The notes under the pieces were generated by a model. The model did no database searches and was not told the DNA's origin. It saw only the letters and a program-made list of their open reading frames with translations. The position numbers and the translations under genes are program-made. 64,000 bases of DNA from Kyrpidia tusciae DSM 2912. Lineage in GTDB: Bacteria; Bacillota; Bacilli; Kyrpidiales; Kyrpidiaceae. Location: assembly GCF_000092905.1 (NCBI RefSeq), contig NC_014098.1, positions 1,922,001-1,986,000 of the forward strand, read 5' to 3'. This document shows, piece by piece, positions 1 through 64,000 of the stretch (position 1 is its first letter; each line of letters starts with the position of its first letter).

Positions 1-376
1 CGGTGTACACGTCCAGAAGCCCGATCCCCGGGATCCGCTCGCCGGCCCCGGTCTCAAAATACTCCCCCAGCAACTGATAGCCGCCGCAAATCGCCAGCAC
101 CACTGTACCCTCGGCCGTCGCCTGCTCGAAGTTGGTCCGGCGACGCTGCAGATCCCTGGCCACCAAACTCTGCTCCCGGTCCATGCCGCCCCCCATCACC
201 ACCAAATCGCAATCCCGCAGGTCGACGTCGTCCCCGGCGTCCACCCGGATCACGTCCGCATCGATTCCCCGCCACCGGGCGCGCTTCTCCAGGATCATCA
301 CATTGCCCCGGTCACTGTACAGATCGAGCAGATCGGGATACAGGTGGCCGATGATCAGTTTCGTCGTCACGCTCAT
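1..376 (-). CDS. gatD: Lipid II isoglutaminyl synthase, glutaminase subunit GatD (3' end outside window)
   Basis: Class I glutamine amidotransferase domain of the CobB/CobQ-like type. With MurT it amidates the D-glutamate of lipid II, supplying ammonia from glutamine. The visible 125 residues start MSVTTKLIIGHLYPD, then LYSDRGNV and a CGGYQLLG segment carrying the nucleophilic Cys; the later His lies beyond base 1. The ATG at 376 fits the family N-terminus. It overlaps the 3' end of murT by 65 bp on the same strand, so the two are probably translationally coupled. Assignment rests on the motif plus the murT neighbour. Confidence 0.88.
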   Translation of the reverse strand, partial: MSVTTKLIIGHLYPDLLDLYSDRGNVMILEKRARWRGIDADVIRVDAGDDVDLRDCDLVVMGGGMDREQSLVARDLQRRRTNFEQATAEGTVVLAICGGYQLLGEYFETGAGERIPGIGLLDVYT

Positions 377-1832
377 CCACCTCGCCTCGCCGCAGCAGCC
401 AGTCCCTCAGCGTATATAAAGACGTATAGGTCGTCAACACGTACACCGCGCCGCCGGGCCCACTCCGGCCGCTCAGCTCTCCCGTCCGCTTCCCTTGTCC
501 GGACCGGCCAATCCCACCGGCTTCTTCCGGCCCCCGGGTGCCGTCCGCGCCGGACCGCCGTCCGCCATCCCGGCTCACCGCCGCCTCGACGCAGGCCGTC
601 GGGTCCCGGATCATGCGGATCTCCCCCGGCCACTCGGCGTACCGCACCCGGATCGCCATATCCTCGGCCCGGGTGCCGGCGCACCACACCCGTTCGAACC
701 CCTTGTCCTTCAGGCGCTCGAGGTCCGCATCCCAGATCCACGACACATCCGTCCCATCGGCGTACAGGTCGTTGAGCACCAGCACCACGTCGGTCACGTC
801 CGGCGTCCGTTCGACCACCTTCAACTGTTCGTTCAGTCCCGCCGGATTTTTCACCAGGGCCAACACCACCGGCCGCCCCTCGACCCTGAACCGCTCCAAC
901 CGCCCGAGCCCCGTCCGAATCCGTCCCGTGGCCGCCCGGACCTGTTCCGCCGACAATCCCAGCGCCCTGACGGCCCCGTACGCCGCCAGCACATTGTACA
1001 CGTTGTACAGTCCGGGCGAATCCAGCCGGGCCGGCACCCCGTCCACCTCAAACGCAAGACCCGTGCCCGCGATTCGAATCCGTCGGGCCGCCGGATCCGG
1101 TCGCGGGCGCTCCCGGCCGCACCCCGGGCACCGCCAGACCCCCAACTGCCCGTAGAAAAATCCGGCATAACCCAGGGGATGCCCGCAAAACCCGCAGAAT
1201 TTCCCGTCCCGAACCTCCCTGGACCCGGGTTCCAGCCACTGCGGCGCATCGAGCCCGTAAAACCGCACGGCCCGCCCTTCGGGAGCGGCGCGATAAGCCA
1301 GGGGATCATCCCCGTTGATCAGGCAGACACAGGACTTCGGCACCCGGGCCAACGCCGCGGCCACCAAGTCCACCACCCGGTCCAGTTCGCCGTACCGGTC
1401 CATTTGATCGCGGAAAAAATTCGTCACCACGACGACCCCCGGCGCGAGATCCTCCACGACCTTCTCGACGGTAGCCTCGTCCACCTCAAACACCGCCGCC
1501 TCGCGCTCCCGCCGGGTCAGAGGCAACTGCTCCACCACCGCCGTGGCGATCCCTTGCACCAGGTTCGCCCCCAGGCGGTTGCTCACCACCTTCCAGCCAT
1601 TGTCTCTCAACCAGCCGCCGACCAGGTTGCTCGTGGTCGTCTTGCCGTTCGTCCCGGTGATGAGCACGATTTTCCCGGCAAACCGCGCCCCCGCCACGGC
1701 CAAAAAATCCGGACACAGCCGCACGGCGACGACCCCGGGAAGCGTCGTCGCTTTTCGCCCCGCGGCCCGCAATAATCGGGACACCGCCCGTCCAACGAGC
1801 AGGGCCGCCCAGAATCTCCATCGCCTCGCCAC
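312..1832 (-). CDS. murT: Lipid II isoglutaminyl synthase, Mur-ligase-like subunit MurT
   Basis: Mur-ligase-fold ATPase that activates the lipid II D-Glu carboxylate for amidation by GatD-derived ammonia. Walker A GTNGKTT lies at residues 60-66. A four-Cys zinc ribbon (C213, C216, C235, C238) interrupts the ATPase domain, as is typical of MurT. The C-terminal DUF1727 part contains VKNPAGLNEQL and LNDLYADGTDVSWIWD. The GTG at 1832 has GGGAGGG eight bases upstream. At 506 residues it is longer than usual because a Gly/Arg-rich low-complexity stretch of about 40 residues sits just before the conserved YVLTTYT. The C-terminal tail extends 65 bp into gatD. Confidence 0.93.
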   Translation of the reverse strand: MARRWRFWAALLVGRAVSRLLRAAGRKATTLPGVVAVRLCPDFLAVAGARFAGKIVLITGTNGKTTTSNLVGGWLRDNGWKVVSNRLGANLVQGIATAVVEQLPLTRREREAAVFEVDEATVEKVVEDLAPGVVVVTNFFRDQMDRYGELDRVVDLVAAALARVPKSCVCLINGDDPLAYRAAPEGRAVRFYGLDAPQWLEPGSREVRDGKFCGFCGHPLGYAGFFYGQLGVWRCPGCGRERPRPDPAARRIRIAGTGLAFEVDGVPARLDSPGLYNVYNVLAAYGAVRALGLSAEQVRAATGRIRTGLGRLERFRVEGRPVVLALVKNPAGLNEQLKVVERTPDVTDVVLVLNDLYADGTDVSWIWDADLERLKDKGFERVWCAGTRAEDMAIRVRYAEWPGEIRMIRDPTACVEAAVSRDGGRRSGADGTRGPEEAGGIGRSGQGKRTGELSGRSGPGGAVYVLTTYTSLYTLRDWLLRRGEVDERDDETDHRPPVSRSARSVQ

Positions 1833-1865
1833 CCATCAGACCCTCCCGCCACTGTCCCTGGATCT

Positions 1866-1875
1866 ATCATACCAT
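1866..1875 (-). promoter_or_regulatory. Extended -10 element before murT
   Basis: On the minus strand the sequence TGGTATGAT forms an extended -10 about 35 bp before the murT GTG. No good -35 is visible. It is the only promoter-like signal between trpE and murT. Confidence 0.35.
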
Positions 1876-1958
1876 ATTTTCTCTGGACGACAGGGAAGTG
1901 CCCGTGGGATGACACCCGGATCCGCGGCCGGCTCCGACCCTCCCCGCCGGAGGCCCGG

Positions 1959-3416
1959 TCATGCCGGGAACAGGGCGCTGTGCAGGGCGGCCAACTTATG
2001 CCCACATTCCCGCCATTCCATCTCCGGGACCGAATCCGCCACAATCCCCGCCCCCGCCTGCAGATAAAAGACATCGCCGACTTGGACCACGCTGCGGATC
2101 ATGATCGCGAGATTCACGTTGCCCCTCCAATCGATGAACCCCACCGCGCCCCCGTAGGGCCCGCGGTCGAACGACTCCAGCTCGTCGATGATCTCCATGG
2201 CCCGGACCTTCGGCGTCCCGCTCAGGGTCCCGGCCGGAAACGTCGCCAGGATCGCCTGAAGAGGCTTCACCTCGGGTCGCAGCTCCCCCCGCACATGAGA
2301 CACGATGTGGAACACGTGGGAGTACTCTTCCACCACCATGAGTTGCTCCACCACCACCGTCCCCGGCCGGCACACCCGTCCCAGGTCGTTGCGACATAGG
2401 TCCACCAACATCAGATGCTCCGCCCGCTCCTTCTCATCCCCGAGCAAATCTTCCACCAACCGCCGGTTCTCCTCCGCCGTCTTGCCCTTGCCCTTGGACG
2501 TCCCGGCGATCGGGCGCATCTGCGCCACCCCGTCCTGCACCCGCAGCTGTACCTCGGGACTGGCCCCGAAGATCCGCGAGTCGCCGTAATCCGCGTAAAA
2601 CATGAACGGGGAGGGATTGCACCGCCGGAGCCGGTCGTAAACCACCAGGGGATCGGCCGCACTATTCACCTGAATCCGCATGGACGGCACGATCTGAAAA
2701 ATGTCCCCGTCCGCGATGTAGTTCTTGGCTTTCTCCACCCGCCGCACAAATTCTTCTTCTGTGACATCCTGTTTGACCGACAGCACCGGAGCCACGTCCC
2801 GGGGAAGATCCGGCAGCCGGTCGGCCCGATCGATCCACCCGAGCACGCGGTCGAGGTCGTCGTCCGCCTCGCCGAACCGGTGGGCAAACACTTCAAGCCC
2901 CTCATCGGTCACATGAACCACCGAGCGATGCACCTGCAGCCGGATGTCGTCGAGCTGCCGGTCGTCCACCGTGGTGTGGGGCAGCCGTTCAAAATACCGA
3001 ATCGCGTCGTACGCCACATAGCCGAGAAAGCCCCCGGCAAAGGCCGGCAGATCCTCCACCGGGGCAAACACGCCAGATACCGCCGCCAGGACCTCCGCCG
3101 GGTCTCCGGCAATCTCCGAACCTTCCACCAGCCGCTCTTGAGCCAAACGCCGCTTGACCGCATCCACCAATGCCTCGTCTCCCGTCACGTCAATGCGGTT
3201 CCTCTTGAATCGCAGTTCCAACACGGGATCGGCCGCCACGATGGCCAAGCGGTGCCGCTCCCTGGGGTCCGACACCGAATCCAGAAGAAACACCCGCCGG
3301 GCTCCCAGCTCCTCGGCGATCACCCGGAACAAAGCAAAGGCATCCGACCCGGGTCGGCGGAGGACCGCCCGGCGACGGGTGGCGACAGGGATTCGAATCC
3401 CTCCGGCGACGCTCAC
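1959..3416 (-). CDS. trpE: Anthranilate synthase component I (chorismate-binding)
   Basis: Converts chorismate plus ammonia to anthranilate, the first tryptophan step. The 485-residue protein has an N-terminal component-I domain and a chorismate-binding domain with [10 protein letters not shown]-, [12 protein letters not shown]-, [19 protein letters not shown]- and [12 protein letters not shown]-type blocks. The key loop reads PIAGT. Aminodeoxychorismate synthases of the PIKGT type have Lys at this place, so Ala favours TrpE over PabB. The residues after PIAGT are SKGKGKT rather than the usual RPRG. The GTG at 3416 overlaps the trpG stop by 4 bp (GTGA), showing coupled translation. No other trp genes are in the window, so a PabB role is not fully excluded. 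Confidence 0.87.
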
Positions 3417-4021
3417 CGCACGCCACCCCCCGCCGCAAGAAGGACCGGCTCCGCATCGGCCACCCCGAGAAAATCGGCCAGAATCTTCATCCCGCCTTCG
3501 GTCAGGATCGATTCGGGGTGAAACTGCACCCCATACACCTGCAAATTCCGATGGCAAATCGCCATCACTTCATCTTCCTCGCTCCATGCAGTGGTCTTTA
3601 ACTCCGGAGGCAAACTTGCCGGATCGACGATCAGGGAGTGATAACGGGTGGCGCGAAAGGGGTTGGGGAGACGGGAGAATGGAAACGATCCGTCGTGGAA
3701 AATCATCGAGGTCTTGCCGTGCATCAGCCGCCGGGCGTGAACCACCTTCCCTCCGAAGACCTCGGCAATGGCTTGATGGCCAAGACACACCCCGAGCAAG
3801 GGCACCTTACCGGCAAATCGTTCGATCACCTTCATCGAAATGCCGGCGTCCCCAGGTGTCCCCGGACCCGGCGAAATCACCACATGGGTGTACGTTTCGG
3901 GATCCAATTCTTCGGCGGTCACGACATCGTTTCGCACGACGCGCACAGGCATTCCCAAAATCTCAATATACTGGACGAGGTTGTACGTGAACGAATCATA
4001 GTTATCGATCATCAAGACCAA
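3413..4021 (-). CDS. trpG: Anthranilate/aminodeoxychorismate synthase glutamine amidotransferase subunit
   Basis: Class I glutamine amidotransferase that supplies ammonia to TrpE. The 202 residues contain the oxyanion loop SPGPGTP, nucleophile C79 in GVCLGHQ, and H168/E170 in FHPES. The start is TTG at 4021, because GAGGAGGG lies 6 nt upstream; the ATG nine bases further in is too far from that site. In other Bacilli this subunit is shared with folate synthesis, and the same double use is possible here. Its ribosome binding site lies inside a run of GAG triplets that looks like a TRAP target (see the separate entry). Confidence 0.9.
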
Positions 4022-4029
4022 GGGAGACC

Positions 4030-4065
4030 CTCCTCATCTCAACTCATCTCGACTCTGCTCTTCTC
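4030..4065 (-). promoter_or_regulatory. Putative TRAP (MtrB) RNA-binding site over the trpG ribosome binding site
   Basis: The transcript carries GAG triplets ending at 4065, 4060, 4055, 4050, 4045, 4040 and 4035, each separated by exactly two nucleotides, then one more GAG directly adjoining at 4032. Further GAGs lie upstream at 4076, 4099 and 4103. TRAP is known to bind about 9-11 (G/U)AG triplets spaced by 2-3 nt, and in B. subtilis it represses trpG translation by covering the SD. The last two triplets here are part of the SD GAGGAGGG, so the same mechanism is inferred. Confidence 0.7.
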
Positions 4066-4127
4066 CGCCTTTTCTCCAAGTGGAGCGCCGCACGCCCTCA
4101 CTCCACCGGATCCCCCGGATTGGCCTC

Positions 4128-4157
4128 ATTCTATCCCTTCGAGATTCCGCCTGTCAA
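4128..4157 (-). promoter_or_regulatory. SigA-type promoter of trpG-trpE
   Basis: TTGACA and TAGAAT separated by 18 bp, read on the minus strand, about 107 bp before the trpG start. The leader made from it carries the GAG triplet run. Confidence 0.75.
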
Positions 4158-4312
4158 GGCACGTCGCCGTGCCGCCAGGGTCTCAATTCGAGATGAACAT
4201 GGGGCGTCAATGGACCCGAAACCACGGGAGAGAGACGGGCTGCTTGGAGGGCGGAATCAGGTGCAACCCAGAGACGCTGGGGCCGGTTCAACAAACGGAG
4301 GCGGAAGGCCCA

Positions 4313-4340
4313 CCGGGACAGCGGCAACCCGCTGTCCCGG
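4313..4340. other. Stable hairpin 3' of dps
   Basis: Perfect 12-bp inverted repeat CCGGGACAGCGG with a 4-nt loop, 19 bp beyond the dps stop. It has no T tract on either strand, so it may end or protect the dps transcript rather than be a classical terminator. Confidence 0.5.
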
Positions 4341-4358
4341 CTCTGCCCCGCATCGGCA

Positions 4359-4838
4359 TCAGGAAAGGTGCGACTCGAGGAACCACAGATCTTTATCCAA
4401 CTGACGCGACACTTCCGTGAATAGATCCGAAGTGTCCGGATCGGTCTCCGCCGTTGCCGCAATCGCCTCACGTACGCTGTTGGCCACCACCGCCCAACGT
4501 TCCGCGAGCAGACGGATCACCTCCGCATCCCTCCGCTCCTCCACGGGCCATACCGCGAGCGTGGTCCGCTTCGCCACCTCTTGCACCGGCACGCCGACCG
4601 TTCCGCCCAGCGTCGCGGCCCGTTCCGCCACCATATCGGTGAGTTCCGTCAAGCGCCCGGCCAGGTCGTCAAAAAGTTCGTGGTAGGCGATGAAATGCGG
4701 CCCTCGGACATTCCAATGTGCCAGTTTGGTCTGAATGGCCAGATCCGTCAACAGCACGACATGGCGATTCAGCAGTTCCACCATGTTTCGGCGCACGTTT
4801 TCAGGCAGACTGATCTTCGTCGACTGCAAGTTCGTCAT
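4359..4838 (-). CDS. dps: Dps-family ferritin-like DNA-protection protein
   Basis: Cytoplasmic mini-ferritin that oxidises and stores iron using peroxide and can coat DNA. The 159-residue protein shows the ferroxidase signature of the family: KLAHWNVRGPHFIAYHELFDDLA supplies His, Asp and Glu ligands, followed by ERAATLGG. An ATG 30 bases further upstream is in frame, but the ATG at 4838 is preferred because GGGGGTG stands six bases before it. It is monocistronic, with a hairpin after it. PerR control is common for dps genes and a perR gene lies 2 kb away, but I see no convincing PerR box in front. Confidence 0.9.
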   Translation of the reverse strand: MTNLQSTKISLPENVRRNMVELLNRHVVLLTDLAIQTKLAHWNVRGPHFIAYHELFDDLAGRLTELTDMVAERAATLGGTVGVPVQEVAKRTTLAVWPVEERRDAEVIRLLAERWAVVANSVREAIAATAETDPDTSDLFTEVSRQLDKDLWFLESHLS

Positions 4839-4904
4839 TGTGGACACCCCCATATTCATTCGATGCAAACCAATTATACCCTATAACCCGAGTCGTAGCT
4901 CGAC

Positions 4905-4950
4905 GGACATTCTGAGCGGGCCGCATGCTCGCGGCTTGCTCAGAATGTCC
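4905..4950. other. Long interrupted hairpin between dps and the tRNA operon
   Basis: Perfect 13-bp inverted repeat (GGACATTCTGAGC, 4905-4917, and its complement at 4938-4950). The loop itself contains a 5-bp stem (GCCGC/GCGGC). No T tract follows on either strand. Confidence 0.55.
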
Positions 4951-5093
4951 ACCGGGTGTCCTCCGCGTCTGTCGCCCGGTCGATCAATTGTACTGGAGAG
5001 CCGGCGCCGCCGGTCCCCCGCTTGCTTCACAGGCTCCGCCAGCCGATGCACCCCGGAGGCCTTCGTCCGGATCCCTGGCAGCCCCGCAAAAAG

Positions 5094-5119
5094 CAAAAAA
5101 GCCCACCTCTCGGCGAGCT
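5094..5119 (-). terminator. Rho-independent terminator of the first tRNA operon
   Basis: On the minus strand AGCTCGCC pairs with GGTGGGCT (two G-U pairs) around a GAGA tetraloop and is followed by TTTTTT and then TTTTT. It lies 14 bp after the tRNA-Asp CCA end. Confidence 0.75.
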
Positions 5120-5132
5120 CTTGTGATTCGTA

Positions 5133-5209
5133 TGGCGGAGCTGACGGGATTCGAACCCGCGATCTCCTGCGTGACAGGCAGGCGTGTTGGGCCTCTACAC
5201 TACAGCTCC
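5133..5209 (-). tRNA. tRNA-Asp (GTC)
   Basis: Full cloverleaf on the minus strand with T-loop GGTTCGAATCC, anticodon GTC (5173-5175 on the plus strand as gac) and encoded CCA. Last gene of the six-tRNA operon. Confidence 0.96.
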
Positions 5210-5213
5210 AATA

Positions 5214-5290
5214 TGGTTGCGGGGACAGGATTCGAACCTGCGACCTTCGGGTTATGAGCCCGACGAGCTGCCAGACTGCTCCACCCCGCG
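5214..5290 (-). tRNA. Initiator tRNA-fMet (CAT)
   Basis: Cloverleaf with anticodon CAT. The unpaired C1/A72 at the acceptor end and the GGG/CCC pairs of the anticodon stem mark it as the initiator. CCA is encoded. Confidence 0.94.
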
Positions 5291-5296
5291 ACGTTT

Positions 5297-5371
5297 TGGT
5301 GACCCCAGGGGGATTCGAACCCCCGTTACCGCCGTGAAAGGGCGGTGTCTTAACCACTTGACCATGGGGCC
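5297..5371 (-). tRNA. tRNA-Glu (TTC)
   Basis: 75-nt cloverleaf, anticodon TTC in a CGCCC/GGGCG-type stem, encoded CCA. Confidence 0.96.
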
Positions 5372-5372
5372 T

Positions 5373-5447
5373 TGGCTCCCCGGGCAGGATTCGAACCTGC
5401 GACCACCCGGTTAACAGCCGGACGCTCTACCACTGAGCTACCGAGGA
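5373..5447 (-). tRNA. tRNA-Asn (GTT), first copy
   Basis: Cloverleaf with anticodon GTT and encoded CCA. The sequence is identical to the tRNA-Asn at 32643-32717. Confidence 0.96.
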
Positions 5448-5468
5448 ACGGTCGCCTTGTCCAAGGCG

Positions 5469-5544
<76 letters not shown>

Positions 5545-5547
5545 ACG

Positions 5548-5632
5548 TGGTGCCGAAGGTCGGACTCGAACCGACATGGGTTTCCCCGCACGATTTTGAG
5601 TCGTGTGCGTCTGCCAATTCCGCCACTTCGGC
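5548..5632 (-). tRNA. tRNA-Leu (CAA)
   Basis: 85-nt class II tRNA with a long variable arm, anticodon CAA and encoded CCA. First gene of the operon. Confidence 0.95.
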
Positions 5633-5721
5633 ATCGCTTCTGCATCCTCGGCACCTGACTGCCGAGTCCCGAAGTTCAGCGTCCAAGTCTCCGTTCATCC
5701 TGGGATCTAGACGCAAGGATG

Positions 5722-5751
5722 ATTATATAAGCCAACTCGCCGCCGTGTCAA
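5722..5751 (-). promoter_or_regulatory. Consensus promoter of the first tRNA operon
   Basis: Perfect TTGACA and TATAAT with an 18-bp spacer on the minus strand, 90 bp before tRNA-Leu. The rest of the 5633-5904 gap holds no gene I can support. Confidence 0.85.
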
Positions 5752-5904
5752 CCCCCCAATTGATTTTAACAGACGAACATTTCGCAGCACGCAAGGCGCT
5801 GATCCAGGTCGCCGCGATGGCAAACCGCAGCCACGGCCAGGGCCGCAGCCAAGGCACTCCTTCGCCCTGGCTACGGTTCTCCGTCCCTTCGGGTGCCGGT
5901 CTCG

Positions 5905-6270
5905 TCAGTTACTGACAACCCACCGATTTCCTTCTTTGGTCAAAACGAGTACAGCGTTGGGATCGTTGTAAAACTGCACCCTCGCCTCGGAACCGGTATT
6001 GGAGACCAGCTTGACATTCACCGCGTTCTGATCGAGGTTCTGCCACAACTGTCGCAGGACGTGGTCCGACTGGCCGCTGTTGCGGAAACTGCTGCTCAAA
6101 AACTGACTTGCTTTGTCAAACTGCTGAAGCTCCACATATCCGATAAAATTATTCGCCACTGCTACGGGATCTTTGGCTTGTCGAACCGGATCCATCACGA
6201 ACTGTAAGACCACCAGGAATAATACCCCAAGGACAAAAACGATGCCGGCTACCCTGCGTCCCTGCAACAT
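5905..6270 (-). CDS. Membrane-anchored hypothetical protein
   Basis: 121 residues. Residues 8-25 (AGIVFVLGVLFLVVLQFV) form one N-terminal membrane segment; the rest is soluble and probably outside the cell. The soluble part (ANNFIGYVELQQFDKASQFLSS...VRVQFYNDPNAVLVLTKEGNRWVV) resembles the small NTF2-like folds of DUF4878-type lipoproteins, but there is no lipobox. The start ATG at 6270 has GGAGG six bases upstream. It follows perR on the same strand 52 bp later and may share its transcript. Function unknown. Confidence 0.65.
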   Translation of the reverse strand: MLQGRRVAGIVFVLGVLFLVVLQFVMDPVRQAKDPVAVANNFIGYVELQQFDKASQFLSSSFRNSGQSDHVLRQLWQNLDQNAVNVKLVSNTGSEARVQFYNDPNAVLVLTKEGNRWVVSN

Positions 6271-6322
6271 CTTTCGCCTCCATCGCCATCGGCATGCGTG
6301 GCCGAAATTCCTATTTTACTTA

Positions 6323-6751
6323 TCACGAAGGCCGCTGACGGCATTCCCGGCACAGACCGTGAACCTCGATCCGCTGTTCCGTCACCGTGAAGCCCAGTTC
6401 CTCTTCCATCGCGTCCGCCAGCCCGTCCAATTGCGGGTGGTAAAAATCGACGATCTTGCCGCAACGGTCGCACACCGCATGATGGTGCGGGACCATATTG
6501 ACGTCAAAGCGGCTTGCGTGATCTCCGGCCGTCAGTTCCCGAACCAAGCCCGCCTCCTGAAACGCCCGCAGATTGTTATACACCGTCGCCACGCTCACAT
6601 TGGGATAGGACGGTTGAATGGCCCGATAAATCTCATCAGCCGTAGGATGCGTGCGATGAGACAACAGGTACTGGAGGATGGCCGTCCGTTGCGGGGTGAT
6701 GCGAACACCGCGCCCTTTCAACAGACCCACCGCTTCGTCGTAGGACCGCAT
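6323..6751 (-). CDS. perR: Fur-family peroxide-responsive repressor PerR
   Basis: 142-residue Fur-family repressor with an N-terminal winged helix (ITPQRTAILQYLLSHRTHPTADEI...NVSVATVYNNLRAFQEAGLV) and a C-terminal metal domain. The regulatory metal ligands resemble PerR (RFDVNMVPHHHAVCDRCGKIVDF), with Asp in IVDF where Fur proteins have Glu. Structural zinc would use the CDRC and CREC pairs. ATG 6751 is chosen since GAGAGG lies eight bases upstream; two further in-frame starts lie just before it. PerR senses peroxide through iron-catalysed His oxidation and represses catalase, dps and iron genes in relatives. Confidence 0.87.
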   Translation of the reverse strand: MRSYDEAVGLLKGRGVRITPQRTAILQYLLSHRTHPTADEIYRAIQPSYPNVSVATVYNNLRAFQEAGLVRELTAGDHASRFDVNMVPHHHAVCDRCGKIVDFYHPQLDGLADAMEEELGFTVTEQRIEVHGLCRECRQRPS

Positions 6752-6782
6752 GGCCATCACCTCTCACATCTCTCTAGCTCTC

Positions 6783-6799
6783 TATAAATATGATTATAT
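6783..6799. promoter_or_regulatory. Candidate PerR box before perR
   Basis: An AT-rich imperfect dyad just upstream of perR. The right half ATTATAT matches the PerR box half-site in six of seven positions; the left half is poor (about 10 of 14 overall). Autoregulation is usual for perR. Confidence 0.35.
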
Positions 6800-6924
6800 G
6801 AGAAAACCGTGGTCTTTGCATAGGTTTAAACTGGGAACACTTTTTGTCCATCTTTCGACAAAATTTGTGTCACTCCGACACCCTTGCACAATCGCCGCCA
6901 CCCGTCAAATTTGCCTCACTTTCA

Positions 6925-6967
6925 AAAAGCAGGGGCCATTTTCAGGAACTCCCCTGAAAACGGCCCC
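6925..6967 (-). terminator. Terminator after the 3D-domain gene
   Basis: Minus-strand hairpin with arms of about 15 bp (GGGGCC-TTTTCAGG type, one mismatch), then TGCTTTTTG. It starts 8 bp after the stop. Confidence 0.75.
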
Positions 6968-6974
6968 GCTCCCT

Positions 6975-7727
6975 TTACTCCCCCAAAATTTGCACGGTCA
7001 CCTGTTGCATGCCGATGTCGAGCAGCTGTTCCTGATCCAGCGGCAAGAACACGTCGATACGATTGCCCTGGATGGCTCCTCCCATGTCCGAGGCCACGGC
7101 ATAAAAACCGTCCTGCGAGATCCCCGGAGCGTGAAAACCTTTGATCAGCACCCGGGATCCCAGTGGAATCACCTTCGGATCCACGGCCACTACGCCGACG
7201 TGCAAAGGCTGGCCAAAAGCATCCACATCCCCGTATGGGCCGGAGTTTCCCGGCCCATACACCGTGGCGGTCATGGTCCTGACCGCCCCCTGGGAAGGCG
7301 CTTGGGCCTGCTGCTGAACCGTCTGTCGGTTCACGGGCTTCACGCTCACCGCCGTCGCCGCAGGTTTTGGTGCCGTCCGCCGGACTTCCTTCTTCACGGG
7401 AGCCGGCTCGGGAGCCTTGGCGGGCGGTTCGGAAACCTCCGCAGGTCGCCCGTTGCCCTGGGTGGAGTTTTGCGGAGCGGGAGCGGCCGATTCACCCGGC
7501 GCCGGGGCCGGCTGTGCCTTGGATCCCTCATCCCCGCGATGCACGGTCACGGTTGCCCCGGCCTCGGTCGGCGAAAGGGAGCGACTCGCCAATCCGGAGA
7601 CACCGTCACCGCCATCAGATTTGACCGAAAAAGCGTGATTCAGGGAGGGACCGAACGCCCCAATTCCCACCGACTGCATGCCGAACGACAACGACGTCGC
7701 CAGCACCAACCACACGGAAGGGCTCAC
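6975..7727 (-). CDS. Secreted 3D-domain cell-wall protein under c-di-AMP riboswitch control
   Basis: 250 residues: an N-terminal signal or anchor, a long Pro/Ala-rich low-complexity linker (about residues 55-145), and a C-terminal 3D domain. The three Asp of the 3D motif lie in DVDAFG, ASDMGG and RIDVFL, as in lytic transglycosylase-like domains of YocH/YuiC/MltA type. The start is GTG 7727 with AGGAGAGAGG just upstream. The leader is a c-di-AMP riboswitch, a class known to control wall hydrolases in Bacilli, so a role in wall remodelling is inferred. No LysM or SH3 wall-binding module is visible. Confidence 0.82.
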   Translation of the reverse strand: MSPSVWLVLATSLSFGMQSVGIGAFGPSLNHAFSVKSDGGDGVSGLASRSLSPTEAGATVTVHRGDEGSKAQPAPAPGESAAPAPQNSTQGNGRPAEVSEPPAKAPEPAPVKKEVRRTAPKPAATAVSVKPVNRQTVQQQAQAPSQGAVRTMTATVYGPGNSGPYGDVDAFGQPLHVGVVAVDPKVIPLGSRVLIKGFHAPGISQDGFYAVASDMGGAIQGNRIDVFLPLDQEQLLDIGMQQVTVQILGE

Positions 7728-7734
7728 TTCCCTC

Positions 7735-7870
7735 TCTCCTTTCGGCGGCCTCCGGGGTTAGCTGCCGGGTTCGGTCGAAAGGTCGCCCGATGACCACCGG
7801 GTCATTTCACCCCACACATTTGGTTCCCCCGTACGCCACGCCCGGAATTTCGGAACTGTGGCGACTCGGC
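7735..7870 (-). promoter_or_regulatory. c-di-AMP riboswitch (ydaO/yuaA class)
   Basis: The minus strand shows the conserved blocks of the class in order: GTCGCC start, GGGGGAACC, GGGGTGAA, a GGGCGACCTTTCGACC-like block, GAACCCGGCAGCTAACC and GGAGGCCG, ending just before the SD of the 3D gene. A second member with the same blocks lies at 49135-49265. The class normally lowers expression when c-di-AMP is bound. Confidence 0.88.
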
Positions 7871-7897
7871 CGGTCGTTTTTTCAAAGGTCGTTTCCC

Positions 7898-7903
7898 AGT
7901 ATA
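7898..7903 (-). promoter_or_regulatory. -10 element before the riboswitch
   Basis: TATACT on the minus strand about 28 bp before the aptamer. The -35 (TGGATG at 17 bp) is weak. Confidence 0.4.
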
Positions 7904-7975
7904 CCTGCGACATCCCAGCACATCCATATGAAGTTGGCGGATCCTTGACCAATTTTTGGGGCGCCCTGGCACAAC

Positions 7976-8986
7976 TCACCCATCTCCATCCATGACTAAA
8001 CTCACCGCGTGACAGATCCCCGGAATGCTATCCCCTTGTTTCACGCTGGTCGGAGAATGAAGCGCGCCGGTCCCGCATAAGAGCACCCTTCGATAGCGAC
8101 CCTGACGCATCTGATTCACCGCCCACCCGTACATCACCACGGCCGAGCACCCGGCTCCACTGCCCCCGGCGAATGCCCCCTGGTCTTCCCGGTAGATCAT
8201 CACCCCGCAATCTTCAACCCGTTCGGTCGGCGTAACCCCTTGGCCTTCCAGAAGCTGCTTGGCAAAGGTGAGCCCAACCCGGGCTAGATCCCCGGTGAGA
8301 ATGAGACCGTAATCGTCGAGACTCCGACCGAGATCCTGCAAATGAGCCACAATGGTCGCCACCGCCGCTGGGGCCTCGGCGCTGCCCATGTCAAAAGGAT
8401 CCTTCAGTCCCGAATCCACCACCCTGCCGAAGGTGGCCGCTTCCACCCGGGGGGCCGCCCCGGGTTCTAACAGGGCCACGCCCGCTCCGGTGACGGTCCG
8501 CTGGGCGTAAGGAGGTTTTTGAACCCCATACTCATTGGGAAAGCGATACAATTTTTCCGCCGCATATGTATGACTCACGGCTCCGGTCATCACCCGGTCC
8601 ACCGCGCCGCTCTCCATCATCATCGCCGACAGGGCCAACCCTTCCACCGTCGTGCCACAGGCGCTGTAGATGCCCAGATACATCGAGCCGAGGAAACTGG
8701 CCGCAAAATTCGTGGTGGTGATCTGATCCATCAGGTCCCCGCCGATGTACAGAGGAATGTCTTCTTTTTCCAACTCCGCCTTGCGCATGGCCAGATCCAT
8801 CGCTTCCTTGAGCAGCGTCCGTTCCGCTTTTTCCCAAGTCTTCTGCCCCATGCGCATATCGTCGTGGAGCCGGTCAAAATACTTCGCCAAAGGCCCCTCC
8901 GCCTCTTTTTGTCCCACCACCACCCCGGTGGTACGAATGCCGATCTGCCGTTCGAAGACATAGGTTTGATGGCCCACCCGTCCCAT
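7976..8986 (-). CDS. spoVAD: Stage V sporulation protein AD
   Basis: 336 residues of thiolase-like fold, the soluble SpoVA subunit that binds dipicolinic acid during uptake into the forespore and release at germination. Recognisable parts are GIRTTGVVVGQKEAEGPL, IYSACGTTVEGLALSAMMMESG, QRTVTGAGVALLEPG and an EDQGAFAGGSGAGCSAVVMYGW stretch near the C-terminus. ATG 8986 follows GAGGAGGTGG. It lies 21 bp after spoVAC in the same operon. A spoVAE gene would be expected next, but the next gene downstream is the riboswitch-controlled 3D gene. Confidence 0.93.
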   Translation of the reverse strand: MGRVGHQTYVFERQIGIRTTGVVVGQKEAEGPLAKYFDRLHDDMRMGQKTWEKAERTLLKEAMDLAMRKAELEKEDIPLYIGGDLMDQITTTNFAASFLGSMYLGIYSACGTTVEGLALSAMMMESGAVDRVMTGAVSHTYAAEKLYRFPNEYGVQKPPYAQRTVTGAGVALLEPGAAPRVEAATFGRVVDSGLKDPFDMGSAEAPAAVATIVAHLQDLGRSLDDYGLILTGDLARVGLTFAKQLLEGQGVTPTERVEDCGVMIYREDQGAFAGGSGAGCSAVVMYGWAVNQMRQGRYRRVLLCGTGALHSPTSVKQGDSIPGICHAVSLVMDGDG

Positions 8987-9007
8987 TCCGCCACCTCCTC
9001 CCGGTTC

Positions 9008-9478
9008 TCACGAACCGGCGACCCACAGTGCTTTGACCAAGGCCACGAAAAAAGCTGCGGTCACCCCGAAGGCGAGAATTGGCCCGGCCAATTTAAACAT
9101 CTGCGCCGCCGTCCCCAGGACCCAGCCCTCAGAACGGTGTTCAATCGCCGCGCTGGCCATGGAATTAGCAAACCCCGTCACCGGAACCGCCGACCCCGCA
9201 CCGGCCCACTGGGCGAAGCGGTCATAGACACCCAACCCCGTGGCCAAAACCGAGAGAGCGATCAACGTGGCCACCGTGGGACTCGCCGCAATCTCTTTGT
9301 CCAAGCCAAACCACCGCATCCATCCCGTCTGAATCAACTGCCCGAGCAGGCAAAGAGCCCCGCCGACGAAAAATGCGCGGATGCAGTTTTTCACCAGCGG
9401 GACGGGTTGCCGGATCTTCATCACACGTTCCGCATAGGCCCGCTGGGTCGGAGTGGTCTTCGCGTCTTTTGGCCTCAC
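9008..9478 (-). CDS. spoVAC: Stage V sporulation protein AC
   Basis: 156-residue integral membrane subunit of the SpoVA channel for calcium-dipicolinate in the spore inner membrane. It has about four hydrophobic segments and the family blocks VKNCIRAFFVGG, GFANSMASAAIEHRSEGWVLG and AAQMFKLAGPILAFGV. The GTG at 9478 overlaps the stop of the DUF421 gene by 4 bp (GTGA), and spoVAD follows after 29 bp. In B. subtilis this protein is mechanosensitive. Confidence 0.93.
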   Translation of the reverse strand: MRPKDAKTTPTQRAYAERVMKIRQPVPLVKNCIRAFFVGGALCLLGQLIQTGWMRWFGLDKEIAASPTVATLIALSVLATGLGVYDRFAQWAGAGSAVPVTGFANSMASAAIEHRSEGWVLGTAAQMFKLAGPILAFGVTAAFFVALVKALWVAGS

Positions 9479-10347
9479 CCTCCCCCGCCTCCCCGCAAAA
9501 ACGGTTCAACGCCACGAACCACTTGGCCCAGATCTTTAGCCAACCGCTCATATTGCCCTTTAGAAGCCAGTTTTTCGCTCTGAATGGCGAACATCTCAAG
9601 ACTCGCCTGAGCCTGTTTCAGTAGGGCGAGCGTTGCCTGGCGATGGGTGGACGCCGGAACTGGCAGGTTATCGTCATACAGATCGACATACAGATTCCCT
9701 TGGGAATCCACCTGCCCGAGGAACACATTGGACAAGAGGAACCCCTTTCGCTCCAGTTCCGCCAAGAGCCACCCGGGATCCAAATTTGCCTTGGTGAGGG
9801 CCTCGTGATTGATGTGGCCGTCCTCGATCACCACATGAGGTTCATTGCGCAACTCGGCCGGAACCGACAAATCCCGGCGGGTCGGCTGTTCCAAGTCCGC
9901 CTTTTTTAGCACCGTCAGCTGTCCGCTTGCCTCGAGCACCGCAAACTCCACGTCGGCCACGTGAAACACGTTGCGCTGGCGCAGTTGCTGCATCAGATCA
10001 TCAATGGAATACCTCACCTTGCGAAGGTTATCCTCCATCACCTTCCCCTGGCGGATCACCACCACCGGATTGCCATTCAGAAAGCGCCGCACCCATTTAA
10101 AATGCAACGCCATATACGACAGGAGAAACGGGAGAAACACCCAGACCATCAGACTAGAGAATCCCTTCCCCATTTCTCCTTCCAAATTATAGGAGAGGTT
10201 GGCGGCGATGTCGCCCATGGTGATGGCCGAGACAAAGTCAATGAAGGACAATTGGGAAATTTCCCGTTTTCCGAGGATCTTGGTGAACAACAGCAGGACG
10301 AAAAAGATGACAATGGAGCGTAGGAAAGCGCTGACCGCCCCCTCCAC
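9475..10347 (-). CDS. DUF421 membrane protein with C-terminal DUF1657-like tail (2Duf-like)
   Basis: 290 residues. Residues about 1-80 hold three membrane helices with the DUF421 signature TKILGKREISQLSFIDFVSAITMGDIA. Next comes the YetF-like soluble part (NGNPVVVIRQGKVMEDNLRKVRYSIDDLMQQLR). The C-terminal 45 residues (LLKQAQASLEMFAIQSEKLA) match the neighbouring 68-residue DUF1657 protein (GLKSAQASLEQFALQTQDKA), pointing to duplication and fusion. Proteins of this make-up occur in spoVA-2mob-type operons linked to spore heat resistance. GTG 10347 has GGGGAGGTGG upstream. Confidence 0.83.
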   Translation of the reverse strand: MEGAVSAFLRSIVIFFVLLLFTKILGKREISQLSFIDFVSAITMGDIAANLSYNLEGEMGKGFSSLMVWVFLPFLLSYMALHFKWVRRFLNGNPVVVIRQGKVMEDNLRKVRYSIDDLMQQLRQRNVFHVADVEFAVLEASGQLTVLKKADLEQPTRRDLSVPAELRNEPHVVIEDGHINHEALTKANLDPGWLLAELERKGFLLSNVFLGQVDSQGNLYVDLYDDNLPVPASTHRQATLALLKQAQASLEMFAIQSEKLASKGQYERLAKDLGQVVRGVEPFLRGGGGG

Positions 10348-10388
10348 GACAGCCCACCTCCCCGCCGGCCCTGGGGTTGCGCGGAGGA

Positions 10389-10425
10389 AGTTCAGCGGGA
10401 ACCCGGGTGGAGTTCCCGCTGAACT
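10389..10425. other. Intercistronic hairpin in the spoVA operon
   Basis: Perfect 14-bp inverted repeat AGTTCAGCGGGAAC with a 9-nt loop, between the DUF1657 and DUF421 genes. No T tract, so it more likely sets relative mRNA stability than ends transcription. Confidence 0.6.
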
Positions 10426-10439
10426 CCCCGCCTTTGCGA

Positions 10440-10646
10440 TCAGAACCCCTTGTACTCCGGTTCCTGCTGTTCCAGCTGCGTCACCCGGCTTTGCAGCGTG
10501 TTGATGATCGACTGCGTCTGGGTGGCGGCGTCGGTAAACGCTTTTTTGGCCGCTTTGTCCTGCGTTTGCAAGGCGAATTGCTCCAAGGACGCCTGGGCCG
10601 ATTTCAGACCTGCTAGCGTTTGTTTTACTTGAGACGCCACAGTCAC
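10440..10646 (-). CDS. DUF1657 small protein of the spoVA operon
   Basis: 68 residues, entirely predicted helical (VKQTLAGLKSAQASLEQFALQTQDKAAKKAF...). DUF1657 proteins are found almost only in spore formers, next to spoVAC/AD and DUF421 genes. GTG 10646 has GGAGGTGA seven bases upstream. First gene of the four-gene operon DUF1657, DUF421, spoVAC, spoVAD. Biochemical role not known. No clear SigG promoter was found in the 80 bp before it. Confidence 0.82.
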   Translation of the reverse strand: MTVASQVKQTLAGLKSAQASLEQFALQTQDKAAKKAFTDAATQTQSIINTLQSRVTQLEQQEPEYKGF

Positions 10647-10726
10647 GGATCCCTCACCTCCCGTTGACAGTGTGTCCGGGCTGCAGGGATTTCGTGCAGT
10701 AGCCCCCTCTGGGAATTCATTCCTCC

Positions 10727-12130
10727 TCAGTCCTGTTGGTCCCTACGAAAGCCATCATCGGGTTGGAGAGACGCACGATCGGTAACCGTTAAACCTTTCG
10801 GAAGGCGGACGGTAAAGGTCGTTCCTTCTCCTGGCCTGGATTCGGCACCGATTCGGCCTCCGTGAGCCTCCACGAACTCCTTGGCAATAGCCAGTCCCAG
10901 GCCGGTCCCACCCTCTTCCCGGGACCGAGCCTCGTCAGACCGAAAGAATCGGTCAAAGATGTGCGGGAGATGTTCCGGCCGAATCCCCGGCCCCGTGTCC
11001 GACACGGCCAGGATGGCTTCCGATCCTTCCTGTCGCACGACGATGCGGATGGTGCCCCCGGTGGGTGTATAGCGGAGGGCGTTGCCAACCAGATTGACGA
11101 TCACTTGGGTCATCCGGTGCGGGTCTACGTAGACGGGAATGGAATCGCTCGCTTCCAAACTGAGGGTAATCTCCTTGGCCTCAGCCTCGATTTGAAAGTT
11201 GTCGACAATGCGCCCAGCCAAGGCGGTGAGATCTGTCCATGTTTTTTCAAGGGGAAGTCGGCCGGCTTCGGCCAACGAAAGTTGATGAAGATCCCCGACG
11301 AGGCGGGTCAAACGCATCACTTCATCTTGAATCGGGAGTAATGTCTCAGGCTCGGCGCGCTTAACCCCTTGCTGAATGAGTTCCAACTGCCCCTGGATGA
11401 TCGTCAGAGGGGTCCGCAATTCGTGGGCAACGTCCGCCACCAGGTGGCGGCGGGTCTCTTCGATTCTCGACAACTGAAGGGCCATCTCATTAAAAGCCTG
11501 GGCCACTTCTCCGAATTCATCCCGGGTGGCGATGGAAAGCCTCGGCCCGAGGTCCCCCTTTTGAATGCGCCGGGTGGCATCGATGAGCGCCCGAAGGGGT
11601 TCGGTGATCCGCCGGGCCAACCAGGCCGCTACGAGCAGGGCCGCCACCGTCGTCAGGATCACGCCGGTCACCGTTGCCAAAGTCATCGAGTGCAAAATCG
11701 TACCTTCAATCTTCGCGAGACCCTGGATGTTTTGATCGGACACCCACAGAATCCCCACCGTTTGTCCCGCAACGGTCACCGGGACTTCCCAACCCGTTCC
11801 AAGGTCCGGATGGCCCCCGCTCACACCGAGGGACAACACGACCTGTCGTTTCGAATCTAACAACAAGAATCGCAGCGGTTCCTTTTTCGTCGCCAGCTGC
11901 TGGCTGACCACCGCCGTCACAAACTGACCGACCCCCTCCCAGGAGCCGTCATTTTGCACATAATAATAAGCCAGCAGCTGTTCCCACTGCTGGACTTGGC
12001 CCTGGCGGGCCGCCATGGCATACTGCTGAAACAAATGTTTGACATACCCTTGGGAAATGGTGAGAAAAACGGCGGCCATGAACAGGATCAGAGCCGCCAT
12101 CCCCAAGAACAATTTGTCCCGGACTTTCAC
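10727..12130 (-). CDS. Sensor histidine kinase (HAMP, HisKA, HATPase)
   Basis: 467 residues: membrane segment 1 at 7-27, an extracytoplasmic region of about 120 residues, membrane segment 2 at about 147-171, HAMP to about 222, phospho-acceptor H236 in VADVAHELRTPLT, then N, G1 (VSDTGPGI), F (FDRFFRSDEARS) and G2 (GGTGLGLAIAKE) boxes of the ATPase. It overlaps the upstream response regulator by 4 bp and is co-transcribed with it. Input signal not identifiable; the layout resembles BaeS/ResE-type kinases. Confidence 0.9.
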   Translation of the reverse strand: MKVRDKLFLGMAALILFMAAVFLTISQGYVKHLFQQYAMAARQGQVQQWEQLLAYYYVQNDGSWEGVGQFVTAVVSQQLATKKEPLRFLLLDSKRQVVLSLGVSGGHPDLGTGWEVPVTVAGQTVGILWVSDQNIQGLAKIEGTILHSMTLATVTGVILTTVAALLVAAWLARRITEPLRALIDATRRIQKGDLGPRLSIATRDEFGEVAQAFNEMALQLSRIEETRRHLVADVAHELRTPLTIIQGQLELIQQGVKRAEPETLLPIQDEVMRLTRLVGDLHQLSLAEAGRLPLEKTWTDLTALAGRIVDNFQIEAEAKEITLSLEASDSIPVYVDPHRMTQVIVNLVGNALRYTPTGGTIRIVVRQEGSEAILAVSDTGPGIRPEHLPHIFDRFFRSDEARSREEGGTGLGLAIAKEFVEAHGGRIGAESRPGEGTTFTVRLPKGLTVTDRASLQPDDGFRRDQQD

Positions 12131-12813
12131 AGGCGCTCACCGAATCGGTATCCGACCCCATATACCGTTTGAATATAGCGCGGTTCCGCGGGATCATCTT
12201 CAATTTTTTTCCTCAAATGGCTGACATGAGTATCCACCGTTCGCTCGTAGTTGAGGTAAGTCTCCCCCAGGGCGCTTTGTAACAGTTGCAAACGGCTGTA
12301 AACCGTTCCCGGCCTGGAAGCGAGGGTCACGAGAATTTTGAACTCCGTCGGGGTGAGAACGATCTCCTGATCCCCTTTCCACACCCGGAATTTCGTCTCG
12401 TCGATCGTCAAATCACCCCGGCGCAGCACCGAAGGCTCATCCCCGCCCCCCTGGGTGCGCCGCAACACCGAGCGAATTCGGGCAGCCAATTCCCGCAGGC
12501 TGAAGGGTTTGGTGATGTAATCATCGGCTCCCACCTCAAGGCCGACGATCTTATCCGCCTCTTCCGTCCGGGCCGTCACCATGATGATGCCCACGCTGCC
12601 CATCCGGCGCAGCTCCCGACAGACATCGAGTCCGCTCATCTCGGGCAACATCCAGTCCAGGACCACAAGGTCGGGCTGATGTTTTTGAAAAACCTCCAAA
12701 GCCTCCCGGCCGGTTTGGGCGGTAACGATTCGGAACCCCTCCCCCTGCAGGAACGTCGCCATGACGTCCAGGACCCGCGGTTCATCGTCCACCAGCAAGA
12801 GCATCGCTTCCAT
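12127..12813 (-). CDS. OmpR/PhoB-family response regulator
   Basis: 228 residues: receiver with the acidic pair DD9-10, phospho-acceptor D53 in VVLDWMLPE, and K in ITKPFSLREL, then an OmpR-type winged helix (LTPTEFKILVTLASRPGTVYSR...ERTVDTHVSHLRKKIEDDP...VYGVGYRF). ATG 12813 is chosen over an in-frame ATG pair upstream because an AGGACGGGG-type SD precedes it. The stop overlaps the kinase start. Regulon unknown. Confidence 0.9.
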   Translation of the reverse strand: MEAMLLLVDDEPRVLDVMATFLQGEGFRIVTAQTGREALEVFQKHQPDLVVLDWMLPEMSGLDVCRELRRMGSVGIIMVTARTEEADKIVGLEVGADDYITKPFSLRELAARIRSVLRRTQGGGDEPSVLRRGDLTIDETKFRVWKGDQEIVLTPTEFKILVTLASRPGTVYSRLQLLQSALGETYLNYERTVDTHVSHLRKKIEDDPAEPRYIQTVYGVGYRFGERL

Positions 12814-12845
12814 GTCGACCCCGTCCTTTATCATCAACTGATGTC

Positions 12846-12851
12846 ATTATA
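12846..12851 (-). promoter_or_regulatory. -10 element of the two-component operon
   Basis: TATAAT on the minus strand, 33 bp before the regulator start. The -35 region is poor, which fits an activated promoter. Confidence 0.45.
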
Positions 12852-12955
12852 CCGGACAATCTTGAAGATCTGTTGAAGAAAGGGCCCAAATTCGGGGCTC
12901 TTGCCCGCCCTTTCGCATAGTATGGCGTGAACAATGCCCAGCGGGAGGGAGTGCC

Positions 12956-13174
12956 GTGTTCACCCAACAAAAAGTGTACTACCCTTATGTGAGTCCCCAC
13001 GATCCTTGTGCACCCATCCGACAAAAATTCTACCAAACGCCTCCAGAGTTGTACTTGGGATTTCAGCCACCGGGTTTGCCCCAGTACCCGGCCCGGGAAG
13101 CCTTGCGCCGGGGGACCCTTTGGCCGGCGTTATACAGCCCGTACGGGGAACCCCATCGGGGGGATCACTCATGA
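12956..13174 (+). CDS. cotJA: Spore coat-associated protein CotJA
   Basis: 72 residues, Pro/Tyr-rich (KVYYPYVSPHDPCAPIRQKFYQTPPELYLGFQPPGLPQY), matching the short CotJA family. The GTG at 12956 lies seven bases after GGGAGG. It overlaps cotJB by 4 bp, giving the standard cotJABC order. In B. subtilis the operon is SigE-driven in the mother cell. A CATAGTAT -10-like string lies at 12916-12923, but I could not define a matching -35. Confidence 0.85.
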   Translation: MFTQQKVYYPYVSPHDPCAPIRQKFYQTPPELYLGFQPPGLPQYPAREALRRGTLWPALYSPYGEPHRGDHS

Positions 13175-13434
13175 AACCACCCGTATCCGAAGAGTATTAC
13201 CAGTGGCTGGAACAGCTGCAAACGGTCGATTTTGTGTTGATGGAGTTGCATTTGTACCTGGACACCCACCCGGGGGACGCCCAAGCGCTCCAACAGTACC
13301 GAGCGTGGAACGAGCGCCGGAAAGCCATCGCGGCCGGGTTCGAGTCCCGGTTCGGACCCTTGACCGCCGGGGGCGTCGGGCGGTCCGCCCATCATTGGGA
13401 ATGGGTGGAAAGTCCTTGGCCCTGGCAAGTTTAA
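13171..13434 (+). CDS. cotJB: Spore coat protein CotJB
   Basis: 87 residues, starting at an ATG that overlaps the cotJA stop (ATGA). The conserved core EEYYQWLEQLQTVDFVLMELHLYLDTHPGDAQAL identifies the CotJB family, needed with CotJC for assembly into the inner coat. The C-terminus ends WVESPWPWQV. Confidence 0.88.
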   Translation: MKPPVSEEYYQWLEQLQTVDFVLMELHLYLDTHPGDAQALQQYRAWNERRKAIAAGFESRFGPLTAGGVGRSAHHWEWVESPWPWQV

Positions 13435-13461
13435 CCTCGGCGCTGACGAGGAGGGATGACG

Positions 13462-14031
13462 ATGTGGGTATATGAGAAAAAGCTGCAATACCCGGTCCGG
13501 GTGAGCCAGTGCAACCCACGGCTCGCCAAATATTTGATCGAACAGTACGGCGGAGCGGATGGGGAGTTGGCGGCCGCCCTCCGATACCTCAATCAGCGTT
13601 ACACCATTCCCGACCGGATCGCGGGCTTGCTCACGGACATCGGAACCGAAGAGTTTGGTCACCTGGAGATGATCGCCACGATGGTGTACAAACTCACCAA
13701 AGATGCGACCCTGGAGCAGTTGCGAGAAGCCGGGCTCGGCGACCACGTGGCAGACCACGGACCGGCACTCTTTTACCACAACGCGGCTGGAGCGCCCTTT
13801 ACCGCCACCTATATCCAAGCCAAAGGAGACCCGATCACCGACTTGTATGAAGATATTGCCGCCGAAGAGAAAGCCCGGGCGACGTACCAATGGTTGATCG
13901 ACATGTCCGATGATCCGGATGTGAACGATGCCCTGAGATTTCTGCGGGAGCGGGAAGTGGTTCACTCCCAGCGATTCCGGGAGGCCGTTGAAATCTTAAA
14001 ACAGGAGCGGGAACAGCCACATATTTTCTAA
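13462..14031 (+). CDS. cotJC: CotJC, manganese-catalase-family spore coat protein
   Basis: 189 residues of ferritin-like fold. Mn ligands are visible as Glu/His in TDIGTEEFGHLEMIATMVY, EEKARATYQW and REREVVHSQRF. The N-terminus MWVYEKKLQYPV is characteristic of CotJC. ATG 13462 is preferred over the ATG six bases upstream, which is too close to the SD GAGGAGGG. Removes peroxide in the coat by analogy with family members. Confidence 0.92.
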   Translation: MWVYEKKLQYPVRVSQCNPRLAKYLIEQYGGADGELAAALRYLNQRYTIPDRIAGLLTDIGTEEFGHLEMIATMVYKLTKDATLEQLREAGLGDHVADHGPALFYHNAAGAPFTATYIQAKGDPITDLYEDIAAEEKARATYQWLIDMSDDPDVNDALRFLREREVVHSQRFREAVEILKQEREQPHIF

Positions 14032-14076
14032 TTCCAGTTCCCGGCGATTCCTTTGACGGGGTTCCGTATGGCCTCG

Positions 14077-14109
14077 CCTCCTTCGGTTCAGATTAATCGA
14101 CGAAGGAGG
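14077..14109 (+). promoter_or_regulatory. Hairpin that can hide the sleB ribosome binding site
   Basis: CCTCCTTCG at 14077-14085 pairs perfectly with CGAAGGAGG at 14101-14109, which contains the whole SD of sleB. A 15-nt loop separates the arms. Confidence 0.55.
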
Positions 14110-14117
14110 TCGGGACC

Positions 14118-14837
14118 GTGCGCAGAACCATTCCTTTCGCGGCCGCGATCCTCATCGCGGTCCTTTGTTTATGGGGGAGCGTAGCCCCTTCCGCTCAAGG
14201 GTTCGCCAACTGGAACTGGAACATGATGCGGGGCAGCCGGGGTGTGGACGTGACAGAGCTGCAAGGCCGGCTCCGCTATGTGAACTATTACCACGGAGCC
14301 ATCGACGGGGTGTTCGGATGGCAGACCTATTGGGCCGTGAGAAATTTCCAGCGCGATGTCGGTCTGCGAGTGGATGGGATCGCCGGCCCCGCCACCAAAG
14401 CGGCTCTCGTGCAAAGGTCCCGGGGATACCGACCGGCCCCCGCCCAAACTTCGGCCTCGCCGGCCACCGGGGTCGGGCGGTTCTCCGCCCGGGACATCGA
14501 CTTGTTGACCCGGGTGGTTTACGGGGAGGCCCGGGGAGAACCCTACACCGGCCAGGTCGCCGTCGCAGCCGTGGTCCTCAACCGTCTGGAAGATCCCCGC
14601 TTCCCCCACACCATCCCAGGGGTCATTTTTCAACCCGGGGCCTTTACCGCCGTCTCGGATGGACAGATCTGGCTCACCCCGGACAGCGAGGCCAGAAAAG
14701 CGGTCTTGGACGCCATCCGGGGGTGGGATCCCACCGGTGGAGCGATTTACTATTTTAACCCCGCCACCGCCACCTCCCGTTGGATTTGGTCCAGGCCCCA
14801 AATCAAACAGATCGGCCGGCACATTTTTACGCGATGA
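14118..14837 (+). CDS. sleB: Spore cortex-lytic enzyme SleB
   Basis: 239 residues: signal peptide (about 1-30), a peptidoglycan-binding domain (GSRGVDVTELQGRLRYVNYYHGAIDGVFGWQTYWAVRNFQ), a Pro/Ala linker, and a hydrolase_2 domain with the catalytic Glu in VVYGEARGEPYTGQVAVAAVVLNR. A lytic transglycosylase that degrades cortex at germination. GTG 14118 lies eight bases after GGAGG. ypeB, its usual partner, is not next to it; a GDSL hydrolase gene follows. Confidence 0.93.
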   Translation: MRRTIPFAAAILIAVLCLWGSVAPSAQGFANWNWNMMRGSRGVDVTELQGRLRYVNYYHGAIDGVFGWQTYWAVRNFQRDVGLRVDGIAGPATKAALVQRSRGYRPAPAQTSASPATGVGRFSARDIDLLTRVVYGEARGEPYTGQVAVAAVVLNRLEDPRFPHTIPGVIFQPGAFTAVSDGQIWLTPDSEARKAVLDAIRGWDPTGGAIYYFNPATATSRWIWSRPQIKQIGRHIFTR

Positions 14838-14887
14838 GAACGACTCGCATCGAGCTCGAAACAACGGCCACCAGAGGAGGTTCGCCG

Positions 14888-15586
14888 ATGAACGCCAAAC
14901 CCCTCTATTACATCGCCTTGGGAGATTCCATCACCGCAGGCAAAGGCGTACCTGAGGGAGCGGCTTATCCCAGCGTATTGTTTCGCCACCTGCGCCACAG
15001 TTCGGAGTGCCGCCTGGAAAATCTGGCCATCTCCGGGCTGACCAGCGGCGAGTTGCTCACTTTGGTGAGAAACCGATTCGCCCAGCGGCTGGCGCCGGCC
15101 AACTGTATCACCCTGTCCATTGGCGGTAATGACCTCCTGCGGCGGCTCATCACCGGTCACAGTAATCCCTACAGCTATGTGCGAGCGGTCCGGCAGCTCT
15201 GGACCACCGCCGCTGCCCTCATGGCGGAGATCCGGCGGCACGCCCCTTCCGCCCGAGTATTTGTTCTCGGCTTTTATAATCCTTATCCGGCGTCTTGGTG
15301 GGGCTTTCGCACAGCGGAGTGGCTGATCCGGCGCCTGAACCGCGAGTACGCCGCCCGGGTCGCCGGACCGCGCGTGGAGTTTATCAACCTTCAGGAGATC
15401 CTGCCCGGGGCCTCGCGGGGGTGGCTGTGCGACGGCGTTCATCCCTCGGTGGCCGGACACAGCCGAATCGCCGGAGCACTCTTTGACGCCTACCGAAGGA
15501 CTTTGCCTAAAGAGTCGGGTTCTGGTCGTCTCATCCCGTCCGCTTATCGGGGTCCACGGGGTGTACAGCCGAAATCCGCGTCTTAA
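14888..15586 (+). CDS. SGNH/GDSL-family hydrolase
   Basis: 232 residues. SGNH blocks are present: I (YIALGDSITAG, catalytic Ser14), III (SIGGNDLL) and V (CDGVHPSVAGH with catalytic Asp and His). No signal peptide is evident. ATG 14888 follows AGAGGAGG. It resembles sporulation-associated GDSL esterases such as YlaE/LipC, which act on germination-related lipids or peptidoglycan; the substrate cannot be read from sequence. The last 56 bp overlap spoVAF tail to tail on the opposite strand. Confidence 0.85.
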   Translation: MNAKPLYYIALGDSITAGKGVPEGAAYPSVLFRHLRHSSECRLENLAISGLTSGELLTLVRNRFAQRLAPANCITLSIGGNDLLRRLITGHSNPYSYVRAVRQLWTTAAALMAEIRRHAPSARVFVLGFYNPYPASWWGFRTAEWLIRRLNREYAARVAGPRVEFINLQEILPGASRGWLCDGVHPSVAGHSRIAGALFDAYRRTLPKESGSGRLIPSAYRGPRGVQPKSAS

Positions 15587-17003
15587 TGTCTGGCAAGGGC
15601 TCCCGGACGAGCATTTGTTTGAATCCGTAAAAATGAAAGGGCAGGATCGGCCAAAAGTACGGGACTCCAAAGGATCGGCTCCTCCCGAGAAGCGCGAACC
15701 AACCGAGGATGCCCACGACGCACCCCCACGGACCGATGAGTGTGGTCAGGATGAGGAGCATCATTCGGACCAATCGGTTGGCGGCGGCGAGCTCGGGGCT
15801 GGAGGTCGCAAAAGATGCCACAAAGGTGACGGCCATAAACACCATGACTTCGGCGCTGTAAAGCCCTACGGTCACGGCGGTTTGACCAAAAATGACGCCG
15901 GCCACGATGCCGAGGGCGTTGCCCAGTGTCATCGGGGTATTGATCACTGCCCGACGAAGAATATCCATACCCACCTCAGCAAAGATCATTTGCATCCAGA
16001 TCGGAATAGAACTCTCCTTATGGGGCACCACCCAATGAAGCGCCGGCATCGATGGGGCGAATTGGATCAAGGCCAGCCACACCGGAGGGAGGAGCACCGA
16101 CAAAATAACGCTCAACAGCAAAATCCATCGCATATATGTGCCGCTGAGGGGAGTCTGATGGTAATCCTCCGGGTGCTGCACGTGGTCCACGAAGGTGGTG
16201 GGAAGAATGATCACCTCCGGAGACGTGTCCACAAAGATGGCCATATATCCCTGTAACAGATGGGTCGCCACCACATCCGGCCGCTCGGTATACCTGGCCA
16301 TGGGATAGGGGTTCCATTTGTTGTCAATGAGAAACTCTTCGATCGACTGTTCCGCCATCGGGATCCCATCCACCTGGATCCCTTGGATTTTCTTCCGAAC
16401 CGCGGCCAACAGATCCGGATTCACGATGTCGTTGATGTAAACCAAACACACATCCGTCTTCGAGCGCTGTCCCACCTGATGCAACTCGAAGCGCAGCCCG
16501 GGGTCCCGTAACCGCCTGCGCGTCAAGGCCACGTTCGTGACCAGGGTTTCGGTATATCCGTCCCGCGGGCCTCGAACCACCCGCTCCACGGCGGGATCAT
16601 CCGGGTTTCGCGCCGGATAGAGGCGGGTGTCCACCAGGATGGCCTCGGATTGCCCATCGACAAAAATGGCGATGGGCCCTGACATGATGTTGATCAAAGC
16701 CTTTTCGAGGTCCTTGGTCCGATCGACCTGAACAAAAGGCAGTTCAGCATAGATCGCATCTCCCAGGGCCTTGACCTTGGCTCCGTGTACTTTGTTTTCC
16801 GCCAGCCGTTGGGCGACCCTTTCCACCGCCTTGACGATGTCAAACACGAATAAACTCTGGAAAAATCCGTTTAAGCCGTACACGGCCAGGCGCATACCAG
16901 AGAAATCGATGGGCCGGTACAGGACGTCAAAACTTACACCCACGCCGAGAGTTTGGTTCACTTCCTCTACAACGCGGTCCAAATCGGCATTGATCGGCCG
17001 CAC
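15531..17003 (-). CDS. spoVAF: Stage V sporulation protein AF (GerA family)
   Basis: 490 residues, close to the usual length. A soluble N-terminal half (MRPINADLDRVVEEVNQ..., VRGPRDGYTETLVTNVALTRRRL) is typical of GerA-family A subunits, and four to five C-terminal membrane helices include the FVDHVQHPEDYHQTP entry. SpoVAF works with SpoVA proteins and DUF421-type partners in spore germination. GTG 17003 follows GGGAGG by seven bases. It is placed 5 kb from the spoVAC/AD operon instead of inside it. Confidence 0.87.
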   Translation of the reverse strand: MRPINADLDRVVEEVNQTLGVGVSFDVLYRPIDFSGMRLAVYGLNGFFQSLFVFDIVKAVERVAQRLAENKVHGAKVKALGDAIYAELPFVQVDRTKDLEKALINIMSGPIAIFVDGQSEAILVDTRLYPARNPDDPAVERVVRGPRDGYTETLVTNVALTRRRLRDPGLRFELHQVGQRSKTDVCLVYINDIVNPDLLAAVRKKIQGIQVDGIPMAEQSIEEFLIDNKWNPYPMARYTERPDVVATHLLQGYMAIFVDTSPEVIILPTTFVDHVQHPEDYHQTPLSGTYMRWILLLSVILSVLLPPVWLALIQFAPSMPALHWVVPHKESSIPIWMQMIFAEVGMDILRRAVINTPMTLGNALGIVAGVIFGQTAVTVGLYSAEVMVFMAVTFVASFATSSPELAAANRLVRMMLLILTTLIGPWGCVVGILGWFALLGRSRSFGVPYFWPILPFHFYGFKQMLVREPLPDIKTRISAVHPVDPDKRTG

Positions 17004-17127
17004 CGCACTGCCTCCCTTTCTTCATTCCCCCAGTTTCTCCCGATCCCGGGGCCAATAATCGAAGAGGCGAGCAAACCGATCCAGGTTCTGGTGCGCCGCC
17101 AGCCCATTTCACCCTTTTGCTTTGGTA

Positions 17128-17973
17128 TCAGTCGATCTGAGGCAGCGTATCCGTCTCTCCCCTCAGGTAGGCAATTTCCTCGCCATAATGACCCTCCGGC
17201 GTTTCCAGGATCAAAGGCAGGTCCCGCAACACTTCATGGTGGCAGATGCGCCGTAGGACTTCGGCCCCGATGGAACCGTACCCGATGTTTGCATGCCGGT
17301 CTTTTCGGGAGTCAAAGGGGTTTTTGCTGTCATTAATATGAAACACCTTCAGGCGCTCAATGCCGATCACATCGTCAAAGGTATAAAGGACTTTGTCAAA
17401 ATCCTCCACGATGTCATATCCCGCGCTGTACCAGTGACAGGTATCCCCGCACACCCCCAGGCGGTCCGAACGATCCACCCGGTGAATGATCTCTGCGATT
17501 TCTTCAAAGCGACTGCCCACCTTCGAACCATCTCCCGCCATGGTCTCCAGGAGCACCATCGGCCCCTCCGCCGCCTCATCCAGAATTCGGTTGAGTCCAG
17601 TGGCAATCCGTTCGATGCCGTATTCGATCCCCGCCCCGGTATGGGAACCCGGGTGAAAGACAATCCAAGGAATCTGAAGATAGGCGGTGCGGTCGATGTC
17701 CTCCCGCAATAGGCCGATTCCGTACTCCCAGGTATCGTCTTTTGGACTGGCCAAATTGATCAGGTAAGGCGCATGCACCACCGGATCGCCGATCCCGTGT
17801 TCTTTCATCAACGCCCAGGCTTCATCCCGATGAAATTGTTCGATGGGTTTAGCCCGGCCCCCCCGATTGGAGCGGGTGTAAATCATGAGGGAAGTGGCTC
17901 GGTATCCGATAGACTCCTCCACCGCTGCCAGCAGACCCGTTTTTGCAATGGACACATTGGCCCCGATTTTCAT
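17128..17973 (-). CDS. nfo: Endonuclease IV (AP endonuclease)
   Basis: 281-residue TIM barrel with Zn ligands in the standard places: VHAPYLINLASP, IVFHPGSHTGAG, VLLETMAGDGSKVGSRFEEI, LGVCGDTCHWYSAGYD, KVFHINDSKNPFDSRKDRHANIGYGSIG and LILETPEG. Cleaves abasic sites in base-excision repair and is forespore-made in B. subtilis. The ATG at 17973 lies seven bases after GAGGTG. Monocistronic. Confidence 0.95.
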   Translation of the reverse strand: MKIGANVSIAKTGLLAAVEESIGYRATSLMIYTRSNRGGRAKPIEQFHRDEAWALMKEHGIGDPVVHAPYLINLASPKDDTWEYGIGLLREDIDRTAYLQIPWIVFHPGSHTGAGIEYGIERIATGLNRILDEAAEGPMVLLETMAGDGSKVGSRFEEIAEIIHRVDRSDRLGVCGDTCHWYSAGYDIVEDFDKVLYTFDDVIGIERLKVFHINDSKNPFDSRKDRHANIGYGSIGAEVLRRICHHEVLRDLPLILETPEGHYGEEIAYLRGETDTLPQID

Positions 17974-18049
17974 CGTCAATCACCTCGTGGTATGAAAGGT
18001 CGCCCTTCCCGGCACCTTAAGAATATCATGCGATGTCCGGAGGAATAGA

Positions 18050-18844
18050 ATGGAAAACTGTTGCTGGCGAATTTATACTGCCCTTCTCACAGCCGTCCTC
18101 ACCTGGGCCATGGCGCCCACGGCGAGCCTCGCCGCACAACCCGAGGTCATTGTTGCTCAGGCTCCCTTCGAGGCCTTGTCCGAGGAAGGTGGCCCCGTAT
18201 TGATCGACCCGGGACACGGCGGCATCGACGGAGGGACCTCGGTCGGTGGAGTCCTAGAAAAAGACTTGGTGCTCGACATCGGGCTTCGACTCCGGGAGGT
18301 CCTGTTAAAAGAAGGATGTCCGGTGGTGATGACCCGGGAACGGGACGAAGATGTGAGTCATCGTTACCCCTCCCCCCTTCGCAGCCGCCACGCCCGGGAT
18401 TTGCGCAACCGGGTCCGCATCGCCCGGGAAAGCGGAACCCATCTGTTTGTGAGCATCCACGTCAATCACTCCTCGGCCTCCGGCCCCCGGGGAGCCGTGA
18501 TCTTGCACGAGGCGAATGATCCGGCCGGTGCTTGGCTTGCCGAACTGGCCAAGAACCAGCTTGCCGCCGTGACGGGACGGGCCATCGTGTTTCCAAACCG
18601 CTCGTTACACGTGCTCCGGCGAGCCCCGTGTCCGGCCATCCTGGTCGAGGTGGGTTATCTCTCAAACCCGGCGGACCGCCGCGCGCTCCTCGACCCCGCC
18701 TATCGGCAACGATTGGCTGAAGCCCTGGCTGGGGCGATCCGCGCCTACCAGATCACTTCCCTGGTTCCGCCAGAAAGGCAGAAAAAAACGCCAATCCCCG
18801 CTTTCTGGGGGATGGCGCTGTTTGGTGGGCCTAAGTGGACTTGA
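18050..18844 (+). CDS. N-acetylmuramoyl-L-alanine amidase (Amidase_3, CwlD-like)
   Basis: 264 residues: signal peptide (1-29), then a zinc amidase with PVLIDPGHGGIDGG (His), E in VLEKDLVLDI, FVSIHVNHS (His) and LVEVGYLSNPADRR (catalytic Glu). Cleaves the amide between MurNAc and L-Ala; a cortex-maturation role is plausible given the surrounding spore genes. ATG 18050 follows CCGGAGG. The final 20 or so codons run through the terminator of the opposite tRNA operon and 22 bp into tRNA-Ile, so the natural C-terminus may be extended here. Confidence 0.85.
   Translation: MENCCWRIYTALLTAVLTWAMAPTASLAAQPEVIVAQAPFEALSEEGGPVLIDPGHGGIDGGTSVGGVLEKDLVLDIGLRLREVLLKEGCPVVMTRERDEDVSHRYPSPLRSRHARDLRNRVRIARESGTHLFVSIHVNHSSASGPRGAVILHEANDPAGAWLAELAKNQLAAVTGRAIVFPNRSLHVLRRAPCPAILVEVGYLSNPADRRALLDPAYRQRLAEALAGAIRAYQITSLVPPERQKKTPIPAFWGMALFGGPKWT
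18781..18818 (-). terminator. Terminator of the second tRNA operon, inside the amidase reading frame
   Basis: On the minus strand GCGCCATCCCC pairs with GGGGATTGGCG around an 8-nt loop, followed by TTTTTTTC. It starts 5 bp after the tRNA-Ile CCA end. Confidence 0.8.
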
Positions 18845-18899
18845 ACCACTGACCTCACGATTATCAGTCGTGCGCTCTGGCCAACTGAGCTATAGGCCC
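18823..18899 (-). tRNA. tRNA-Ile (GAT)
   Basis: Cloverleaf with anticodon GAT and encoded CCA. Its 3' 22 bp overlap the end of the amidase gene on the other strand. Confidence 0.95.
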
Positions 18900-18924
18900 A
18901 TGGCCCCCAACATCCTGGGGCACC

Positions 18925-19001
18925 TGGTCGGAACGGCGGGATTTGAACCCGCGACCTCTACCTCCCCAAGGTAGCGCGCTACCAGGCTGCGCTACGTCCC
19001 G
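18925..19001 (-). tRNA. tRNA-Pro (GGG)
   Basis: Cloverleaf with anticodon GGG, the C1-G72 pair typical of bacterial tRNA-Pro, and encoded CCA. Confidence 0.94.
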
Positions 19002-19002
19002 A

Positions 19003-19087
19003 TGGTGTCGAAGGCGGGACTTGAACCCGCACGGGTTTCCCCACACGCCCCTCAAACGTGCGCGTCTGCCGATTCCGCCACTTCGAC
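19003..19087 (-). tRNA. tRNA-Leu (GAG)
   Basis: 85-nt class II tRNA with a long variable arm, anticodon GAG, encoded CCA. Confidence 0.94.
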
Positions 19088-19092
19088 ATCAC

Positions 19093-19169
19093 TGGTCGGA
19101 ATGCAGGGATTTGAACCCTGGGCCTCACGGTCCCGAACCGTGCGCTCTACCAAGCTGAGCTACATTCCG
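19093..19169 (-). tRNA. tRNA-Pro (CGG)
   Basis: Cloverleaf with anticodon CGG in a CACGG/CCGTG stem, C1-G72, encoded CCA. First gene of the four-tRNA operon. Confidence 0.94.
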
Positions 19170-19181
19170 ACGGCAAAGACT

Positions 19182-19211
19182 ACTATATCATTAAGGACCA
19201 ACCCTCGTCAA
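19182..19211 (-). promoter_or_regulatory. Promoter of the second tRNA operon
   Basis: TTGACG and TATAGT with 18 bp between, minus strand, 13 bp before tRNA-Pro(CGG). Confidence 0.75.
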
Positions 19212-19262
19212 CGGTTGAACGAGAACTTTCATCGGTTTCCTTCCACCCCGAATCATGGTGTT

Positions 19263-19772
19263 TCATGGCCCGCTCTCCGGAGAAGGAGACGCCCTCCGAC
19301 TTTGGAACCTGGCGGCCGCCCGGCGGAGAACCCATCCGGACACCACGTACAAAACGACGAATCCAACCACCATGTTCACGCCGATCCCGATAAAAAAACC
19401 TACCCCTTGGGAAGCGAGCCAATGCCACATCGCCACGAACCCCTGGCCGTGCAGATCCACCACGTGGCCGGTGTTCTTGGCCCCGACAAACAGTTTCCCC
19501 ACCCAGTAGTTGAGGAACCACATGGGTACCGCTGCCGGCGCGGCAAATACATTGGCGATGGTGGTCGCAGCCTTGTTCGCCCGAAGAAAGACCGCGATGA
19601 TCAAGGCCACCGCCAAGCCGATCCCCGGGGTGGGGATAAAATGCATCACCGCCCCCAAAGCGATCCCCTTCTGCACTCGCCGCTGCTCGTCCCTGACCCG
19701 CACCAACCGCAGGAGGTAATACCGTATCCACCTGCCCAGGCCGCGAAAAACCCCCTGCTCTCTCCCCTTCAT
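19263..19772 (-). CDS. DUF2062 membrane protein
   Basis: 169 residues with about three hydrophobic segments and the DUF2062 signature KGIALGAVMHFIPTPGIGLAVALIIAVFLRANKAATTIANVFAAPAAVPMWFLNYWVG. Family members are often found near glycosyltransferases, but their function is not established. The ATG at 19772 lies after a GGGGGCGG stretch. Ends in a Ser/Pro-rich tail. It has its own promoter and is not in an operon. Confidence 0.8.
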   Translation of the reverse strand: MKGREQGVFRGLGRWIRYYLLRLVRVRDEQRRVQKGIALGAVMHFIPTPGIGLAVALIIAVFLRANKAATTIANVFAAPAAVPMWFLNYWVGKLFVGAKNTGHVVDLHGQGFVAMWHWLASQGVGFFIGIGVNMVVGFVVLYVVSGWVLRRAAARFQSRRASPSPESGP

Positions 19773-19813
19773 TCCGCCCCCCGCCCCCACGGCATCCTGA
19801 CAGTACGATGTTC

Positions 19814-19843
19814 ATTATACCGGGAATCCTGTCGAATAAGCAA
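19814..19843 (-). promoter_or_regulatory. Promoter before the DUF2062 gene
   Basis: TTGCTT and TATAAT separated by 18 bp on the minus strand, 42 bp before the ATG. The remaining 19844-20310 gap holds only the weak small ORF listed next and the rocD leader. Confidence 0.6.
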
Positions 19844-19959
19844 GGATCGGGTTCAAACCGCCCATATCCCCCGGAATGGTCCACCCCATCCTTGGATGCC
19901 AGGAGACACTTTGCCCGGCCCCGACCGAAAGCGCCATAAGCGACACCTCACTGGCTGTA

Positions 19960-20121
19960 TCAACGCCCAAGCCAAATAAGAATCCGACCGGGTACACGTG
20001 CCGCTTGCGGACTCGGCATCGCCCGGATCGCCCAACCCGCGGCCAAGGCTGTCACCACCGTCATTAGGCAAACCACCGTCGAATGGCCGATGGAGAAAAA
20101 AACCACTCCCCTCTTTCCCAT
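19960..20121 (-). CDS. Possible 53-residue single-pass membrane protein
   Basis: ATG at 20121 opens a 53-codon frame with one hydrophobic stretch (about residues 5-30: GVVFFSIGHSTVVCLMTVVTALAAG) and a basic tail. The SD is poor and the frame continues open far upstream, so it may be chance. No family recognised. Confidence 0.25.
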   Translation of the reverse strand: MGKRGVVFFSIGHSTVVCLMTVVTALAAGWAIRAMPSPQAARVPGRILIWLGR

Positions 20122-20310
20122 AATTTCGTCTTTCTGGTCAAAATACCTGTGGCGGGATAGAAGCTGTCCTTTGTTTCTCTGTAAAGACCTGGAGGAAATG
20201 AGGGGCCAAGGAGCAGAATATACTGAGGGAGCAACATAACATGAGAAGGAGACACGGTGATTCCGCTTAGACCGCGATTTGCAAAATGAAAAAACCCAGG
20301 AGGGAATGAC

Positions 20311-21516
20311 GTGGGTAGTCTCGCAACCTCGATGATCGAACGCGAAGACCGATACGGGGCCCGGAATTACGACCCCCTTCCGGTGGTATTGACGAAAGGA
20401 GAAGGGGTTTGGGTGGAGGATGTAGAGGGTCGGCGCTATCTCGACATGCTGAGCGCTTATTCCGCCCTCAACCAAGGACACCGCCATCCCCGAATCATCC
20501 AAGCCCTCAAAGCCCAAGCGGACCGGATTACCTTAACCTCCCGGGCCTTTTATAATGACAAGCTCGGCTTTTTCTACGAACGATTGGCCCAGTTGACTCA
20601 CAAAGACACCATTCTCCCCATGAACACCGGAACCGAAGCGGTGGAAACCGCCATCAAAGCCATGCGCCGCTGGGCCTACCGAGTCAGGGGCGTCCCCGAA
20701 GACCAGGCGGAAATTATCGTCGCCACCGGGAATTTTCACGGGCGGACCACCACCGTGATCTCTTTTTCCTCGGAGCCGGAATACCGGGAAGGGTTCGGCC
20801 CCCTCACCCCGGGTTTTCGAGTGGTGCCCTACGGAGACATCGAGGCTCTGCGCCGGGCTGCAGGCCCACATACCGCCGGGGTCCTTCTCGAACCCATTCA
20901 AGGAGAAGCGGGGATCGTCCTCCCGCCCGACGGATATCTTCGCGAGGTTCGGCGGATTTGTACGGAGAATGGGATTGTATTCGCTGCAGATGAAATTCAG
21001 ACCGGCCTGGGACGAACGGGACAATGGTTTGCCTGCGATTGGGAAAATGTCACCCCCGATCTCTATATCCTCGGCAAGGCCCTGGGTGGAGGGGTCTACC
21101 CGGTATCGGCGGTGGCCGCAAATCGAGACATTTTGGGAGTTTTCGAACCCGGGTCTCACGGATCGACCTTCGGCGGCAACCCTTTGGCAGCAGCGGTGGC
21201 TGTCACTGCCCTTCAGGTGATCGAGGACGAAAAACTTGTGGATCGGTCCCGAGAACTCGGGGCGTATTTTCTGGTCCGGCTCCGGACCCTCCGCCACCCG
21301 GCCATTCGCGAAGTCCGAGGGCGGGGATTGTTTATCGGCCTGGAGCTGACGTCGCCCGCGCGGCCCTATTGTGAAAAGTTGAAAAACCGAGGCCTTCTCT
21401 GCAAAGAAACGCACGAGACCACCATCCGTTTCGCCCCGCCCTTGGTCATTCAAAAAGAAGAGTTGGATTGGGCTTTTGAACAGATTGCAGAGGTGTTCCG
21501 CCCGGAGGCAGGGTAG
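20311..21516 (+). CDS. rocD: Ornithine--oxo-acid aminotransferase
   Basis: 401-residue class III PLP aminotransferase. PLP Lys lies in [14 protein letters not shown], with [14 protein letters not shown] before it, [17 protein letters not shown] near the phosphate site and [14 protein letters not shown] after it. The [11 protein letters not shown] start block is characteristic of ornithine aminotransferase. Converts ornithine to glutamate semialdehyde; with the glutamate dehydrogenase at 58.6 kb it would feed arginine carbon to 2-oxoglutarate. GTG 20311 follows AGGAGGG by six bases. I could not find a clear RocR/SigL or AhrC site in front. Confidence 0.93.
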
Positions 21517-21691
21517 TCCCGGTCATCGGGCGGGGCGCACCCCCGGACGTGGGGCTCATCCGCCGGTCTCAGGACACGCCCGGCCGGGAGGATGTCCAAC
21601 ATGTCCATGATTCATTCTTTCTTTTTTCACAACTTTTGCATTAAGATAGAGATGAGGGCCTGGCGGATGACACCGAAAGGGGGAAGACGCC

Positions 21692-22165
21692 ATGGGGATT
21701 TCTTCTAAATTGGAGGGGCGATTCGGTCTCAAGCATCGCCTCCCTTTTTCCGAAGATGCACAAAGTGCCGTAAATCTTCTGATCTCTTCTCTGCAGGACG
21801 CGGGTTTTGCCGTTCCGGATGGGCCCGGATATAGTGCGCGAATCCACTATTATCCCATTACCCCAGCTCACGACGCCCCGATCTTCGCCTACGCAGAACT
21901 CACCGTGCGACTACAGGTGAGTTTCAGGCCAAACCCGTTTCAGAGCGCCCACGCAGGCGACGAACCTCCCTTGCACCTCTTTCAACATTCCGGAGCCCTG
22001 GTCAGCCTCGGTAAGCAAGGCAGCATCGAAATCGCTTTTCACCACCGAACCAGCGGCAATCCCAATCCACCCACAACCACCTGCATCGCCGACGCGGTTC
22101 AAAGTTTGTGCTCGCGAATCCGCGCATGGACCAAAGAGTTCCAGGCCCGCACTCGCCATGGATAA
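21692..22165 (+). CDS. Hypothetical protein, 157 residues
   Basis: Opens with ATG 21692 after AAAGGGGG at normal spacing and reads MGISSKLEGRFGLKHRLPFSEDAQSAVNLLISSLQDAGFAV..., a soluble mixed alpha/beta pattern with no membrane segment or known motif. An open frame also exists on the opposite strand (21911-22291), but its only possible start lacks an SD. Function unknown; the SD is the main support. Confidence 0.5.
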   Translation: MGISSKLEGRFGLKHRLPFSEDAQSAVNLLISSLQDAGFAVPDGPGYSARIHYYPITPAHDAPIFAYAELTVRLQVSFRPNPFQSAHAGDEPPLHLFQHSGALVSLGKQGSIEIAFHHRTSGNPNPPTTTCIADAVQSLCSRIRAWTKEFQARTRHG

Positions 22166-22360
22166 CATCGGCCGTACATAGGCCACTATGAGAAAGACAA
22201 TGAGAAGTGCAGCGCGCCTCCGGTCCCGCCCTCCGAAGCGGCGGTTCACCTTACAAGTTTGCTTCAAAAGTCGACCCGCCACGCCCCCCAAACTCGTTGA
22301 AGGATACCAACCGGGCGGGTGGGAGCCCCATGGAGGCGCAGAACATCTTTATATCCGTTC

Positions 22361-22400
22361 AAAAAAAAAAAAAAGGCCGCCCTCGACGAGGTACAGCCTG
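22361..22400 (-). terminator. Terminator of the tRNA Leu-Gly-Cys-Val-Arg operon
   Basis: On the minus strand AGGCTGTACCTC and GAGGGCGGCCT form a stem around GTC, followed by 14 T. It lies 12 bp after tRNA-Arg. The 22166-22360 stretch beyond holds nothing I can support. Confidence 0.85.
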
Positions 22401-22412
22401 CGCACGGAACTC

Positions 22413-22489
22413 TGGCGTGCCCGGAGAGATTCGAACTCCCGGCCTTCTGATTCGTAGTCAGACGCTCTATCCGGCTGAGCTACGGGCAC
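22413..22489 (-). tRNA. tRNA-Arg (ACG)
   Basis: Cloverleaf with anticodon ACG and encoded CCA. Last tRNA of the operon interrupted by the integrated element. Confidence 0.95.
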
Positions 22490-22496
22490 AAGATTG

Positions 22497-22567
22497 TGGT
22501 GCGGCAGACAGGGATCGAACCTGTGGCCCCCACCGCGTCAAGGTGGTGCTCTCCCGCTGAGCTACTG

Positions 22568-22571
<4 letters not shown>
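22497..22571 (-). tRNA. tRNA-Val (GAC)
   Basis: Cloverleaf with anticodon GAC and encoded CCA. Its last 4 bp at the 5' end (22568-22571) fall in the left attachment repeat. Confidence 0.95.
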
Positions 22572-22657
<86 letters not shown>

Positions 22658-22740
22658 GTCCGTTTTTCCGCGCCGTTACCGGGAAAACCGGACGTACAAC
22701 CTTTCGCCCGTTGATTCAACGACAACGGTTTTCGCCTATG

Positions 22741-22769
22741 TTTGTACCACAAAAACAGACCACAGTCAA
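22741..22769 (-). promoter_or_regulatory. Element-borne promoter facing the severed tRNA-Cys-Val-Arg genes
   Basis: TTGACT and TACAAA with a 17-bp spacer on the minus strand, 84 bp before tRNA-Cys and inside the element. The 22770-23021 stretch contains no other feature I can support. Confidence 0.6.
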
Positions 22770-23021
22770 CAGGGGAACAGGAGCGGTCACAACAGGGCGG
22801 CGGAATGTGATTCTTTGGCCCCCTGTCGGAGGCAGGGTGTGATCTACGCTATATATCCTGTGGATAACCTAAGAATCCGTTTTTTAGACACCACATAAAG
22901 CCACCATGCGAATTCCGAAGTATGAGCGAGAAAAAAAGAGATCGACATGGATTATTTGTCATTTCGAGCCAAAACCAGATTTTGCCCACGCCTGAGCAAT
23001 TGCTACTCTAAATTCGAACAA

Positions 23022-23036
23022 ATCACCGGGGGTGAT
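23022..23036. promoter_or_regulatory. Palindromic operator candidate before the XRE gene
   Basis: Perfect 6-3-6 dyad ATCACC-GGG-GGTGAT, 61 bp before the XRE-type gene and 20 bp before a TATCAT -10-like string. Typical of an autoregulatory site. Confidence 0.5.
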
Positions 23037-23096
23037 AGTCTCAGGTAGGATTTTGGTATCATGCTGTCGAATTCTAAAGTTTTGGGAGGTGAAAAC

Positions 23097-23342
23097 ATGA
23101 CTGGGCTCACGCGATTGGAGATCCTGCGCCGCGCCCGTGGCTGGACGCAGACGGACGTTTCACGAATGATCGGCGTATCGGGTGGCCTCATTTCGCACAT
23201 CGAAAGGCGTGTCCGCTCGAGCTATCCCAAACTGCGCCGGGCGCTGTCGGAACTGTACGGGGTGCCGGAAGAGTCGCTTTTCGACGACCTCGGTATGGCC
23301 CGGCTGATAGACGCCGAAGCCCTGCGCCGGTTGGCGGGGTGA
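23097..23342 (+). CDS. XRE-family transcriptional regulator
   Basis: 81 residues with a helix-turn-helix (LEILRRARGWTQTDVSRMIGVSGGLISHIERR) filling most of the protein and a short C-terminal part (LSELYGVPEESLFDDLGMARLIDAEALRRLAG). ATG 23097 follows GGGAGGTG. First gene of the rightward arm and probably the element's master repressor, with the dyad at 23022 as its likely site. Confidence 0.85.
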   Translation: MTGLTRLEILRRARGWTQTDVSRMIGVSGGLISHIERRVRSSYPKLRRALSELYGVPEESLFDDLGMARLIDAEALRRLAG

Positions 23343-23405
23343 ACCGGGGTGAACCTGGGAACTAAAAAACCCAGGCCGGAACCTGGGAACAAGGGGGCAC
23401 TATGC

Positions 23406-23693
23406 ATGATTCAAACACAACTGCATAAGGACATGGCTCACCGCCGAACCCGGCGGGAAGCGGTGTGGCGCTTTCTCACCGAGCACATGGGTGAGTGGCT
23501 CGACGCCCACGTTATCGCCAGTCCATCTGTCGGCGGCTCCGAAGGCCTGCGGCGCCTGCGGGAGCTTCGCGCAAGCCTGCCGCCTGGCTTCCGCATTGAG
23601 AAGCGGCGGAAACGGACGGAAGACGGCTGGGCGTTCACGTGGCAGTACCGCCTGGTGCGCGTGGACAACCCCTCCGCCCAAGACTGCGGCTGA
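23406..23693 (+). CDS. Small winged-helix-like protein
   Basis: 95 residues, strongly basic. The order RREAVWRFLTEHMGEWLDAHVIAS, GGSEGLRRLRELRASLPPGFRIEKRRK and GWAFTWQYRLV is a helix-turn-helix plus wing pattern, as in small accessory DNA-binding proteins of phages. ATG 23406 has AAGGGGGC at nine bases; a GTG 57 bp upstream is in frame but has no SD. Possible excision or replication accessory factor; not recognised with certainty. Confidence 0.6.
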   Translation: MIQTQLHKDMAHRRTRREAVWRFLTEHMGEWLDAHVIASPSVGGSEGLRRLRELRASLPPGFRIEKRRKRTEDGWAFTWQYRLVRVDNPSAQDCG

Positions 23694-23781
23694 GTTCATC
23701 GGGCGCATCATGGCCTCACTGTGCCATAGGCAGGTATGGCCGTGGTGTGCCCTTGGCCGCAGATTGGTTGCGCGGCAGGAT

Positions 23782-23880
23782 GTTAACTGCCAGTTAACCA
23801 CAAGACAGACCGAGGGCAAGGCGTTTACCGCTCCGGTAAGAAACACTCCGTTTGCTTCGCATTGTAACACGTAACGTGTT
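23782..23880. promoter_or_regulatory. Three tandem dyads before the primase gene
   Basis: Three perfect palindromes lie within 99 bp: GTTAACTG-C-CAGTTAAC (23782-23798), TTACCG-CTC-CGGTAA (23825-23839) and AACACGT-A-ACGTGTT (23866-23880). They sit in the only gene-free stretch of the replication block and could be operators or part of an origin. Confidence 0.55.
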
Positions 23881-23937
23881 GTGACGCAATATGCGAGTAT
23901 GAATTTTTACCTGAAATCTTTAGTTGAGGTGAGGCAG

Positions 23938-24708
23938 TTGACGAGCACGCCCTTAGCATACATCAAGCGCGACCTTTCGACCATCCCGCTCGAACCCAAG
24001 GGCAAGCGCCCGCTCATCAAGTGGGAGCCCTTTCAGCATAGACGCCCGACCCCCGAGCAAGTCATGCGGTGGGCACAGGAGCACCCTGGGTGCAACTGGG
24101 CGATTGTGACGGGGGCGGTCAGCGGCGTGGTGGTCCTGGACCTGGACTCCCCCGAGGCCGCCCAGGAGATCAAGCAGAGAGGCGTTGAGGACGTCGGCCC
24201 TGTGGTCAAGACCGGTAAGGGGTGGCATCTGTATTTCCGGCATCCCGGGCATCCCGTGCAGAACGCCGTGAAGCTTCTCCCCGGCGTGGACGTTCGGGGT
24301 GACGGGGGGTATGTGGCGGCCCCGCCGTCCGTGCATCCATCGGGCGCGGTATACCGCTGGGCAAAAGGGCGGTCCATCCTGGAGATCGAGCCCCCGCCTC
24401 TCCCCGAGTGGGTGGAGGAACTGCTGAACCAGCCGCAGGAGCCCGCAGGGGGTGTCAGCATCCAACTGGAGGGCATTGGCGACGACATCGAGCGGATAGC
24501 CCTGGGCGTGGGCCAGGGGGAGCGCAACCAGGCCACCGCCAGGCTGGCGGGGTATCTGTTCTCTTTCCGTCGGATGAACCCCAAGGTGGCGGTGGCTCTC
24601 TTGGAGGCATGGAACCTGACCAACCGCCCTCCCCTCCCGTTGCAGGAACTTCACAGGGCGATAAACAGCATTGCCAAACGCCAAGCGCGGAAGGAGATGG
24701 GGGAATGA
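23938..24708 (+). CDS. Bifunctional DNA primase/polymerase (Prim-Pol)
   Basis: 256 residues. The N-terminal archaeo-eukaryotic primase domain has the metal-binding DLD at 68-70 (VVVLDLDSPEA), TGKGWHLYF with the sxH-type His at 92-100, and GVDVRGDGGYVAAPPSVHPSG. The C-terminal 60 residues (GERNQATARLAGYLFSFRRMNPKVAVALLEAWN) are a PriCT-type domain. The TTG at 23938 is chosen because GAGGTGAGG lies just before it and it gives the family N-terminus. It overlaps the next gene by 4 bp. Provides RNA/DNA primers for replication of the element. Confidence 0.87.
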   Translation: MTSTPLAYIKRDLSTIPLEPKGKRPLIKWEPFQHRRPTPEQVMRWAQEHPGCNWAIVTGAVSGVVVLDLDSPEAAQEIKQRGVEDVGPVVKTGKGWHLYFRHPGHPVQNAVKLLPGVDVRGDGGYVAAPPSVHPSGAVYRWAKGRSILEIEPPPLPEWVEELLNQPQEPAGGVSIQLEGIGDDIERIALGVGQGERNQATARLAGYLFSFRRMNPKVAVALLEAWNLTNRPPLPLQELHRAINSIAKRQARKEMGE

Positions 24709-26165
24709 ACATGGACGGAAGCAACGCCCTCCAAGGGCTGATAGAACTACAGAATGCTAGACGACTGCGAAGGGTGCTAGAGGACCATGCCGATGGGGCG
24801 GAGAGGGTGGCGGTGCCTTTCAAGACCGAGACCGTGGAGCCGTTCCCGGTGGACGTGTTCCCTTCCTCCCTGGCCCGCTTTGTGGCCGAGGGCGCGGCGT
24901 CCCTGAACTGCCCTCCCGACTTCATCGGGGTGCCCATGCTTTCAGTGGCCGGGGCTATCATCGGGACAAGCAACGTCATCCGCCCGAAGGCAGACCGGAC
25001 GGAGTACGCCCGCATCTGGACGATCGTGGTGGGCAACCCTGGGAGCGCCAAGACCCCGGCACTGGAAACCGTCTTGGAGCCACTTCATTCGATCCAGGCG
25101 GAGTTAAAAGGCCGCTTTGATCTTGCCGAGGCCGCTTATGAGGACGCCATGACCCGGTGGGCGCAGGATAAGAAGCAACCGAGGCCGCAACCGCCGATGA
25201 TGGAGCAGATTTACACAACGGACACGACGATGGAAGCCCTGGCGGAGCTCCTGTCCCGAAACCAAAGGGGAGTGCTCATCTACCAAGAAGAGGCCGCCGG
25301 GTGGGTGTTGAGTCTCAACCAGTACAAGGGCGGCAAGGGATCGGACAAGCAGAACGCCCTTTCCCTCTGGAGTGGGACTCCCGTTGTGGTGAACCGCAAG
25401 GGAAAACAAGCCATATACGTCCCCAAGCCGTTCGTCGGCTTCACCGGCGGCATTCAACCCCTTGTCCTGGCCCAGTTGCGGAATGAGATGTCGGAGGCCG
25501 ACGGCTTCATTCACCGCTTCCTGATCGTTCAGCCCGACCGGGTGCAGAAACGGAGGACGGACGCCGTGCTGTCATCCGAGGCCAGAGAATCATGGAGCAA
25601 GGCATGCCAGGTACTCAGGGACCTTCAGCCCGCCGAGGACGGCCCCTATCCGTTCGCGTTCTCCCCGGACGGACTGGAAGCATGGAACGCATGGCAAGAC
25701 GACCACTGTGCGGAGCAGAACGCCGAGGGCTTCCCGGAACATCTGGAAGGCCCCTGGGCCAAGATCGAGTCCTACGCCCTCCGCCTCGCCCTGGTGGTTC
25801 ACCTTCTCCGGGCGGTGGCCGGAGAGATCCCGGACGACGCCGCCGTGGACGCCGAGACCATGCGACGGGTGGGCAAGCTCATCCGGTACTTCAAAAGCCA
25901 CGCCCGCCGGGTGTATGGCCAGCTTCGGGAGACCCCTGAAGATCGCAAGGTAAGGCTGGCGGTGGCATGGATGAAGAAACGGGGAGGGGAGGCAACCCTC
26001 CGGGACCTTGTGACCTACAAGGTGGCGGGGACCAAGCGGGTGGCGGACGCACAAGCCCTGGCCGACGAACTCACCGAACGGGGGCATGCCGTAATGCAAA
26101 AATCAGGTAGGACATACATTATAAAACTGGTAACGGACGAGCAGAAATCGAACTTTGATTGCTAA
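24705..26165 (+). CDS. DUF3987 replicative ATPase/helicase-like protein
   Basis: 486 residues. The P-loop ATPase has Walker A GNPGSAKT at 110-117 and a Walker-B-like GVLIYQEEAAGW, with an FVGFTGGIQPLVLAQL strand near sensor 1. The last 60 or so residues (VRLAVAWMKKRGGEATLRDLVTYKVAGTKRVADAQALADELTERGHAV) look like a winged helix, as in replication initiators that bind iterons. ATG overlaps the primase stop. DUF3987 proteins accompany primases in phage satellites and integrative plasmids. The repeat array directly after this gene may be its binding site. Confidence 0.83.
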   Translation: MNMDGSNALQGLIELQNARRLRRVLEDHADGAERVAVPFKTETVEPFPVDVFPSSLARFVAEGAASLNCPPDFIGVPMLSVAGAIIGTSNVIRPKADRTEYARIWTIVVGNPGSAKTPALETVLEPLHSIQAELKGRFDLAEAAYEDAMTRWAQDKKQPRPQPPMMEQIYTTDTTMEALAELLSRNQRGVLIYQEEAAGWVLSLNQYKGGKGSDKQNALSLWSGTPVVVNRKGKQAIYVPKPFVGFTGGIQPLVLAQLRNEMSEADGFIHRFLIVQPDRVQKRRTDAVLSSEARESWSKACQVLRDLQPAEDGPYPFAFSPDGLEAWNAWQDDHCAEQNAEGFPEHLEGPWAKIESYALRLALVVHLLRAVAGEIPDDAAVDAETMRRVGKLIRYFKSHARRVYGQLRETPEDRKVRLAVAWMKKRGGEATLRDLVTYKVAGTKRVADAQALADELTERGHAVMQKSGRTYIIKLVTDEQKSNFDC

Positions 26166-26166
26166 C

Positions 26167-26370
26167 CTTACTCTGCACTCGGCACATGTCCGATTTTCTC
26201 AGTCATATCAAGGGATTGAAGGGGATTTTTCCACTCTGCACTATACTCTGCACTACTCTGCAGTTTCGGCGTAAGTGCAGAAACTGCAGAGTGCTTTGCA
26301 GAGTGAAAAAAAGCGCCCTCAGCCCTTGAGCCACAAGGGATAGCGGGCAAAGGGCTGAGTGCAGAGTAAG
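26167..26370. repeat. Seven-copy ACTCTGCA array, candidate replication origin
   Basis: ACTCTGCA occurs four times on the plus strand (26170, 26233, 26245, 26255) and three times on the minus strand (26285-26292, 26297-26304, 26360-26367). The outermost pair is a 14-bp perfect inverted repeat (CTTACTCTGCACTC). Two inner copies form a 13-bp hairpin (26255-26267 with 26280-26292). A 10-bp repeat CTCAGCCCTT/AAGGGCTGAG adds a stem followed by T on the minus strand. The layout matches iterons next to a replication initiator. Confidence 0.72.
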
Positions 26371-26431
26371 AAAAGAAAATGAGTGCAAGGACGCTGGAAA
26401 TTCATCCATGATAGAGGGGGAGGTTATCCCG

Positions 26432-26833
26432 ATGGACAAGCCAAAGCGGTTGGCCCCGATGAAGACCATTCATGACATCGAGCTTCCCGAGAAGCCCAAA
26501 GGCAAGCCCAAGCGCCTGGCTCCCATGAAGACGATCTATGACCTCGGATACCGGGATGGTGGCCAAGCGGGAGTCACGGCCCCGTCCTCTGAGTCCAAGG
26601 ACCCCGCTGTGGCCTCACAGGAGCGCGTGAAGGCCCCCGCCTTTGTGGTCACGGTGGACGGCTCCCAGGTGGCCACTGCCGCAAGCATGGCGGAGGCCCT
26701 GGAGATCCTGCCTGCCCTCGTCCGATCCACTCCCCCCCGCCCTGGCCATACGGTGCGGATCGAGATTCGGGACCCACATGGCAAGCCCGTCCGATTGGTC
26801 TTCCTGCCGCCGTGGCAGGGGGTGAGATCATGA
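26432..26833 (+). CDS. Hypothetical protein with duplicated 11-residue motif
   Basis: 133 residues. KPKRLAPMKTI occurs twice near the N-terminus (residues about 3-13 and 25-35), each followed by a D-I/L pair; the two DNA copies differ at silent positions, so the protein motif appears selected. The rest (FVVTVDGSQVATAASMAEALEILPALVRS...HTVRIEIRDPHGKPVRLVFLP) predicts as alpha/beta. The ATG at 26432 has GGGGGAGG ten bases upstream. First of four closely packed small genes. Function unknown. Confidence 0.65.
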   Translation: MDKPKRLAPMKTIHDIELPEKPKGKPKRLAPMKTIYDLGYRDGGQAGVTAPSSESKDPAVASQERVKAPAFVVTVDGSQVATAASMAEALEILPALVRSTPPRPGHTVRIEIRDPHGKPVRLVFLPPWQGVRS

Positions 26834-27003
26834 GAAAGACGACCGCAACCCCCGCCCTGCGCAAGACCGTCTTTGAGTGCCCGAAATGCCGGGCTGTGCG
26901 GACCATCGAGTGCCTGGGCCGCGTGGTCCTGGCCCCCGTCTGCTCCCGCTGTGGCCTGCGCATGAAGCCGATGGGCGGCGGGGGCGGTGGTGACGCGGCA
27001 TGA
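26830..27003 (+). CDS. 57-residue zinc-ribbon protein
   Basis: Two Cys pairs, CPKC and CSRC, separated by 22 residues, form a zinc ribbon. The C-terminus is Gly-rich. The ATG overlaps the preceding stop (ATGA) with GGGGGTGAG upstream. Probably binds nucleic acid or protein; no closer family recognised. Confidence 0.7.
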   Translation: MRKTTATPALRKTVFECPKCRAVRTIECLGRVVLAPVCSRCGLRMKPMGGGGGGDAA

Positions 27004-27122
27004 CGGAGCAACCGCCGAAAGGGGGTGAGCGCATGGTTGCTTGGGCGCTGGCCGCGCTCCTGGCCTTCGCCGGGACGTATGCAATGGCCTTGTACGGCTG
27101 GCATGACGCCGGGCGTGACTGA
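27000..27122 (+). CDS. Small single-pass membrane protein
   Basis: 40 codons from the ATG at 27000, which overlaps the preceding stop, or 29 codons from ATG 27033, which has the better SD (GGGGGTGA). A hydrophobic core VAWALAALLAFAGTYAMALYGW covers most of the shorter form. Coupling in the row of four genes supports that it is real. Function unknown. Confidence 0.5.
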   Translation: MTEQPPKGGERMVAWALAALLAFAGTYAMALYGWHDAGRD

Positions 27123-27184
27123 CAAACGCAGGGGTGTCCAGGGGCATGGACATCCCCTAACCTGAATCCGAGGAGGAAACAAGC

Positions 27185-27880
27185 ATGAATCTGCCACGCG
27201 AGATATCGGACGCAATAAAAGAGCGCGAGCGGCGGCGCAACGCCCTTGGACGACAGCAGGCGCTGGTGCGCGAGCTTCGGGCGAAGGCGAACGAATACGC
27301 CGCCAAGGGTGAAGTGGAGCAAGCCGCAGAGACCCAGGCGCGGCTGATGGCGCTCGAACGGGTGGTGCTCCCGGAGCCCGAACCCCTCGGCCCCGAACTT
27401 GTGGCCGCCCTGGAACGGGCATATGCGGCCGCGGAAATGGAGACAAGGCTTCGCCTGGAGGCGCTGCTGCCCAGGCGGGAGGAACTGCCGGAGCGGGCGT
27501 TCGACGGGACGATGCTGCGGTGGGCGGCGGAGGGAAAGGCGGCGGCACTGGTCATCGAGGCGGAGAGGGCGCTGGCCCGTTGGCGGTCATGGGACATCGG
27601 TTACAGCTACGCCGTGAAGCCGGACCCCTCCCGGGACCCCGAGCGCTATATTTCCACGCGGGAGGCGCACTTGGAGGAGGCCCAGCGGGTGGAGGCCGCA
27701 ATTGAAGAAGCGCGAAAGGCAATCGCCGAGGCTTCAAACATGCCCGACATGCCGCCAAATTGCCCCCTCTTTGCCGGTCGCTGTCGCCCGGCTGGCAACG
27801 GGACGGAATACGAGGTCGGCGGCGCGTGGTACCCGCTGGGTGAGTATGGCCTGGAGACCACGGCGAAGGCGATGCCCTAA
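27185..27880 (+). CDS. Coiled-coil hypothetical protein, 231 residues
   Basis: Very rich in Glu, Arg and Ala, with two long helical blocks (residues 1-60 and about 75-190) that could form coiled coils, then a short Cys/Pro/Gly C-terminal part (MPPNCPLFAGRCRPAGNGTEYEVGGAWYPLGEYG). ATG follows GAGGAGG. Last gene of the small-ORF block, ahead of a terminator. No family recognised; a structural or scaffold role is only a guess. Confidence 0.6.
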   Translation: MNLPREISDAIKERERRRNALGRQQALVRELRAKANEYAAKGEVEQAAETQARLMALERVVLPEPEPLGPELVAALERAYAAAEMETRLRLEALLPRREELPERAFDGTMLRWAAEGKAAALVIEAERALARWRSWDIGYSYAVKPDPSRDPERYISTREAHLEEAQRVEAAIEEARKAIAEASNMPDMPPNCPLFAGRCRPAGNGTEYEVGGAWYPLGEYGLETTAKAMP

Positions 27881-28042
27881 CCTGAAGTTAGGCCGCCGCA
27901 AGCTGTCTTCCTGGACCCCCTAAAAGGACATGCCCGCCAGAGCCACCAGGAGCCCCACAGAGGCGTCGAATGCCGGAGGTGGCTATCATACCATTACCGC
28001 CCACAGAAAAGGCGTTAGAATGGCTCCTAGGAGGCCGTTGGA

Positions 28043-28072
28043 GGGCGTCGGCAGAATCGACGCCCTTTCGTT
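28043..28072 (+). terminator. Terminator after the small-ORF block
   Basis: GGGCGTCG pairs with CGACGCCC around a 7-nt loop, followed by TTTCGTT. Confidence 0.6.
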
Positions 28073-28118
28073 AGGGTGTTGACACTGGCAGTACCATTGC
28101 GGTGGTTTCAGTTAACAA

Positions 28119-28208
28119 CTGTCATCATGGTGATGACTGTACTCATGGTGAGAACTGTACTCATGGTGAGAACTGTACTCATGGTGATGACTGTTCACAC
28201 GGTGTTAA
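28119..28208. repeat. Five tandem 18-bp repeats
   Basis: Units start at 28119, 28137, 28155, 28173 and 28191. The three inner units read CTGTACTCATGGTGA plus RRA; the first is CTGTCATCATGGTGATGA, which contains a 7-3-7 dyad, and the last is degenerate. GTTAAC flanks the array on each side. No reading frame uses it. A TTGACA lies just before (28079-28084). The rest of 27881-28314 holds only the terminator listed above. Confidence 0.75.
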
Positions 28209-28314
28209 CCCTGGAGCGGTACGCATAGCCGTAACGAATCCGTAACAACCGTAACGACCGACCAGGCAAGCGAAACAACCCCATGCACTGGGGAGCGGCG
28301 GGGGTGGGTGCCGT

Positions 28315-28746
28315 TTGAAGCTGAGGAAGGAAGTGCGACGGACGATTGTGCAAGCCCTGAAGCTGTGCCGTCTCTATGAGCGGGCGGGCGTCCATCCGGG
28401 GCACGAGCCACGAATCACGCCCGCTTATTCCCTGGCCCCCAGCGGAGAGACGAACGTTGTGCAGGATTCAACCGGCGACACTGCCCAGCGCAACACAGAC
28501 GGCGAGCGCGAACGCCGGGAGCACGTCGAACGGGTGCATCGAGCCCTTGAAGCGCTCACGCCGATGGAGCGGGAGGTTGTCAGGCTCAAGTATCTCGAAG
28601 GCATGACCATGATTGAGGTTTGCGAGGCGCTGGCAATCAGCGAAAGGACTGCCCACAAGTCGAAGGCCGCCGCCCTCCTAAAGCTGGCTATTGTGTTTGG
28701 TCTCCTGACCCCGGAGGAAGAGCGGCAGGCGGCGGGGATGCTGTGA
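28315..28746 (+). CDS. Sigma-70 region-4-like / ArpU-type regulator
   Basis: 143 residues. The C-terminal half (VHRALEALTPMEREVVRLKYLEGMTMIEVCEALAISERTAHKSKAAALLKLA) is a sigma region 4 helix-turn-helix, as in ArpU and other late-gene activators of Gram-positive phages. The N-terminal half is helical and basic. The start is TTG 28315, seven bases after GGGGGTGG. Preceded by the 18-bp repeats, which may be its own or a partner's binding sites. Its target promoters inside the element are not evident. Confidence 0.68.
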   Translation: MKLRKEVRRTIVQALKLCRLYERAGVHPGHEPRITPAYSLAPSGETNVVQDSTGDTAQRNTDGERERREHVERVHRALEALTPMEREVVRLKYLEGMTMIEVCEALAISERTAHKSKAAALLKLAIVFGLLTPEEERQAAGML

Positions 28747-28808
28747 GGCCCGGAGATTCTCGAGCTTGTCAACCTTGACACCGGCGGCCTTGACGTTGAC
28801 AGCCCGAT

Positions 28809-28900
28809 GCTGTGAACCCAAGAAAACCTAAGGCCTTTTGACAGCGAAGTTATTTCGCTGGCAAATCGTGGTGCTGTGAGAACCTAAGAAAACCTAAGGC
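28809..28900. repeat. Direct repeat AAGAAAACCTAAGGC, two copies
   Basis: The 15-bp string occurs at 28820-28834 and 28886-28900, each preceded by GCTGTGA-type sequence, with a 7-bp hairpin (CAGCGAA/TTCGCTG, 28842-28860) between them. First part of the noncoding centre 28747-29560. Confidence 0.6.
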
Positions 28901-28936
28901 GCACACAGCCATACGGGTGCGGTGGCCATGTGCGCC

Positions 28937-29128
28937 GCACGTGATGCGCACGTGATACGCACGTGCAGTATCGGACATCCGCCGGACATCCCAAGGACAT
29001 CCCGAGGACACACGCCGCGCAGGTGTGCGCTGTTTCGCGCAACTTGGCGTTCATGTGCGGCACTCTGCGGTGTTTTGCGGTGTTCTGCGGGGGCGGGAGC
29101 TTCCCGGAGATTCCCGGAAGTTCCGGGA
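28937..29128. repeat. Noncoding block of short repeats with 10-11 bp period
   Basis: Four arrays follow each other: GCACGTG at 28937, 28948 and 28959 (period 11); GGACATCC at 28973, 28984 and 28995 plus a GGACA at 29006 (period 11); TGCGG at 29056, 29066, 29076 and 29086 (period 10); TTCCCGGA at 29101 and 29111 with TTCCGGGA at 29121 (period 10). The periods match one helical turn and not codons. Confidence 0.65.
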
Positions 29129-29506
29129 ACCGTCCGGAAAGCGGACGCAACCCCCAGGGGGGTGCAAATCCTCAGAGATTCACCGCTTGGGACCGCGCGG
29201 GCCCTCGATCGTGCAAAAATGTCCCCACGGGGATTCTCGAAAGGGGACGAACACTGTGCGTACCCCCTTCGCATGAATTTCGCACGAAGGGAGGCCCAGG
29301 ACCCTTCCTGTCCCGCATGAGGTGCGCATCAAATCCGCATCAGATTCGCGGCGAGCCAGTGACCTGAGCAGTACTCAGACCCCCGCCAAACTGAGCCGTG
29401 GCCGGAACAGCACTCCGCTCATCCTCGTCCTGAGCAGTGGCCGGACCCCCGCCGACCCCCACGGGGACCCACGGGGGTGAGCGGGGACCCGCAGGAACAA
29501 GACAAA

Positions 29507-29529
29507 GGGCCGGGACAGCATCCCGGCCC
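29507..29529 (-). terminator. Terminator of the leftward integrase operon
   Basis: GGGCCGGGA pairs perfectly with TCCCGGCCC around a 5-nt loop; on the minus strand TTTGTCTTGTT follows. It lies 32 bp after the last gene. The 29141-29506 interval has only a 7-bp dyad CCCTTCG/CGAAGGG (29265-29291) and no gene I can support. Confidence 0.7.
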
Positions 29530-29560
29530 ATGCCAACATGCTAAGATATGTTAAGTTTTG

Positions 29561-29866
29561 TTAAGCCCTTCGCTTCTCCGCGTACTCGCGTCTCAGGCGC
29601 TCATGGAGCCGGACGGCGGCCTTAAGGCAGGCTTCAACCCCCTGCGGCCCTCCGAGGTCACGGACCACGATGGCTCTCTCCGCGCCCGTGACCTCCACCA
29701 CGTCCGCCCAAAAGTCGGTGTCCGCCTCGGAGACGAGCATCGGCGTGGCCGTCTCATAGCTCCATGCCGGGTGGAGATCGTCGGCAAGCGCGATTCCAGG
29801 AAGCGGCTCAAGGCCCACGATGATGGGACGCCCTCCGAATCGGCGCTCGTAGATAGCGTATCTCAT
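29561..29866 (-). CDS. Hypothetical protein, 101 residues, integrase operon
   Basis: Reads MRYAIYERRFGGRPIIVGLEP...VSEADTDFWADVVEVTGAERAIVVRDLGG..., an alpha/beta pattern ending in a basic amphipathic helix (AAVRLHERLRREYAEKRRA). ATG 29866 overlaps the preceding stop (ATGA) and has GAGGGGG upstream. Last gene before the terminator. No family recognised. Confidence 0.6.
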   Translation of the reverse strand: MRYAIYERRFGGRPIIVGLEPLPGIALADDLHPAWSYETATPMLVSEADTDFWADVVEVTGAERAIVVRDLGGPQGVEACLKAAVRLHERLRREYAEKRRA

Positions 29867-30231
29867 TGTGAGACCCCCTCTGCGCTCATCGGGTGCTCGA
29901 TCGGCTCCCAACCGCTCCCCGTCCATTCGAATGCCTCGCCGATCACAGGCGGCTGGGCGTCCTCGGCGAAGTCCTCCCATGACTCTTCCCAGCTGTAACC
30001 CGGTGCGGCATCCCAGTGGTAGGACTGGATGACGAACGTCACGTCTCCCGCCCGAAACTGGACGTAGGTCGAGTATCCCCAGCCATAACCATCCTCTACA
30101 GAGTCCCTCCACGTGGCGACCGGCTCTGGCTTCTCGGGGACTTCGATAACCCGCGAAGGGATGACGTCGCGGTTTCGATACCCTCCACTCACTTTGACGA
30201 CCCATTTGCCATTCGTCTGGTATGCGATCAT
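29863..30231 (-). CDS. Hypothetical protein, 122 residues, integrase operon
   Basis: Acidic, rich in Trp and Tyr, mainly beta in pattern (IAYQTNGKWVVKVSGGYRNRDVIPSRVIEVP...YGWGYSTYVQFRAGDVTFVIQSYHWDAAPGYSWEESWEDFAEDAQ). The ATG at 30231 follows a GAGGGGGG stretch; a longer in-frame extension upstream has no good start. Overlaps the next gene by 4 bp. No family recognised; the acidity would suit a DNA-mimic or inhibitor, but nothing proves that. Confidence 0.6.
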   Translation of the reverse strand: MIAYQTNGKWVVKVSGGYRNRDVIPSRVIEVPEKPEPVATWRDSVEDGYGWGYSTYVQFRAGDVTFVIQSYHWDAAPGYSWEESWEDFAEDAQPPVIGEAFEWTGSGWEPIEHPMSAEGVSQ

Positions 30232-30254
30232 CCGCCTTGCCCCCCTCTCTTGAT

Positions 30255-30449
30255 TCACCACGCCCGCCGCCGGTGAACGTCTTCCAGCCACGGGACAAGG
30301 ACCGTATCCTTCCACCGCCGAAGCTCCGTGACCCGCTGTTCCTTGCCCTCGTCAAGGGGCGACAGCCGGGCCACGTCTTTGACCTGCCTGACGAACCACG
30401 CGATGGCTTCCGCCGGTGACAGTGAGGTGATGTCCGGGAACTCAGTCAT
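30255..30449 (-). CDS. Hypothetical protein, 64 residues, integrase operon
   Basis: MTEFPDITSLSPAEAIAWFVRQVKDVARLSPL... is helical and soluble, ending HRRRAW. The ATG at 30449 has GGGAGGG at six bases and lies 8 bp inside the preceding gene. No family recognised. Confidence 0.55.
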   Translation of the reverse strand: MTEFPDITSLSPAEAIAWFVRQVKDVARLSPLDEGKEQRVTELRRWKDTVLVPWLEDVHRRRAW

Positions 30450-30702
30450 GGGAAGCCCTCCCATCGGCCCGAAAGATCGACGCAAGCTCACCAAGTCTCT
30501 GGTCCTCAAGGTCAGCGATGAGCCGCCCGGCGTCCCAGTGGTCATAGAACTCGTTAAACACACAGTGGACGCCGATGGGGACGTACTCCCCGACCGCCCG
30601 GTGGAGCTCATAGTCCACGATAACCCGCACGCCGCCGTCCTCGTCCAAGGCCCTGACGGTGTACGTTCCTCCGCGCTTGTCTGCGATGGTGAACATGCTC
30701 AT
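30442..30702 (-). CDS. Hypothetical protein, 86 residues, integrase operon
   Basis: MSMFTIADKRGGTYTVRALDEDGGVRVIVDYELHRAVGEYVPIGVHCVFNEFYDHWDAGRLIADLEDQ... suggests a small beta-rich domain with an acidic C-terminal helix. The ATG at 30702 overlaps the preceding stop and follows GGAAGGTGA. No family recognised. Confidence 0.58.
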   Translation of the reverse strand: MSMFTIADKRGGTYTVRALDEDGGVRVIVDYELHRAVGEYVPIGVHCVFNEFYDHWDAGRLIADLEDQRLGELASIFRADGRASHD

Positions 30703-30869
30703 CGTTTCACCTTCCTTGCCGTAAGCATGCTCATGCCCGTCCAATGGTCGCTGGGCCGCAGTCCGCGCATTTTGCAATACTGCCGCTTGGCGTCCCGGCT
30801 GTCATAGGCCCAAAAAGGGTACCACGGCCCGTTTGGCGATTTGACCTCGTAGAGATGTTTCACCTTCAT
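30699..30869 (-). CDS. 56-residue basic protein, integrase operon
   Basis: MKVKHLYEVKSPNGPWYPFWAYDSRDAKRQYCKMRGLRPSDHW... is basic with many aromatics. The ATG lies one base after the integrase stop, with GGAAGGTGAAG as SD; the stop overlaps the next start. Tight coupling supports translation. No family recognised. Confidence 0.58.
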   Translation of the reverse strand: MKVKHLYEVKSPNGPWYPFWAYDSRDAKRQYCKMRGLRPSDHWTGMSMLTARKVKR

Positions 30870-30870
30870 C

Positions 30871-31788
30871 TCACTTCACCTTCCTCGCCCTAGTGCGCTG
30901 GGGTAGGAGGTTAGCGACGGGAGAAGCGACGGCGTGTTGCTGATGCAGGTCGGAATCGGCCAGGTGGACATAGCGCTTGGTCATTACCAGGGACGTATGC
31001 CCGAGTTGGCGCTGGAGAGCGAAGACGTGGCCGCCGCCCCGCAGGAACATCAAGGCCGAGGAATGCCGGAGCATGTACGGGGTGATACGGACGCCGAGGG
31101 TGCGGCCATATTGTGCAAGGCGCTTTCCCCACATGTTCCGGTCCATAGGCCGACCGGAGTACGTGGCAAAGACGGGGACATCATCGGTCCAGTCGGCGGG
31201 ACGGACGGACAGGAGACGCCGGATGGCCTTGGCCGTCTGCGGGGACATGACAACGGTCCTGGCCGTCCTGGTCTTGGCGGTGGCGCTCGGGACGGTCACT
31301 TCCAGGGCACCAAGGTTGAAATGGGCGGGAAGCAACTGGAGCGCCTCCCCTGGCCGAATACCGGTGTCCAGTTGCAGGAGAACGAGGGCGTGGTCGCGGA
31401 CCCCCGCGTAGGTGCTCTTGTCCGGGAGCTCCAAAAGACGTTTCAACGTTTGGTCATCGAGGTTGCGGGGGGTGCCGTCGTTTTTGCGCTTTGGAATGCC
31501 GTCCACGGGATTCTTCGGCAGGTATTCCTCCCGGACGCACCAGGAGAAGAAGGCTTTGAGGTATTCGCGCCGGAGGTTGTAATGGGTGGCGGAGCGCTCC
31601 CGGAGACCGGCGAAGTGGGCGACCACCGCGCGTTTCAGGGCGTGGACATCCGGCCAGGTGTCCGGGTGCTCCTGGAAGAATGCGGGGACGTGGTTGTGGT
31701 AGTCGCGGAGAGTGAGAGGAGACCGGCCCTCGGCCTGTTTGCATAGCAGAAACTCCTGGAATGCGTCCTGCCATGTGATGGTGGACAT
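30871..31788 (-). CDS. int: Tyrosine recombinase/integrase
   Basis: 305 residues: an N-terminal SAM-like core-binding domain (TWQDAFQEFLLCKQAEGRSPLTLRDYHNHVPAFF...) and a catalytic domain with Arg in DTGIRPGEALQLL, Lys region TAKTRTART, the box II Arg in TPYMLRHSSALMFL (Tyr replaces the first His, a common variation), His in LGHTSLVMTKRYVH and the nucleophilic Tyr in the same segment. ATG 31788 has AAAGGAGGT 12 bases upstream. It lies 100 bp from the right attachment repeat and in the same direction as the tRNA operon. It would integrate and excise the element at tRNA-Cys. Confidence 0.92.
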   Translation of the reverse strand: MSTITWQDAFQEFLLCKQAEGRSPLTLRDYHNHVPAFFQEHPDTWPDVHALKRAVVAHFAGLRERSATHYNLRREYLKAFFSWCVREEYLPKNPVDGIPKRKNDGTPRNLDDQTLKRLLELPDKSTYAGVRDHALVLLQLDTGIRPGEALQLLPAHFNLGALEVTVPSATAKTRTARTVVMSPQTAKAIRRLLSVRPADWTDDVPVFATYSGRPMDRNMWGKRLAQYGRTLGVRITPYMLRHSSALMFLRGGGHVFALQRQLGHTSLVMTKRYVHLADSDLHQQHAVASPVANLLPQRTRARKVK

Positions 31789-31889
31789 AATAAAACAGCG
31801 ACCTCCTTTTGATGAAACAGGATGCCGCTGTCGTTGAATGAAGGGCAAAGGTGTTCACGTTTTGCTTGGGCATTGCCGCGTGGCGAAAT

Positions 31890-31979
<90 letters not shown>

Positions 31980-31984
31980 ACTTG

Positions 31985-32059
31985 TGGAGCGGAAGACGGG
32001 ATTCGAACCCGCGGCCCTCGCCTTGGCAAGGCGATGCTCTACCCCTGAGCTACTTCCGC
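31985..32059 (-). tRNA. tRNA-Gly (GCC)
   Basis: Cloverleaf with anticodon GCC and encoded CCA. Confidence 0.95.
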
Positions 32060-32060
32060 A

Positions 32061-32147
32061 TGGTGCGGACGAAGGGACTTGAACCCCCACGGTCTTGCGA
32101 CCACAAGAACCTGAATCTTGCGCGTCTGCCAATTCCGCCACGTCCGC
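32061..32147 (-). tRNA. tRNA-Leu (CAG)
   Basis: 87-nt class II tRNA, long variable arm, anticodon CAG, encoded CCA. Confidence 0.95.
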
Positions 32148-32167
32148 AGGTTGCAAGAGCGAATTTT

Positions 32168-32196
32168 ATTCTATCACCTTACGCATCAATCGTCAA
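32168..32196 (-). promoter_or_regulatory. Internal promoter of the Leu-Gly-Cys(-Val-Arg) tRNA unit
   Basis: TTGACG and TAGAAT with a 17-bp spacer on the minus strand, 21 bp before tRNA-Leu(CAG). It lies in the only long gap of the tRNA cluster. Confidence 0.75.
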
Positions 32197-32268
32197 TACC
32201 TGATCGCGCATCCTGGGGGCCCTTCTCCCCAGCAGCGTGTCCGTCGCCGCTCCCAGCCGGGCAACCCC

Positions 32269-32353
32269 TGGTGGAGGGGGTAGGATTCGAACCTACGAAG
32301 GCCACGCCAACGGATTTACAGTCCGCCCCAGTTGACCGCTTTGGTACCCCTCC
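32269..32353 (-). tRNA. tRNA-Tyr (GTA)
   Basis: 85-nt class II tRNA, anticodon GTA, encoded CCA. Confidence 0.95.
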
Positions 32354-32357
32354 AAGG

Positions 32358-32433
32358 TGGAGCCACCTGGCGGACTCGAACCGCCGACCCCTTCATTACG
32401 AGTGAAGTGCTCTACCAGCTGAGCTAAGGTGGC
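32358..32433 (-). tRNA. tRNA-Thr (CGT)
   Basis: Cloverleaf with anticodon CGT and encoded CCA. Confidence 0.95.
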
Positions 32434-32436
32434 ATG

Positions 32437-32512
<76 letters not shown>

Positions 32513-32561
32513 CCGGGCTCCATCGCCAGTCCAAGACGACCCGACGGTGGAGCCCGTCTGA

Positions 32562-32637
32562 TGGAGCTCCCAACCAGGCTCGAACTGGTGACCTCATCCT
32601 TACCATGGATGCGCTCTACCAACTGAGCTATGGGAGC
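32562..32637 (-). tRNA. tRNA-Thr (GGT)
   Basis: Cloverleaf with anticodon GGT and encoded CCA. Confidence 0.94.
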
Positions 32638-32642
32638 AGGAT

Positions 32643-32717
32643 TGGCTCCCCGGGCAGGATTCGAACCTGCGACCACCCGGTTAACAGCCGGACGCTCTAC
32701 CACTGAGCTACCGAGGA
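32643..32717 (-). tRNA. tRNA-Asn (GTT), second copy
   Basis: Identical to 5373-5447. First tRNA of this cluster. Confidence 0.96.
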
Positions 32718-32761
32718 ACAAACCGCGATCTTAACACCCTCGCGTCCGGGCGACAAGACAT

Positions 32762-32790
32762 ACTTTATCAAACTCCATCGTCTTTGACAA
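32762..32790 (-). promoter_or_regulatory. Promoter of the Asn-Thr-Phe-Thr-Tyr tRNA unit
   Basis: TTGTCA and TAAAGT with a 17-bp spacer on the minus strand, 45 bp before tRNA-Asn. Confidence 0.5.
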
Positions 32791-32880
32791 GGGGGGTATT
32801 TGTACGCGCGGGAAATTCTGCTCGTCCCCCGCCGCAGCCACACGATGTCAACCAACCCGGATCTGCCACGCACAAAAACT

Positions 32881-33624
32881 TTACTGCCGAATATCAAAGG
32901 TCCATCTTCGCCCATCGTACCCGGGCAAATGAAGGGTGTTGACCGCCTTGGGCGTGGACACTGTGAGCCCCCTCTGCTGAAGCCAGTCCAAGATGCCGCC
33001 CCGCATCGACAGCGCCGTCATCAACACGCCGGGATCCCCTATGGCCTGAATTTGATAAGGGGCGTGAAGATGGACAGGTGCAGAATCCGGCGCCGGGCTG
33101 TCGACGATGGCCCAGCGCTGACCGTTCACCGCCACCGCTTCAGCCCCGCCGGCCAAAAGTTCTTGGACCAAGCGCACCACGTCCCATTCCTCGACGACCA
33201 CCGCCCGTCTATCGGCCCCTGTTTGAGTCCCGCGACCGTTGTCCAACGTCACCGTCACCCCAGGGCCGCTGACCGGTGCGCCGGCCAGAATCCGCGCCCG
33301 ATCCAGGTCCATGCGCATCTGTTCGAAGGATGCGAGGTTTCCCCCATACTGTTTTTCGATTCCATCAATCTGTTTCTGTATATCCTGAACCTGGGACTCC
33401 AACTGTTGATTTCGGGCTTTTACAGCTTCGAGCTGGTGGACGACTTCGCTCGCGCCTTGGGAAACTGCCGTATTGCCTCCCGAATGGAGCGACCGATACT
33501 GGACGGTGAGGAGCCAGCCCAATACAAAAAACACCATCGCCAGAGACACGTAGAGGATCAGTTTCTGTCTGAGTTCCCTCGCCACTCCGTATTGCGGCAG
33601 CCGGCCCCCAGATTCGTTGGTCAT
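32881..33624 (-). CDS. DUF881 membrane-anchored protein
   Basis: 247 residues: one N-terminal membrane segment (about 25-42, LYVSLAMVFFVLGWLLTV), a coiled coil (VVHQLEAVKARNQQLESQVQDIQKQIDGIEKQYG) and the DUF881 domain (RILAGAPVSGPGVTVTLDNG...LVQELLAGGAEAVAVNGQRW...IQAIGDPGVLMTALSMRGGILDWLQ). DUF881 proteins are membrane anchored and often occur near division or wall genes. Last gene before the tRNA cluster, 15 bp after the ABC ATPase gene. Confidence 0.82.
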   Translation of the reverse strand: MTNESGGRLPQYGVARELRQKLILYVSLAMVFFVLGWLLTVQYRSLHSGGNTAVSQGASEVVHQLEAVKARNQQLESQVQDIQKQIDGIEKQYGGNLASFEQMRMDLDRARILAGAPVSGPGVTVTLDNGRGTQTGADRRAVVVEEWDVVRLVQELLAGGAEAVAVNGQRWAIVDSPAPDSAPVHLHAPYQIQAIGDPGVLMTALSMRGGILDWLQQRGLTVSTPKAVNTLHLPGYDGRRWTFDIRQ

Positions 33625-33639
33625 GTTCCCGCACCCCGA

Positions 33640-34440
33640 TTAAATTTCACTGAATTCCGCGAACACCATCCGATCGGACAAGGCAGAGCCCTCTCCGAAC
33701 AGCTCCATGAGCTTCGCGACGGTAAGCCCCCGTTTTGCGTCCCCACCGATGTCCACCACCACGGAACCTTGGTGGAGCATGACCAAACGGTTGCCGTAGT
33801 CCAAAGCATTTTTCATGTTGTGCGTGACCATGAGGGTTGTGATCCGGTGCTCCTCCACCAGTTTCTTCGTCATCTCCATAATAATTCCCGCCGTCTTCGG
33901 GTCCAAAGCAGCGGTGTGCTCATCCAGGAGGAGCAGGGAGGGGCTCACCTCGGTGGCCATCAGTAACGCCAGAGCCTGGCGCTGTCCCCCTGATAAAACC
34001 CCCACCTTAACATCCAATTTATTTTCTAACCCGAGGCCCAAAGACGCTAAACGTTCCTTAAAATGCTCCCTTCTCCGGCGGTCTCTTGCAAATCCTAAGC
34101 CGAAAGATCGGCCTTTATTCACGGCCAGGGAAAGGTTTTCCTCAATCGTCAGTGAAGGAGATGTGCCAAGTGCCGGATTTTGAAAAACCCGGCTGATAAA
34201 TGCTGAGCGCCGATGCTCGGGCATTTTTCCCACATCCCGGCCATTGACCACAATCCGCCCCGCATCCGGGGAGATGCTTCCTGCAATCAAATTCAACAAA
34301 GTCGACTTCCCGGCCCCGTTACTTCCGATGATCGTGACAAACTCTCCGGATTCGACCCGCAACGAAAAATCTCTGAACAAGGCCACTTCGTCGGCGGTTC
34401 CCCGATGGAACGTTTTATGCAAGCCTGCGATCTCGATCAC
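33640..34440 (-). CDS. ABC transporter ATP-binding protein (TrpZ-like importer)
   Basis: 266 residues with Walker A GSNGAGKST, Q-loop, signature VGVLSGGQRQALALLMA, Walker B LLLLDEHTAALD and the switch His in VTHN. Like other ATPases of the TrpXYZ-type group it works with a single-chain permease and a PF04392-type binding protein. It overlaps the permease gene by 4 bp. Confidence 0.88.
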   Translation of the reverse strand: MIEIAGLHKTFHRGTADEVALFRDFSLRVESGEFVTIIGSNGAGKSTLLNLIAGSISPDAGRIVVNGRDVGKMPEHRRSAFISRVFQNPALGTSPSLTIEENLSLAVNKGRSFGLGFARDRRRREHFKERLASLGLGLENKLDVKVGVLSGGQRQALALLMATEVSPSLLLLDEHTAALDPKTAGIIMEMTKKLVEEHRITTLMVTHNMKNALDYGNRLVMLHQGSVVVDIGGDAKRGLTVAKLMELFGEGSALSDRMVFAEFSEI

Positions 34441-35306
34441 GAGAACCGCACCTTCTTTCGAACAGCCGGCAACGTCAACGCGAGAAACACAATGATGGCC
34501 GTGAGGAGTTTCAAATCGGTGGGTTCAAACCCAAGGACCAGAGCCAGTCCAATGCTCAACCGATAAACAAAAGTCCCGAGTAAAACACCCGCCAAAAGCC
34601 ACCCCATGCCCCGGGAACCGACAAACACTTCACCAATGATCACCGAGGCCAGGCCGGCGATAATGGTCCCGATCCCCATCCCTACGTCCGCGAACCCTTG
34701 ATACTGTGCCACCAATGCGCCGGAGAGACTGACAAGGGCATTGGAGAGCGCCAGCCCCCACACCTCCATCCGCTCGGGGTTCACACCGAGGGACCTCACC
34801 ATCTGGATATTATCCCCGGTGGCCCGCAACACATAACCGAATTTGGTGTGGAACAACCACACCAAGAAGGCGAACACCACTCCCGGGAACAACACGAACA
34901 CAACCCAAGCGCTGGCGTCCGGCGAGAGGCCCAGAGGCTCGAATACCCCCAAAATCCCCTCCCCGCTCAGCAGCGGGATGTTCGGCCGGCCCATAATCCT
35001 CAGATTGATCGAGTATAACGCGATCATGGTGAGAATCCCACTCAGCAGCCCAGTGATCCCCGCCTTGGTGTGTAAGAGGCCGGTCACGGCCCCGGCGACA
35101 AATCCCCCCGCCAGAGCCAAAGCAACCCCGACCCACACAGACCCCCCGCTGATCAACACGGCCGCGTAGGTCGCTGCCCCGAGGGCGAAGGTGCCGTCCA
35201 CGGTGAGATCGGCAAAATTTAAAACCCGAAAGGTTAGAAAAACCCCCATGGCCATGATGCCAAACAGCAATCCTTCTCTTACCGCGGTGAGTAGAATGTC
35301 CAACAA
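34437..35306 (-). CDS. ABC transporter permease (branched-chain-permease-like)
   Basis: 289 residues with eight or nine hydrophobic segments of the BPD_transp_2 fold (GVFLTFRVLNFADLTVDGTFALGAA, ALSNALVSLSGALVAQYQGFADVGMGIGTIIAGLASVIIGE). Middle gene of the importer operon, 12 bp after the binding-protein gene. Confidence 0.87.
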   Translation of the reverse strand: MLDILLTAVREGLLFGIMAMGVFLTFRVLNFADLTVDGTFALGAATYAAVLISGGSVWVGVALALAGGFVAGAVTGLLHTKAGITGLLSGILTMIALYSINLRIMGRPNIPLLSGEGILGVFEPLGLSPDASAWVVFVLFPGVVFAFLVWLFHTKFGYVLRATGDNIQMVRSLGVNPERMEVWGLALSNALVSLSGALVAQYQGFADVGMGIGTIIAGLASVIIGEVFVGSRGMGWLLAGVLLGTFVYRLSIGLALVLGFEPTDLKLLTAIIVFLALTLPAVRKKVRFS

Positions 35307-35318
35307 CGTTATTCGCCC

Positions 35319-36329
35319 CTATTGGATCTTCTTGGCGTCTTGAAGTAGCGAATCGGGAATCGTAATGCCGAGATCCTGGGCGGTCTTGAGATTGACCACG
35401 ACGCCCAGATTTTTCGCCGTCTCCACGGGCAAGGTTTTCGGATCGGCGCCGGACAGAATCTTCACCGCTAATTGCCCCGCCTGGTAGCCCAACTTCTTAT
35501 AGTCGATTCCTTTGGTGATCAGAGCACCTTGCTGTACCTGACCTTCCTCCGAACCAAAAACGGGAATCTTCTTCTCCTTGGCCGTGGCGACCACCGTGGC
35601 GATGGCAGAGACCACCGTGTTGTCCGTCGGAACGTAGATGGCATCCACCTTGCTGGTAAGTTGGGCGGTGGCCACTTTTACATCATTGAGCCCTGACACC
35701 GGTTGAGGGATGAAGTTAAAACCGAACTGCGGCGCAACCTGCTTCGCCTGATCCAATTGCACCACAGAGTTCGGTTCCCCGGGATTGTACAGGAATCCGA
35801 TATTCTTTGCCTGGGGGAGAATCTGTTGAATCAGTTTTAATTGTTCACCGATTGGTACCGCATCCGATGTACCGGTAACGTTCGTTCCCGGATGATCGAG
35901 GGACTGAACCAACCCGGCTTTAACCGGGTCCGTCACGGCGGTGAAGACGATGGGAATGGTCTTCGTGGCGTTGTATACAGCCTGAGCCGCGGGTGTGGCC
36001 ACCGCCAGGATCAAGTCGTCCTCGTCCCGAACAAACTTGTCGGCAATCGTTTTTGCCACCGATTGATCATTCTGGGCGTTCTGTCGGTCAAAAGTGACTT
36101 TTTCCCCTTCTTTATATCCGGCATCCGCCAACGCTTGAATGAATCCGTCTCGGGCGGCATTCAGCGCAGGGTGATCCATTATTTGAATGATGCCGATTTT
36201 CTTGACTTTCGCCGCGTCCGAACCGCCAGACGGAGTTCCAGCGTTGTTTTGAGCCCCGCAGGCCGTCACCGCCATGGTCATGGCTACGAGTCCGGCCAAC
36301 AACCACCCTCTTTTTTTCATTCGCTCCAT
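35319..36329 (-). CDS. ABC transporter substrate-binding lipoprotein (TrpX-like)
   Basis: 336 residues. A lipoprotein signal ends in TACG (lipobox Cys about residue 24), then the PF04392-type domain: KKIGIIQIMDHPALNAARDGFIQALADAGY, PIVFTAVTDPVKAGLVQSLDHPGTNVTGTSD, LYNPGEPNS and YVPTDNTVVSA. Members of this family bind tryptophan, tyrosine or other aromatic compounds; the ligand here is not known. ATG 36329 follows AAGGGGGC by five bases. No T-box was seen in the 90-base leader. Confidence 0.85.
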   Translation of the reverse strand: MERMKKRGWLLAGLVAMTMAVTACGAQNNAGTPSGGSDAAKVKKIGIIQIMDHPALNAARDGFIQALADAGYKEGEKVTFDRQNAQNDQSVAKTIADKFVRDEDDLILAVATPAAQAVYNATKTIPIVFTAVTDPVKAGLVQSLDHPGTNVTGTSDAVPIGEQLKLIQQILPQAKNIGFLYNPGEPNSVVQLDQAKQVAPQFGFNFIPQPVSGLNDVKVATAQLTSKVDAIYVPTDNTVVSAIATVVATAKEKKIPVFGSEEGQVQQGALITKGIDYKKLGYQAGQLAVKILSGADPKTLPVETAKNLGVVVNLKTAQDLGITIPDSLLQDAKKIQ

Positions 36330-36425
36330 ATTGAGCCCCCTTTTCACGCCGATCGGCCGCTTGGAAGGCCGCCGACTCCTTTTTTTAGAGATTTACCCAC
36401 GAATTTAGAAACTGTATTTATGCCG

Positions 36426-36456
36426 ATTATACACCAGTCCACCGAAAAACGGTCAA
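36426..36456 (-). promoter_or_regulatory. Promoter of the TrpX-like importer operon
   Basis: TTGACC and TATAAT on the minus strand, 19 bp apart, with TG before the -10. Confidence 0.6.
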
Positions 36457-36514
36457 TCTATTTTCTTGCACGCCCTGAAATAAAGATACACTTTTTCGGC
36501 CCGTGCGCCATGGG

Positions 36515-36557
36515 CGCAAAAAACAGCAACAGCCACTGGCCTTCAGGCCAGTGGCTG
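36515..36557 (-). terminator. Terminator of the cold-shock gene
   Basis: Minus strand: CAGCCACTGGCCT with its perfect complement around a 2-nt centre, then TTGCTGTTTTTTG. Confidence 0.85.
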
Positions 36558-36597
36558 AACCTTTCTGGCTTCCCGTCTGCACATTCATCCATTGCTC

Positions 36598-36798
36598 TTA
36601 CAACTTCACGACATTCGCTGCCTGGGGGCCCCGCGGACCTTCCACGATGTCGTACTCGACGTCCTGGCCCTCTTCAAGTGTACGAAACCCTTCTTCCTGA
36701 ATCGCGCTATAATGCACAAACACGTCTTTCCCGCCGTCATCCGGCGTAATGAAACCATAACCCTTCTCCGCATTGAACCACTTGACTTTGCCTTTCAC
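36598..36798 (-). CDS. csp: Cold-shock protein (CspA/CspB family)
   Basis: 66 residues, standard length. RNP1 is KGYGFI and RNP2 is VFVHYSAI; the fold continues with [24 protein letters not shown]. Binds single-stranded RNA/DNA as a chaperone. The start is GTG 36798, eight bases after AAGGAGG. Monocistronic, with its own terminator. Confidence 0.94.
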
Positions 36799-36897
36799 GA
36801 AGCTGCCTCCTTGCGCCTTTATACCCTCATCATAACATACAAACCAACCCCTGCACAGAGGAATTGGCAGACGGTCAAAAATTTTTCCATGCGTCAT

Positions 36898-37374
36898 TCA
36901 ACGGATCTGCAAAATCCGGAATAAGATCTCCCCGGCCGGCGTCTGAATGCCCACCTCTTCCCCTGCCCGGCGCCCGAGCAGACCAGCCCCAATGGGCGAC
37001 TCATTCGATATTCGAAATTTGCCCGGATCTGCTTCTGCAGTTCCCACAATGGTGTATGTCTCTTCGGGACCATCCGGCAGTTCACGAATAGTTACCGTGG
37101 AACCTATGGATACCACTCCTTCCACCCTGTCCTCCTCCCGGATGATCTTCGCCCGGCGAATCTGGTCTTCCAGTTGGAGAATCCTCGACTCGACAAAGGC
37201 CTGCTCCTCTTTTGCCGCATCATACTCGCTGTTTTCAGACAGGTCACCGTAACTTCGCGCGATCTTGAGCCTTTCTTTCACTTCCGCCCGTTTCTCGGTC
37301 TTTAGCCATTCCAGCTCTTCCTTGAGTTTGCGTAATCCCTCTTCGGTCATATACGCCGCTTGTTCCTGCTCCAC
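36898..37374 (-). CDS. greA: Transcription elongation factor GreA
   Basis: 158 residues: N-terminal coiled coil with the tip acidic residues in [22 protein letters not shown], and a C-terminal FKBP-like domain ([15 protein letters not shown]...[27 protein letters not shown]). Rescues backtracked RNA polymerase by stimulating transcript cleavage. GTG 37374 with AGGAGG at about ten bases. Confidence 0.94.
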
Positions 37375-37565
37375 CGTACTCCAACCTCCTGATTTCCCGC
37401 TCGAGACACCTCGAAGCCTTTCCCTTTATTGTTTCACAACTCCGGGAAAATGCCAAACCGGCCACAGGTTGATTCGGGAAAATCCGACTCAATCAGCAGG
37501 ATCATAGCCAGTCGCTGGCCCGGTTACACTATGTGGCGTACTCAAGAGCCCGGAGGGGACCCGTC

Positions 37566-38333
37566 ATGTTGTTTCGCAAGACATCGCGTCACCCGCTGGG
37601 ATCTTTATACCTGACGGCAGTCGCTTTCATCGCCGTCGTGCCGACATTTCTAAGCCACCATCCGCTCGCCCGAATGGTCGATCCCAACGATCGCCAATCC
37701 TGGAACATATCTGCGAACGGTTCGATCCCTGGACAGAACGCGCCCATCCGTACCGTCCAACACAGTGGCCAGTGCATCGCTCTGACTTTCGACGATGGTC
37801 CTCACCCCATCTACACCCCGCAGCTCCTGTACATCCTTCGCAAGCACCGGGTTCGGGCCACGTTTTTTCTCACAGGCGTTCAATGCGAAAAACACCCTTC
37901 CATCGTGAAACGAATTGCGGCGGAGGGTCATGAATTAGGAAATCACGGATATCTTCACGCCCGTCTGGACAAAATGTCCCCAGAATCCGTCGCCGCCGAT
38001 ATCCGACGGGCCGATCAGGTGATTGTGCGCATCACCGGAATATGGCCCCATTATTTTCGCCCAGCGGGAGGCGTATTGACCCCCACCGTGCTGCAGGCGG
38101 CCACCCAGACAGGCCATCCCATCGCCATGTGGTCTGTGGACCCGAGGGACTGGGTCGTCGGCCGAGATGCCACCGCTATCACAGCGGTGGTCAAAGATGC
38201 GGTGGGACCTGGAAGGATTGTGCTTTTTCACGACGGTGGCGGCAATCAGCCCCGAATGTTGGAAGCATTAGATAGTCTACTCGATTTTCTCAAGAAACAA
38301 GGCTATCAATTCGTGACGTTAAGTGAAGAATGA
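37566..38333 (+). CDS. Polysaccharide deacetylase (NodB domain)
   Basis: 255 residues: an N-terminal membrane segment or signal (LGSLYLTAVAFIAVVPTFL) then the CE4 domain with motif 1 TFDDGPHP, motif 2 HELGNHGYLH, motif 3 FRPAGG, motif 4 DPRDW and motif 5 LFHDGG. Deacetylates GlcNAc or MurNAc in the wall; PdaA/PdaB-type roles in spores are possible. ATG 37566 follows GGAGGGG; an upstream in-frame ATG lacks an SD. Confidence 0.88.
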   Translation: MLFRKTSRHPLGSLYLTAVAFIAVVPTFLSHHPLARMVDPNDRQSWNISANGSIPGQNAPIRTVQHSGQCIALTFDDGPHPIYTPQLLYILRKHRVRATFFLTGVQCEKHPSIVKRIAAEGHELGNHGYLHARLDKMSPESVAADIRRADQVIVRITGIWPHYFRPAGGVLTPTVLQAATQTGHPIAMWSVDPRDWVVGRDATAITAVVKDAVGPGRIVLFHDGGGNQPRMLEALDSLLDFLKKQGYQFVTLSEE

Positions 38334-38591
38334 TCCATCGCGGAACTCCAAGCTTTTCTAAACTCTGTTGCTTTAACGCGGAAAAACGTGTTATACTCAA
38401 TTCAGACCCCCTTTGAAGATTCTGTGGCCTAGGTCCCCACAAGGGGACTATTTTTTTGGAGAAGGTTCGGATTTCCCCAGTTCTTTCTCCCCGCTTCCCC
38501 GCGGAAGCCTGGTATACTGGTAACGGAAAAAGAAATGTGCCAAAACGGACGTATTTTCGGCACAGGCGGTGGGGAGCGGGGGGCGATAAAG

Positions 38592-39722
38592 ATGAGTGGC
38601 AGGAAGGAAAAAGGGGATAACCCGGCCCTGTATTGCCACGCTTTACTGGAACACGCTTCGGATGGATTGGTGGTGGCGGATGAGGAGCGCCGGATCGTTT
38701 TTATGAACCGGGCAGCCAAGAAACTCGTGGGGCTTGCCGAAACAGAACAATTCCCAGACACATGTGCCGAACTTTTACAATGCCGCAACGAAAAGGATGA
38801 GAATCTCGCCCTGTTGCCACTTTGCTTCGGTCATTGCGTATTGAATACAAAAGCGCCGCTCAGCTACGTGGAGATGAACATCCATTCCCGACAGGGTGAT
38901 GTGATCCCCGTCGCTGTCTCGTACTCGTATATTCCGGCCGGCAACCGCGGGTACTTCCTCATGAGCCTTCGAGACCTGAGGGAACGTCGACACTTGGAAG
39001 AAGAGCGACGAAAACGCGACGAAATGTACTTTACGCTTCAGGAACGAGAGCGCTTGGCCAGAGACCTTCACGACGGTGTCGTGCAGGATATCGCCTACTC
39101 TCATATGCAGCTCAAACTGGTCCAATCGTTGCTCGCCCAGGGTCGGGTCGCAGAAGCCCAGGATAAACTCCGGGATGTCACCGAAGTGGTCCACGACAGT
39201 TTTGTGCAATTGCGGCACGTGCTTTATGACCTCACCACTCACGCGGGAAAGGATCTGAAACATTTTTTGTCCAAATGGCTGGCCGAATTCCAGCAGCGGT
39301 CCGGGATCCCCGTTGAAGTTGCGATGCTCGATTTTCCGGACACCTGCGACCCTTATGTTGGCGATCAGGTGATCAAAATCGTCCAGGAAGCCCTGGCAAA
39401 TGTCCGCAAACACAGCGGGGCCACGAAGGTGTGGATGACCCTCGATGCCCGCCCGGCGGGTCCCTACCGTCAGCAATTTAGCGTCATCATCGAAGATAAC
39501 GGGTGCGGAATCCCCGAGGACGTCCTTCATCGATTCAATCAGGGATGGTCGGATCATGATGAGAATGCCGGTCGTCACTTTGGCCTCAAAGCCATGCGCG
39601 AGCGAGCCCAATCCCTGGGTGGAATCTTGACCATTTCCCGTCGAAACCCGACGGGGACCCGGGTTGAGCTGCATTGGTTCCGGGACATATCCGATAAAGA
39701 CGCTGTCAAGCAAGCCGGTTAA
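38592..39722 (+). CDS. PAS-containing histidine kinase, NreB/DegS-like, with four-Cys motif
   Basis: 376 residues, no membrane segment. A PAS domain (residues about 12-130) carries C58, C64, C78 and C82 in the pattern C-x5-C-x13-C-x3-C. The HisKA_3 dimerisation helix has H160 in ERERLARDLHDGVVQD, followed by an HATPase (QEALANVRKHSGA, VIIEDNGCGIPED, HFGLKAMRERAQSLGG). The Cys set could bind an iron-sulfur cluster or metal, as in the oxygen sensor NreB, but the spacing is different. The partner regulator starts 78 bp later. ATG 38592 follows a GGGGGGCG stretch. Confidence 0.85.
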   Translation: MSGRKEKGDNPALYCHALLEHASDGLVVADEERRIVFMNRAAKKLVGLAETEQFPDTCAELLQCRNEKDENLALLPLCFGHCVLNTKAPLSYVEMNIHSRQGDVIPVAVSYSYIPAGNRGYFLMSLRDLRERRHLEEERRKRDEMYFTLQERERLARDLHDGVVQDIAYSHMQLKLVQSLLAQGRVAEAQDKLRDVTEVVHDSFVQLRHVLYDLTTHAGKDLKHFLSKWLAEFQQRSGIPVEVAMLDFPDTCDPYVGDQVIKIVQEALANVRKHSGATKVWMTLDARPAGPYRQQFSVIIEDNGCGIPEDVLHRFNQGWSDHDENAGRHFGLKAMRERAQSLGGILTISRRNPTGTRVELHWFRDISDKDAVKQAG

Positions 39723-39800
39723 TCGGGGCCTCTGTGGCGTCGGTGCCGACCGAGGATCAGGATCCCGTCCCGAAACGCCAGAAGAAGAGGGGAACGAAAG

Positions 39801-40463
39801 ATGCCGGTGAGTGTGCTCCTTGTGGACGATCACGCGCTGTTTCGCCGGGGGGTGAGAACAATCCTCGAAACTGCTGAAGATCTTTTGGTGGTCGGAGAAG
39901 CTTCAAACGGAAAACAAGCGGTGGAACTCTATGCCGAACTGCGTCCCGACCTTGTCCTGATGGACATTCGTATGCCGGTGATGGGCGGGCTGGAGGCCGT
40001 GCGCAAGCTGCGAGCCATGGACCCCCAGGTGCGCATCCTGATCCTCACCGTTTCCGAGGAGGACGACGATCTTTTTGAAGCCATCCGAGCGGGAGCCAAC
40101 GGATACCTGTTGAAAAACGTCGATCCCGACGAATTGATCTCCAGCATCCAGAAAGTCGCAGCGGGGGAAGCGGTGATCCCGGGGCTGCTCGCCGCCCGGA
40201 TCGTGGCAGAACTCCACAAAGAGGCTACCCCCGAGGACGTCCTTGAACCCTTGACCAGCCGGGAACTGGAAGTCCTGGGATATTTGAGCACCGGGGCCTC
40301 CAACCGGGAGATTGCTAAACAGTTGTTCATCAGTGAACACACCGTGCGCAATCATATCCAGAACATCCTCGGCAAACTCCATCTGACGAATCGAGTCCAG
40401 GCCGCCGCTTACGCCATTCGCCAAGGCATCCGCCCACCGGACACTCCCCCCTCAGACGAGTAG
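39801..40463 (+). CDS. NarL/LuxR-family response regulator
   Basis: 220 residues: receiver with phospho-acceptor D55 (LVLMDIRMPVMGG), Lys in YLLKNVDPDEL, and a LuxR-type helix-turn-helix (LTSRELEVLGYLSTGASNREIAKQLFISEHTVRNHIQNILGKL). Downstream of, and presumably phosphorylated by, the cytoplasmic PAS kinase. GC-rich 8-bp dyad GCGGGGGC/GCCCCCGC (40463-40492) lies between this gene and the convergent one. Confidence 0.91.
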   Translation: MPVSVLLVDDHALFRRGVRTILETAEDLLVVGEASNGKQAVELYAELRPDLVLMDIRMPVMGGLEAVRKLRAMDPQVRILILTVSEEDDDLFEAIRAGANGYLLKNVDPDELISSIQKVAAGEAVIPGLLAARIVAELHKEATPEDVLEPLTSRELEVLGYLSTGASNREIAKQLFISEHTVRNHIQNILGKLHLTNRVQAAAYAIRQGIRPPDTPPSDE

Positions 40464-40504
40464 CGGGGGCAGACTCAAGCGTCCGCCCCCGCGCCCCCGC
40501 GGGA

Positions 40505-42151
40505 TCAGCGAACCACCAACACCGAATGTTTGGCCCGATTTAACACACCGTGGCTCACACTGCCAAGAAGAACCCGGTCAATGGCGCCCCGGCCGTGGGT
40601 CCCCACCACAATAAGATCGACGTTCTCCTCGTCCGCAACATCACAAATCGCCGTTGCCGGATGTCCGACCAGATGCTTGAAGCGCACCCGATCCTTATAG
40701 TCTTTAAAAGTATTCATCACGGTCTCTTCAATCTGTTTCGCCCAGGACTCTTCGTACTGGGACAAATTGGCCAACAGGTCCGGAGTGGCTTCATAGTAGT
40801 AGGGCACTGTCTGGGACACATAAAGGACTGTCACCTCTGCCTCCGTCCACTTCGACAAGATATCCGCCACCATCTGTTCCGCTTTCTTGGACGCCTCAGA
40901 ACCGTCCGTGGCAAACAAAACCTTTTTCATCTCTGACACCTCGCTCAACAGATGATAGAAGTGTTCCTGATCCCGACTGGCTGGCCCAGGATCGTGAGAC
41001 ACCCTTTTCATAGCCGCCCGACACACCGGCCCGTCCAAACGGCCGGCTAGCTCTTCTGCGTGCAGGAGGCGCGCCAACCGCTTCTTGACCCCATCTCCTT
41101 CTTTCCCCCGAACATCCATTTCCTGGTCAACGAGAAATTCGGCCACCTGAAGGATTCGGGAAGGCAGACTCAGCATCTCGCCGGAAAGGCCTCCGGGGTA
41201 CCCGGTGCCATCGATCCGCTCATGATGCTGCCCGGTCCAGATTGCCGGACCCTCCAGGCCGGGGATTTGCTGCAAAAAAGCCTGGGTGTAATAGGAGTGA
41301 AGCCGCTCGCGCTCCTCCTGCACATCGCCGCCAAACGTCCCTCCTGGGTTCCCCACCAGCCATCCCACATCGTGGTAATAAGCCGCAATATTAAGGGAGT
41401 GGAGATCCCGTTCTGACAGTCCCATCTCTTCCCCCAATCTCCTCGCCCAAGCTGCCACCCGCTCCGCATGATTCGGAGTCCCCCGCAAAACGCCGGCCAA
41501 ACGTCCAAACATTCTCGCCAGCTTGACCGCATCTTCTGACGACATCAAAGCGTCCCCGACAGGCCGCTTTGACAACAACACAAAAGGGGAGTACGGACCA
41601 AACGCATCGAGGACAACTTCTGGGTGCCCAAGCAGTTCTTCAAAAACTCGGACCACATCCGGATCGAGCACCTCACCAGCCCGCTGCCCGATTTCGCGAA
41701 CCCGGGCCAGTCGCTCGGCCAACGGGGCATCCATCGGCGCCTGATCCATTTCCTGGGCCGCCTCCCGCGCCACCCGCACAATCCTCGCTCCCAATGAAAT
41801 CTCACGACCGCGGAGTCCAAAGGGTACACCTGACCCGTCCCAGTTTTCCCAGCTTTGTCCAACAAACACTTCTGTCCACGGATCCAGGTCCAGAGACCGA
41901 ACCCACTGGGCGGAGGCCACCGGTACGAGGCTTGGATCCCGCCACTTGGAATCCACGGACGGACCGACGAGAGCACCGACGTCATGCAACAATCCGGCAA
42001 AATATAACGTTCGTGCCTCCCGGAGGCCCAAGCCTACCCCGAGCCCGATCTTCGCCGCGAGATACGCCACCCGCCGGGACCTTCCGACCCTTGCACCGGA
42101 CATCATGTCAAAAATCGAGGACAGCGGGTTCAACGCGTCGAACCATTTCAT
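40505..42151 (-). CDS. Tandem HD / HD-GYP protein fused to a universal stress (Usp) domain
   Basis: 548 residues. The first HD domain has HD56-57 and a GYP-like WDGSGVP loop at about 104-110. The second, standard HD-GYP has HD260-261 and HHERIDGTGYPGG at 309-321, the signature of c-di-GMP phosphodiesterases. From M408 a complete Usp domain follows (MKKVLFATDGSEASKKAEQ... GTHGRGAIDRVLLGS, ATP-binding type). M408 is preceded by GAGGTG at six bases, so a separate 141-residue Usp could also be made. The start of the long form is uncertain (ATG 42151 or GTG 42184). Confidence 0.8.
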   Translation of the reverse strand: MKWFDALNPLSSIFDMMSGARVGRSRRVAYLAAKIGLGVGLGLREARTLYFAGLLHDVGALVGPSVDSKWRDPSLVPVASAQWVRSLDLDPWTEVFVGQSWENWDGSGVPFGLRGREISLGARIVRVAREAAQEMDQAPMDAPLAERLARVREIGQRAGEVLDPDVVRVFEELLGHPEVVLDAFGPYSPFVLLSKRPVGDALMSSEDAVKLARMFGRLAGVLRGTPNHAERVAAWARRLGEEMGLSERDLHSLNIAAYYHDVGWLVGNPGGTFGGDVQEERERLHSYYTQAFLQQIPGLEGPAIWTGQHHERIDGTGYPGGLSGEMLSLPSRILQVAEFLVDQEMDVRGKEGDGVKKRLARLLHAEELAGRLDGPVCRAAMKRVSHDPGPASRDQEHFYHLLSEVSEMKKVLFATDGSEASKKAEQMVADILSKWTEAEVTVLYVSQTVPYYYEATPDLLANLSQYEESWAKQIEETVMNTFKDYKDRVRFKHLVGHPATAICDVADEENVDLIVVGTHGRGAIDRVLLGSVSHGVLNRAKHSVLVVR

Positions 42152-42397
42152 CTGCAACCATTCCCGTTCCCCTAGGAGGTCCACCGTAAATGATTCTTAG
42201 TAGTCGTCTACAGTCTATCCCATCGGCCACCACCGGGTAAGGTTGACCCCGACCAGTTTGCCCTGGTGAACCTGAGCTAACGAACGTAGTCCAAATGAAC
42301 TATTCCCTCCTCCCTCTTGACGCCGTCATCGCCATTCATTACACTGAGATTCGAACTTGTGCTTATCGTAACAAAGAAATGCAGAGATGACTACAAC

Positions 42398-42520
42398 CTC
42401 TTATCGAGAGCAGGCGGAGGGACTGGCCCGATGAAGCCCGGCAACCAACACCGCGCTTGATTACAGCGGGGTGTCAGGTGCTAAATCCTGCGAAGCTCAT
42501 GGCGCTTCGGGAGATGAGAG
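42398..42520 (+). promoter_or_regulatory. SAM-I (S-box) riboswitch
   Basis: Conserved blocks in order: CTCTTATCGAGAG, GGCGGAGGGACTGGCCCGATGAAGCC, CGGCAACC, GGTGTCAGGTGCTAAATCC and the closing GAGATGAGAG, which pairs with the 5' CTCTTATC. The 42185-42397 stretch before it holds no gene I can support. Confidence 0.96.
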
Positions 42521-42533
42521 GGCCGTTTAGGGG

Positions 42534-42561
42534 CCCTTTCGCGACGCGAAAGGGATTTTTT
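42534..42561 (+). terminator. SAM-riboswitch expression-platform terminator
   Basis: CCCTTTCGCG and its complement followed by ATTTTTT, just after the aptamer and 19 bp before metN. SAM binding should favour this terminator. Confidence 0.9.
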
Positions 42562-42579
42562 GTGCTAGGAGATTGATCG

Positions 42580-43608
42580 ATGATTGAACTTGACGGAGTA
42601 TCCAAAGATTTTACGATCGGCGGCCGTGCCGTGCGCGTCCTGGACGGCATCGACTTAAACATTCCAAAGGGCGCGATCTACGGGATCATCGGTCACAGCG
42701 GGGCGGGGAAAAGCACGCTGGTCAGATGCATCAACCTCTTGGAACGCCCTACTTCCGGCCGGGTCACCGTAAACGGCAAGGAATTAACAAATCTGGATCC
42801 CCGGAAGTTACAAATCGAGAGACAAAGGATCGGCATGGTGTTCCAACATTTTAATTTGCTGTCTTCTCGCACCGCAGCGGAAAACATCGAGTTCCCGCTA
42901 GAGCTGGCGGGCTGGCCGAAAAGGCGTCGCCGCCGCCGGGTAGAAGAGCTCCTTCGGCTGGTGGGGTTGTGGGAGCTCCGGGATCAGTACCCATCCAAAC
43001 TGAGCGGCGGCCAGAAACAACGAGTGGGGATCGCCCGGGCCCTTGCCCCTGAGCCCGAAGTGCTCCTGTGCGATGAGGCCACTTCTGCCCTTGATCCCCA
43101 GACCACCGATTCGATCCTAGAACTGTTGGCCAGTATCAACCAGTCCCTAGGCCTCACAATAGTGGTCATCACCCACGAGATGCACGTCGTAACCGCGATT
43201 TGCGACCGCGTGGCCGTACTGCACCAAGGCCGCATTGTGGAGGAAGGACCTGTGGTGGATGTGTTTCTCCGGCCGAGACATCCGGTCTCCACCGAATTCG
43301 TCCGGCAAATGGGCGGTGCCGATACCGATGGCCTCCCCGGGGTGTCCCCAGACGAGCAGTTGTTGCGGTGCCTGTTTGTGGGAGATTCTGCTTTGCGCCC
43401 CGTTTTTTCTGAGGTGACGGAAGAAACCGGGGTACACGTGCGGATTCTTCAGGGATCTGTGGACCGGATGAAAACCATTCCCTACGGCCGGTTCATCGTG
43501 GCCCTTGTGGGGCCCGAGGAGGCGAAGCAGAGAGCCATACGAATCCTTCGGGATCGGGGGGCGTGGGTGAAGGAGGTGAATTCAGGTGGATCCGGGGCTA
43601 TGGGGTGA
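42580..43608 (+). CDS. metN: Methionine ABC transporter ATP-binding protein
   Basis: 342 residues: ATPase with Walker A GHSGAGKST, signature LSGGQKQRVGIARAL, Walker B VLLCDEATSALDP and H-loop VITHEMHVV, plus the C-terminal NIL regulatory domain (about 265-340). ATG 42580 follows AGGAG. It overlaps metI by 23 bp. Energises methionine import. Confidence 0.95.
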   Translation: MIELDGVSKDFTIGGRAVRVLDGIDLNIPKGAIYGIIGHSGAGKSTLVRCINLLERPTSGRVTVNGKELTNLDPRKLQIERQRIGMVFQHFNLLSSRTAAENIEFPLELAGWPKRRRRRRVEELLRLVGLWELRDQYPSKLSGGQKQRVGIARALAPEPEVLLCDEATSALDPQTTDSILELLASINQSLGLTIVVITHEMHVVTAICDRVAVLHQGRIVEEGPVVDVFLRPRHPVSTEFVRQMGGADTDGLPGVSPDEQLLRCLFVGDSALRPVFSEVTEETGVHVRILQGSVDRMKTIPYGRFIVALVGPEEAKQRAIRILRDRGAWVKEVNSGGSGAMG

Positions 43609-44239
43609 AATCGGACAAGCATCCCTCGATACGGTCTACATGATTGGACTGTCGGTACTGTTCTCGGTTCTGCTGGGTGGGCCGGTGGGGATTTTTCTCG
43701 TCGTCGCGGGTCCTGGCCACCTCAAACCGATGCCCGGTTTGTACCGGATCGTAGGGGCGGTGGTGAATATCCTTCGTTCGATACCATTCATCATCCTGCT
43801 CATCCTTATGATCCCGTTCACCCGGCTGCTGGTGGGCACATCCATCGGCGTCACCGCCGCCATCCCACCCCTGGTGGCCTCGGCGGCCCCATTTTTCGCC
43901 AGACTCGTGGAGACTTCTCTGCGGGAAGTCGACCGGGGGATCATCGAGGCGGCCCAGGCTATGGGAGCCCGTACCGGCCAGATCATCTGGAAGGTCCTTC
44001 TTCCCGAAGCCCGGCCAGGGCTCTTGGCGGGCATCACCATTACCGCCGTGAACCTCATCGGCTACTCGGCTATGGCCGGTGCCATTGGCGGCGGAGGGCT
44101 CGGGGACCTGGCGGTCCGATACGGATATCAGCGGTTCGATACCGGCGTCATGCTGCTGACCACCGCCCTCCTCGTCGTTTTTGTCCAGTTGCTGCAATGG
44201 GGCGGAGATCGCCTGGTCCTTCGTTTCACCCGCCGTTAG
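43586..44239 (+). CDS. metI: Methionine ABC transporter permease
   Basis: 217 residues, five hydrophobic segments and the EAA loop (REVDRGIIEAAQAMGARTGQIIWKVLLPEARP) that docks on MetN. GTG 43586 lies inside the metN 3' end after GAAGGAGG. Confidence 0.94.
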   Translation: MDPGLWGEIGQASLDTVYMIGLSVLFSVLLGGPVGIFLVVAGPGHLKPMPGLYRIVGAVVNILRSIPFIILLILMIPFTRLLVGTSIGVTAAIPPLVASAAPFFARLVETSLREVDRGIIEAAQAMGARTGQIIWKVLLPEARPGLLAGITITAVNLIGYSAMAGAIGGGGLGDLAVRYGYQRFDTGVMLLTTALLVVFVQLLQWGGDRLVLRFTRR

Positions 44240-44277
44240 ATCATAAGGTCTGTATCCAACAAAGGGGGTCTTTCACC

Positions 44278-45141
44278 GTGAAAAAGTTAAGAAGAGCTTT
44301 CCCGTTTCTGACCGTCGCCTTGGCCCTGGCCTTAACCGCGTGCGGATCCTCCGGAACATCCGGTTCACCCAGCGACACCGGCCAACAGGGGGGCGGGGAA
44401 AAACTCATCAAAGTTGGCGCAACGGCCGTCCCCCACGCGGAGATTTTGGAACATGTCAAGCCGACATTGGCCAAGGAAGGGATCAAGCTGGAAGTTGTGA
44501 CCTTTTCAGATTATGCCCAGCTCAACCCGCAATTGGTGGACAAACAGCTCGATGCGAATTATTTTCAGCACATTCCTTATCTCGACAATTTCAACCAGCA
44601 AAAGGGAACGGACTTGCAGTGGATTGCAAAAGTCCACATTGAACCCATGGGGGTTTATTCCAAGAAAATCAAATCTGTGGATGACTTGAAAAGCCAAGGG
44701 GGGACGGTGGCCATTCCCAACGACGCCACAAACGGCGGCCGGGCTTTGGCACTACTCGCTAAGGCGGGAGTCATTCAACTGAAACCCGGAGCCGGGGTCA
44801 CGGCCACCGTTCGGGACATTGTACAAAAGCCGGGCAATTTAACCATCCGGGAGTTGGATGCGGCCATGCTCCCCCGGGCTTTGGACGACGTCACAGCAGC
44901 GGTCATCAACACCAACTACGCCCTGCAGGCCAATCTCAATCCCACCAAAGACGCCATCTTTTTGGAAAGCGCCGATTCGCCTTACGCGAACGTCCTCGTG
45001 GTCCGCAAAGAGGATGAAAAGCGACCGGAGCTGGTCAAATTGGCCCAAGCCCTCACTTCAGACGATGTGAAACAGTTTATCGAGCAAAAGTATCATGGGG
45101 CTGTGGTCCCAGCCCCCGCCTTGGCCCCTGCGTTACAGTAG
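44278..45141 (+). CDS. metQ: Methionine-binding lipoprotein
   Basis: 287 residues: lipoprotein signal with lipobox LTACG, then the NlpA/MetQ fold (LIKVGATAVPHAEILEHVKPTLAKEGIKLEVVTFSDYAQLNPQLVDKQLDANYFQHIPYLDNF..., AVINTNYAL). GTG 44278 follows AAAGGGGG. Third gene of metNIQ. Confidence 0.94.
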   Translation: MKKLRRAFPFLTVALALALTACGSSGTSGSPSDTGQQGGGEKLIKVGATAVPHAEILEHVKPTLAKEGIKLEVVTFSDYAQLNPQLVDKQLDANYFQHIPYLDNFNQQKGTDLQWIAKVHIEPMGVYSKKIKSVDDLKSQGGTVAIPNDATNGGRALALLAKAGVIQLKPGAGVTATVRDIVQKPGNLTIRELDAAMLPRALDDVTAAVINTNYALQANLNPTKDAIFLESADSPYANVLVVRKEDEKRPELVKLAQALTSDDVKQFIEQKYHGAVVPAPALAPALQ

Positions 45142-45223
45142 GCGGTGAAAGATTCCTCCACGCCTTTTGATGGCTGTTCAAAATTCCTCTTGATCATCTT
45201 GGCGGACGGCAAAGAGCAGAAAA

Positions 45224-45269
45224 GCCACCCGGGACCCGCGCCCCAAAAGGGGATCGCGTCCCGGGCGGC
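45224..45269 (-). terminator. Strong hairpin after the 51-residue gene
   Basis: Arms 45224-45244 and 45249-45269 (GCCGCCCGGGACGCG-type, a few mismatches) around a 4-nt loop; minus strand ends GGCTTTTCTGCTCTTT. May also limit read-through from metQ. Confidence 0.65.
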
Positions 45270-45282
45270 CGCCGCCCGACCT

Positions 45283-45438
45283 TCACCGTGGATCGTCGTA
45301 ACAAATCAGAATCACCTCTTTCCCGAGCTCCGAGGAAAGCTTGGCCTCAAAAGTTTGCAACTCCTTTAACACATGAGGCGGAAGCTGCGAGAATCGATAA
45401 TCCCGGCGATCGACAGATTGTTCTGTGCGCGGCTTCAC
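45283..45438 (-). CDS. Small soluble protein, 51 residues
   Basis: GTG 45438 follows GGAGGGGGG. The frame reads MKPRTEQSVDRRDYRFSQL, then PPHVLKELQTFEAKLSSELGK and EVILICYDDPR: one amphipathic helix followed by a beta-strand. Terminator directly after the stop. Function unknown; a common type of short conserved Bacillota ORF. Confidence 0.6.
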   Translation of the reverse strand: MKPRTEQSVDRRDYRFSQLPPHVLKELQTFEAKLSSELGKEVILICYDDPR

Positions 45439-45577
45439 GGCTATCCCCCCTCCATAAAACGTGGTCCCACACCTAGCTTAACCCGCACCTTGACGAGCTA
45501 ATCCAAGGAATCAACAAATGCCCGGTTTGCATAGGCTACAGTGCCGACATGAAACGCAGGAAAGGAGTGGCCCCACC

Positions 45578-46060
45578 ATGGAACCATTGCCTCAACACCC
45601 CCACGTGGAACATGTCGTCTTTACCCGGGTACTGGACCATCTGACGGCGAGCGAGTATGCTCTCGCCGTGCTCTGTTCCGTCAGTCGACAGATGAAAGTT
45701 TTCGCCGTGACCAAGGATCTGCCGGGTTTCGAAGAGTTTCATCGGGAGATGTATGAGCGTTCCTATCACCGGATCACGGCGAAAGGGAGCGTCCGCCGCA
45801 TCTTAGCCGGAGATCACCACGCCACCGTCGTCGCCATTGCCGTTCACAGCATGCACAAATCCGCAGAACACGACCGCCTGGCCGAAGAAGCCATCCACCG
45901 CATGGCTGCAGCGGAAGTGAAAGAAGACGCCCGGCGGTGGATCACTTCGGTTCGCGCTTGGCACGAGCGAACCACGACCGAGCTGCAGGTGGCCATGACC
46001 CGAACCCGGGAATCGGTGGGTGAAGCGTTCTGGACATCCGCCCTTCAACTCGATGATTGA
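45578..46060 (+). CDS. Hypothetical helical protein, 160 residues
   Basis: All-helical, His/Glu-rich: HVEHVVFTRVLDHLTASEYALAVLCSVSRQMKVFAVTKDLPGFEEFHREMYERSYHRI..., then HKSAEHDRLAEEAIHRMAAAEVKEDARRWITSVRAWHERTTTEL. The heptad pattern of His and Glu could allow a metal-binding bundle, but no ferritin or hemerythrin motif can be defended. ATG 45578 has AAAGGAG at about ten bases. Monocistronic. Confidence 0.6.
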   Translation: MEPLPQHPHVEHVVFTRVLDHLTASEYALAVLCSVSRQMKVFAVTKDLPGFEEFHREMYERSYHRITAKGSVRRILAGDHHATVVAIAVHSMHKSAEHDRLAEEAIHRMAAAEVKEDARRWITSVRAWHERTTTELQVAMTRTRESVGEAFWTSALQLDD

Positions 46061-46202
46061 TGCTCAAACAGGGCCCGAAGAACCCATTCCGCTGTGGAAC
46101 AACCGAGGGAATTGTCGTACGTGAAAACGCCATGGGATCCCCACGGCGTTTCCTGTGTCGACGACGCGTGAGGCGGAGAGACCCCGCTTCAGCCCGACCC
46201 CT

Positions 46203-46358
46203 TCATCCACCCGTCGTTTGTTGTAAGTCGTCCAACATGTCCTGCAGTTCCATCCGACGAATCAGAATCCTGACCCGCTCGGCCCGATCCGCCCACATCC
46301 ACTGATCGAGCAAAGATTCCTTCTCTCGTTCCAATTCCTTGATGCGGTCCTGTTCCAC
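46203..46358 (-). CDS. Small coiled-coil protein, 51 residues
   Basis: GTG 46358 lies eight bases after AGGAGGT. MEQDRIKELEREKESLLDQW, then MWADRAERVRILIRRMELQDMLDDLQQ is one long charged helix. It sits in a gap between two larger genes (46061-46497). Function unknown. Confidence 0.6.
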   Translation of the reverse strand: MEQDRIKELEREKESLLDQWMWADRAERVRILIRRMELQDMLDDLQQTTGG

Positions 46359-46497
46359 GCGGATTCACCTCCTGGCATCCAATATGCCCCGCAACCCAGA
46401 GGTTCATCCTTAGGAAACCCGCGCTTTTGTGAAAAAAGACACGATCTAGACAATGACCGGGGCCGGTCCACCCAAAAACTAAGCCTTCACTCGACTC

Positions 46498-47208
46498 TCA
46501 GGTTTGGGGCCCATTCCGGGAGTCCCGTGTTTTACTGAGTGTGAAAACCGACCGGCCCATCCACAGGCCTCCCGCAACCAAAACCAACCAAGCCGCTCCA
46601 CCGAGGAGAGCCCTTGGCCATAAAATGCCCTCCGATCTCCAAAAAGCTCCTCCAAAAAAAGACTCGACGGCAATCATGGGAAAGGTCCCGAGCAATGTCC
46701 CGACAAGAAACGACCCATACATCATTCCAGAGATTCCCGCCAGCCCATCGATGGCCGCTGACGGAATGACGGGAACCAACCGGGCAAGCGCTACCAAAAT
46801 CCACCCTTTGGAGGCCGCTTCCCGGTCCAGCCGCCCGGCGAGAGGATGATCCCTCCACCTGCGCCGGACCCACCCGCGCAAAATCCCGCGGCTGAGCCAG
46901 AACAACAGCGATGCTCCTGCAGCGATACCCAGCCAATTGATCAAAAACCCCGGAAGGGCGCCAAACAGAGCAACATTCGCCCCGGCCAGGACCACGAAGG
47001 GGACGTACGGAAAAACAGCGTGGGCGACGACCAATGCGGCCGCCGCCCCCCATGCCATATAACCAAAAGCCCGCAGGTGAGTGATCCAGTCCCCGGGGTT
47101 GAGCGGAGGATGGCCGCCGAGCTCTCGATGCCACACCCATCCTGCGGCGAGGATCAGTACCGCCACGAGGATCAGCCCTTGCAACCACCGACGACTTTCT
47201 CGCACCAC
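46498..47208 (-). CDS. VTT/DedA-family (TVP38/TMEM64) membrane protein
   Basis: 236 residues with about six hydrophobic segments and the VTT core: VVLAGANVALFGALPGFLINWLGIAAGASLLFWLSRG, then FARLVPVIPS-like LARLVPVIPSAAIDGLAGISGMMYGSFLVGTLLGTFP. Related to lipid scramblases/flippases. Start chosen at GTG 47208, since AAAGGAGGT lies six bases upstream; in-frame codons before it have weaker sites. Confidence 0.82.
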   Translation of the reverse strand: MVRESRRWLQGLILVAVLILAAGWVWHRELGGHPPLNPGDWITHLRAFGYMAWGAAAALVVAHAVFPYVPFVVLAGANVALFGALPGFLINWLGIAAGASLLFWLSRGILRGWVRRRWRDHPLAGRLDREAASKGWILVALARLVPVIPSAAIDGLAGISGMMYGSFLVGTLLGTFPMIAVESFFGGAFWRSEGILWPRALLGGAAWLVLVAGGLWMGRSVFTLSKTRDSRNGPQT

Positions 47209-47271
47209 CCCGGGACCTCCTTTCGCCATTCCTCCCAGATCCACAACCAACGAGGTTTTGGACCGGCGCTC

Positions 47272-47493
47272 TCAGCGGTCCGACATGCCCGTTAATTCGT
47301 ACCCGGCCTCCTCGATGGCTTTGCGGAATTGAGTTTCCCCCACTTTGGATCCGTCGAACTTCACCGAGGCCTTCCCTTTATCAAGATCCACATCCACCTC
47401 GTGAACTCCGGCCAAGGCGGACAAAGCCGACTTCACGGCGTGTACACAATGACTGCAGGACATACCTTTTATATGCAGGACTTTTGTCTCCAA
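47272..47493 (-). CDS. copZ: Copper chaperone CopZ-like (HMA domain)
   Basis: 73 residues, ferredoxin-like HMA fold with the metal loop GMSCSHC (C13, C16), then VKSALSALAGVHEVDVDLDKGKASVKFD. The TTG at 47493 lies eight bases after GGAGGT. Shares the csoR transcript (25 bp apart). The partner copper ATPase CopA is not in the window. Confidence 0.88.
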   Translation of the reverse strand: METKVLHIKGMSCSHCVHAVKSALSALAGVHEVDVDLDKGKASVKFDGSKVGETQFRKAIEEAGYELTGMSDR

Positions 47494-47518
47494 CTTGTTC
47501 CGACCTCCACCCAAAGAT

Positions 47519-47815
47519 TTATTTCGTAAAGAACTCAACGGCTTCCATCAGTTCTGTGATGGCTTCCTCCCCGCCGTTCGACTGAATGGCCCGGGTTACA
47601 CACCCCCGGGTATGCGCTTCGAGCACCGTCAGTGCGACCTTGTTGGCAGCCGCTCGAATGGCCGCCAGTTGGGTGAGAATATCCACGCAGTACCGATCGT
47701 CTTCAATCATTTTCTGAACCCCGCGCACCTGTCCTTCAATTCGGCGGAGACGTTGGATCAGTTCGTCCTTGACATCGGCGTACCCGTGCAACCGGTTCAC
47801 CACCTTCGGCGCCAT
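47519..47815 (-). CDS. csoR: Copper-sensing repressor CsoR
   Basis: 98-residue four-helix repressor of the DUF156 family. The Cu(I) ligands C43, H68 and C72 keep the CsoR spacing (25 and 4). Loses DNA affinity when it binds Cu(I). ATG 47815 is only about seven bases after the predicted transcription start, so the mRNA may be nearly leaderless. copZ follows in the same operon. Confidence 0.88.
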   Translation of the reverse strand: MAPKVVNRLHGYADVKDELIQRLRRIEGQVRGVQKMIEDDRYCVDILTQLAAIRAAANKVALTVLEAHTRGCVTRAIQSNGGEEAITELMEAVEFFTK

Positions 47816-47821
47816 CTTACC

Positions 47822-47857
47822 ATACCCGAGTATCGTAAATCAAACGCCTCGAAGCAA
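47822..47857 (-). promoter_or_regulatory. csoR-copZ promoter with candidate CsoR operator
   Basis: TTGCTT (47852-47857) and GATACT (47829-47834) are 17 bp apart on the minus strand, partly inside the 3' end of the galT-like gene. A dyad ATAC-CCGA-GTAT (47822-47833) overlaps the -10. Confidence 0.55.
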
Positions 47858-48703
47858 AGCAACGGCCCGTTCGGGGTCAAGCCCGTTGATCCCCGCCCCG
47901 GTTCCAATGACAAATCCCGAGGAAGTGAAAATCCGCGCAAACACCAAGAAGCGAAGGTGATAATTCTCGTCTCGGTCGTGACACAAAATAATGTTGTATG
48001 CCCGTCCGTCAATAGCCTTCTCCAGTGCCCCCACCGCCCGGTGCAACACCGCCGCCATGCCCGCAAGAACATCGTCAGGTATCGACTCGAAAGCCCCCAC
48101 GTGGCGCCGGGGAGTCACCCACATTTCAAAGGGGTGCATCGAGGCGTAAGGAGCAAAGGCCATCGCCCATTCATTCTCGGCCACCAGGCGTTCGGGAACC
48201 ATCCCGTCGATCTCGCGACAGATCGGACAACAACCCGCCTCCCGGCGCAGCCTTTGAAAACCCTCCCGCTCCCGCTCGATGGCCGGGGGGACAAAGGGCA
48301 AAGCGTACAATTGACTGTGAGGATGCGGTTGCGTACCTCCCGACTGTCTTCCCCAGTTGCGAAACATCGATACGTATACGACCCCGGGGTGGTCGTATAA
48401 ATGGTTCATCCGCTCACGGATGACCCACAGCAGAACGGCAATGGCCTCTGCAGAATGTTGACCGAGCATCCGGTCGTGCACCCGGCTCTCCACCACCAAT
48501 TCCTGGGCCATCCCTTCCGGCACAACCGGGTATAGATTATCCCACACACTGATGGCGTCATCCCCCACAGGATAAACCTGTTTAATCGATTCGGAGGGAT
48601 GACAGAAAGGACAATGCCCATCAATGTAGCCATTGGGTTTCCGTCGGTGATCGATATATAGAATCGGATCCCCCGTGATGGCATGGAACCGGACGTGGTT
48701 CAT
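47840..48703 (-). CDS. galT: Galactose-1-phosphate uridylyltransferase-like protein
   Basis: 287 residues of the HIT/GalT fold. Zn Cys pairs CPFC and CPIC; the active-site stretch GTQPHPHSQLYALP carries the nucleophilic His; a second His-rich stretch lies in APYASMHPFEMWVTPRRHVG. It is shorter than the usual GalT (about 340), and no galK or galE gene is near. It may act on another sugar phosphate (ADP-Glc/Gal-1-P phosphorylase-like), so the symbol is tentative. ATG 48703 after GAGGGAGAGGG. Confidence 0.78.
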   Translation of the reverse strand: MNHVRFHAITGDPILYIDHRRKPNGYIDGHCPFCHPSESIKQVYPVGDDAISVWDNLYPVVPEGMAQELVVESRVHDRMLGQHSAEAIAVLLWVIRERMNHLYDHPGVVYVSMFRNWGRQSGGTQPHPHSQLYALPFVPPAIEREREGFQRLRREAGCCPICREIDGMVPERLVAENEWAMAFAPYASMHPFEMWVTPRRHVGAFESIPDDVLAGMAAVLHRAVGALEKAIDGRAYNIILCHDRDENYHLRFLVFARIFTSSGFVIGTGAGINGLDPERAVALLRGV

Positions 48704-48740
48704 GTCGACCCTCTCCCTCTTTCGCCGAGGTGATCCCTTA

Positions 48741-48771
48741 TAAAAAGGACCGCCACCAAGCGGTCCCTTTT
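48741..48771 (-). terminator. Terminator of the second riboswitch-controlled gene
   Basis: GGGACCGC/GCGGTCC hairpin with T runs on both strands (minus: CTTTTTAT; plus: CTTTTAC), between the 100-residue gene and galT. Confidence 0.8.
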
Positions 48772-48824
48772 ACGTGCCTCCCCGATTCTGTCTCGCTTGT
48801 ATCCGAATCGGCGCCGTCCGCGCC

Positions 48825-49127
48825 CTAGACGCCCAACATGGCGGAAAACTCCATGGATCGACCGCTGGCCAGGATCACTTCGCGAAGCGCCTCAATGACG
48901 GAACCGATGTCGGCTTTCCCCCGCAAGCGGTGGGGATTCCCGACCTCCACTTCCCGCAGGTCGGGGTTGTTTCTCAAATTCACACCGACTAACCGCGCCA
49001 CTAAGCGAATCGACCCAAAGGGCAGTTCGAATCGTCTCTCATTGAGACGGATCCACGGAACCTGTCCGTCCCCAAGCCGGATCGACACCCGAACACACCT
49101 CGGGTCCTTGACCCTTTCCTGCAACAC
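48825..49127 (-). CDS. Unknown 100-residue protein controlled by a c-di-AMP riboswitch
   Basis: Basic, soluble protein: VRVSIRLGDGQVPWIRLNERRFELPFGSIRLVARLVGVNLRNNPDLREVEVGNPHRLRGKADIGSVIEALREVILASG. Predicted beta-rich N-terminal half and a C-terminal helix; no signal or membrane segment. GTG 49127 follows GGAGAG by seven bases. The full transcription unit is visible: promoter, riboswitch, this gene alone, terminator. I do not recognise the family. Known c-di-AMP targets are mainly K+ transport, osmolyte and wall genes. Confidence 0.7.
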   Translation of the reverse strand: MLQERVKDPRCVRVSIRLGDGQVPWIRLNERRFELPFGSIRLVARLVGVNLRNNPDLREVEVGNPHRLRGKADIGSVIEALREVILASGRSMEFSAMLGV

Positions 49128-49134
49128 CTATCCA

Positions 49135-49265
49135 CTCTCCTTTCGCTTACGGGGTTAGCTGACGGGTTCGGGTCGAGAGCCACCCTACCGGCCTTGGCCG
49201 GATTCACCCCAAAGTCCTGGGTCCCCCGCTTCCGTTGTCCGGAACTCAGCGCATCATGACCCCCC
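49135..49265 (-). promoter_or_regulatory. c-di-AMP riboswitch (ydaO/yuaA class), second copy
   Basis: Minus strand shows GGGGGACCC, GGGGTGAATCC, GGCTCTCGACCC, GAACCCGTCAGCTAACCCCG and TAAGCGAAAGGAG, the core blocks of the class; the second half matches the consensus better than the copy at 7735-7870. Confidence 0.9.
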
Positions 49266-49278
49266 GGGGCACATCCTT

Positions 49279-49307
49279 ATTGTATGCCAATCCCGCACAA
49301 ACAGCAA
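49279..49307 (-). promoter_or_regulatory. Promoter before the second c-di-AMP riboswitch
   Basis: TTGCTG and TACAAT with a 17-bp spacer on the minus strand, 14 bp before the aptamer. Confidence 0.65.
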
Positions 49308-49450
49308 CGCCGGTTTCTGTTGAAAATTCCGCCGATACCAAGGCGTGACGCGCCCATCGCCGCCCTTCAAATAAATTCTGCAGCTTTGCACAACATATGC
49401 TCAGTCAACCGCCATCCTTGCACTCACGATGTCCAACCGGAGGTAGAGGA

Positions 49451-49645
49451 ATGACCCACCGCAAACCGTGGCTTTGGCTGCTCGCAGGACTCGTACTTGG
49501 GCTCAGTCTGGAGGGGGTGCGGACCGCCATTCGGCACCGCCGCCGCATTTCTCCCGTCCCCTTTGGGCCATCGGTCTATCATACGCTGTTCGGACCCGCT
49601 GATCATCCCTCCCCACCGTCACAAAAATCACGTTCGCGAAACTGA
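49451..49645 (+). CDS. Possible small membrane protein, 64 residues
   Basis: ATG 49451 with GGAGGTAGAGG before it. One membrane segment (WLWLLAGLVLGLSLEGV) after MTHRK, followed by a basic, Pro/Ser-rich tail. No family recognised. Confidence 0.4.
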   Translation: MTHRKPWLWLLAGLVLGLSLEGVRTAIRHRRRISPVPFGPSVYHTLFGPADHPSPPSQKSRSRN

Positions 49646-49694
49646 ATCCCCGCGTTCCTCCAAAAATATCCACCATCGACACCACTGGGCCCCA

Positions 49695-50459
49695 TCAATA
49701 CGTGAAGGGAAAATACTGCACGCCTCCGGTCACGTAAATCACACTCCCGGTCACCATGTCCGAATCTGGATGACACAAAAACTCAACCACCCGGGCCACG
49801 TCTTCTCCAGTGGCGGGTCGACCGGCGGGTGTAGAACCTGCCGTCAACCGGCCCGCCTGGTTTCTGGCGTCGACGATCGCCCCTTCTTTAAATGGATCTC
49901 GGATATCTCCGGGACACACCATGTTGACCGTGATCCCGTAAGGGGCTTCCTCCGCGGCCAAAGTCCGGGTAAACGACAGCAGCCCCGCCTTGGCGCCAGC
50001 GTACGCCCCCCGCCCTTCCCAAGGCATCCCGCCCTCGATCTGGGGATACCCAAAGGTAACGACCCGCCCAAAACGATTTCCCCGCATGTGGGGAATCAGC
50101 CAGCGGGCGTGCCAGTACGCGCTATGTAAATTGCCGGCGACGAGCTCCTCCCACTCCCCGGCGGCGGTGTCCACCAGAGGCGTCCGTGTGACCCGAAACG
50201 GCCCAACCGCATGAATCCAGCAGTCAAAATCGTGTTCCCGGCTCAACCACCGATCCACTTGTTGCCGGGACCCCGCGTCACATTGAACCGCCCGCACTGC
50301 ACCAAGACCCCACGCCTTTTTGAGATCTCCGTCGGACTGCTCTCCCACCTCGGCGCGATCCCGCCGGTAGGTCACCACCACCTCATGGCCGCTCCGGACC
50401 AATCGCTCAGCCACGGCTCGACCCAGGCCGGCGATTCCCCCGGTCACCAAGACTTTCAA
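49695..50459 (-). CDS. Short-chain dehydrogenase/reductase family protein
   Basis: 254 residues with the Rossmann motif TGGIAGLGRAVAERL (TGxxxGxG) and YxxxK as YAGAKAG. The place of the catalytic Ser, 13 residues before Tyr, is not Ser (FGYPQIEGG region), so activity may differ from classic ketoreductases. The NAG motif reads HAVGP. The start is TTG 50459 after GGGGGGAG. pssA follows upstream on the same strand, 30 bp away. Substrate unknown. Confidence 0.78.
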   Translation of the reverse strand: MKVLVTGGIAGLGRAVAERLVRSGHEVVVTYRRDRAEVGEQSDGDLKKAWGLGAVRAVQCDAGSRQQVDRWLSREHDFDCWIHAVGPFRVTRTPLVDTAAGEWEELVAGNLHSAYWHARWLIPHMRGNRFGRVVTFGYPQIEGGMPWEGRGAYAGAKAGLLSFTRTLAAEEAPYGITVNMVCPGDIRDPFKEGAIVDARNQAGRLTAGSTPAGRPATGEDVARVVEFLCHPDSDMVTGSVIYVTGGVQYFPFTY

Positions 50460-50488
50460 GCCCGCTCCCCCCGATCGCCTCGCATCCG

Positions 50489-51064
50489 TTAGAATTTCTT
50501 AATCGGAATCTTGCTCACCATGAGCGCAGACAAGAGGATCTCCGCCGCCGCAAACCCGAGAACGTGTACATCCCTTGAGACGAAACTGAGCAACCCGAGA
50601 ACCCCGCCGGCAAACGTAATGGGCACCCCGAGAAAGCCCCCGCTGAACCGTTGCACATTGTACCGCGCCAACCGCAGTGCTCCGCAGAGCACATAAACTA
50701 TGGACAACGCCCCACCCACTAGCGGCAGATGTTCCATATACACTTGGGTGTACACCAAGAGCGCCGGAGCCACCCCGAAAGACACCAGGTCGCTCAGGCT
50801 ATCCAGCTCCCTGCCAAAATCGCTGGCAATCCCCAACCGCCGGGCCGTGGAGCCGTCCAGGCGGTCAAACAGCACCGCCACCATCAACGCCACGGCAGCC
50901 CAGTGAAACAAATGCATGGACGACAACAGCACCGACAACAGCCCGAGGGACAGATTGACGGCCGTGATCGTGTTCGCGGCATATTTCAGCCAACGTCGGG
51001 TCGGATTCGGCGATACCCGCCGGATCCGCAGCACCGTTCGTACAGGATTTCGTTGCACCCTCAT
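50489..51064 (-). CDS. pssA: CDP-diacylglycerol--serine O-phosphatidyltransferase
   Basis: 191 residues, six or so membrane helices. The CDP-alcohol phosphotransferase motif DGSTARRLGIASDFGRELDSLSD (D-G-x2-A-R-x8-G-x3-D-x3-D) is complete. Makes phosphatidylserine, the precursor of phosphatidylethanolamine. ATG 51064 follows GGGGGGGC very closely; GTG 51058 would be better spaced, so the start is uncertain by two codons. psd is not in the window. Confidence 0.88.
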   Translation of the reverse strand: MRVQRNPVRTVLRIRRVSPNPTRRWLKYAANTITAVNLSLGLLSVLLSSMHLFHWAAVALMVAVLFDRLDGSTARRLGIASDFGRELDSLSDLVSFGVAPALLVYTQVYMEHLPLVGGALSIVYVLCGALRLARYNVQRFSGGFLGVPITFAGGVLGLLSFVSRDVHVLGFAAAEILLSALMVSKIPIKKF

Positions 51065-51196
51065 GCCCCCCCAGGCATACTCACGGCGCAGGGGCGGGTT
51101 CCAGCCTGCCCGATCCCTCCGCGCCCCCATTGTACTGTATCCCGGGGAAGGGCGTCCATGAGCGTTTGGACCTGCATGGCCTCCACAACTCCCCGG

Positions 51197-52699
51197 TCAC
51201 AGTCCGTACAAAGGGCCAAACTTCTCACGCCAATAGCGGATGAGGGGTTCGGCCGCCGGCCGGTCGGCACCCGTCGCCCCCTTCAACACTTCGTGAGGTT
51301 GCAGCTCCCTCCCGGGCCGGTGAACTTTTTCCCTCAACCACTCCCGCACGGCCGCCACATCCCCCGCGGCCAGCCGACGGTCCAAGCCGCCCAGGTCCCG
51401 ATCCATGGCTTCCCGGAATTGCGCCGCGTACACGTTCCCCAATGCGTACGTTGGAAAATATCCAAAGCTCCCGGACGCCCAGTGCACGTCCTGCAAAACA
51501 CCGTCGGCATCCCGGACTGGTTCAAAGCCCAAGAGCGCCCGGGTCTTTTCCCTCCAGACCCCTGGCAGATCGGCCACCTTCAAATCCCCAGAGATCAGAG
51601 CCCGTTCCAATTCGTAGCGCAAAAAAATATGAAGGTTGTAGGTGACCTCATCCGCCTCGGTGCGAATGGGAGAGGAACGGACATCGTTGATCCCCGCGTA
51701 AAACGTCTCAATATCCAAATCATTCCACGTCGGACCCAGCCTCTTTTTCAGTTCCCCATAATAGTGCTCCCAGAAGGCCCGGCTGCGGCCCACGACATTC
51801 TCCCAAAACCTCGACTGGGACTCATGGACCCCGAGGGATGCCCCGGCGTAAAGGGGGGTTCCCGCTAAGCCCGGATCGATCCCCTGCTCGTACAGCGCGT
51901 GACCACCTTCGTGAAACGCACTGAACAACGCACTGCGAAAATCCTCGGCGATATACTTCGTGGTTACCCTCACATCTCCGGCATTCAACGTGATCTGAAA
52001 GGGGTGGGCCGTTTCATCGAGGCGCCCCCGGTCAAAATCATACCCGATGGTCCTCAGTGCCCATCGACAGATGCTCTGCTGGGTCTCGACCGGTACCGGA
52101 CGGGCGAAAACCCCGGGATCGGGTCTTCGCCCAGACTCGGCGATCTCCCCCACCAGGGCGACGGTAGCTTCTCTCAGCGTCGCGAACAGCAGGTCGATCT
52201 CGGCTGTGCGCACCCCCGGTTCGTAGAGGTCGAGGAGGGGATCGTAGGGGTCCTTCTCGTAGCCCCAGTATCCGGCGAACTCCCGGGTCATGGCCACGAT
52301 TTCCTCGAGGTAGGGTTGAAGGAGGGCAAAATCATTCCGATTCCTGGCATCTTCCCATGCGGACTCCGCCTTCGCCGTCAACACGACAAAAGCCCGGTAT
52401 CGCTCCCGGGGAATGCGCTGGTTGCGGTCGTATTCCCGGCGACACTCCCGCACGAGGGCGACGGCCCTGGGGTCCAGCCCATCTGACCGCGCCTCCAACG
52501 CTTCGAGAAACTCTCCCATTCGCGACGAGGTCATCAGGCTGAACACCTCGTCCGATAAGGTCCCTATGGCCTCCGCCCGGGCTTCCACCCCCTTTTTCGG
52601 CGCCCCGGTCCGCAGATCCCAAGCCATGAGGGACAACGCTTCCTGAAAATGTTGGATGCGACGGACATAGTCTTCAAACTGCGATTGGATTTCTGTCAA
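51197..52699 (-). CDS. Thermostable carboxypeptidase 1 (M32 family)
   Basis: 500 residues, standard length. Zinc motif HEGGH in FSAFHEGGHALYEQG, with the distal Glu in GVHESQSRFWENVVGRS and the conserved DEVTYNLHIFLRYELE and YFPTYALGN blocks. Cytoplasmic metallocarboxypeptidase with broad specificity. The TTG at 52699 is chosen for the GGGAGGG before it; the frame stays open further upstream without another good start. Confidence 0.92.
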   Translation of the reverse strand: MTEIQSQFEDYVRRIQHFQEALSLMAWDLRTGAPKKGVEARAEAIGTLSDEVFSLMTSSRMGEFLEALEARSDGLDPRAVALVRECRREYDRNQRIPRERYRAFVVLTAKAESAWEDARNRNDFALLQPYLEEIVAMTREFAGYWGYEKDPYDPLLDLYEPGVRTAEIDLLFATLREATVALVGEIAESGRRPDPGVFARPVPVETQQSICRWALRTIGYDFDRGRLDETAHPFQITLNAGDVRVTTKYIAEDFRSALFSAFHEGGHALYEQGIDPGLAGTPLYAGASLGVHESQSRFWENVVGRSRAFWEHYYGELKKRLGPTWNDLDIETFYAGINDVRSSPIRTEADEVTYNLHIFLRYELERALISGDLKVADLPGVWREKTRALLGFEPVRDADGVLQDVHWASGSFGYFPTYALGNVYAAQFREAMDRDLGGLDRRLAAGDVAAVREWLREKVHRPGRELQPHEVLKGATGADRPAAEPLIRYWREKFGPLYGL

Positions 52700-52816
52700 T
52701 ACAATCCCTCCCTGGTCGGATTCCGGCCACCTTGGTTCGGAGAAATTATGTGGTCTCACCCTCTGGTGATTTTGGGGCGAAACGTGCATACTGAAAGATA
52801 GATGGCACCCGTCGCC

Positions 52817-52845
52817 TTGACACCTGGTCCCCAAAAGCGGATAAT
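52817..52845 (+). promoter_or_regulatory. Promoter before the disulfide oxidoreductase gene
   Basis: TTGACA and GATAAT with a 17-bp spacer, followed by a 6-bp leader hairpin CCGCAT/ATGCGG (52861-52874). Confidence 0.7.
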
Positions 52846-52897
52846 ACCCTTACGGGTACACCGCATCAATGCGGAGTGCATACGGAGGTGCGTAACT

Positions 52898-53548
52898 GTG
52901 ATGATTCCGGAAAAAGATCGGCAAAAGATTCGGGAGCGGTTCTCCGCGATGACCGAACCTGTCGTTCTGCGCTTCTTTGAGTCTTCCATTGACTGCCCGA
53001 CCTGCCCGCAGATCAAGGATCTACTTCAGGAAGTCGCCGACCTGTCCGACAAGCTCACCCTGGAAGTGTTCAACCTCTACACCGACGAAGAGAAAGCCAA
53101 AGAGATCGGGGTCGACAAAGCGCCCACTCTGGCCATCCTCGGCGGATCTGGACAGGATTACGGGATTCGATTCTACGGGGCTCCGGCCGGCTACGAGTTC
53201 GCCGCCTTCCTCGAGGCGATCCTCATGATCTCCCGGGGCGACTCGGGTCTGAAAGCCGAGACAAAAACGAAGTTGGCCACCATCGACCAAGACGTGACCT
53301 TGAACGTCTTTGTCACCCCGACCTGTCCGTACTGCCCGAGCGCGGTGCACCTAGCCCATCAGTTTGCCTTTGAGAACGCCCATATCCGCGGTCATATGAT
53401 CGAGGCTACGGAGTTCCCGGAGTGGGCGAACCGCTTCGACGTGTACGGCGTGCCGAAGACGGTCATCAACGACCTGGATTCCATCGAGGGCGCCGTGCCG
53501 GAAGCCGTCCTTCTGGACCAAGTCATGGCCGTGGCATCCAAAGCCTAA
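52898..53548 (+). CDS. Protein disulfide oxidoreductase (two thioredoxin folds)
   Basis: 216 residues made of two glutaredoxin-like halves, each with a CXXC: CPTC at 33-36 and CPYC at 143-146. This is the PDO architecture found in thermophiles; the C-terminal site is usually the main redox centre. A cis-Pro follows each half (KAPTLAI, GVPKTVI). GTG 52898 after GGAGGTG by seven bases. Keeps cytoplasmic disulfides balanced, by family. Confidence 0.88.
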   Translation: MMIPEKDRQKIRERFSAMTEPVVLRFFESSIDCPTCPQIKDLLQEVADLSDKLTLEVFNLYTDEEKAKEIGVDKAPTLAILGGSGQDYGIRFYGAPAGYEFAAFLEAILMISRGDSGLKAETKTKLATIDQDVTLNVFVTPTCPYCPSAVHLAHQFAFENAHIRGHMIEATEFPEWANRFDVYGVPKTVINDLDSIEGAVPEAVLLDQVMAVASKA

Positions 53549-53585
53549 GACCCGCGGAGGCGTCGGCCCTCGACTGTCGTTGGGT

Positions 53586-53625
53586 CCCCAGGGAGGGGCG
53601 AGTCGCCCTTCCCTGGGGGGTTTTT
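53586..53625 (+). terminator. Terminator after the disulfide oxidoreductase gene
   Basis: CCCCAGGGAGGGGCGA pairs with CGCCCTTCCCTGGGG, followed by TTTTTATT. Confidence 0.88.
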
Positions 53626-53641
53626 ATTCTCTCCAACAGAT

Positions 53642-54016
53642 TCAGGCTCCCCGAATCGCCGCCAGGATCAGCAGAATCCAACCCGCCAAAAAGGCGAGTC
53701 CCCCAAAGGGAGTGATGAAACCCAAGGAGGGAACACCACTCAAGCTCAGTGCGTACAGGCTTCCGGAAAACAACACGATCCCCACCACAAACAGGATCCC
53801 CGCTCCCGCGACAAGACCCGTCGCATACAGCCGTTCGGATAGAATCGCCACCAGGATCAAGGCCAGTGAGTGAAGAAACTGATAATGAACCCCCGTCTGG
53901 TAAATCGATAACATGGCGTCAGAAATCTTCCCGCGTAGCCCGTGGGCGCCGAACGCTCCCAGCGCCACCGAGAGGAAAGCTCCAATACTCCCGACGACGA
54001 CAAAAACCCGCAGCAT
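53642..54016 (-). CDS. DUF423 membrane protein
   Basis: 124 residues, four hydrophobic segments, with the family N-terminus GSIGAFLSVALGAFGAHGLRGKIS and GVHYQFLHSLALILVA. Function of DUF423 (YwdK/YgdD) not established. Convergent with the oxidoreductase gene. Confidence 0.85.
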   Translation of the reverse strand: MLRVFVVVGSIGAFLSVALGAFGAHGLRGKISDAMLSIYQTGVHYQFLHSLALILVAILSERLYATGLVAGAGILFVVGIVLFSGSLYALSLSGVPSLGFITPFGGLAFLAGWILLILAAIRGA

Positions 54017-54037
54017 ACTCCTCTCCCCCCACTCCCG

Positions 54038-55489
54038 TTACTGCACTCCCCCGGGTGCCGGACCCGTTTGCGCTCCTTCCCATTGTAGTGGAGGCCGTGC
54101 GGGGAAACAAGGCGCCCCCTCCACCGTTCGGGCTCCAAAGAATTCAGCCTGGCGCTGGGGGGACACCCAGCCCCAGGATACGCCCGTCGCCCAAGCCACA
54201 AAGGGATCGAGGGCCGTGAGGTCTGACTTGCCCACATCGGCCACCGCCGTCTTCCCCAGGGATTGCACCACACTCTCCATCTCGTGCATACAGGCGTGTA
54301 AAAACCGGACGACATTGCGGACCCCTTTGTCCACATCCAGTTGATCGGTCAGCTTGCCCGTGTAGACCACCAGGCTGGTGGGGGGTTCAAAGGGCAGGGC
54401 TTCCACCATCTGGTCTGACACCATGGCAAAAAGGGCCGCCGTTCCCACATAGACCGCATCCGCTCCCAGGGCCAGCGCTTTAAGCATCTGACCCGGGGTG
54501 ATGAGACCTCCGGCGGCCAGCAAACTCACCCGCCCCCGGACCTTTTTTTGCGCCAGGACATCCGCGGCCCGGGAAACGGCAAACAAAGTCGGCAAACCCA
54601 CGTCGTCCTGCAGGGTCGGCGACCCTCCGTGAGTGCCTCCTTCGGCCCCGTCGATGGTGATAAAATCCACCCCGGCTTCCAGGGCGATCTGCATCTCTTC
54701 TTCGAGATGATGGGTGGCGGCGATCTTGAGCCCCACAGGAACCCCGGTCTCGGCCCGGAGGCGCTGCACGAGGGCCACAAAATCTTCAGGCCGGTCTACT
54801 CCGGGCAGCCGAGAATGGATGACGGCGGACTGCCCCTCGGCCAGGCCGAAGACCCGGCGGTAATCCTCCCCGATATTATGGACGGCCGTCCTTTGGGAGG
54901 CCGATCCCTGGGCACCCTGTCCCAGTTGAATCTCAATGGCATCCAGGCGTCTGTACTGTTCGGGCCGGTTCATCCACCCGCCCCGGTTGAATTGGCCGAT
55001 GAGCAACTCCGCCGCTTCCCGCTCCTCTTCAAGGAGCCCCGCCTCGCCGGTGTTGGTGGCGGTGCCGATCTGGGACGCCGCCTTGGCCAGAGCGATTTTT
55101 GCCCGCTTACTCAAGGCGCCTCCAAAGGACATCGCCGCGATCACAATGGGAATGGACAGGGTGAGGGGATGCCTGGCCGCCGGACCAATCACCGTCGCCG
55201 TCTCGATTCCCACCTCCTCCGGGGTCGGGAGGGGTGTCAAATGAACCGGACTAAAGATTAATTTTTCCCAAGGCGAAAAATGGACCGGACTGCCGAGGGG
55301 ACGGGAAGGGGCTGCACCCTGGGTGGCCCGCATGGCCGTTTCCGCCATGGCCACTGAGCCCACCTTGCCGGTGACGGGAACCATCTCAAACAGGTTCTCG
55401 ATGTACTGATCCCGGACAATGCGGGTCAGGGCTTTGTCCACCGTTTCGTTGACGATGGAACGCATCCAATTCTCAATGAACCGGAGCAC
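54038..55489 (-). CDS. FMN-binding glutamate-synthase-family protein
   Basis: 483 residues corresponding to the central and FMN domains of the GltB large subunit, without amidotransferase or GXGXG parts. Recognisable blocks are IPIVIAAMSFGGALSKRAKIALAKAASQIGTATNTGEAGL, ITIDGAEGGTHGGSP, AAGGLITPGQMLKALALGADAVYVGTAALFAM and the 3Fe-4S-type Cys is not evident. GTG 55489 after GGGGAGGCAGG; overlaps the upstream gene by 17 bp. Members of this group are thought to use ammonia or another substrate. Confidence 0.83.
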   Translation of the reverse strand: MLRFIENWMRSIVNETVDKALTRIVRDQYIENLFEMVPVTGKVGSVAMAETAMRATQGAAPSRPLGSPVHFSPWEKLIFSPVHLTPLPTPEEVGIETATVIGPAARHPLTLSIPIVIAAMSFGGALSKRAKIALAKAASQIGTATNTGEAGLLEEEREAAELLIGQFNRGGWMNRPEQYRRLDAIEIQLGQGAQGSASQRTAVHNIGEDYRRVFGLAEGQSAVIHSRLPGVDRPEDFVALVQRLRAETGVPVGLKIAATHHLEEEMQIALEAGVDFITIDGAEGGTHGGSPTLQDDVGLPTLFAVSRAADVLAQKKVRGRVSLLAAGGLITPGQMLKALALGADAVYVGTAALFAMVSDQMVEALPFEPPTSLVVYTGKLTDQLDVDKGVRNVVRFLHACMHEMESVVQSLGKTAVADVGKSDLTALDPFVAWATGVSWGWVSPQRQAEFFGARTVEGAPCFPARPPLQWEGAQTGPAPGGVQ

Positions 55490-55784
55490 GTTCCTGCCTC
55501 CCCTCCCCGACCGCGACGGCCTCAGGGCGAACGTGGCCTTGGAGAAAATCGTCGATTCGCTGACAGGCGGCGAGACACATCTCCTTGATAGCCGCGAGGC
55601 GCTTGGCAGCACTGTCTTCCTCCACGGCGATGTCTCGGAGAACGGCGTCCTCATAGTCATTGAGGCGCTGTTGATGATTCCGCTCGATCGTCGACAGCGT
55701 GCCGGCGGCCGTCTCGATGCGGCGCAGTTCAGCTTGGACATAGGTCAGGAATTGCTCCACATCCTTCTCGTTAAAACGGGGCAT
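55473..55784 (-). CDS. Coiled-coil hypothetical protein, 103 residues
   Basis: All-helical, acidic (KDVEQFLTYVQAELRRIETAAGTLSTIERNHQQRLNDYEDAVLRDIAVEEDSAAKRLAAIKEMCLAACQRIDDFLQ). ATG 55784 after AAAGGGGG. Ends 17 bp inside the gltB-like gene, so probably co-translated; may be its partner. No family recognised. Confidence 0.65.
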   Translation of the reverse strand: MPRFNEKDVEQFLTYVQAELRRIETAAGTLSTIERNHQQRLNDYEDAVLRDIAVEEDSAAKRLAAIKEMCLAACQRIDDFLQGHVRPEAVAVGEGRQERAPVH

Positions 55785-55987
55785 GGGCGTTCCCCCTTTG
55801 TAGGATTTTTACTCCGATGGTAGTCTTCGCTCTACCCCGGGGGATCATTCGCCCATCCGGACAGGCACCCGGACCTTTTCCCTGGAATGGGCTGTGTGGG
55901 AACGACGGTGAAGTGGCCGGAGAAAGAGGCGAAGATCTGGATCGGCTGCCGCCCTCGGGAACCGCCCGTCTACCGCCAGGGAGAGGA

Positions 55988-58387
55988 TCAGCCGGGCTGC
56001 CCCCCCACCGCGTCTTGACGTCTTCCCACCGCAATCTGGCAGTCGCCAATCCAGCATCCATCTTCGGACACGCCGACATCTGTCAATGCCACTTTGGTGA
56101 TCTCGTAGACTTCTTCCACCAAGCGGGAGACCCGAAGGATAATGTCCGCCGTAGCCCGGCGAGCCGGCGAATCCTCCGGGGGCCCCTCCGGGCCGGCCAC
56201 CGTCGTCAACAGGTCCTGAACATCGAGGTCTGTGAGCGGCGTGATCCGCACCGTCCGGGCGGAGGGGGAACCGACAAATAAGATCATGCCAAAGAGCGGG
56301 TCCAACTCCGCCGTCACCGAAAACCACATCGCCGCCCCGGCCACCCCCACGCTCCGCCGGATTCCCATGGCATCGAGTACTTCGTTGCAGAGCTCCCGGG
56401 GCATCCATTCCACCACCCGGGCCCTCTCCGCCGCATCCGGTCGATGCCCGCGGATGATCTGCCGGGCCCGGTCCGTATCCGCTCCTTCCAAATCCGGGAT
56501 CCGCCCCACCGGTTTCTGCCGATAGGCCCCATAGGCGGCCACCTTGGCCAAAGCCCGCACCGCCTGTTCTGGAAAAGGGTACACCGGAATCCGCTGGACA
56601 CCGGCGTCGATGGCGTGGACAAAATTGTCTTCGGTCATGAGAAAATTGGCCACGACGGGCTTGGGGGTGAAGTTGCCCTCCGCCGGGTCCGACGCCGCCT
56701 CCCGTAAGGCCTCCGCCAAGGCCCGGGCCACTTCCCGGTCATCCGAAACCCCGACAGGGGTAAACAGTACCAAAACGGCGTCCACGCCGGGGTCGTGCAG
56801 CAGCTTCGGCAGGGCTTTGCGATACCCGTCGGCCAAGGCCACAGTCCCCAGATCCACCGGGGGGCCCGCCATCCGCAATCCCTCGTTGTGCAAGGCATCC
56901 ACGGCCATCACCGCCCCGCCCGCGGTGTTCGTTACAATGGCCACCCGGTCTCCCCGGGGAAGGGGCGCCGAGGCCAGAAGCGCCGTCACATCGAACATCT
57001 CTTGGAGCGTGTTAACCCGGATGATGCCCGCCTGGCGAAAGAGCGCATCCACGAGCACGTCCCTGGCCCGGGGCAGCACCGAGCCCGTTAACGACACGGC
57101 GGTCCCGCTCTCGGTGCTCGCGCCTTTTACGGCGACGATCGGTTTCTTGCGGGTAATCCGCCGGGTGATCCGGGAGAACTTGCGCGGATTGCCAAAAGAC
57201 TCGAGGTACAGGGCGATCATGTCGGTTTCCGGGTCATCTTCCCAGTACTGGAGTAGATCGTTGCCCGACACGTCCGCCTTCACCCCCATGCTGGCAAAGC
57301 TCGAGACGCCGATCCCCATACGCCCGGCATATTCCAAAATGGTAATTCCCAGCGCCCCGGAGTGGCTGGCGATGGCAAGGGCCCCCCGCCGGGGGAATCG
57401 GGGAGCAAAACTGGCGTTGAGCCGCACCTTCGGGTCGGTGTTCACCAGCCCCAAGGAGTTCGGGCCGAGCAGTCGTGCCCCAGCCCGGCGCAAGCGGGCC
57501 GCCAACTCCGCCGGGGTGGGCACCCCTTTTTCTTCCTCCTCTGGCAGGCCCGAAGTGATGATGATCACCGATCGGACTCCAGTTGTCACGCAGTCGTCCA
57601 CCACCGGAGAAACCTGGTCGGGGGGAACCGCCACCACCGCCAACTCCACCGGTTCAGGCAGCTCCCGCAGACTGGGAAACGCCCGCACCCCGGCTACAGA
57701 GCGAGCCACGGGGTTCACGGGGTAAGCGATTCCCTGGAATCCGCCCTCCAGGATGTGCCGGAACAGAACATGGCCAAGGCCCTTCGGGTCTCGGGAGGCT
57801 CCCACCACCGCTAAAGTGGTGGGGTGAAAAAAGGGGGCGAGGGAAGCAGCGGTGGCCAATTTTTCCCGAGTTTCCTGCAAGGCTCGGATTCGTTCAGTCT
57901 GCGCGAGCTTGAGAACCAGATGGGCGACCCCCGACTGATGTTCGCTCCGGATCTCATAGCCGCTGGACAGAAAAACGCCCATCATTTTTTCGTTATCGTA
58001 TAACACATAGGCATCAAAAAATCGGAAACCGTTTTGCCAAGCGATTTCCGCCAAGTGTTCTAATAAGAGCGTCCCGATGCCCTTCCCGTGCATATGGTCG
58101 TCCACCAGGAACGCCACCTCGGCGGTCTCGTCATCCACGCGATTGTAGGTGCCGATTCCGAGGGGTTGATCCCCGGCCATGCAGAGAAGGGTCGCATCGT
58201 TCACACCATCAGCGGAAACCATGGCCTCGATCACTTCTTCAGGAACCTCCCGGATCACATGAAAAAAACGAAAATAGAGGCTCTCCGGAGAGGCAGTTTG
58301 GAACAAACGCCGCACCGTGTCCCGGTCTGAGGGCCGAGCGGGTCGAAATTCCGCCGCTCGCCCGTCCCGCAGAATGACCCTTGTCAT
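55988..58387 (-). CDS. Pat-like GNAT acetyltransferase fused to acyl-CoA-synthetase-like domains
   Basis: 799 residues: GNAT domain at about 1-170 (HMHGKGIGTLLLEHLAEIAWQNG acetyl-CoA loop), CoA-binding domain (AVVGASRDPKGLGHVLFRHILEGGF), then succinyl-CoA-ligase-like domains (ITSGLPE, GPNSLGLVN, ASHSGALG, TESGTAVSLTGSV). The C-terminal ATP-grasp is reduced to about 110 residues and lacks the LKVVSPDILHKSDVGGV-type core. Related to protein lysine acetyltransferases such as Pat/YfiQ, usually about 890 residues. Ligase activity is therefore unlikely. ATG 58387 follows GGAGGCGGG. Confidence 0.82.
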   Translation of the reverse strand: MTRVILRDGRAAEFRPARPSDRDTVRRLFQTASPESLYFRFFHVIREVPEEVIEAMVSADGVNDATLLCMAGDQPLGIGTYNRVDDETAEVAFLVDDHMHGKGIGTLLLEHLAEIAWQNGFRFFDAYVLYDNEKMMGVFLSSGYEIRSEHQSGVAHLVLKLAQTERIRALQETREKLATAASLAPFFHPTTLAVVGASRDPKGLGHVLFRHILEGGFQGIAYPVNPVARSVAGVRAFPSLRELPEPVELAVVAVPPDQVSPVVDDCVTTGVRSVIIITSGLPEEEEKGVPTPAELAARLRRAGARLLGPNSLGLVNTDPKVRLNASFAPRFPRRGALAIASHSGALGITILEYAGRMGIGVSSFASMGVKADVSGNDLLQYWEDDPETDMIALYLESFGNPRKFSRITRRITRKKPIVAVKGASTESGTAVSLTGSVLPRARDVLVDALFRQAGIIRVNTLQEMFDVTALLASAPLPRGDRVAIVTNTAGGAVMAVDALHNEGLRMAGPPVDLGTVALADGYRKALPKLLHDPGVDAVLVLFTPVGVSDDREVARALAEALREAASDPAEGNFTPKPVVANFLMTEDNFVHAIDAGVQRIPVYPFPEQAVRALAKVAAYGAYRQKPVGRIPDLEGADTDRARQIIRGHRPDAAERARVVEWMPRELCNEVLDAMGIRRSVGVAGAAMWFSVTAELDPLFGMILFVGSPSARTVRITPLTDLDVQDLLTTVAGPEGPPEDSPARRATADIILRVSRLVEEVYEITKVALTDVGVSEDGCWIGDCQIAVGRRQDAVGGQPG

Positions 58388-58530
58388 CGAATTCCCGCCT
58401 CCGTCTCCCGTTTTTCCCGCCATCTCTCCATGTATTACAGTATCAGAAAACCATTGACAGAAAAACAAATCCTCCCGGTCCATCTCTGAGGCAGATGCGC
58501 GAACGTCCAATGACAATTCTGATGGCCATC

Positions 58531-58559
58531 TTGAGTGTGCTGTTAGGTCACGTTATACT
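58531..58559 (+). promoter_or_regulatory. Promoter of the glutamate dehydrogenase gene
   Basis: TTGAGT and TATACT with a 17-bp spacer, 47 bp before the start. Confidence 0.7.
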
Positions 58560-58605
58560 GTAAGAATCGCAAACCTAAATTTCAGGAAAAGAAGGTGGAG
58601 TGGAC

Positions 58606-59871
58606 GTGTCGCTATCCCTGACCCGCTCGTCAACCCATGCTCACGGCCCGTACGAAATGGTACAGGAGCAGATCGAACGAGCCGCCGAGCATCTCGGGAT
58701 TCCCCGGAACGCCGTCGAAATCATGAAGAGGCCCAAACGCGCGCTCATCGTTCATTTTCCCGTGAAGATGGACGACGGGACGATCCGGGTGTTTGAGGGG
58801 TACCGCGTCCAACACAATGACGCCATCGGCCCGACCAAAGGGGGCATCCGTTTTCATCCCGGAGTAACTCTCGACGAGGTTAAAGCTCTGTCCATGTGGA
58901 TGACTTTCAAATGCGGTGTCGCAGGGCTACCTTACGGCGGAGCGAAGGGCGGGGTTGTGGTGGACCCCCACAGTCTTTCCGAAGGAGAACTGGAGAGGTT
59001 GAGTCGGGGATACATGGAGGCTGTGGCCCAGGTGGTGGGCCCCGACAAAGACATCCCCGCCCCGGATGTGTACACCAATCCCCAGGTGATGGGCTGGATG
59101 ATGGATACCTTCAGCCGGCTACACGGCACCTTCACCCCGGGGGTCATCACCGGAAAACCCGTGGTGATCGGCGGGTCTCTGGGGCGAAGCGATGCCACCG
59201 GCCGGGGTTGTGTCACCGCCATTGCGGAAGCAGCCAAGGACATCGGACTCCAACTGCAAGGGGCATCCGCAGCTGTCCAAGGATTTGGAAACGCCGGGCG
59301 CACGGCGGCGGAACTTTTGGCCGATCTCGGATGCAAAGTGGTGGCGGTGAGCGATTCCAAAGGGGCCCTGTACGATCCGTCGGGCCTGGACTTGCCGCGG
59401 GTGATCAAGGCCAAGGAGGCCGGCAACCTGTTGGATTACGGTCCCCAGCGCATCGATTCCTCCGAGCTTTTAGAACTCGACGTGGACATCCTCATTCCCG
59501 CCGCCCTAGAGGGCGTGATCACCGGTGCCAATGCTCCGCGGATCAAGGCCCGGATCGTCGCCGAGGCGGCCAACGGCCCCACCACCCCGGAAGCGGACCA
59601 GATTCTGTACGACAACGGTATCATGGTGATCCCAGACATTCTCGCCAATTCGGGAGGCGTCACCGTATCGTATTTTGAATGGGTTCAGAACTTGACCAAC
59701 GACTACTGGAGTGAAGACGAAGTCAACCGGCGCCTCCATCGGGCCATGGTGAAGGCCTATCGTCAGGTTCGGCAAACGGCTGACCGGCATCAGGTGGACC
59801 TCCGTACTGCGGCGTTCATGATCGCCATGCAGCGCGTGTACGAAGCGATGAAAGCCCGGGGCTGGGTCTGA
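58606..59871 (+). CDS. gdh: Glu/Leu-family dehydrogenase (NAD-type glutamate dehydrogenase)
   Basis: 421 residues. Substrate-binding GPTKGGIRFHPGVTLDEVKALSMWMTFKCGVAGLPYGGAKGGV contains the active Lys pair; the NAD domain has QGFGNAGRTAAELL and a DSKGALYDP loop. Hexameric enzyme converting glutamate to 2-oxoglutarate plus ammonia, matching rocG/gudB in arginine use. GTG 58606 is chosen for its spacing from AAGGTGG; GTG 58600 is possible. Confidence 0.92.
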   Translation: MSLSLTRSSTHAHGPYEMVQEQIERAAEHLGIPRNAVEIMKRPKRALIVHFPVKMDDGTIRVFEGYRVQHNDAIGPTKGGIRFHPGVTLDEVKALSMWMTFKCGVAGLPYGGAKGGVVVDPHSLSEGELERLSRGYMEAVAQVVGPDKDIPAPDVYTNPQVMGWMMDTFSRLHGTFTPGVITGKPVVIGGSLGRSDATGRGCVTAIAEAAKDIGLQLQGASAAVQGFGNAGRTAAELLADLGCKVVAVSDSKGALYDPSGLDLPRVIKAKEAGNLLDYGPQRIDSSELLELDVDILIPAALEGVITGANAPRIKARIVAEAANGPTTPEADQILYDNGIMVIPDILANSGGVTVSYFEWVQNLTNDYWSEDEVNRRLHRAMVKAYRQVRQTADRHQVDLRTAAFMIAMQRVYEAMKARGWV

Positions 59872-59906
59872 CCTGAGATCGGGACAGGGTCTCAAGATCG
59901 GGCAGG

Positions 59907-59929
59907 TGCCGCCTTCGGGCGGCATTTTT
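59907..59929 (+). terminator. Terminator after gdh
   Basis: TGCCGCC and GGCGGCA around TTCG, followed by TTTTT. Confidence 0.9.
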
Positions 59930-60017
59930 CTGTCTCCCCCTTTCCCGCATTGTTATGGTACACTTTCAGCGTGTGTCGTACGTCGGACAGGGAAAGGAAC
60001 GTTGAACGACGAGGACC

Positions 60018-61565
60018 ATGGGGCGACCAATCGTCATATTTTCTGCCGTTTCCCAAAGGTTTGCCCGCCATGCGTCGCAGTTAGTGCGGCGGTTTTCCCG
60101 GGTGGTGGAAGGAGCATATGCCCTGCTGGTGTTCATCCTGGCGACAGGCATTCTCCTCACCCCGCCGGCGATCGGGATGGCGAATAACGGGGATTTTGAG
60201 CGCATCATGTATCAACCCGAGGTCGGGTTGGCGTTCAATACCACTGACCCGCACCTTCGATATTTTAATTGGGTCAACCGGTATTTTGCCGTGGTGGGAG
60301 GCGGAGACGCCCGTTACCCATCCTCCCTCGCTCTGTTGCTACAGCCGGCCATCGCCGTCAGCCAATGGTTATACGGCCGTCCGCTGTTCGACCTGTCGGT
60401 CCTCGCCGTTTTTTACACGGCTTTGCTGGCCGTGGCCGCATTTTTCACCTTAGGCGCCCTGCGCCGCGTCCTGCCCCCGTGGGCGACGGTGTTCGCCGCC
60501 CTGGCAGGGATCGTTGTGTACTGCGATGTCGCTTATCTGGCCTACTGCCGCTCTTTGTACAGCGAAGCCGTTTCTTTTGTTTCTTTTATGTTTCTCCTGG
60601 CTTTTATCTTAGTTTTACTGACCCGGCCGGTGCCGAGAATCTGGGGACTTGTGGCCTTTGGCGCCGCTGCTGTCGCTTTTGGCACCGCCAAGCTACAAAT
60701 GGCGCCCTTGGCCCTGGTTCTCGGGGTGTTCGCGGTGCGCTTGGCACATCTGAGGCGGGACCGGTTGTGGCGGGTCGCATCCGTCCTTTGCGCGGTGGTG
60801 GTAGTGGGGGCCTCGGCGGCGTGCTATACCCTCACACCCCGGGCCTTCGCTTATACGAACCTGTACCACAGCGTGTTCGACGGCATCCTGGTGAATCCGG
60901 CAACCAGGGCGCAGGACCTCCGGGCACTTCATCTCGACCCCAAGTTGGCCGTGCTGGCTGGAACCACGTATTTTGACCGCCATCCCATCGATGTTCGCGG
61001 GCGAGAGTTCAGGGAGCGATTTTACAGGAAGATCGGTTGGACCCAAATCGCGGGATTTTATCTCACCCATCCCTCTCGGTTCATTGAGGCGATGCAACAG
61101 AGTCACCGGGACGCCCTGGCGATGCGGCCGCCATACCTCGGCAATTACGAGCGGTCATCCGGGATGCCCGCCAAGACCCTGACCCACCGTTTTTCTGTGT
61201 GGAGTGACACGAAAAGAGACTGGTTCCCGTCTTCGGTATGGGTCTTGGGCGGTTATTGGTTGGTTTACGGGGCTGTGGCCGTGCGGGGCCTGCGTGTTCA
61301 CGGTTTCAAATCAGTCGATGGGTTGGATAGTGGCCCTCGGCTTGCAGAATTCGCTTTATGGGTCGGCACCCTGGCGGTGATCCAGTTTCCAATTCCCTAT
61401 CTTGCCGAAGGTCGTAACGAACTTATCAAACACCTGTTTACGTACGATCTCCTGTGGGACACGACCTTGCTCATCTCGGGCACGTGGGCGATCGCCAAGA
61501 TCGAGTCGGCCATCCGGTTGAGGAAGCGCCAGCGGGTGATTGTGTCTGAAACCACGGCTGGATAA
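60018..61565 (+). CDS. Multi-pass membrane glycosyltransferase-like protein (WsfD-like)
   Basis: 515 residues with about nine to ten hydrophobic segments and an early extracytoplasmic loop containing ANNGDFERIMYQPEVGL. The Asp/Glu in NGDFER after the first helix is the layout of GT-C transferases. It resembles WsfD-type proteins for surface glycan synthesis, but no neighbours support a glycan cluster. The SD (GAGG, three bases before ATG) is poor, so the start is uncertain. Confidence 0.65.
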   Translation: MGRPIVIFSAVSQRFARHASQLVRRFSRVVEGAYALLVFILATGILLTPPAIGMANNGDFERIMYQPEVGLAFNTTDPHLRYFNWVNRYFAVVGGGDARYPSSLALLLQPAIAVSQWLYGRPLFDLSVLAVFYTALLAVAAFFTLGALRRVLPPWATVFAALAGIVVYCDVAYLAYCRSLYSEAVSFVSFMFLLAFILVLLTRPVPRIWGLVAFGAAAVAFGTAKLQMAPLALVLGVFAVRLAHLRRDRLWRVASVLCAVVVVGASAACYTLTPRAFAYTNLYHSVFDGILVNPATRAQDLRALHLDPKLAVLAGTTYFDRHPIDVRGREFRERFYRKIGWTQIAGFYLTHPSRFIEAMQQSHRDALAMRPPYLGNYERSSGMPAKTLTHRFSVWSDTKRDWFPSSVWVLGGYWLVYGAVAVRGLRVHGFKSVDGLDSGPRLAEFALWVGTLAVIQFPIPYLAEGRNELIKHLFTYDLLWDTTLLISGTWAIAKIESAIRLRKRQRVIVSETTAG

Positions 61566-61592
61566 ACATGAAGCGGGGAAAACGTATCGACC

Positions 61593-61624
61593 TTGACGGC
61601 CATTGGAAATAACCATATAGTTAT
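61593..61624 (+). promoter_or_regulatory. ars operon promoter with ArsR operator
   Basis: TTGACG (61593-61598) and TATAGT (61616-61621) with a 17-bp spacer. A near-perfect dyad ATAACCATATAGTTAT (61609-61624) covers the -10, as usual for ArsR sites. Confidence 0.78.
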
Positions 61625-61652
61625 GTTAGAATGGCTCCCGGAGGGGATCGAC

Positions 61653-62042
61653 GTGGACATTCGAGAACTGGCTGACGTCTTTAAGGTGCTGGGGGACCCG
61701 ACCCGTCTTCAAATCTTGACTCTCCTCAACGTCCGGGATTGTTGCGTCTGTGAGCTGGTGCCGCTGTTTGGGATCTCCCAACCCGCGGTGTCCAAACACT
61801 TGGCGCGACTACGGACAGTGCGGTTGGTCACGGAAACCCGCCGGGGACAATGGGTATTTTACTCCATCAACCGAGAACGGCTCAAAGAGGTCGTGGCAGC
61901 AATAGATCCGCTGCCGGGGCTCTCTGGCCCTTTGAAAGAGTTGGCAAACCGAGGGCCAGCCCCTATGTGCAGCGCGGAGCCGGCAACGGGCACGCCGGCA
62001 GCCGGTACTCCGACGGCCGTAATCAAAGGAGAGGTGCGGTGA
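61653..62042 (+). CDS. arsR: Arsenical resistance repressor ArsR
   Basis: 129-residue winged-helix repressor ([30 protein letters not shown]). As(III) ligands are C30, C31 and C33 in DCCVCEL. GTG 61653 after GGAGGGG. The stop overlaps the acr3 start by one base. The tail is a Pro/Thr/Ala-rich extension of about 25 residues. Confidence 0.93.
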
Positions 62043-63100
62043 TGGTTGACCAAATCCAGAAGCGATTATCGCCCTTGGATCGGTATCTGACCGTGTGGAT
62101 TCTTCTGGCCATGGCTGCAGGCGTGGCCCTGGGCGCGTGGGTGCCGGAATTCACCGGCGCGCTCCAACAGTTTCAAATCGGCACCACCTCCATTCCCATC
62201 GCCGCCGGGCTGATCCTCATGATGTATCCCCCTTTGGCCAAGGTACGTTATGAGGAGCTCCCGAAGGTCTTTCGGGACAAGAGAGTCTTGGCACTCTCCC
62301 TGTTTCAAAACTGGGTCATCGGGCCTCTGCTCATGTTCGGGTTGGCGATTCTTTTTCTCCGGGACCAGCCGGCCTATATGACGGGATTGATCTTGATCGG
62401 TCTGGCCCGGTGCATCGCCATGGTCATCGTCTGGAATGATTTGGCCTGCGGCAATCGCGAATACGCCGCCGGTCTGGTCGCCCTAAACTCCATTTTCCAG
62501 GTAGTGTTCTATTCGGTCTATACCTATCTTTTTGCAACCTTCCTCCCCAGCGCACTGGGTTTGCAGGGTGTGGCGGTACACGTTTCAATGGGCGAAGTGG
62601 CCCAAAGCGTTCTTTTATATCTCGGCGTCCCTTTCGCCGCAGGGATTGTGACGCGATTCACCCTCCTTCGGTGGAAGGGCCGTGATTGGTATGATCGCGT
62701 TTTTGTGCCTCGCATCAGTCCGCTGACCCTGGTTGCCCTCCTGTTCACGATTATTGTGATGTTTTCCCTGAAGGGTGAGACGATTGTTCAGATTCCGATG
62801 GATGTGGTGCGCATTGCGATACCCCTCGTGCTGTATTTCGTCCTGATGTTTTTTATCTCATACTGGCTCGGGCAAAAGGCCGGGGCAGATGCTCCGGTGA
62901 CCACCACCCTCTCTTTTACAGCCGCCAGCAACAATTTTGAACTGGCCATCGCCGTGGCGGCCGGGGTGTTCGGCATAGGCTCCGGTGAGGCCTTCGCGGC
63001 GGTCATCGGGCCCCTCGTGGAAGTTCCGGTGATGTTGATGCTGGTTCATGTGGCCAACCGCTTGCGAAGACGGGAATCGCCTGTGGGGGGACGGGTTTAG
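62042..63100 (+). CDS. acr3: Arsenite efflux transporter Acr3
   Basis: 352 residues, ten membrane helices. The conserved Cys lies in [33 protein letters not shown], typical of ACR3. Exports arsenite using the proton gradient. ATG 62042 after GAGAGGTG. Confidence 0.94.
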
Positions 63101-63201
63101 GAAAATGAGACGCAGCGGAGGCCGGGGAGCTATAAAAGTATCACGCGAGGACAACCGGTAGAGCGTCCGGCGGTCTTCGCGACGAATACGGAGGTGCCCT
63201 C

Positions 63202-63684
63202 ATGAATTCTCGGACGGAAACGAGCGAAAGCGGACTTGATCGGGAAACCGGACAACATCGTGCAATTTTATATTTTATCTGCACCGGCAATTCCTGCCGC
63301 AGCCAAATGGCCGAAGGGTGGGCAAAGCATTTGGGTGGGGATCGGTTCCAGGTGTACAGCGGGGGCCTCGAACCCCGGGGTGTCCACCCTCTGACTGTGG
63401 AAGTGATGCGAGAGGTCGGTATCGACATCTCCGGTCAAACCAGCGATCCCATCGATCCGACACTGCTGACCCGAGCGGATTGGGCGATCACCTTGTGCGG
63501 GGATGCCGAGGAGCGGTGCCCGGTGACTCCCCCGACAGTGAAGCGTTTACACTGGGGCTTGCCGGATCCCGCCAAAGTCACCGGCAGCCCCGACGAAATC
63601 ATGGAGGCATTCCGGCGGGTTCGCGACGAAATCGGCAGACGGGTACAGGAGTTTTTGAACGATGGAACGACGGCGACTCGCTGA
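63202..63684 (+). CDS. arsC: Arsenate reductase, thioredoxin-coupled (LMW-PTP fold)
   Basis: 160 residues. P-loop CTGNSCRS with C27; relay Cys C99 and C106 in [23 protein letters not shown] follows. Reduces arsenate to arsenite for Acr3. It carries an N-terminal extension of about 20 residues compared with common ArsC. Confidence 0.94.
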
Positions 63685-63707
63685 GCCCCCTGGCGACGGT
63701 GGTCGCT

Positions 63708-63737
63708 TTGCCCCCATCCGTTCGAATCCGGTATAAT
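63708..63737 (+). promoter_or_regulatory. Promoter before the terminal flavoprotein gene
   Basis: TTGCCC and TATAAT with an 18-bp spacer. Confidence 0.6.
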
Positions 63738-63795
63738 TGCATGGGGAGATCCCACTCAAAGATAGAACGGTTCCTACGAAAGGATGGGTGCAACC

Positions 63796-64000
63796 ATGTA
63801 TGACGTGGCGATCATTGGAGCGGGCCCGGCGGGGGCCAGCGCGGCTTTGTTTACAGCAAAGGCGGGGAAAAAAACTCTCGTAATCGACAGCGACCAAAGC
63901 ATCACCAAGCGGGCGTGGATTGAAAACCACTACGGAGTCAAAGAAATCGCCGGGCCGGATCTCATCGAGATCGGCAAGCAACAGGCCGCTCACTTTGGGG
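63796..64000 (+). CDS. FAD-dependent pyridine nucleotide-disulfide oxidoreductase, TrxB-like (3' end outside window)
   Basis: Visible 68 residues begin MYDVAIIGAGPAGASAALFTAKAGKKTLVIDSD, the FAD dinucleotide-binding motif, then WIENHYGVKEIAGPDLIEIGKQQA as in thioredoxin-reductase-like proteins. The CXXC region is not reached. It could provide electrons for ArsC via thioredoxin. Separate promoter from the ars operon. Confidence 0.78.
   Translation, partial: MYDVAIIGAGPAGASAALFTAKAGKKTLVIDSDQSITKRAWIENHYGVKEIAGPDLIEIGKQQAAHFG

Follow-up and report, generated by a model that had tools for sequence, protein, structure and literature searches.

Organisation of the trpG-trpE locus

The stretch of DNA analysed, hereafter the window, comprises 64,000 nucleotides of the genome of Kyrpidia tusciae DSM 2912. 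Two genes for anthranilate synthase lie on its minus strand behind a leader with a row of GAG triplets, and the features of the locus are given below in the order in which they would be transcribed.

4128..4157, minus strand: sigma-A-type promoter of the trpG leader (TTGACA-18 nt-TAGAAT), with 11 of 12 consensus matches and kept in three relatives
4066..4103, minus strand: irregular upstream part of the array, with GAG triplets at 4103, 4099 and 4076 and an AAG at 4071; the register is not conserved between genomes
4030..4065, minus strand: core TRAP-type site, seven GAG triplets (4065-4033) with an adjoining GAG (4032-4030); triplets invariant in four genomes
4029..4034, minus strand: trpG Shine-Dalgarno sequence AGGAGG, by direct reading; GAGGAGGGT is conserved in four genomes
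3413..4021, minus strand: trpG, glutamine amidotransferase subunit of anthranilate synthase, start codon TTG (TIGR00566, 240 bits, above cut-off)
1959..3416, minus strand: trpE, anthranilate synthase component I, start codon GTG (best NCBIfam match trpE_most, 432 bits, below the cut-off of 517.7)

The trpE product carries the TrpE amino-terminal domain (Anth_synt_I_N) and a Chorismate_bind domain. One further chorismate-binding protein occurs in the genome, a PabB-PabC fusion encoded elsewhere, and the gene in the window is therefore identified as trpE. The trpG product is the only protein of the trpG/pabA type in the genome, and therefore probably serves both anthranilate synthase and aminodeoxychorismate synthase; two weaker matches, at 32-33% identity, probably represent the small subunit of carbamoyl-phosphate synthase. 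The trpG start codon is ATG in the relatives G001 and Kyrpidia sp. Bu79, as against TTG here. The stop codon of trpG and the start codon of trpE overlap as GTGA (3416-3413), an arrangement shared by three of the four genomes; in the fourth, G001, the junction differs and trpG ends with GGATGATG. Downstream of trpE, at a distance of 126 nt, lies murT, which may have its own promoter and therefore need not belong to the trpG-trpE transcript. An initial annotation, made from the sequence alone, had described the GTGA overlap and placed the pair outside a normal trp operon, and both statements held: trpDCFBA is encoded separately. Also on the minus strand of the window are a cluster of six tRNA genes (5136-5632) and a c-di-AMP riboswitch (RF00379, 77 bits; 7732-7881) upstream of an open reading frame spanning 6975-7727.

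The GAG array of the trpG leader

Positions 4065-4033 of the minus strand read GAGAAGAGCAGAGTCGAGATGAGTTGAGATGAG, in which seven GAG triplets follow one another at exact 5-nt steps. An eighth GAG (4032-4030) adjoins the array and sits within the Shine-Dalgarno sequence, so that the GAG triplets of the leader start at 4127, 4103, 4099, 4076, 4065, 4060, 4055, 4050, 4045, 4040, 4035 and 4032; the AAG at 4071 bridges the triplet at 4076 and the regular array. Directly 3' of the array stands GAGGGTCTCCC, followed by the TTG start codon at 4021. The AGGAGG at 4034-4029 shares bases with the last triplets and ends 7 nt before this codon. The initial annotation had reported the seven regular triplets with an eighth in the Shine-Dalgarno sequence, three more upstream (4103, 4099, 4076) and the overlap with the ribosome-binding site, all of which were recovered at these positions.

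According to the published rule, a binding site of the trp RNA-binding attenuation protein TRAP has 11 triplets, GAG or UAG, with 2-3 nt between them (PMC3913778); the trpG leader has eight GAG triplets, with GAG and AAG in a 2-3 nt register upstream of them. Genome-wide site counts were obtained by pattern search, which misses arrays with irregular spacers, and five GAG at 5-nt steps were found at a single location in the 3,384,766-base genome, the trpG leader. At the frequency with which GAG occurs in the window, approximately 2 x 10^-6 seven-unit runs would be expected in the whole genome by chance. The trpG array had a chain score of 8.1, whereas no chain in 2.4 Mb of order-3 Markov sequence scored above 3.7. 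A reversed-pattern control was of little use, as GAG reads the same backwards.

Conservation was assessed in an alignment of four Kyrpidiales genomes anchored at the Shine-Dalgarno sequence, an anchor independent of the GAG pattern. All 21 of 21 columns of the core triplets were invariant, as against 1 of 12 spacer columns, which is consistent with selection on the triplets and free variation of the spacers. The end of the array is also kept in Kyrpidia sp. Bu79.

Searches of the trpG leader with Rfam yielded no match to a T-box or any other riboswitch, and no Rfam match was obtained at the trpD, trpB2, pabBC and mtrB loci. No structural switch is claimed for the trpG leader, because it folded no better than shuffled sequences (z -0.92) and its 5' part revealed no conserved structure on comparison between genomes. 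No terminator-like element was found in the leader, in which the array abuts the start codon.

TRAP in Kyrpidia tusciae and its relatives

TRAP, the product of mtrB, regulates by binding RNA and is a textbook case, known chiefly from Bacillus subtilis. The initial annotation had held that a genome without mtrB would refute a TRAP-type switch; the complete genome has a single copy (PF02081, 125 bits, cut-off 21.3), and mtrB was found in all four Kyrpidiales genomes compared. The conserved core of the product aligned without gaps to solved TRAP chains. It retains the tryptophan-pocket segment GLTRGTDT...QFTEHTSA, and neither the lysine nor the arginine of AIKVRG varies. The residue aligned with K37 of B. 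subtilis TRAP is arginine here (G000), lysine in G002, arginine in G003 and asparagine in G001; by Kyrpidiales locus, it is R in L001, K in L021, N in L022 and R in L023. A search of the four genomes for anti-TRAP (RtpA), run with no positive control, gave no match, from which nothing follows about its presence.

Further arrays at trpD and at a second trpB

A degenerate search of the same genome located a second array, GAGCCGAGGGAGAGCAGTAGAGATCAGTGAAGGAGAGTGGAGACGAGATGAG, outside the window between aroB and trpD. Of its 11 NAG triplets, nine stand at exact 5-nt steps; the array spans both the ribosome-binding site and the start codon, the ATG of trpD falling within the last step. The gene is the first of the trpDCFBA operon, which is separate from trpG-trpE. 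From a promoter of the form TTGACG-17-TAGAAT, the leader is predicted to be about 90 nt long; it contains no terminator-like site before the trpD start. The array is also present in G001-G003 and is thus conserved in all four genomes. A terminator and antiterminator of the type found in the trpEDCFBA attenuator are absent from both the trpG and the trpD leader, where the gap from array to start codon leaves no room for them.

In each of the four genomes the 5' part of the trpD leader folds as a stem-loop (z -1.8 to -3.9); in G001 the lower stem is altered with pairing retained. The first 40 bases or so (L016, 7675-7717, minus strand) are near-invariant in the four genomes, with the loop UGAGAUU. 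An upstream reading frame was considered and rejected, the frame from a GTG not being kept between genomes, and the stem-loop accounts better for the conservation of this region.

A weak third array, AAGATGAGCGGAGTGGAGGAGAG, with a score of 4.35, lies upstream of a second, solitary trpB (L020, 101-1496, minus strand). This gene is split between two frames here and occupies one frame in G003 (L035). The two genomes differ at three positions of the array, each of them in a spacer.

Distribution of arrays among the Bacilli

The seven-unit pattern, with at most one mismatch, was found in 127 of 399 Bacilli genomes, and mtrB in 272 of the 399. Arrays were present in 120 of the 272 genomes with mtrB and in 7 of the 127 without it (Fisher p 6 x 10^-17, a value that ignores phylogeny and genome size and for which genome handles were paired by hand). 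Many of the 30 array loci that were read precede trpE, trpG, trpD or trpP, and some pattern matches are plain tandem repeats (L121, L131). A clear TRAP-type array precedes trpD in G324 (L130, L175), a 97% complete draft with no mtrB match, in which a gap might conceal the gene.

For family f7, probably the Alicyclobacillaceae, trpD was returned in 41 of 41 genomes. Its arrays, like that of K. tusciae, stand before trpD and after aroB. More than half of the 30 f7 trpD leaders read are long, with the array far from the gene and a T-run downstream, unlike the leader described here, and this arrangement suggests attenuation. At least five of the 30 (L162, L164, L165, L173, L176) have the array in the trpD start region, as here.

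Six loci (L122, L129, L133, L134, L143 and L146, near position 1500), from six genomes of four families, have arrays overlapping the start of a putative methyltransferase-like gene, whose product has the motif IVFIGRTFEEYLDMF...LDCPAGACSF and weak similarity to methyltransferases. This gene is possibly an undescribed TRAP target.

A candidate translational switch for both anthranilate synthase subunits

Because the ribosome-binding site of trpG lies under a row of regularly spaced GAG triplets and the genome encodes TRAP, the site is very probably an off-switch of a known kind. Conservation of the site in relatives, the association of arrays with mtrB and the second array at trpD all support the TRAP-type switch proposed in the initial annotation. 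We infer TRAP binding, its dependence on tryptophan, translational repression and the coupling of trpG and trpE. With ample tryptophan, the TRAP ring, loaded with the amino acid, would bind the GAG triplets through 4033, placing the AGGAGG in or against the bound RNA and blocking ribosomes at the trpG start. Translation of trpE would fall with that of trpG, because trpE starts within the trpG stop codon and would be coupled to it there. When tryptophan is scarce, TRAP would release the leader, and TrpG and TrpE would both be made. Two observations count against this explanation. Eight GAG triplets and two or three looser ones face a ring that is probably an 11-mer, and the position equivalent to K37 is arginine here and lysine, arginine or asparagine in relatives.

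Besides covering the ribosome-binding site, TRAP may also halt transcription in this leader. A bound ring might instead act mainly on transcription by halting RNA polymerase in the trpG leader. In B. subtilis TRAP can terminate transcription independently of the trp attenuator (PMC3913778), and most related trpD leaders with long spacing have attenuator-like T-runs downstream of the array. At trpG, however, the array overlaps the Shine-Dalgarno sequence itself and extends to the start codon, and the leader has no terminator-like element downstream of the array; we regard a mainly transcriptional effect as improbable. A role unrelated to TRAP, in which the purine-rich row serves as a translation enhancer, as an extended Shine-Dalgarno sequence or a ribosome standby region, might be read from the resemblance of a GAG-rich stretch before a start codon to repeated Shine-Dalgarno cores. 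Such a role would not account for an exact 5-nt period preserved alongside free spacers, for the location of arrays at tryptophan genes and their co-occurrence with mtrB, or for the presence of another such array at trpD in K. tusciae, and is very improbable. That the row is a functionless chance run or simple-sequence repeat, such as the tandem repeats matched elsewhere, is scarcely credible given the minute number of such runs expected, spacers that are not repeated and triplets that stay constant in four genomes while the spacers change.

Relation to known TRAP targets

The translational switch proposed for trpG has a close counterpart in B. subtilis, where the TRAP site of trpG (pabA) was reportedly described by Yang et al. 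in 1995 and Du et al. in 1997 (both cited in PMC4347634). In both species TRAP is encoded in the genome, and GAG-type triplets spaced at 5-nt steps overlie the ribosome-binding site of trpG. The B. subtilis gene is located in the folate operon, whereas here trpG heads a trpG-trpE pair, so that one site could reach both subunits, and aminodeoxychorismate synthase is represented by the PabB-PabC fusion encoded elsewhere. In B. subtilis the Shine-Dalgarno sequences of trpG and trpP are covered by TRAP, which represses both genes in this way, and trpE and trpD are also listed as translationally repressed (PMC13170310). The covering of the Shine-Dalgarno sequence at the B. subtilis trpP and ycbK sites is shared with the reading given here, although the genes differ (PMC13170310).

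The trpD array resembles the B. subtilis trpEDCFBA leader, the site of TRAP attenuation, in its 11 triplets (PMC3913778). It differs in that the array enters the trpD start codon behind a predicted leader of some 90 nt with no terminator-like element, and in that trpE lies outside the trpD operon. A conserved 5' stem-loop precedes the triplets in both leaders; that of B. subtilis is said to be needed by TRAP (Du et al. in 2000, cited in PMC3913778), and one might guess by analogy that the K. tusciae stem-loop does the same job. Direct covering by TRAP seems to operate at trpD as well, at the head of genes that B. subtilis controls by attenuation.

Both main transcripts carry arrays at their start regions without terminator-like elements and would thus be under translation-start control rather than attenuation. 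We lean towards a scheme in which TRAP of the Kyrpidiales would control the pathway only at translation start and without attenuators, at trpG, trpD and a vestigial array on the spare trpB. Control of trpG by TRAP is textbook knowledge, and the trpG site, taken alone, is a confirmed and anticipated case of a known class. The split layout, translational throughout, is a variant of known TRAP control; no description of it was found in the literature searched, outside which most subscription papers and comparative trp studies fell, and an earlier description is possible.

Arrays overlapping the start region and attenuator-like leaders both occur at trpD within one related family, so attenuation and translational repression appear to have replaced each other. 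The Kyrpidiales, together with relatives that have apparent attenuators at trpD, offer a natural series in which this replacement may be followed.
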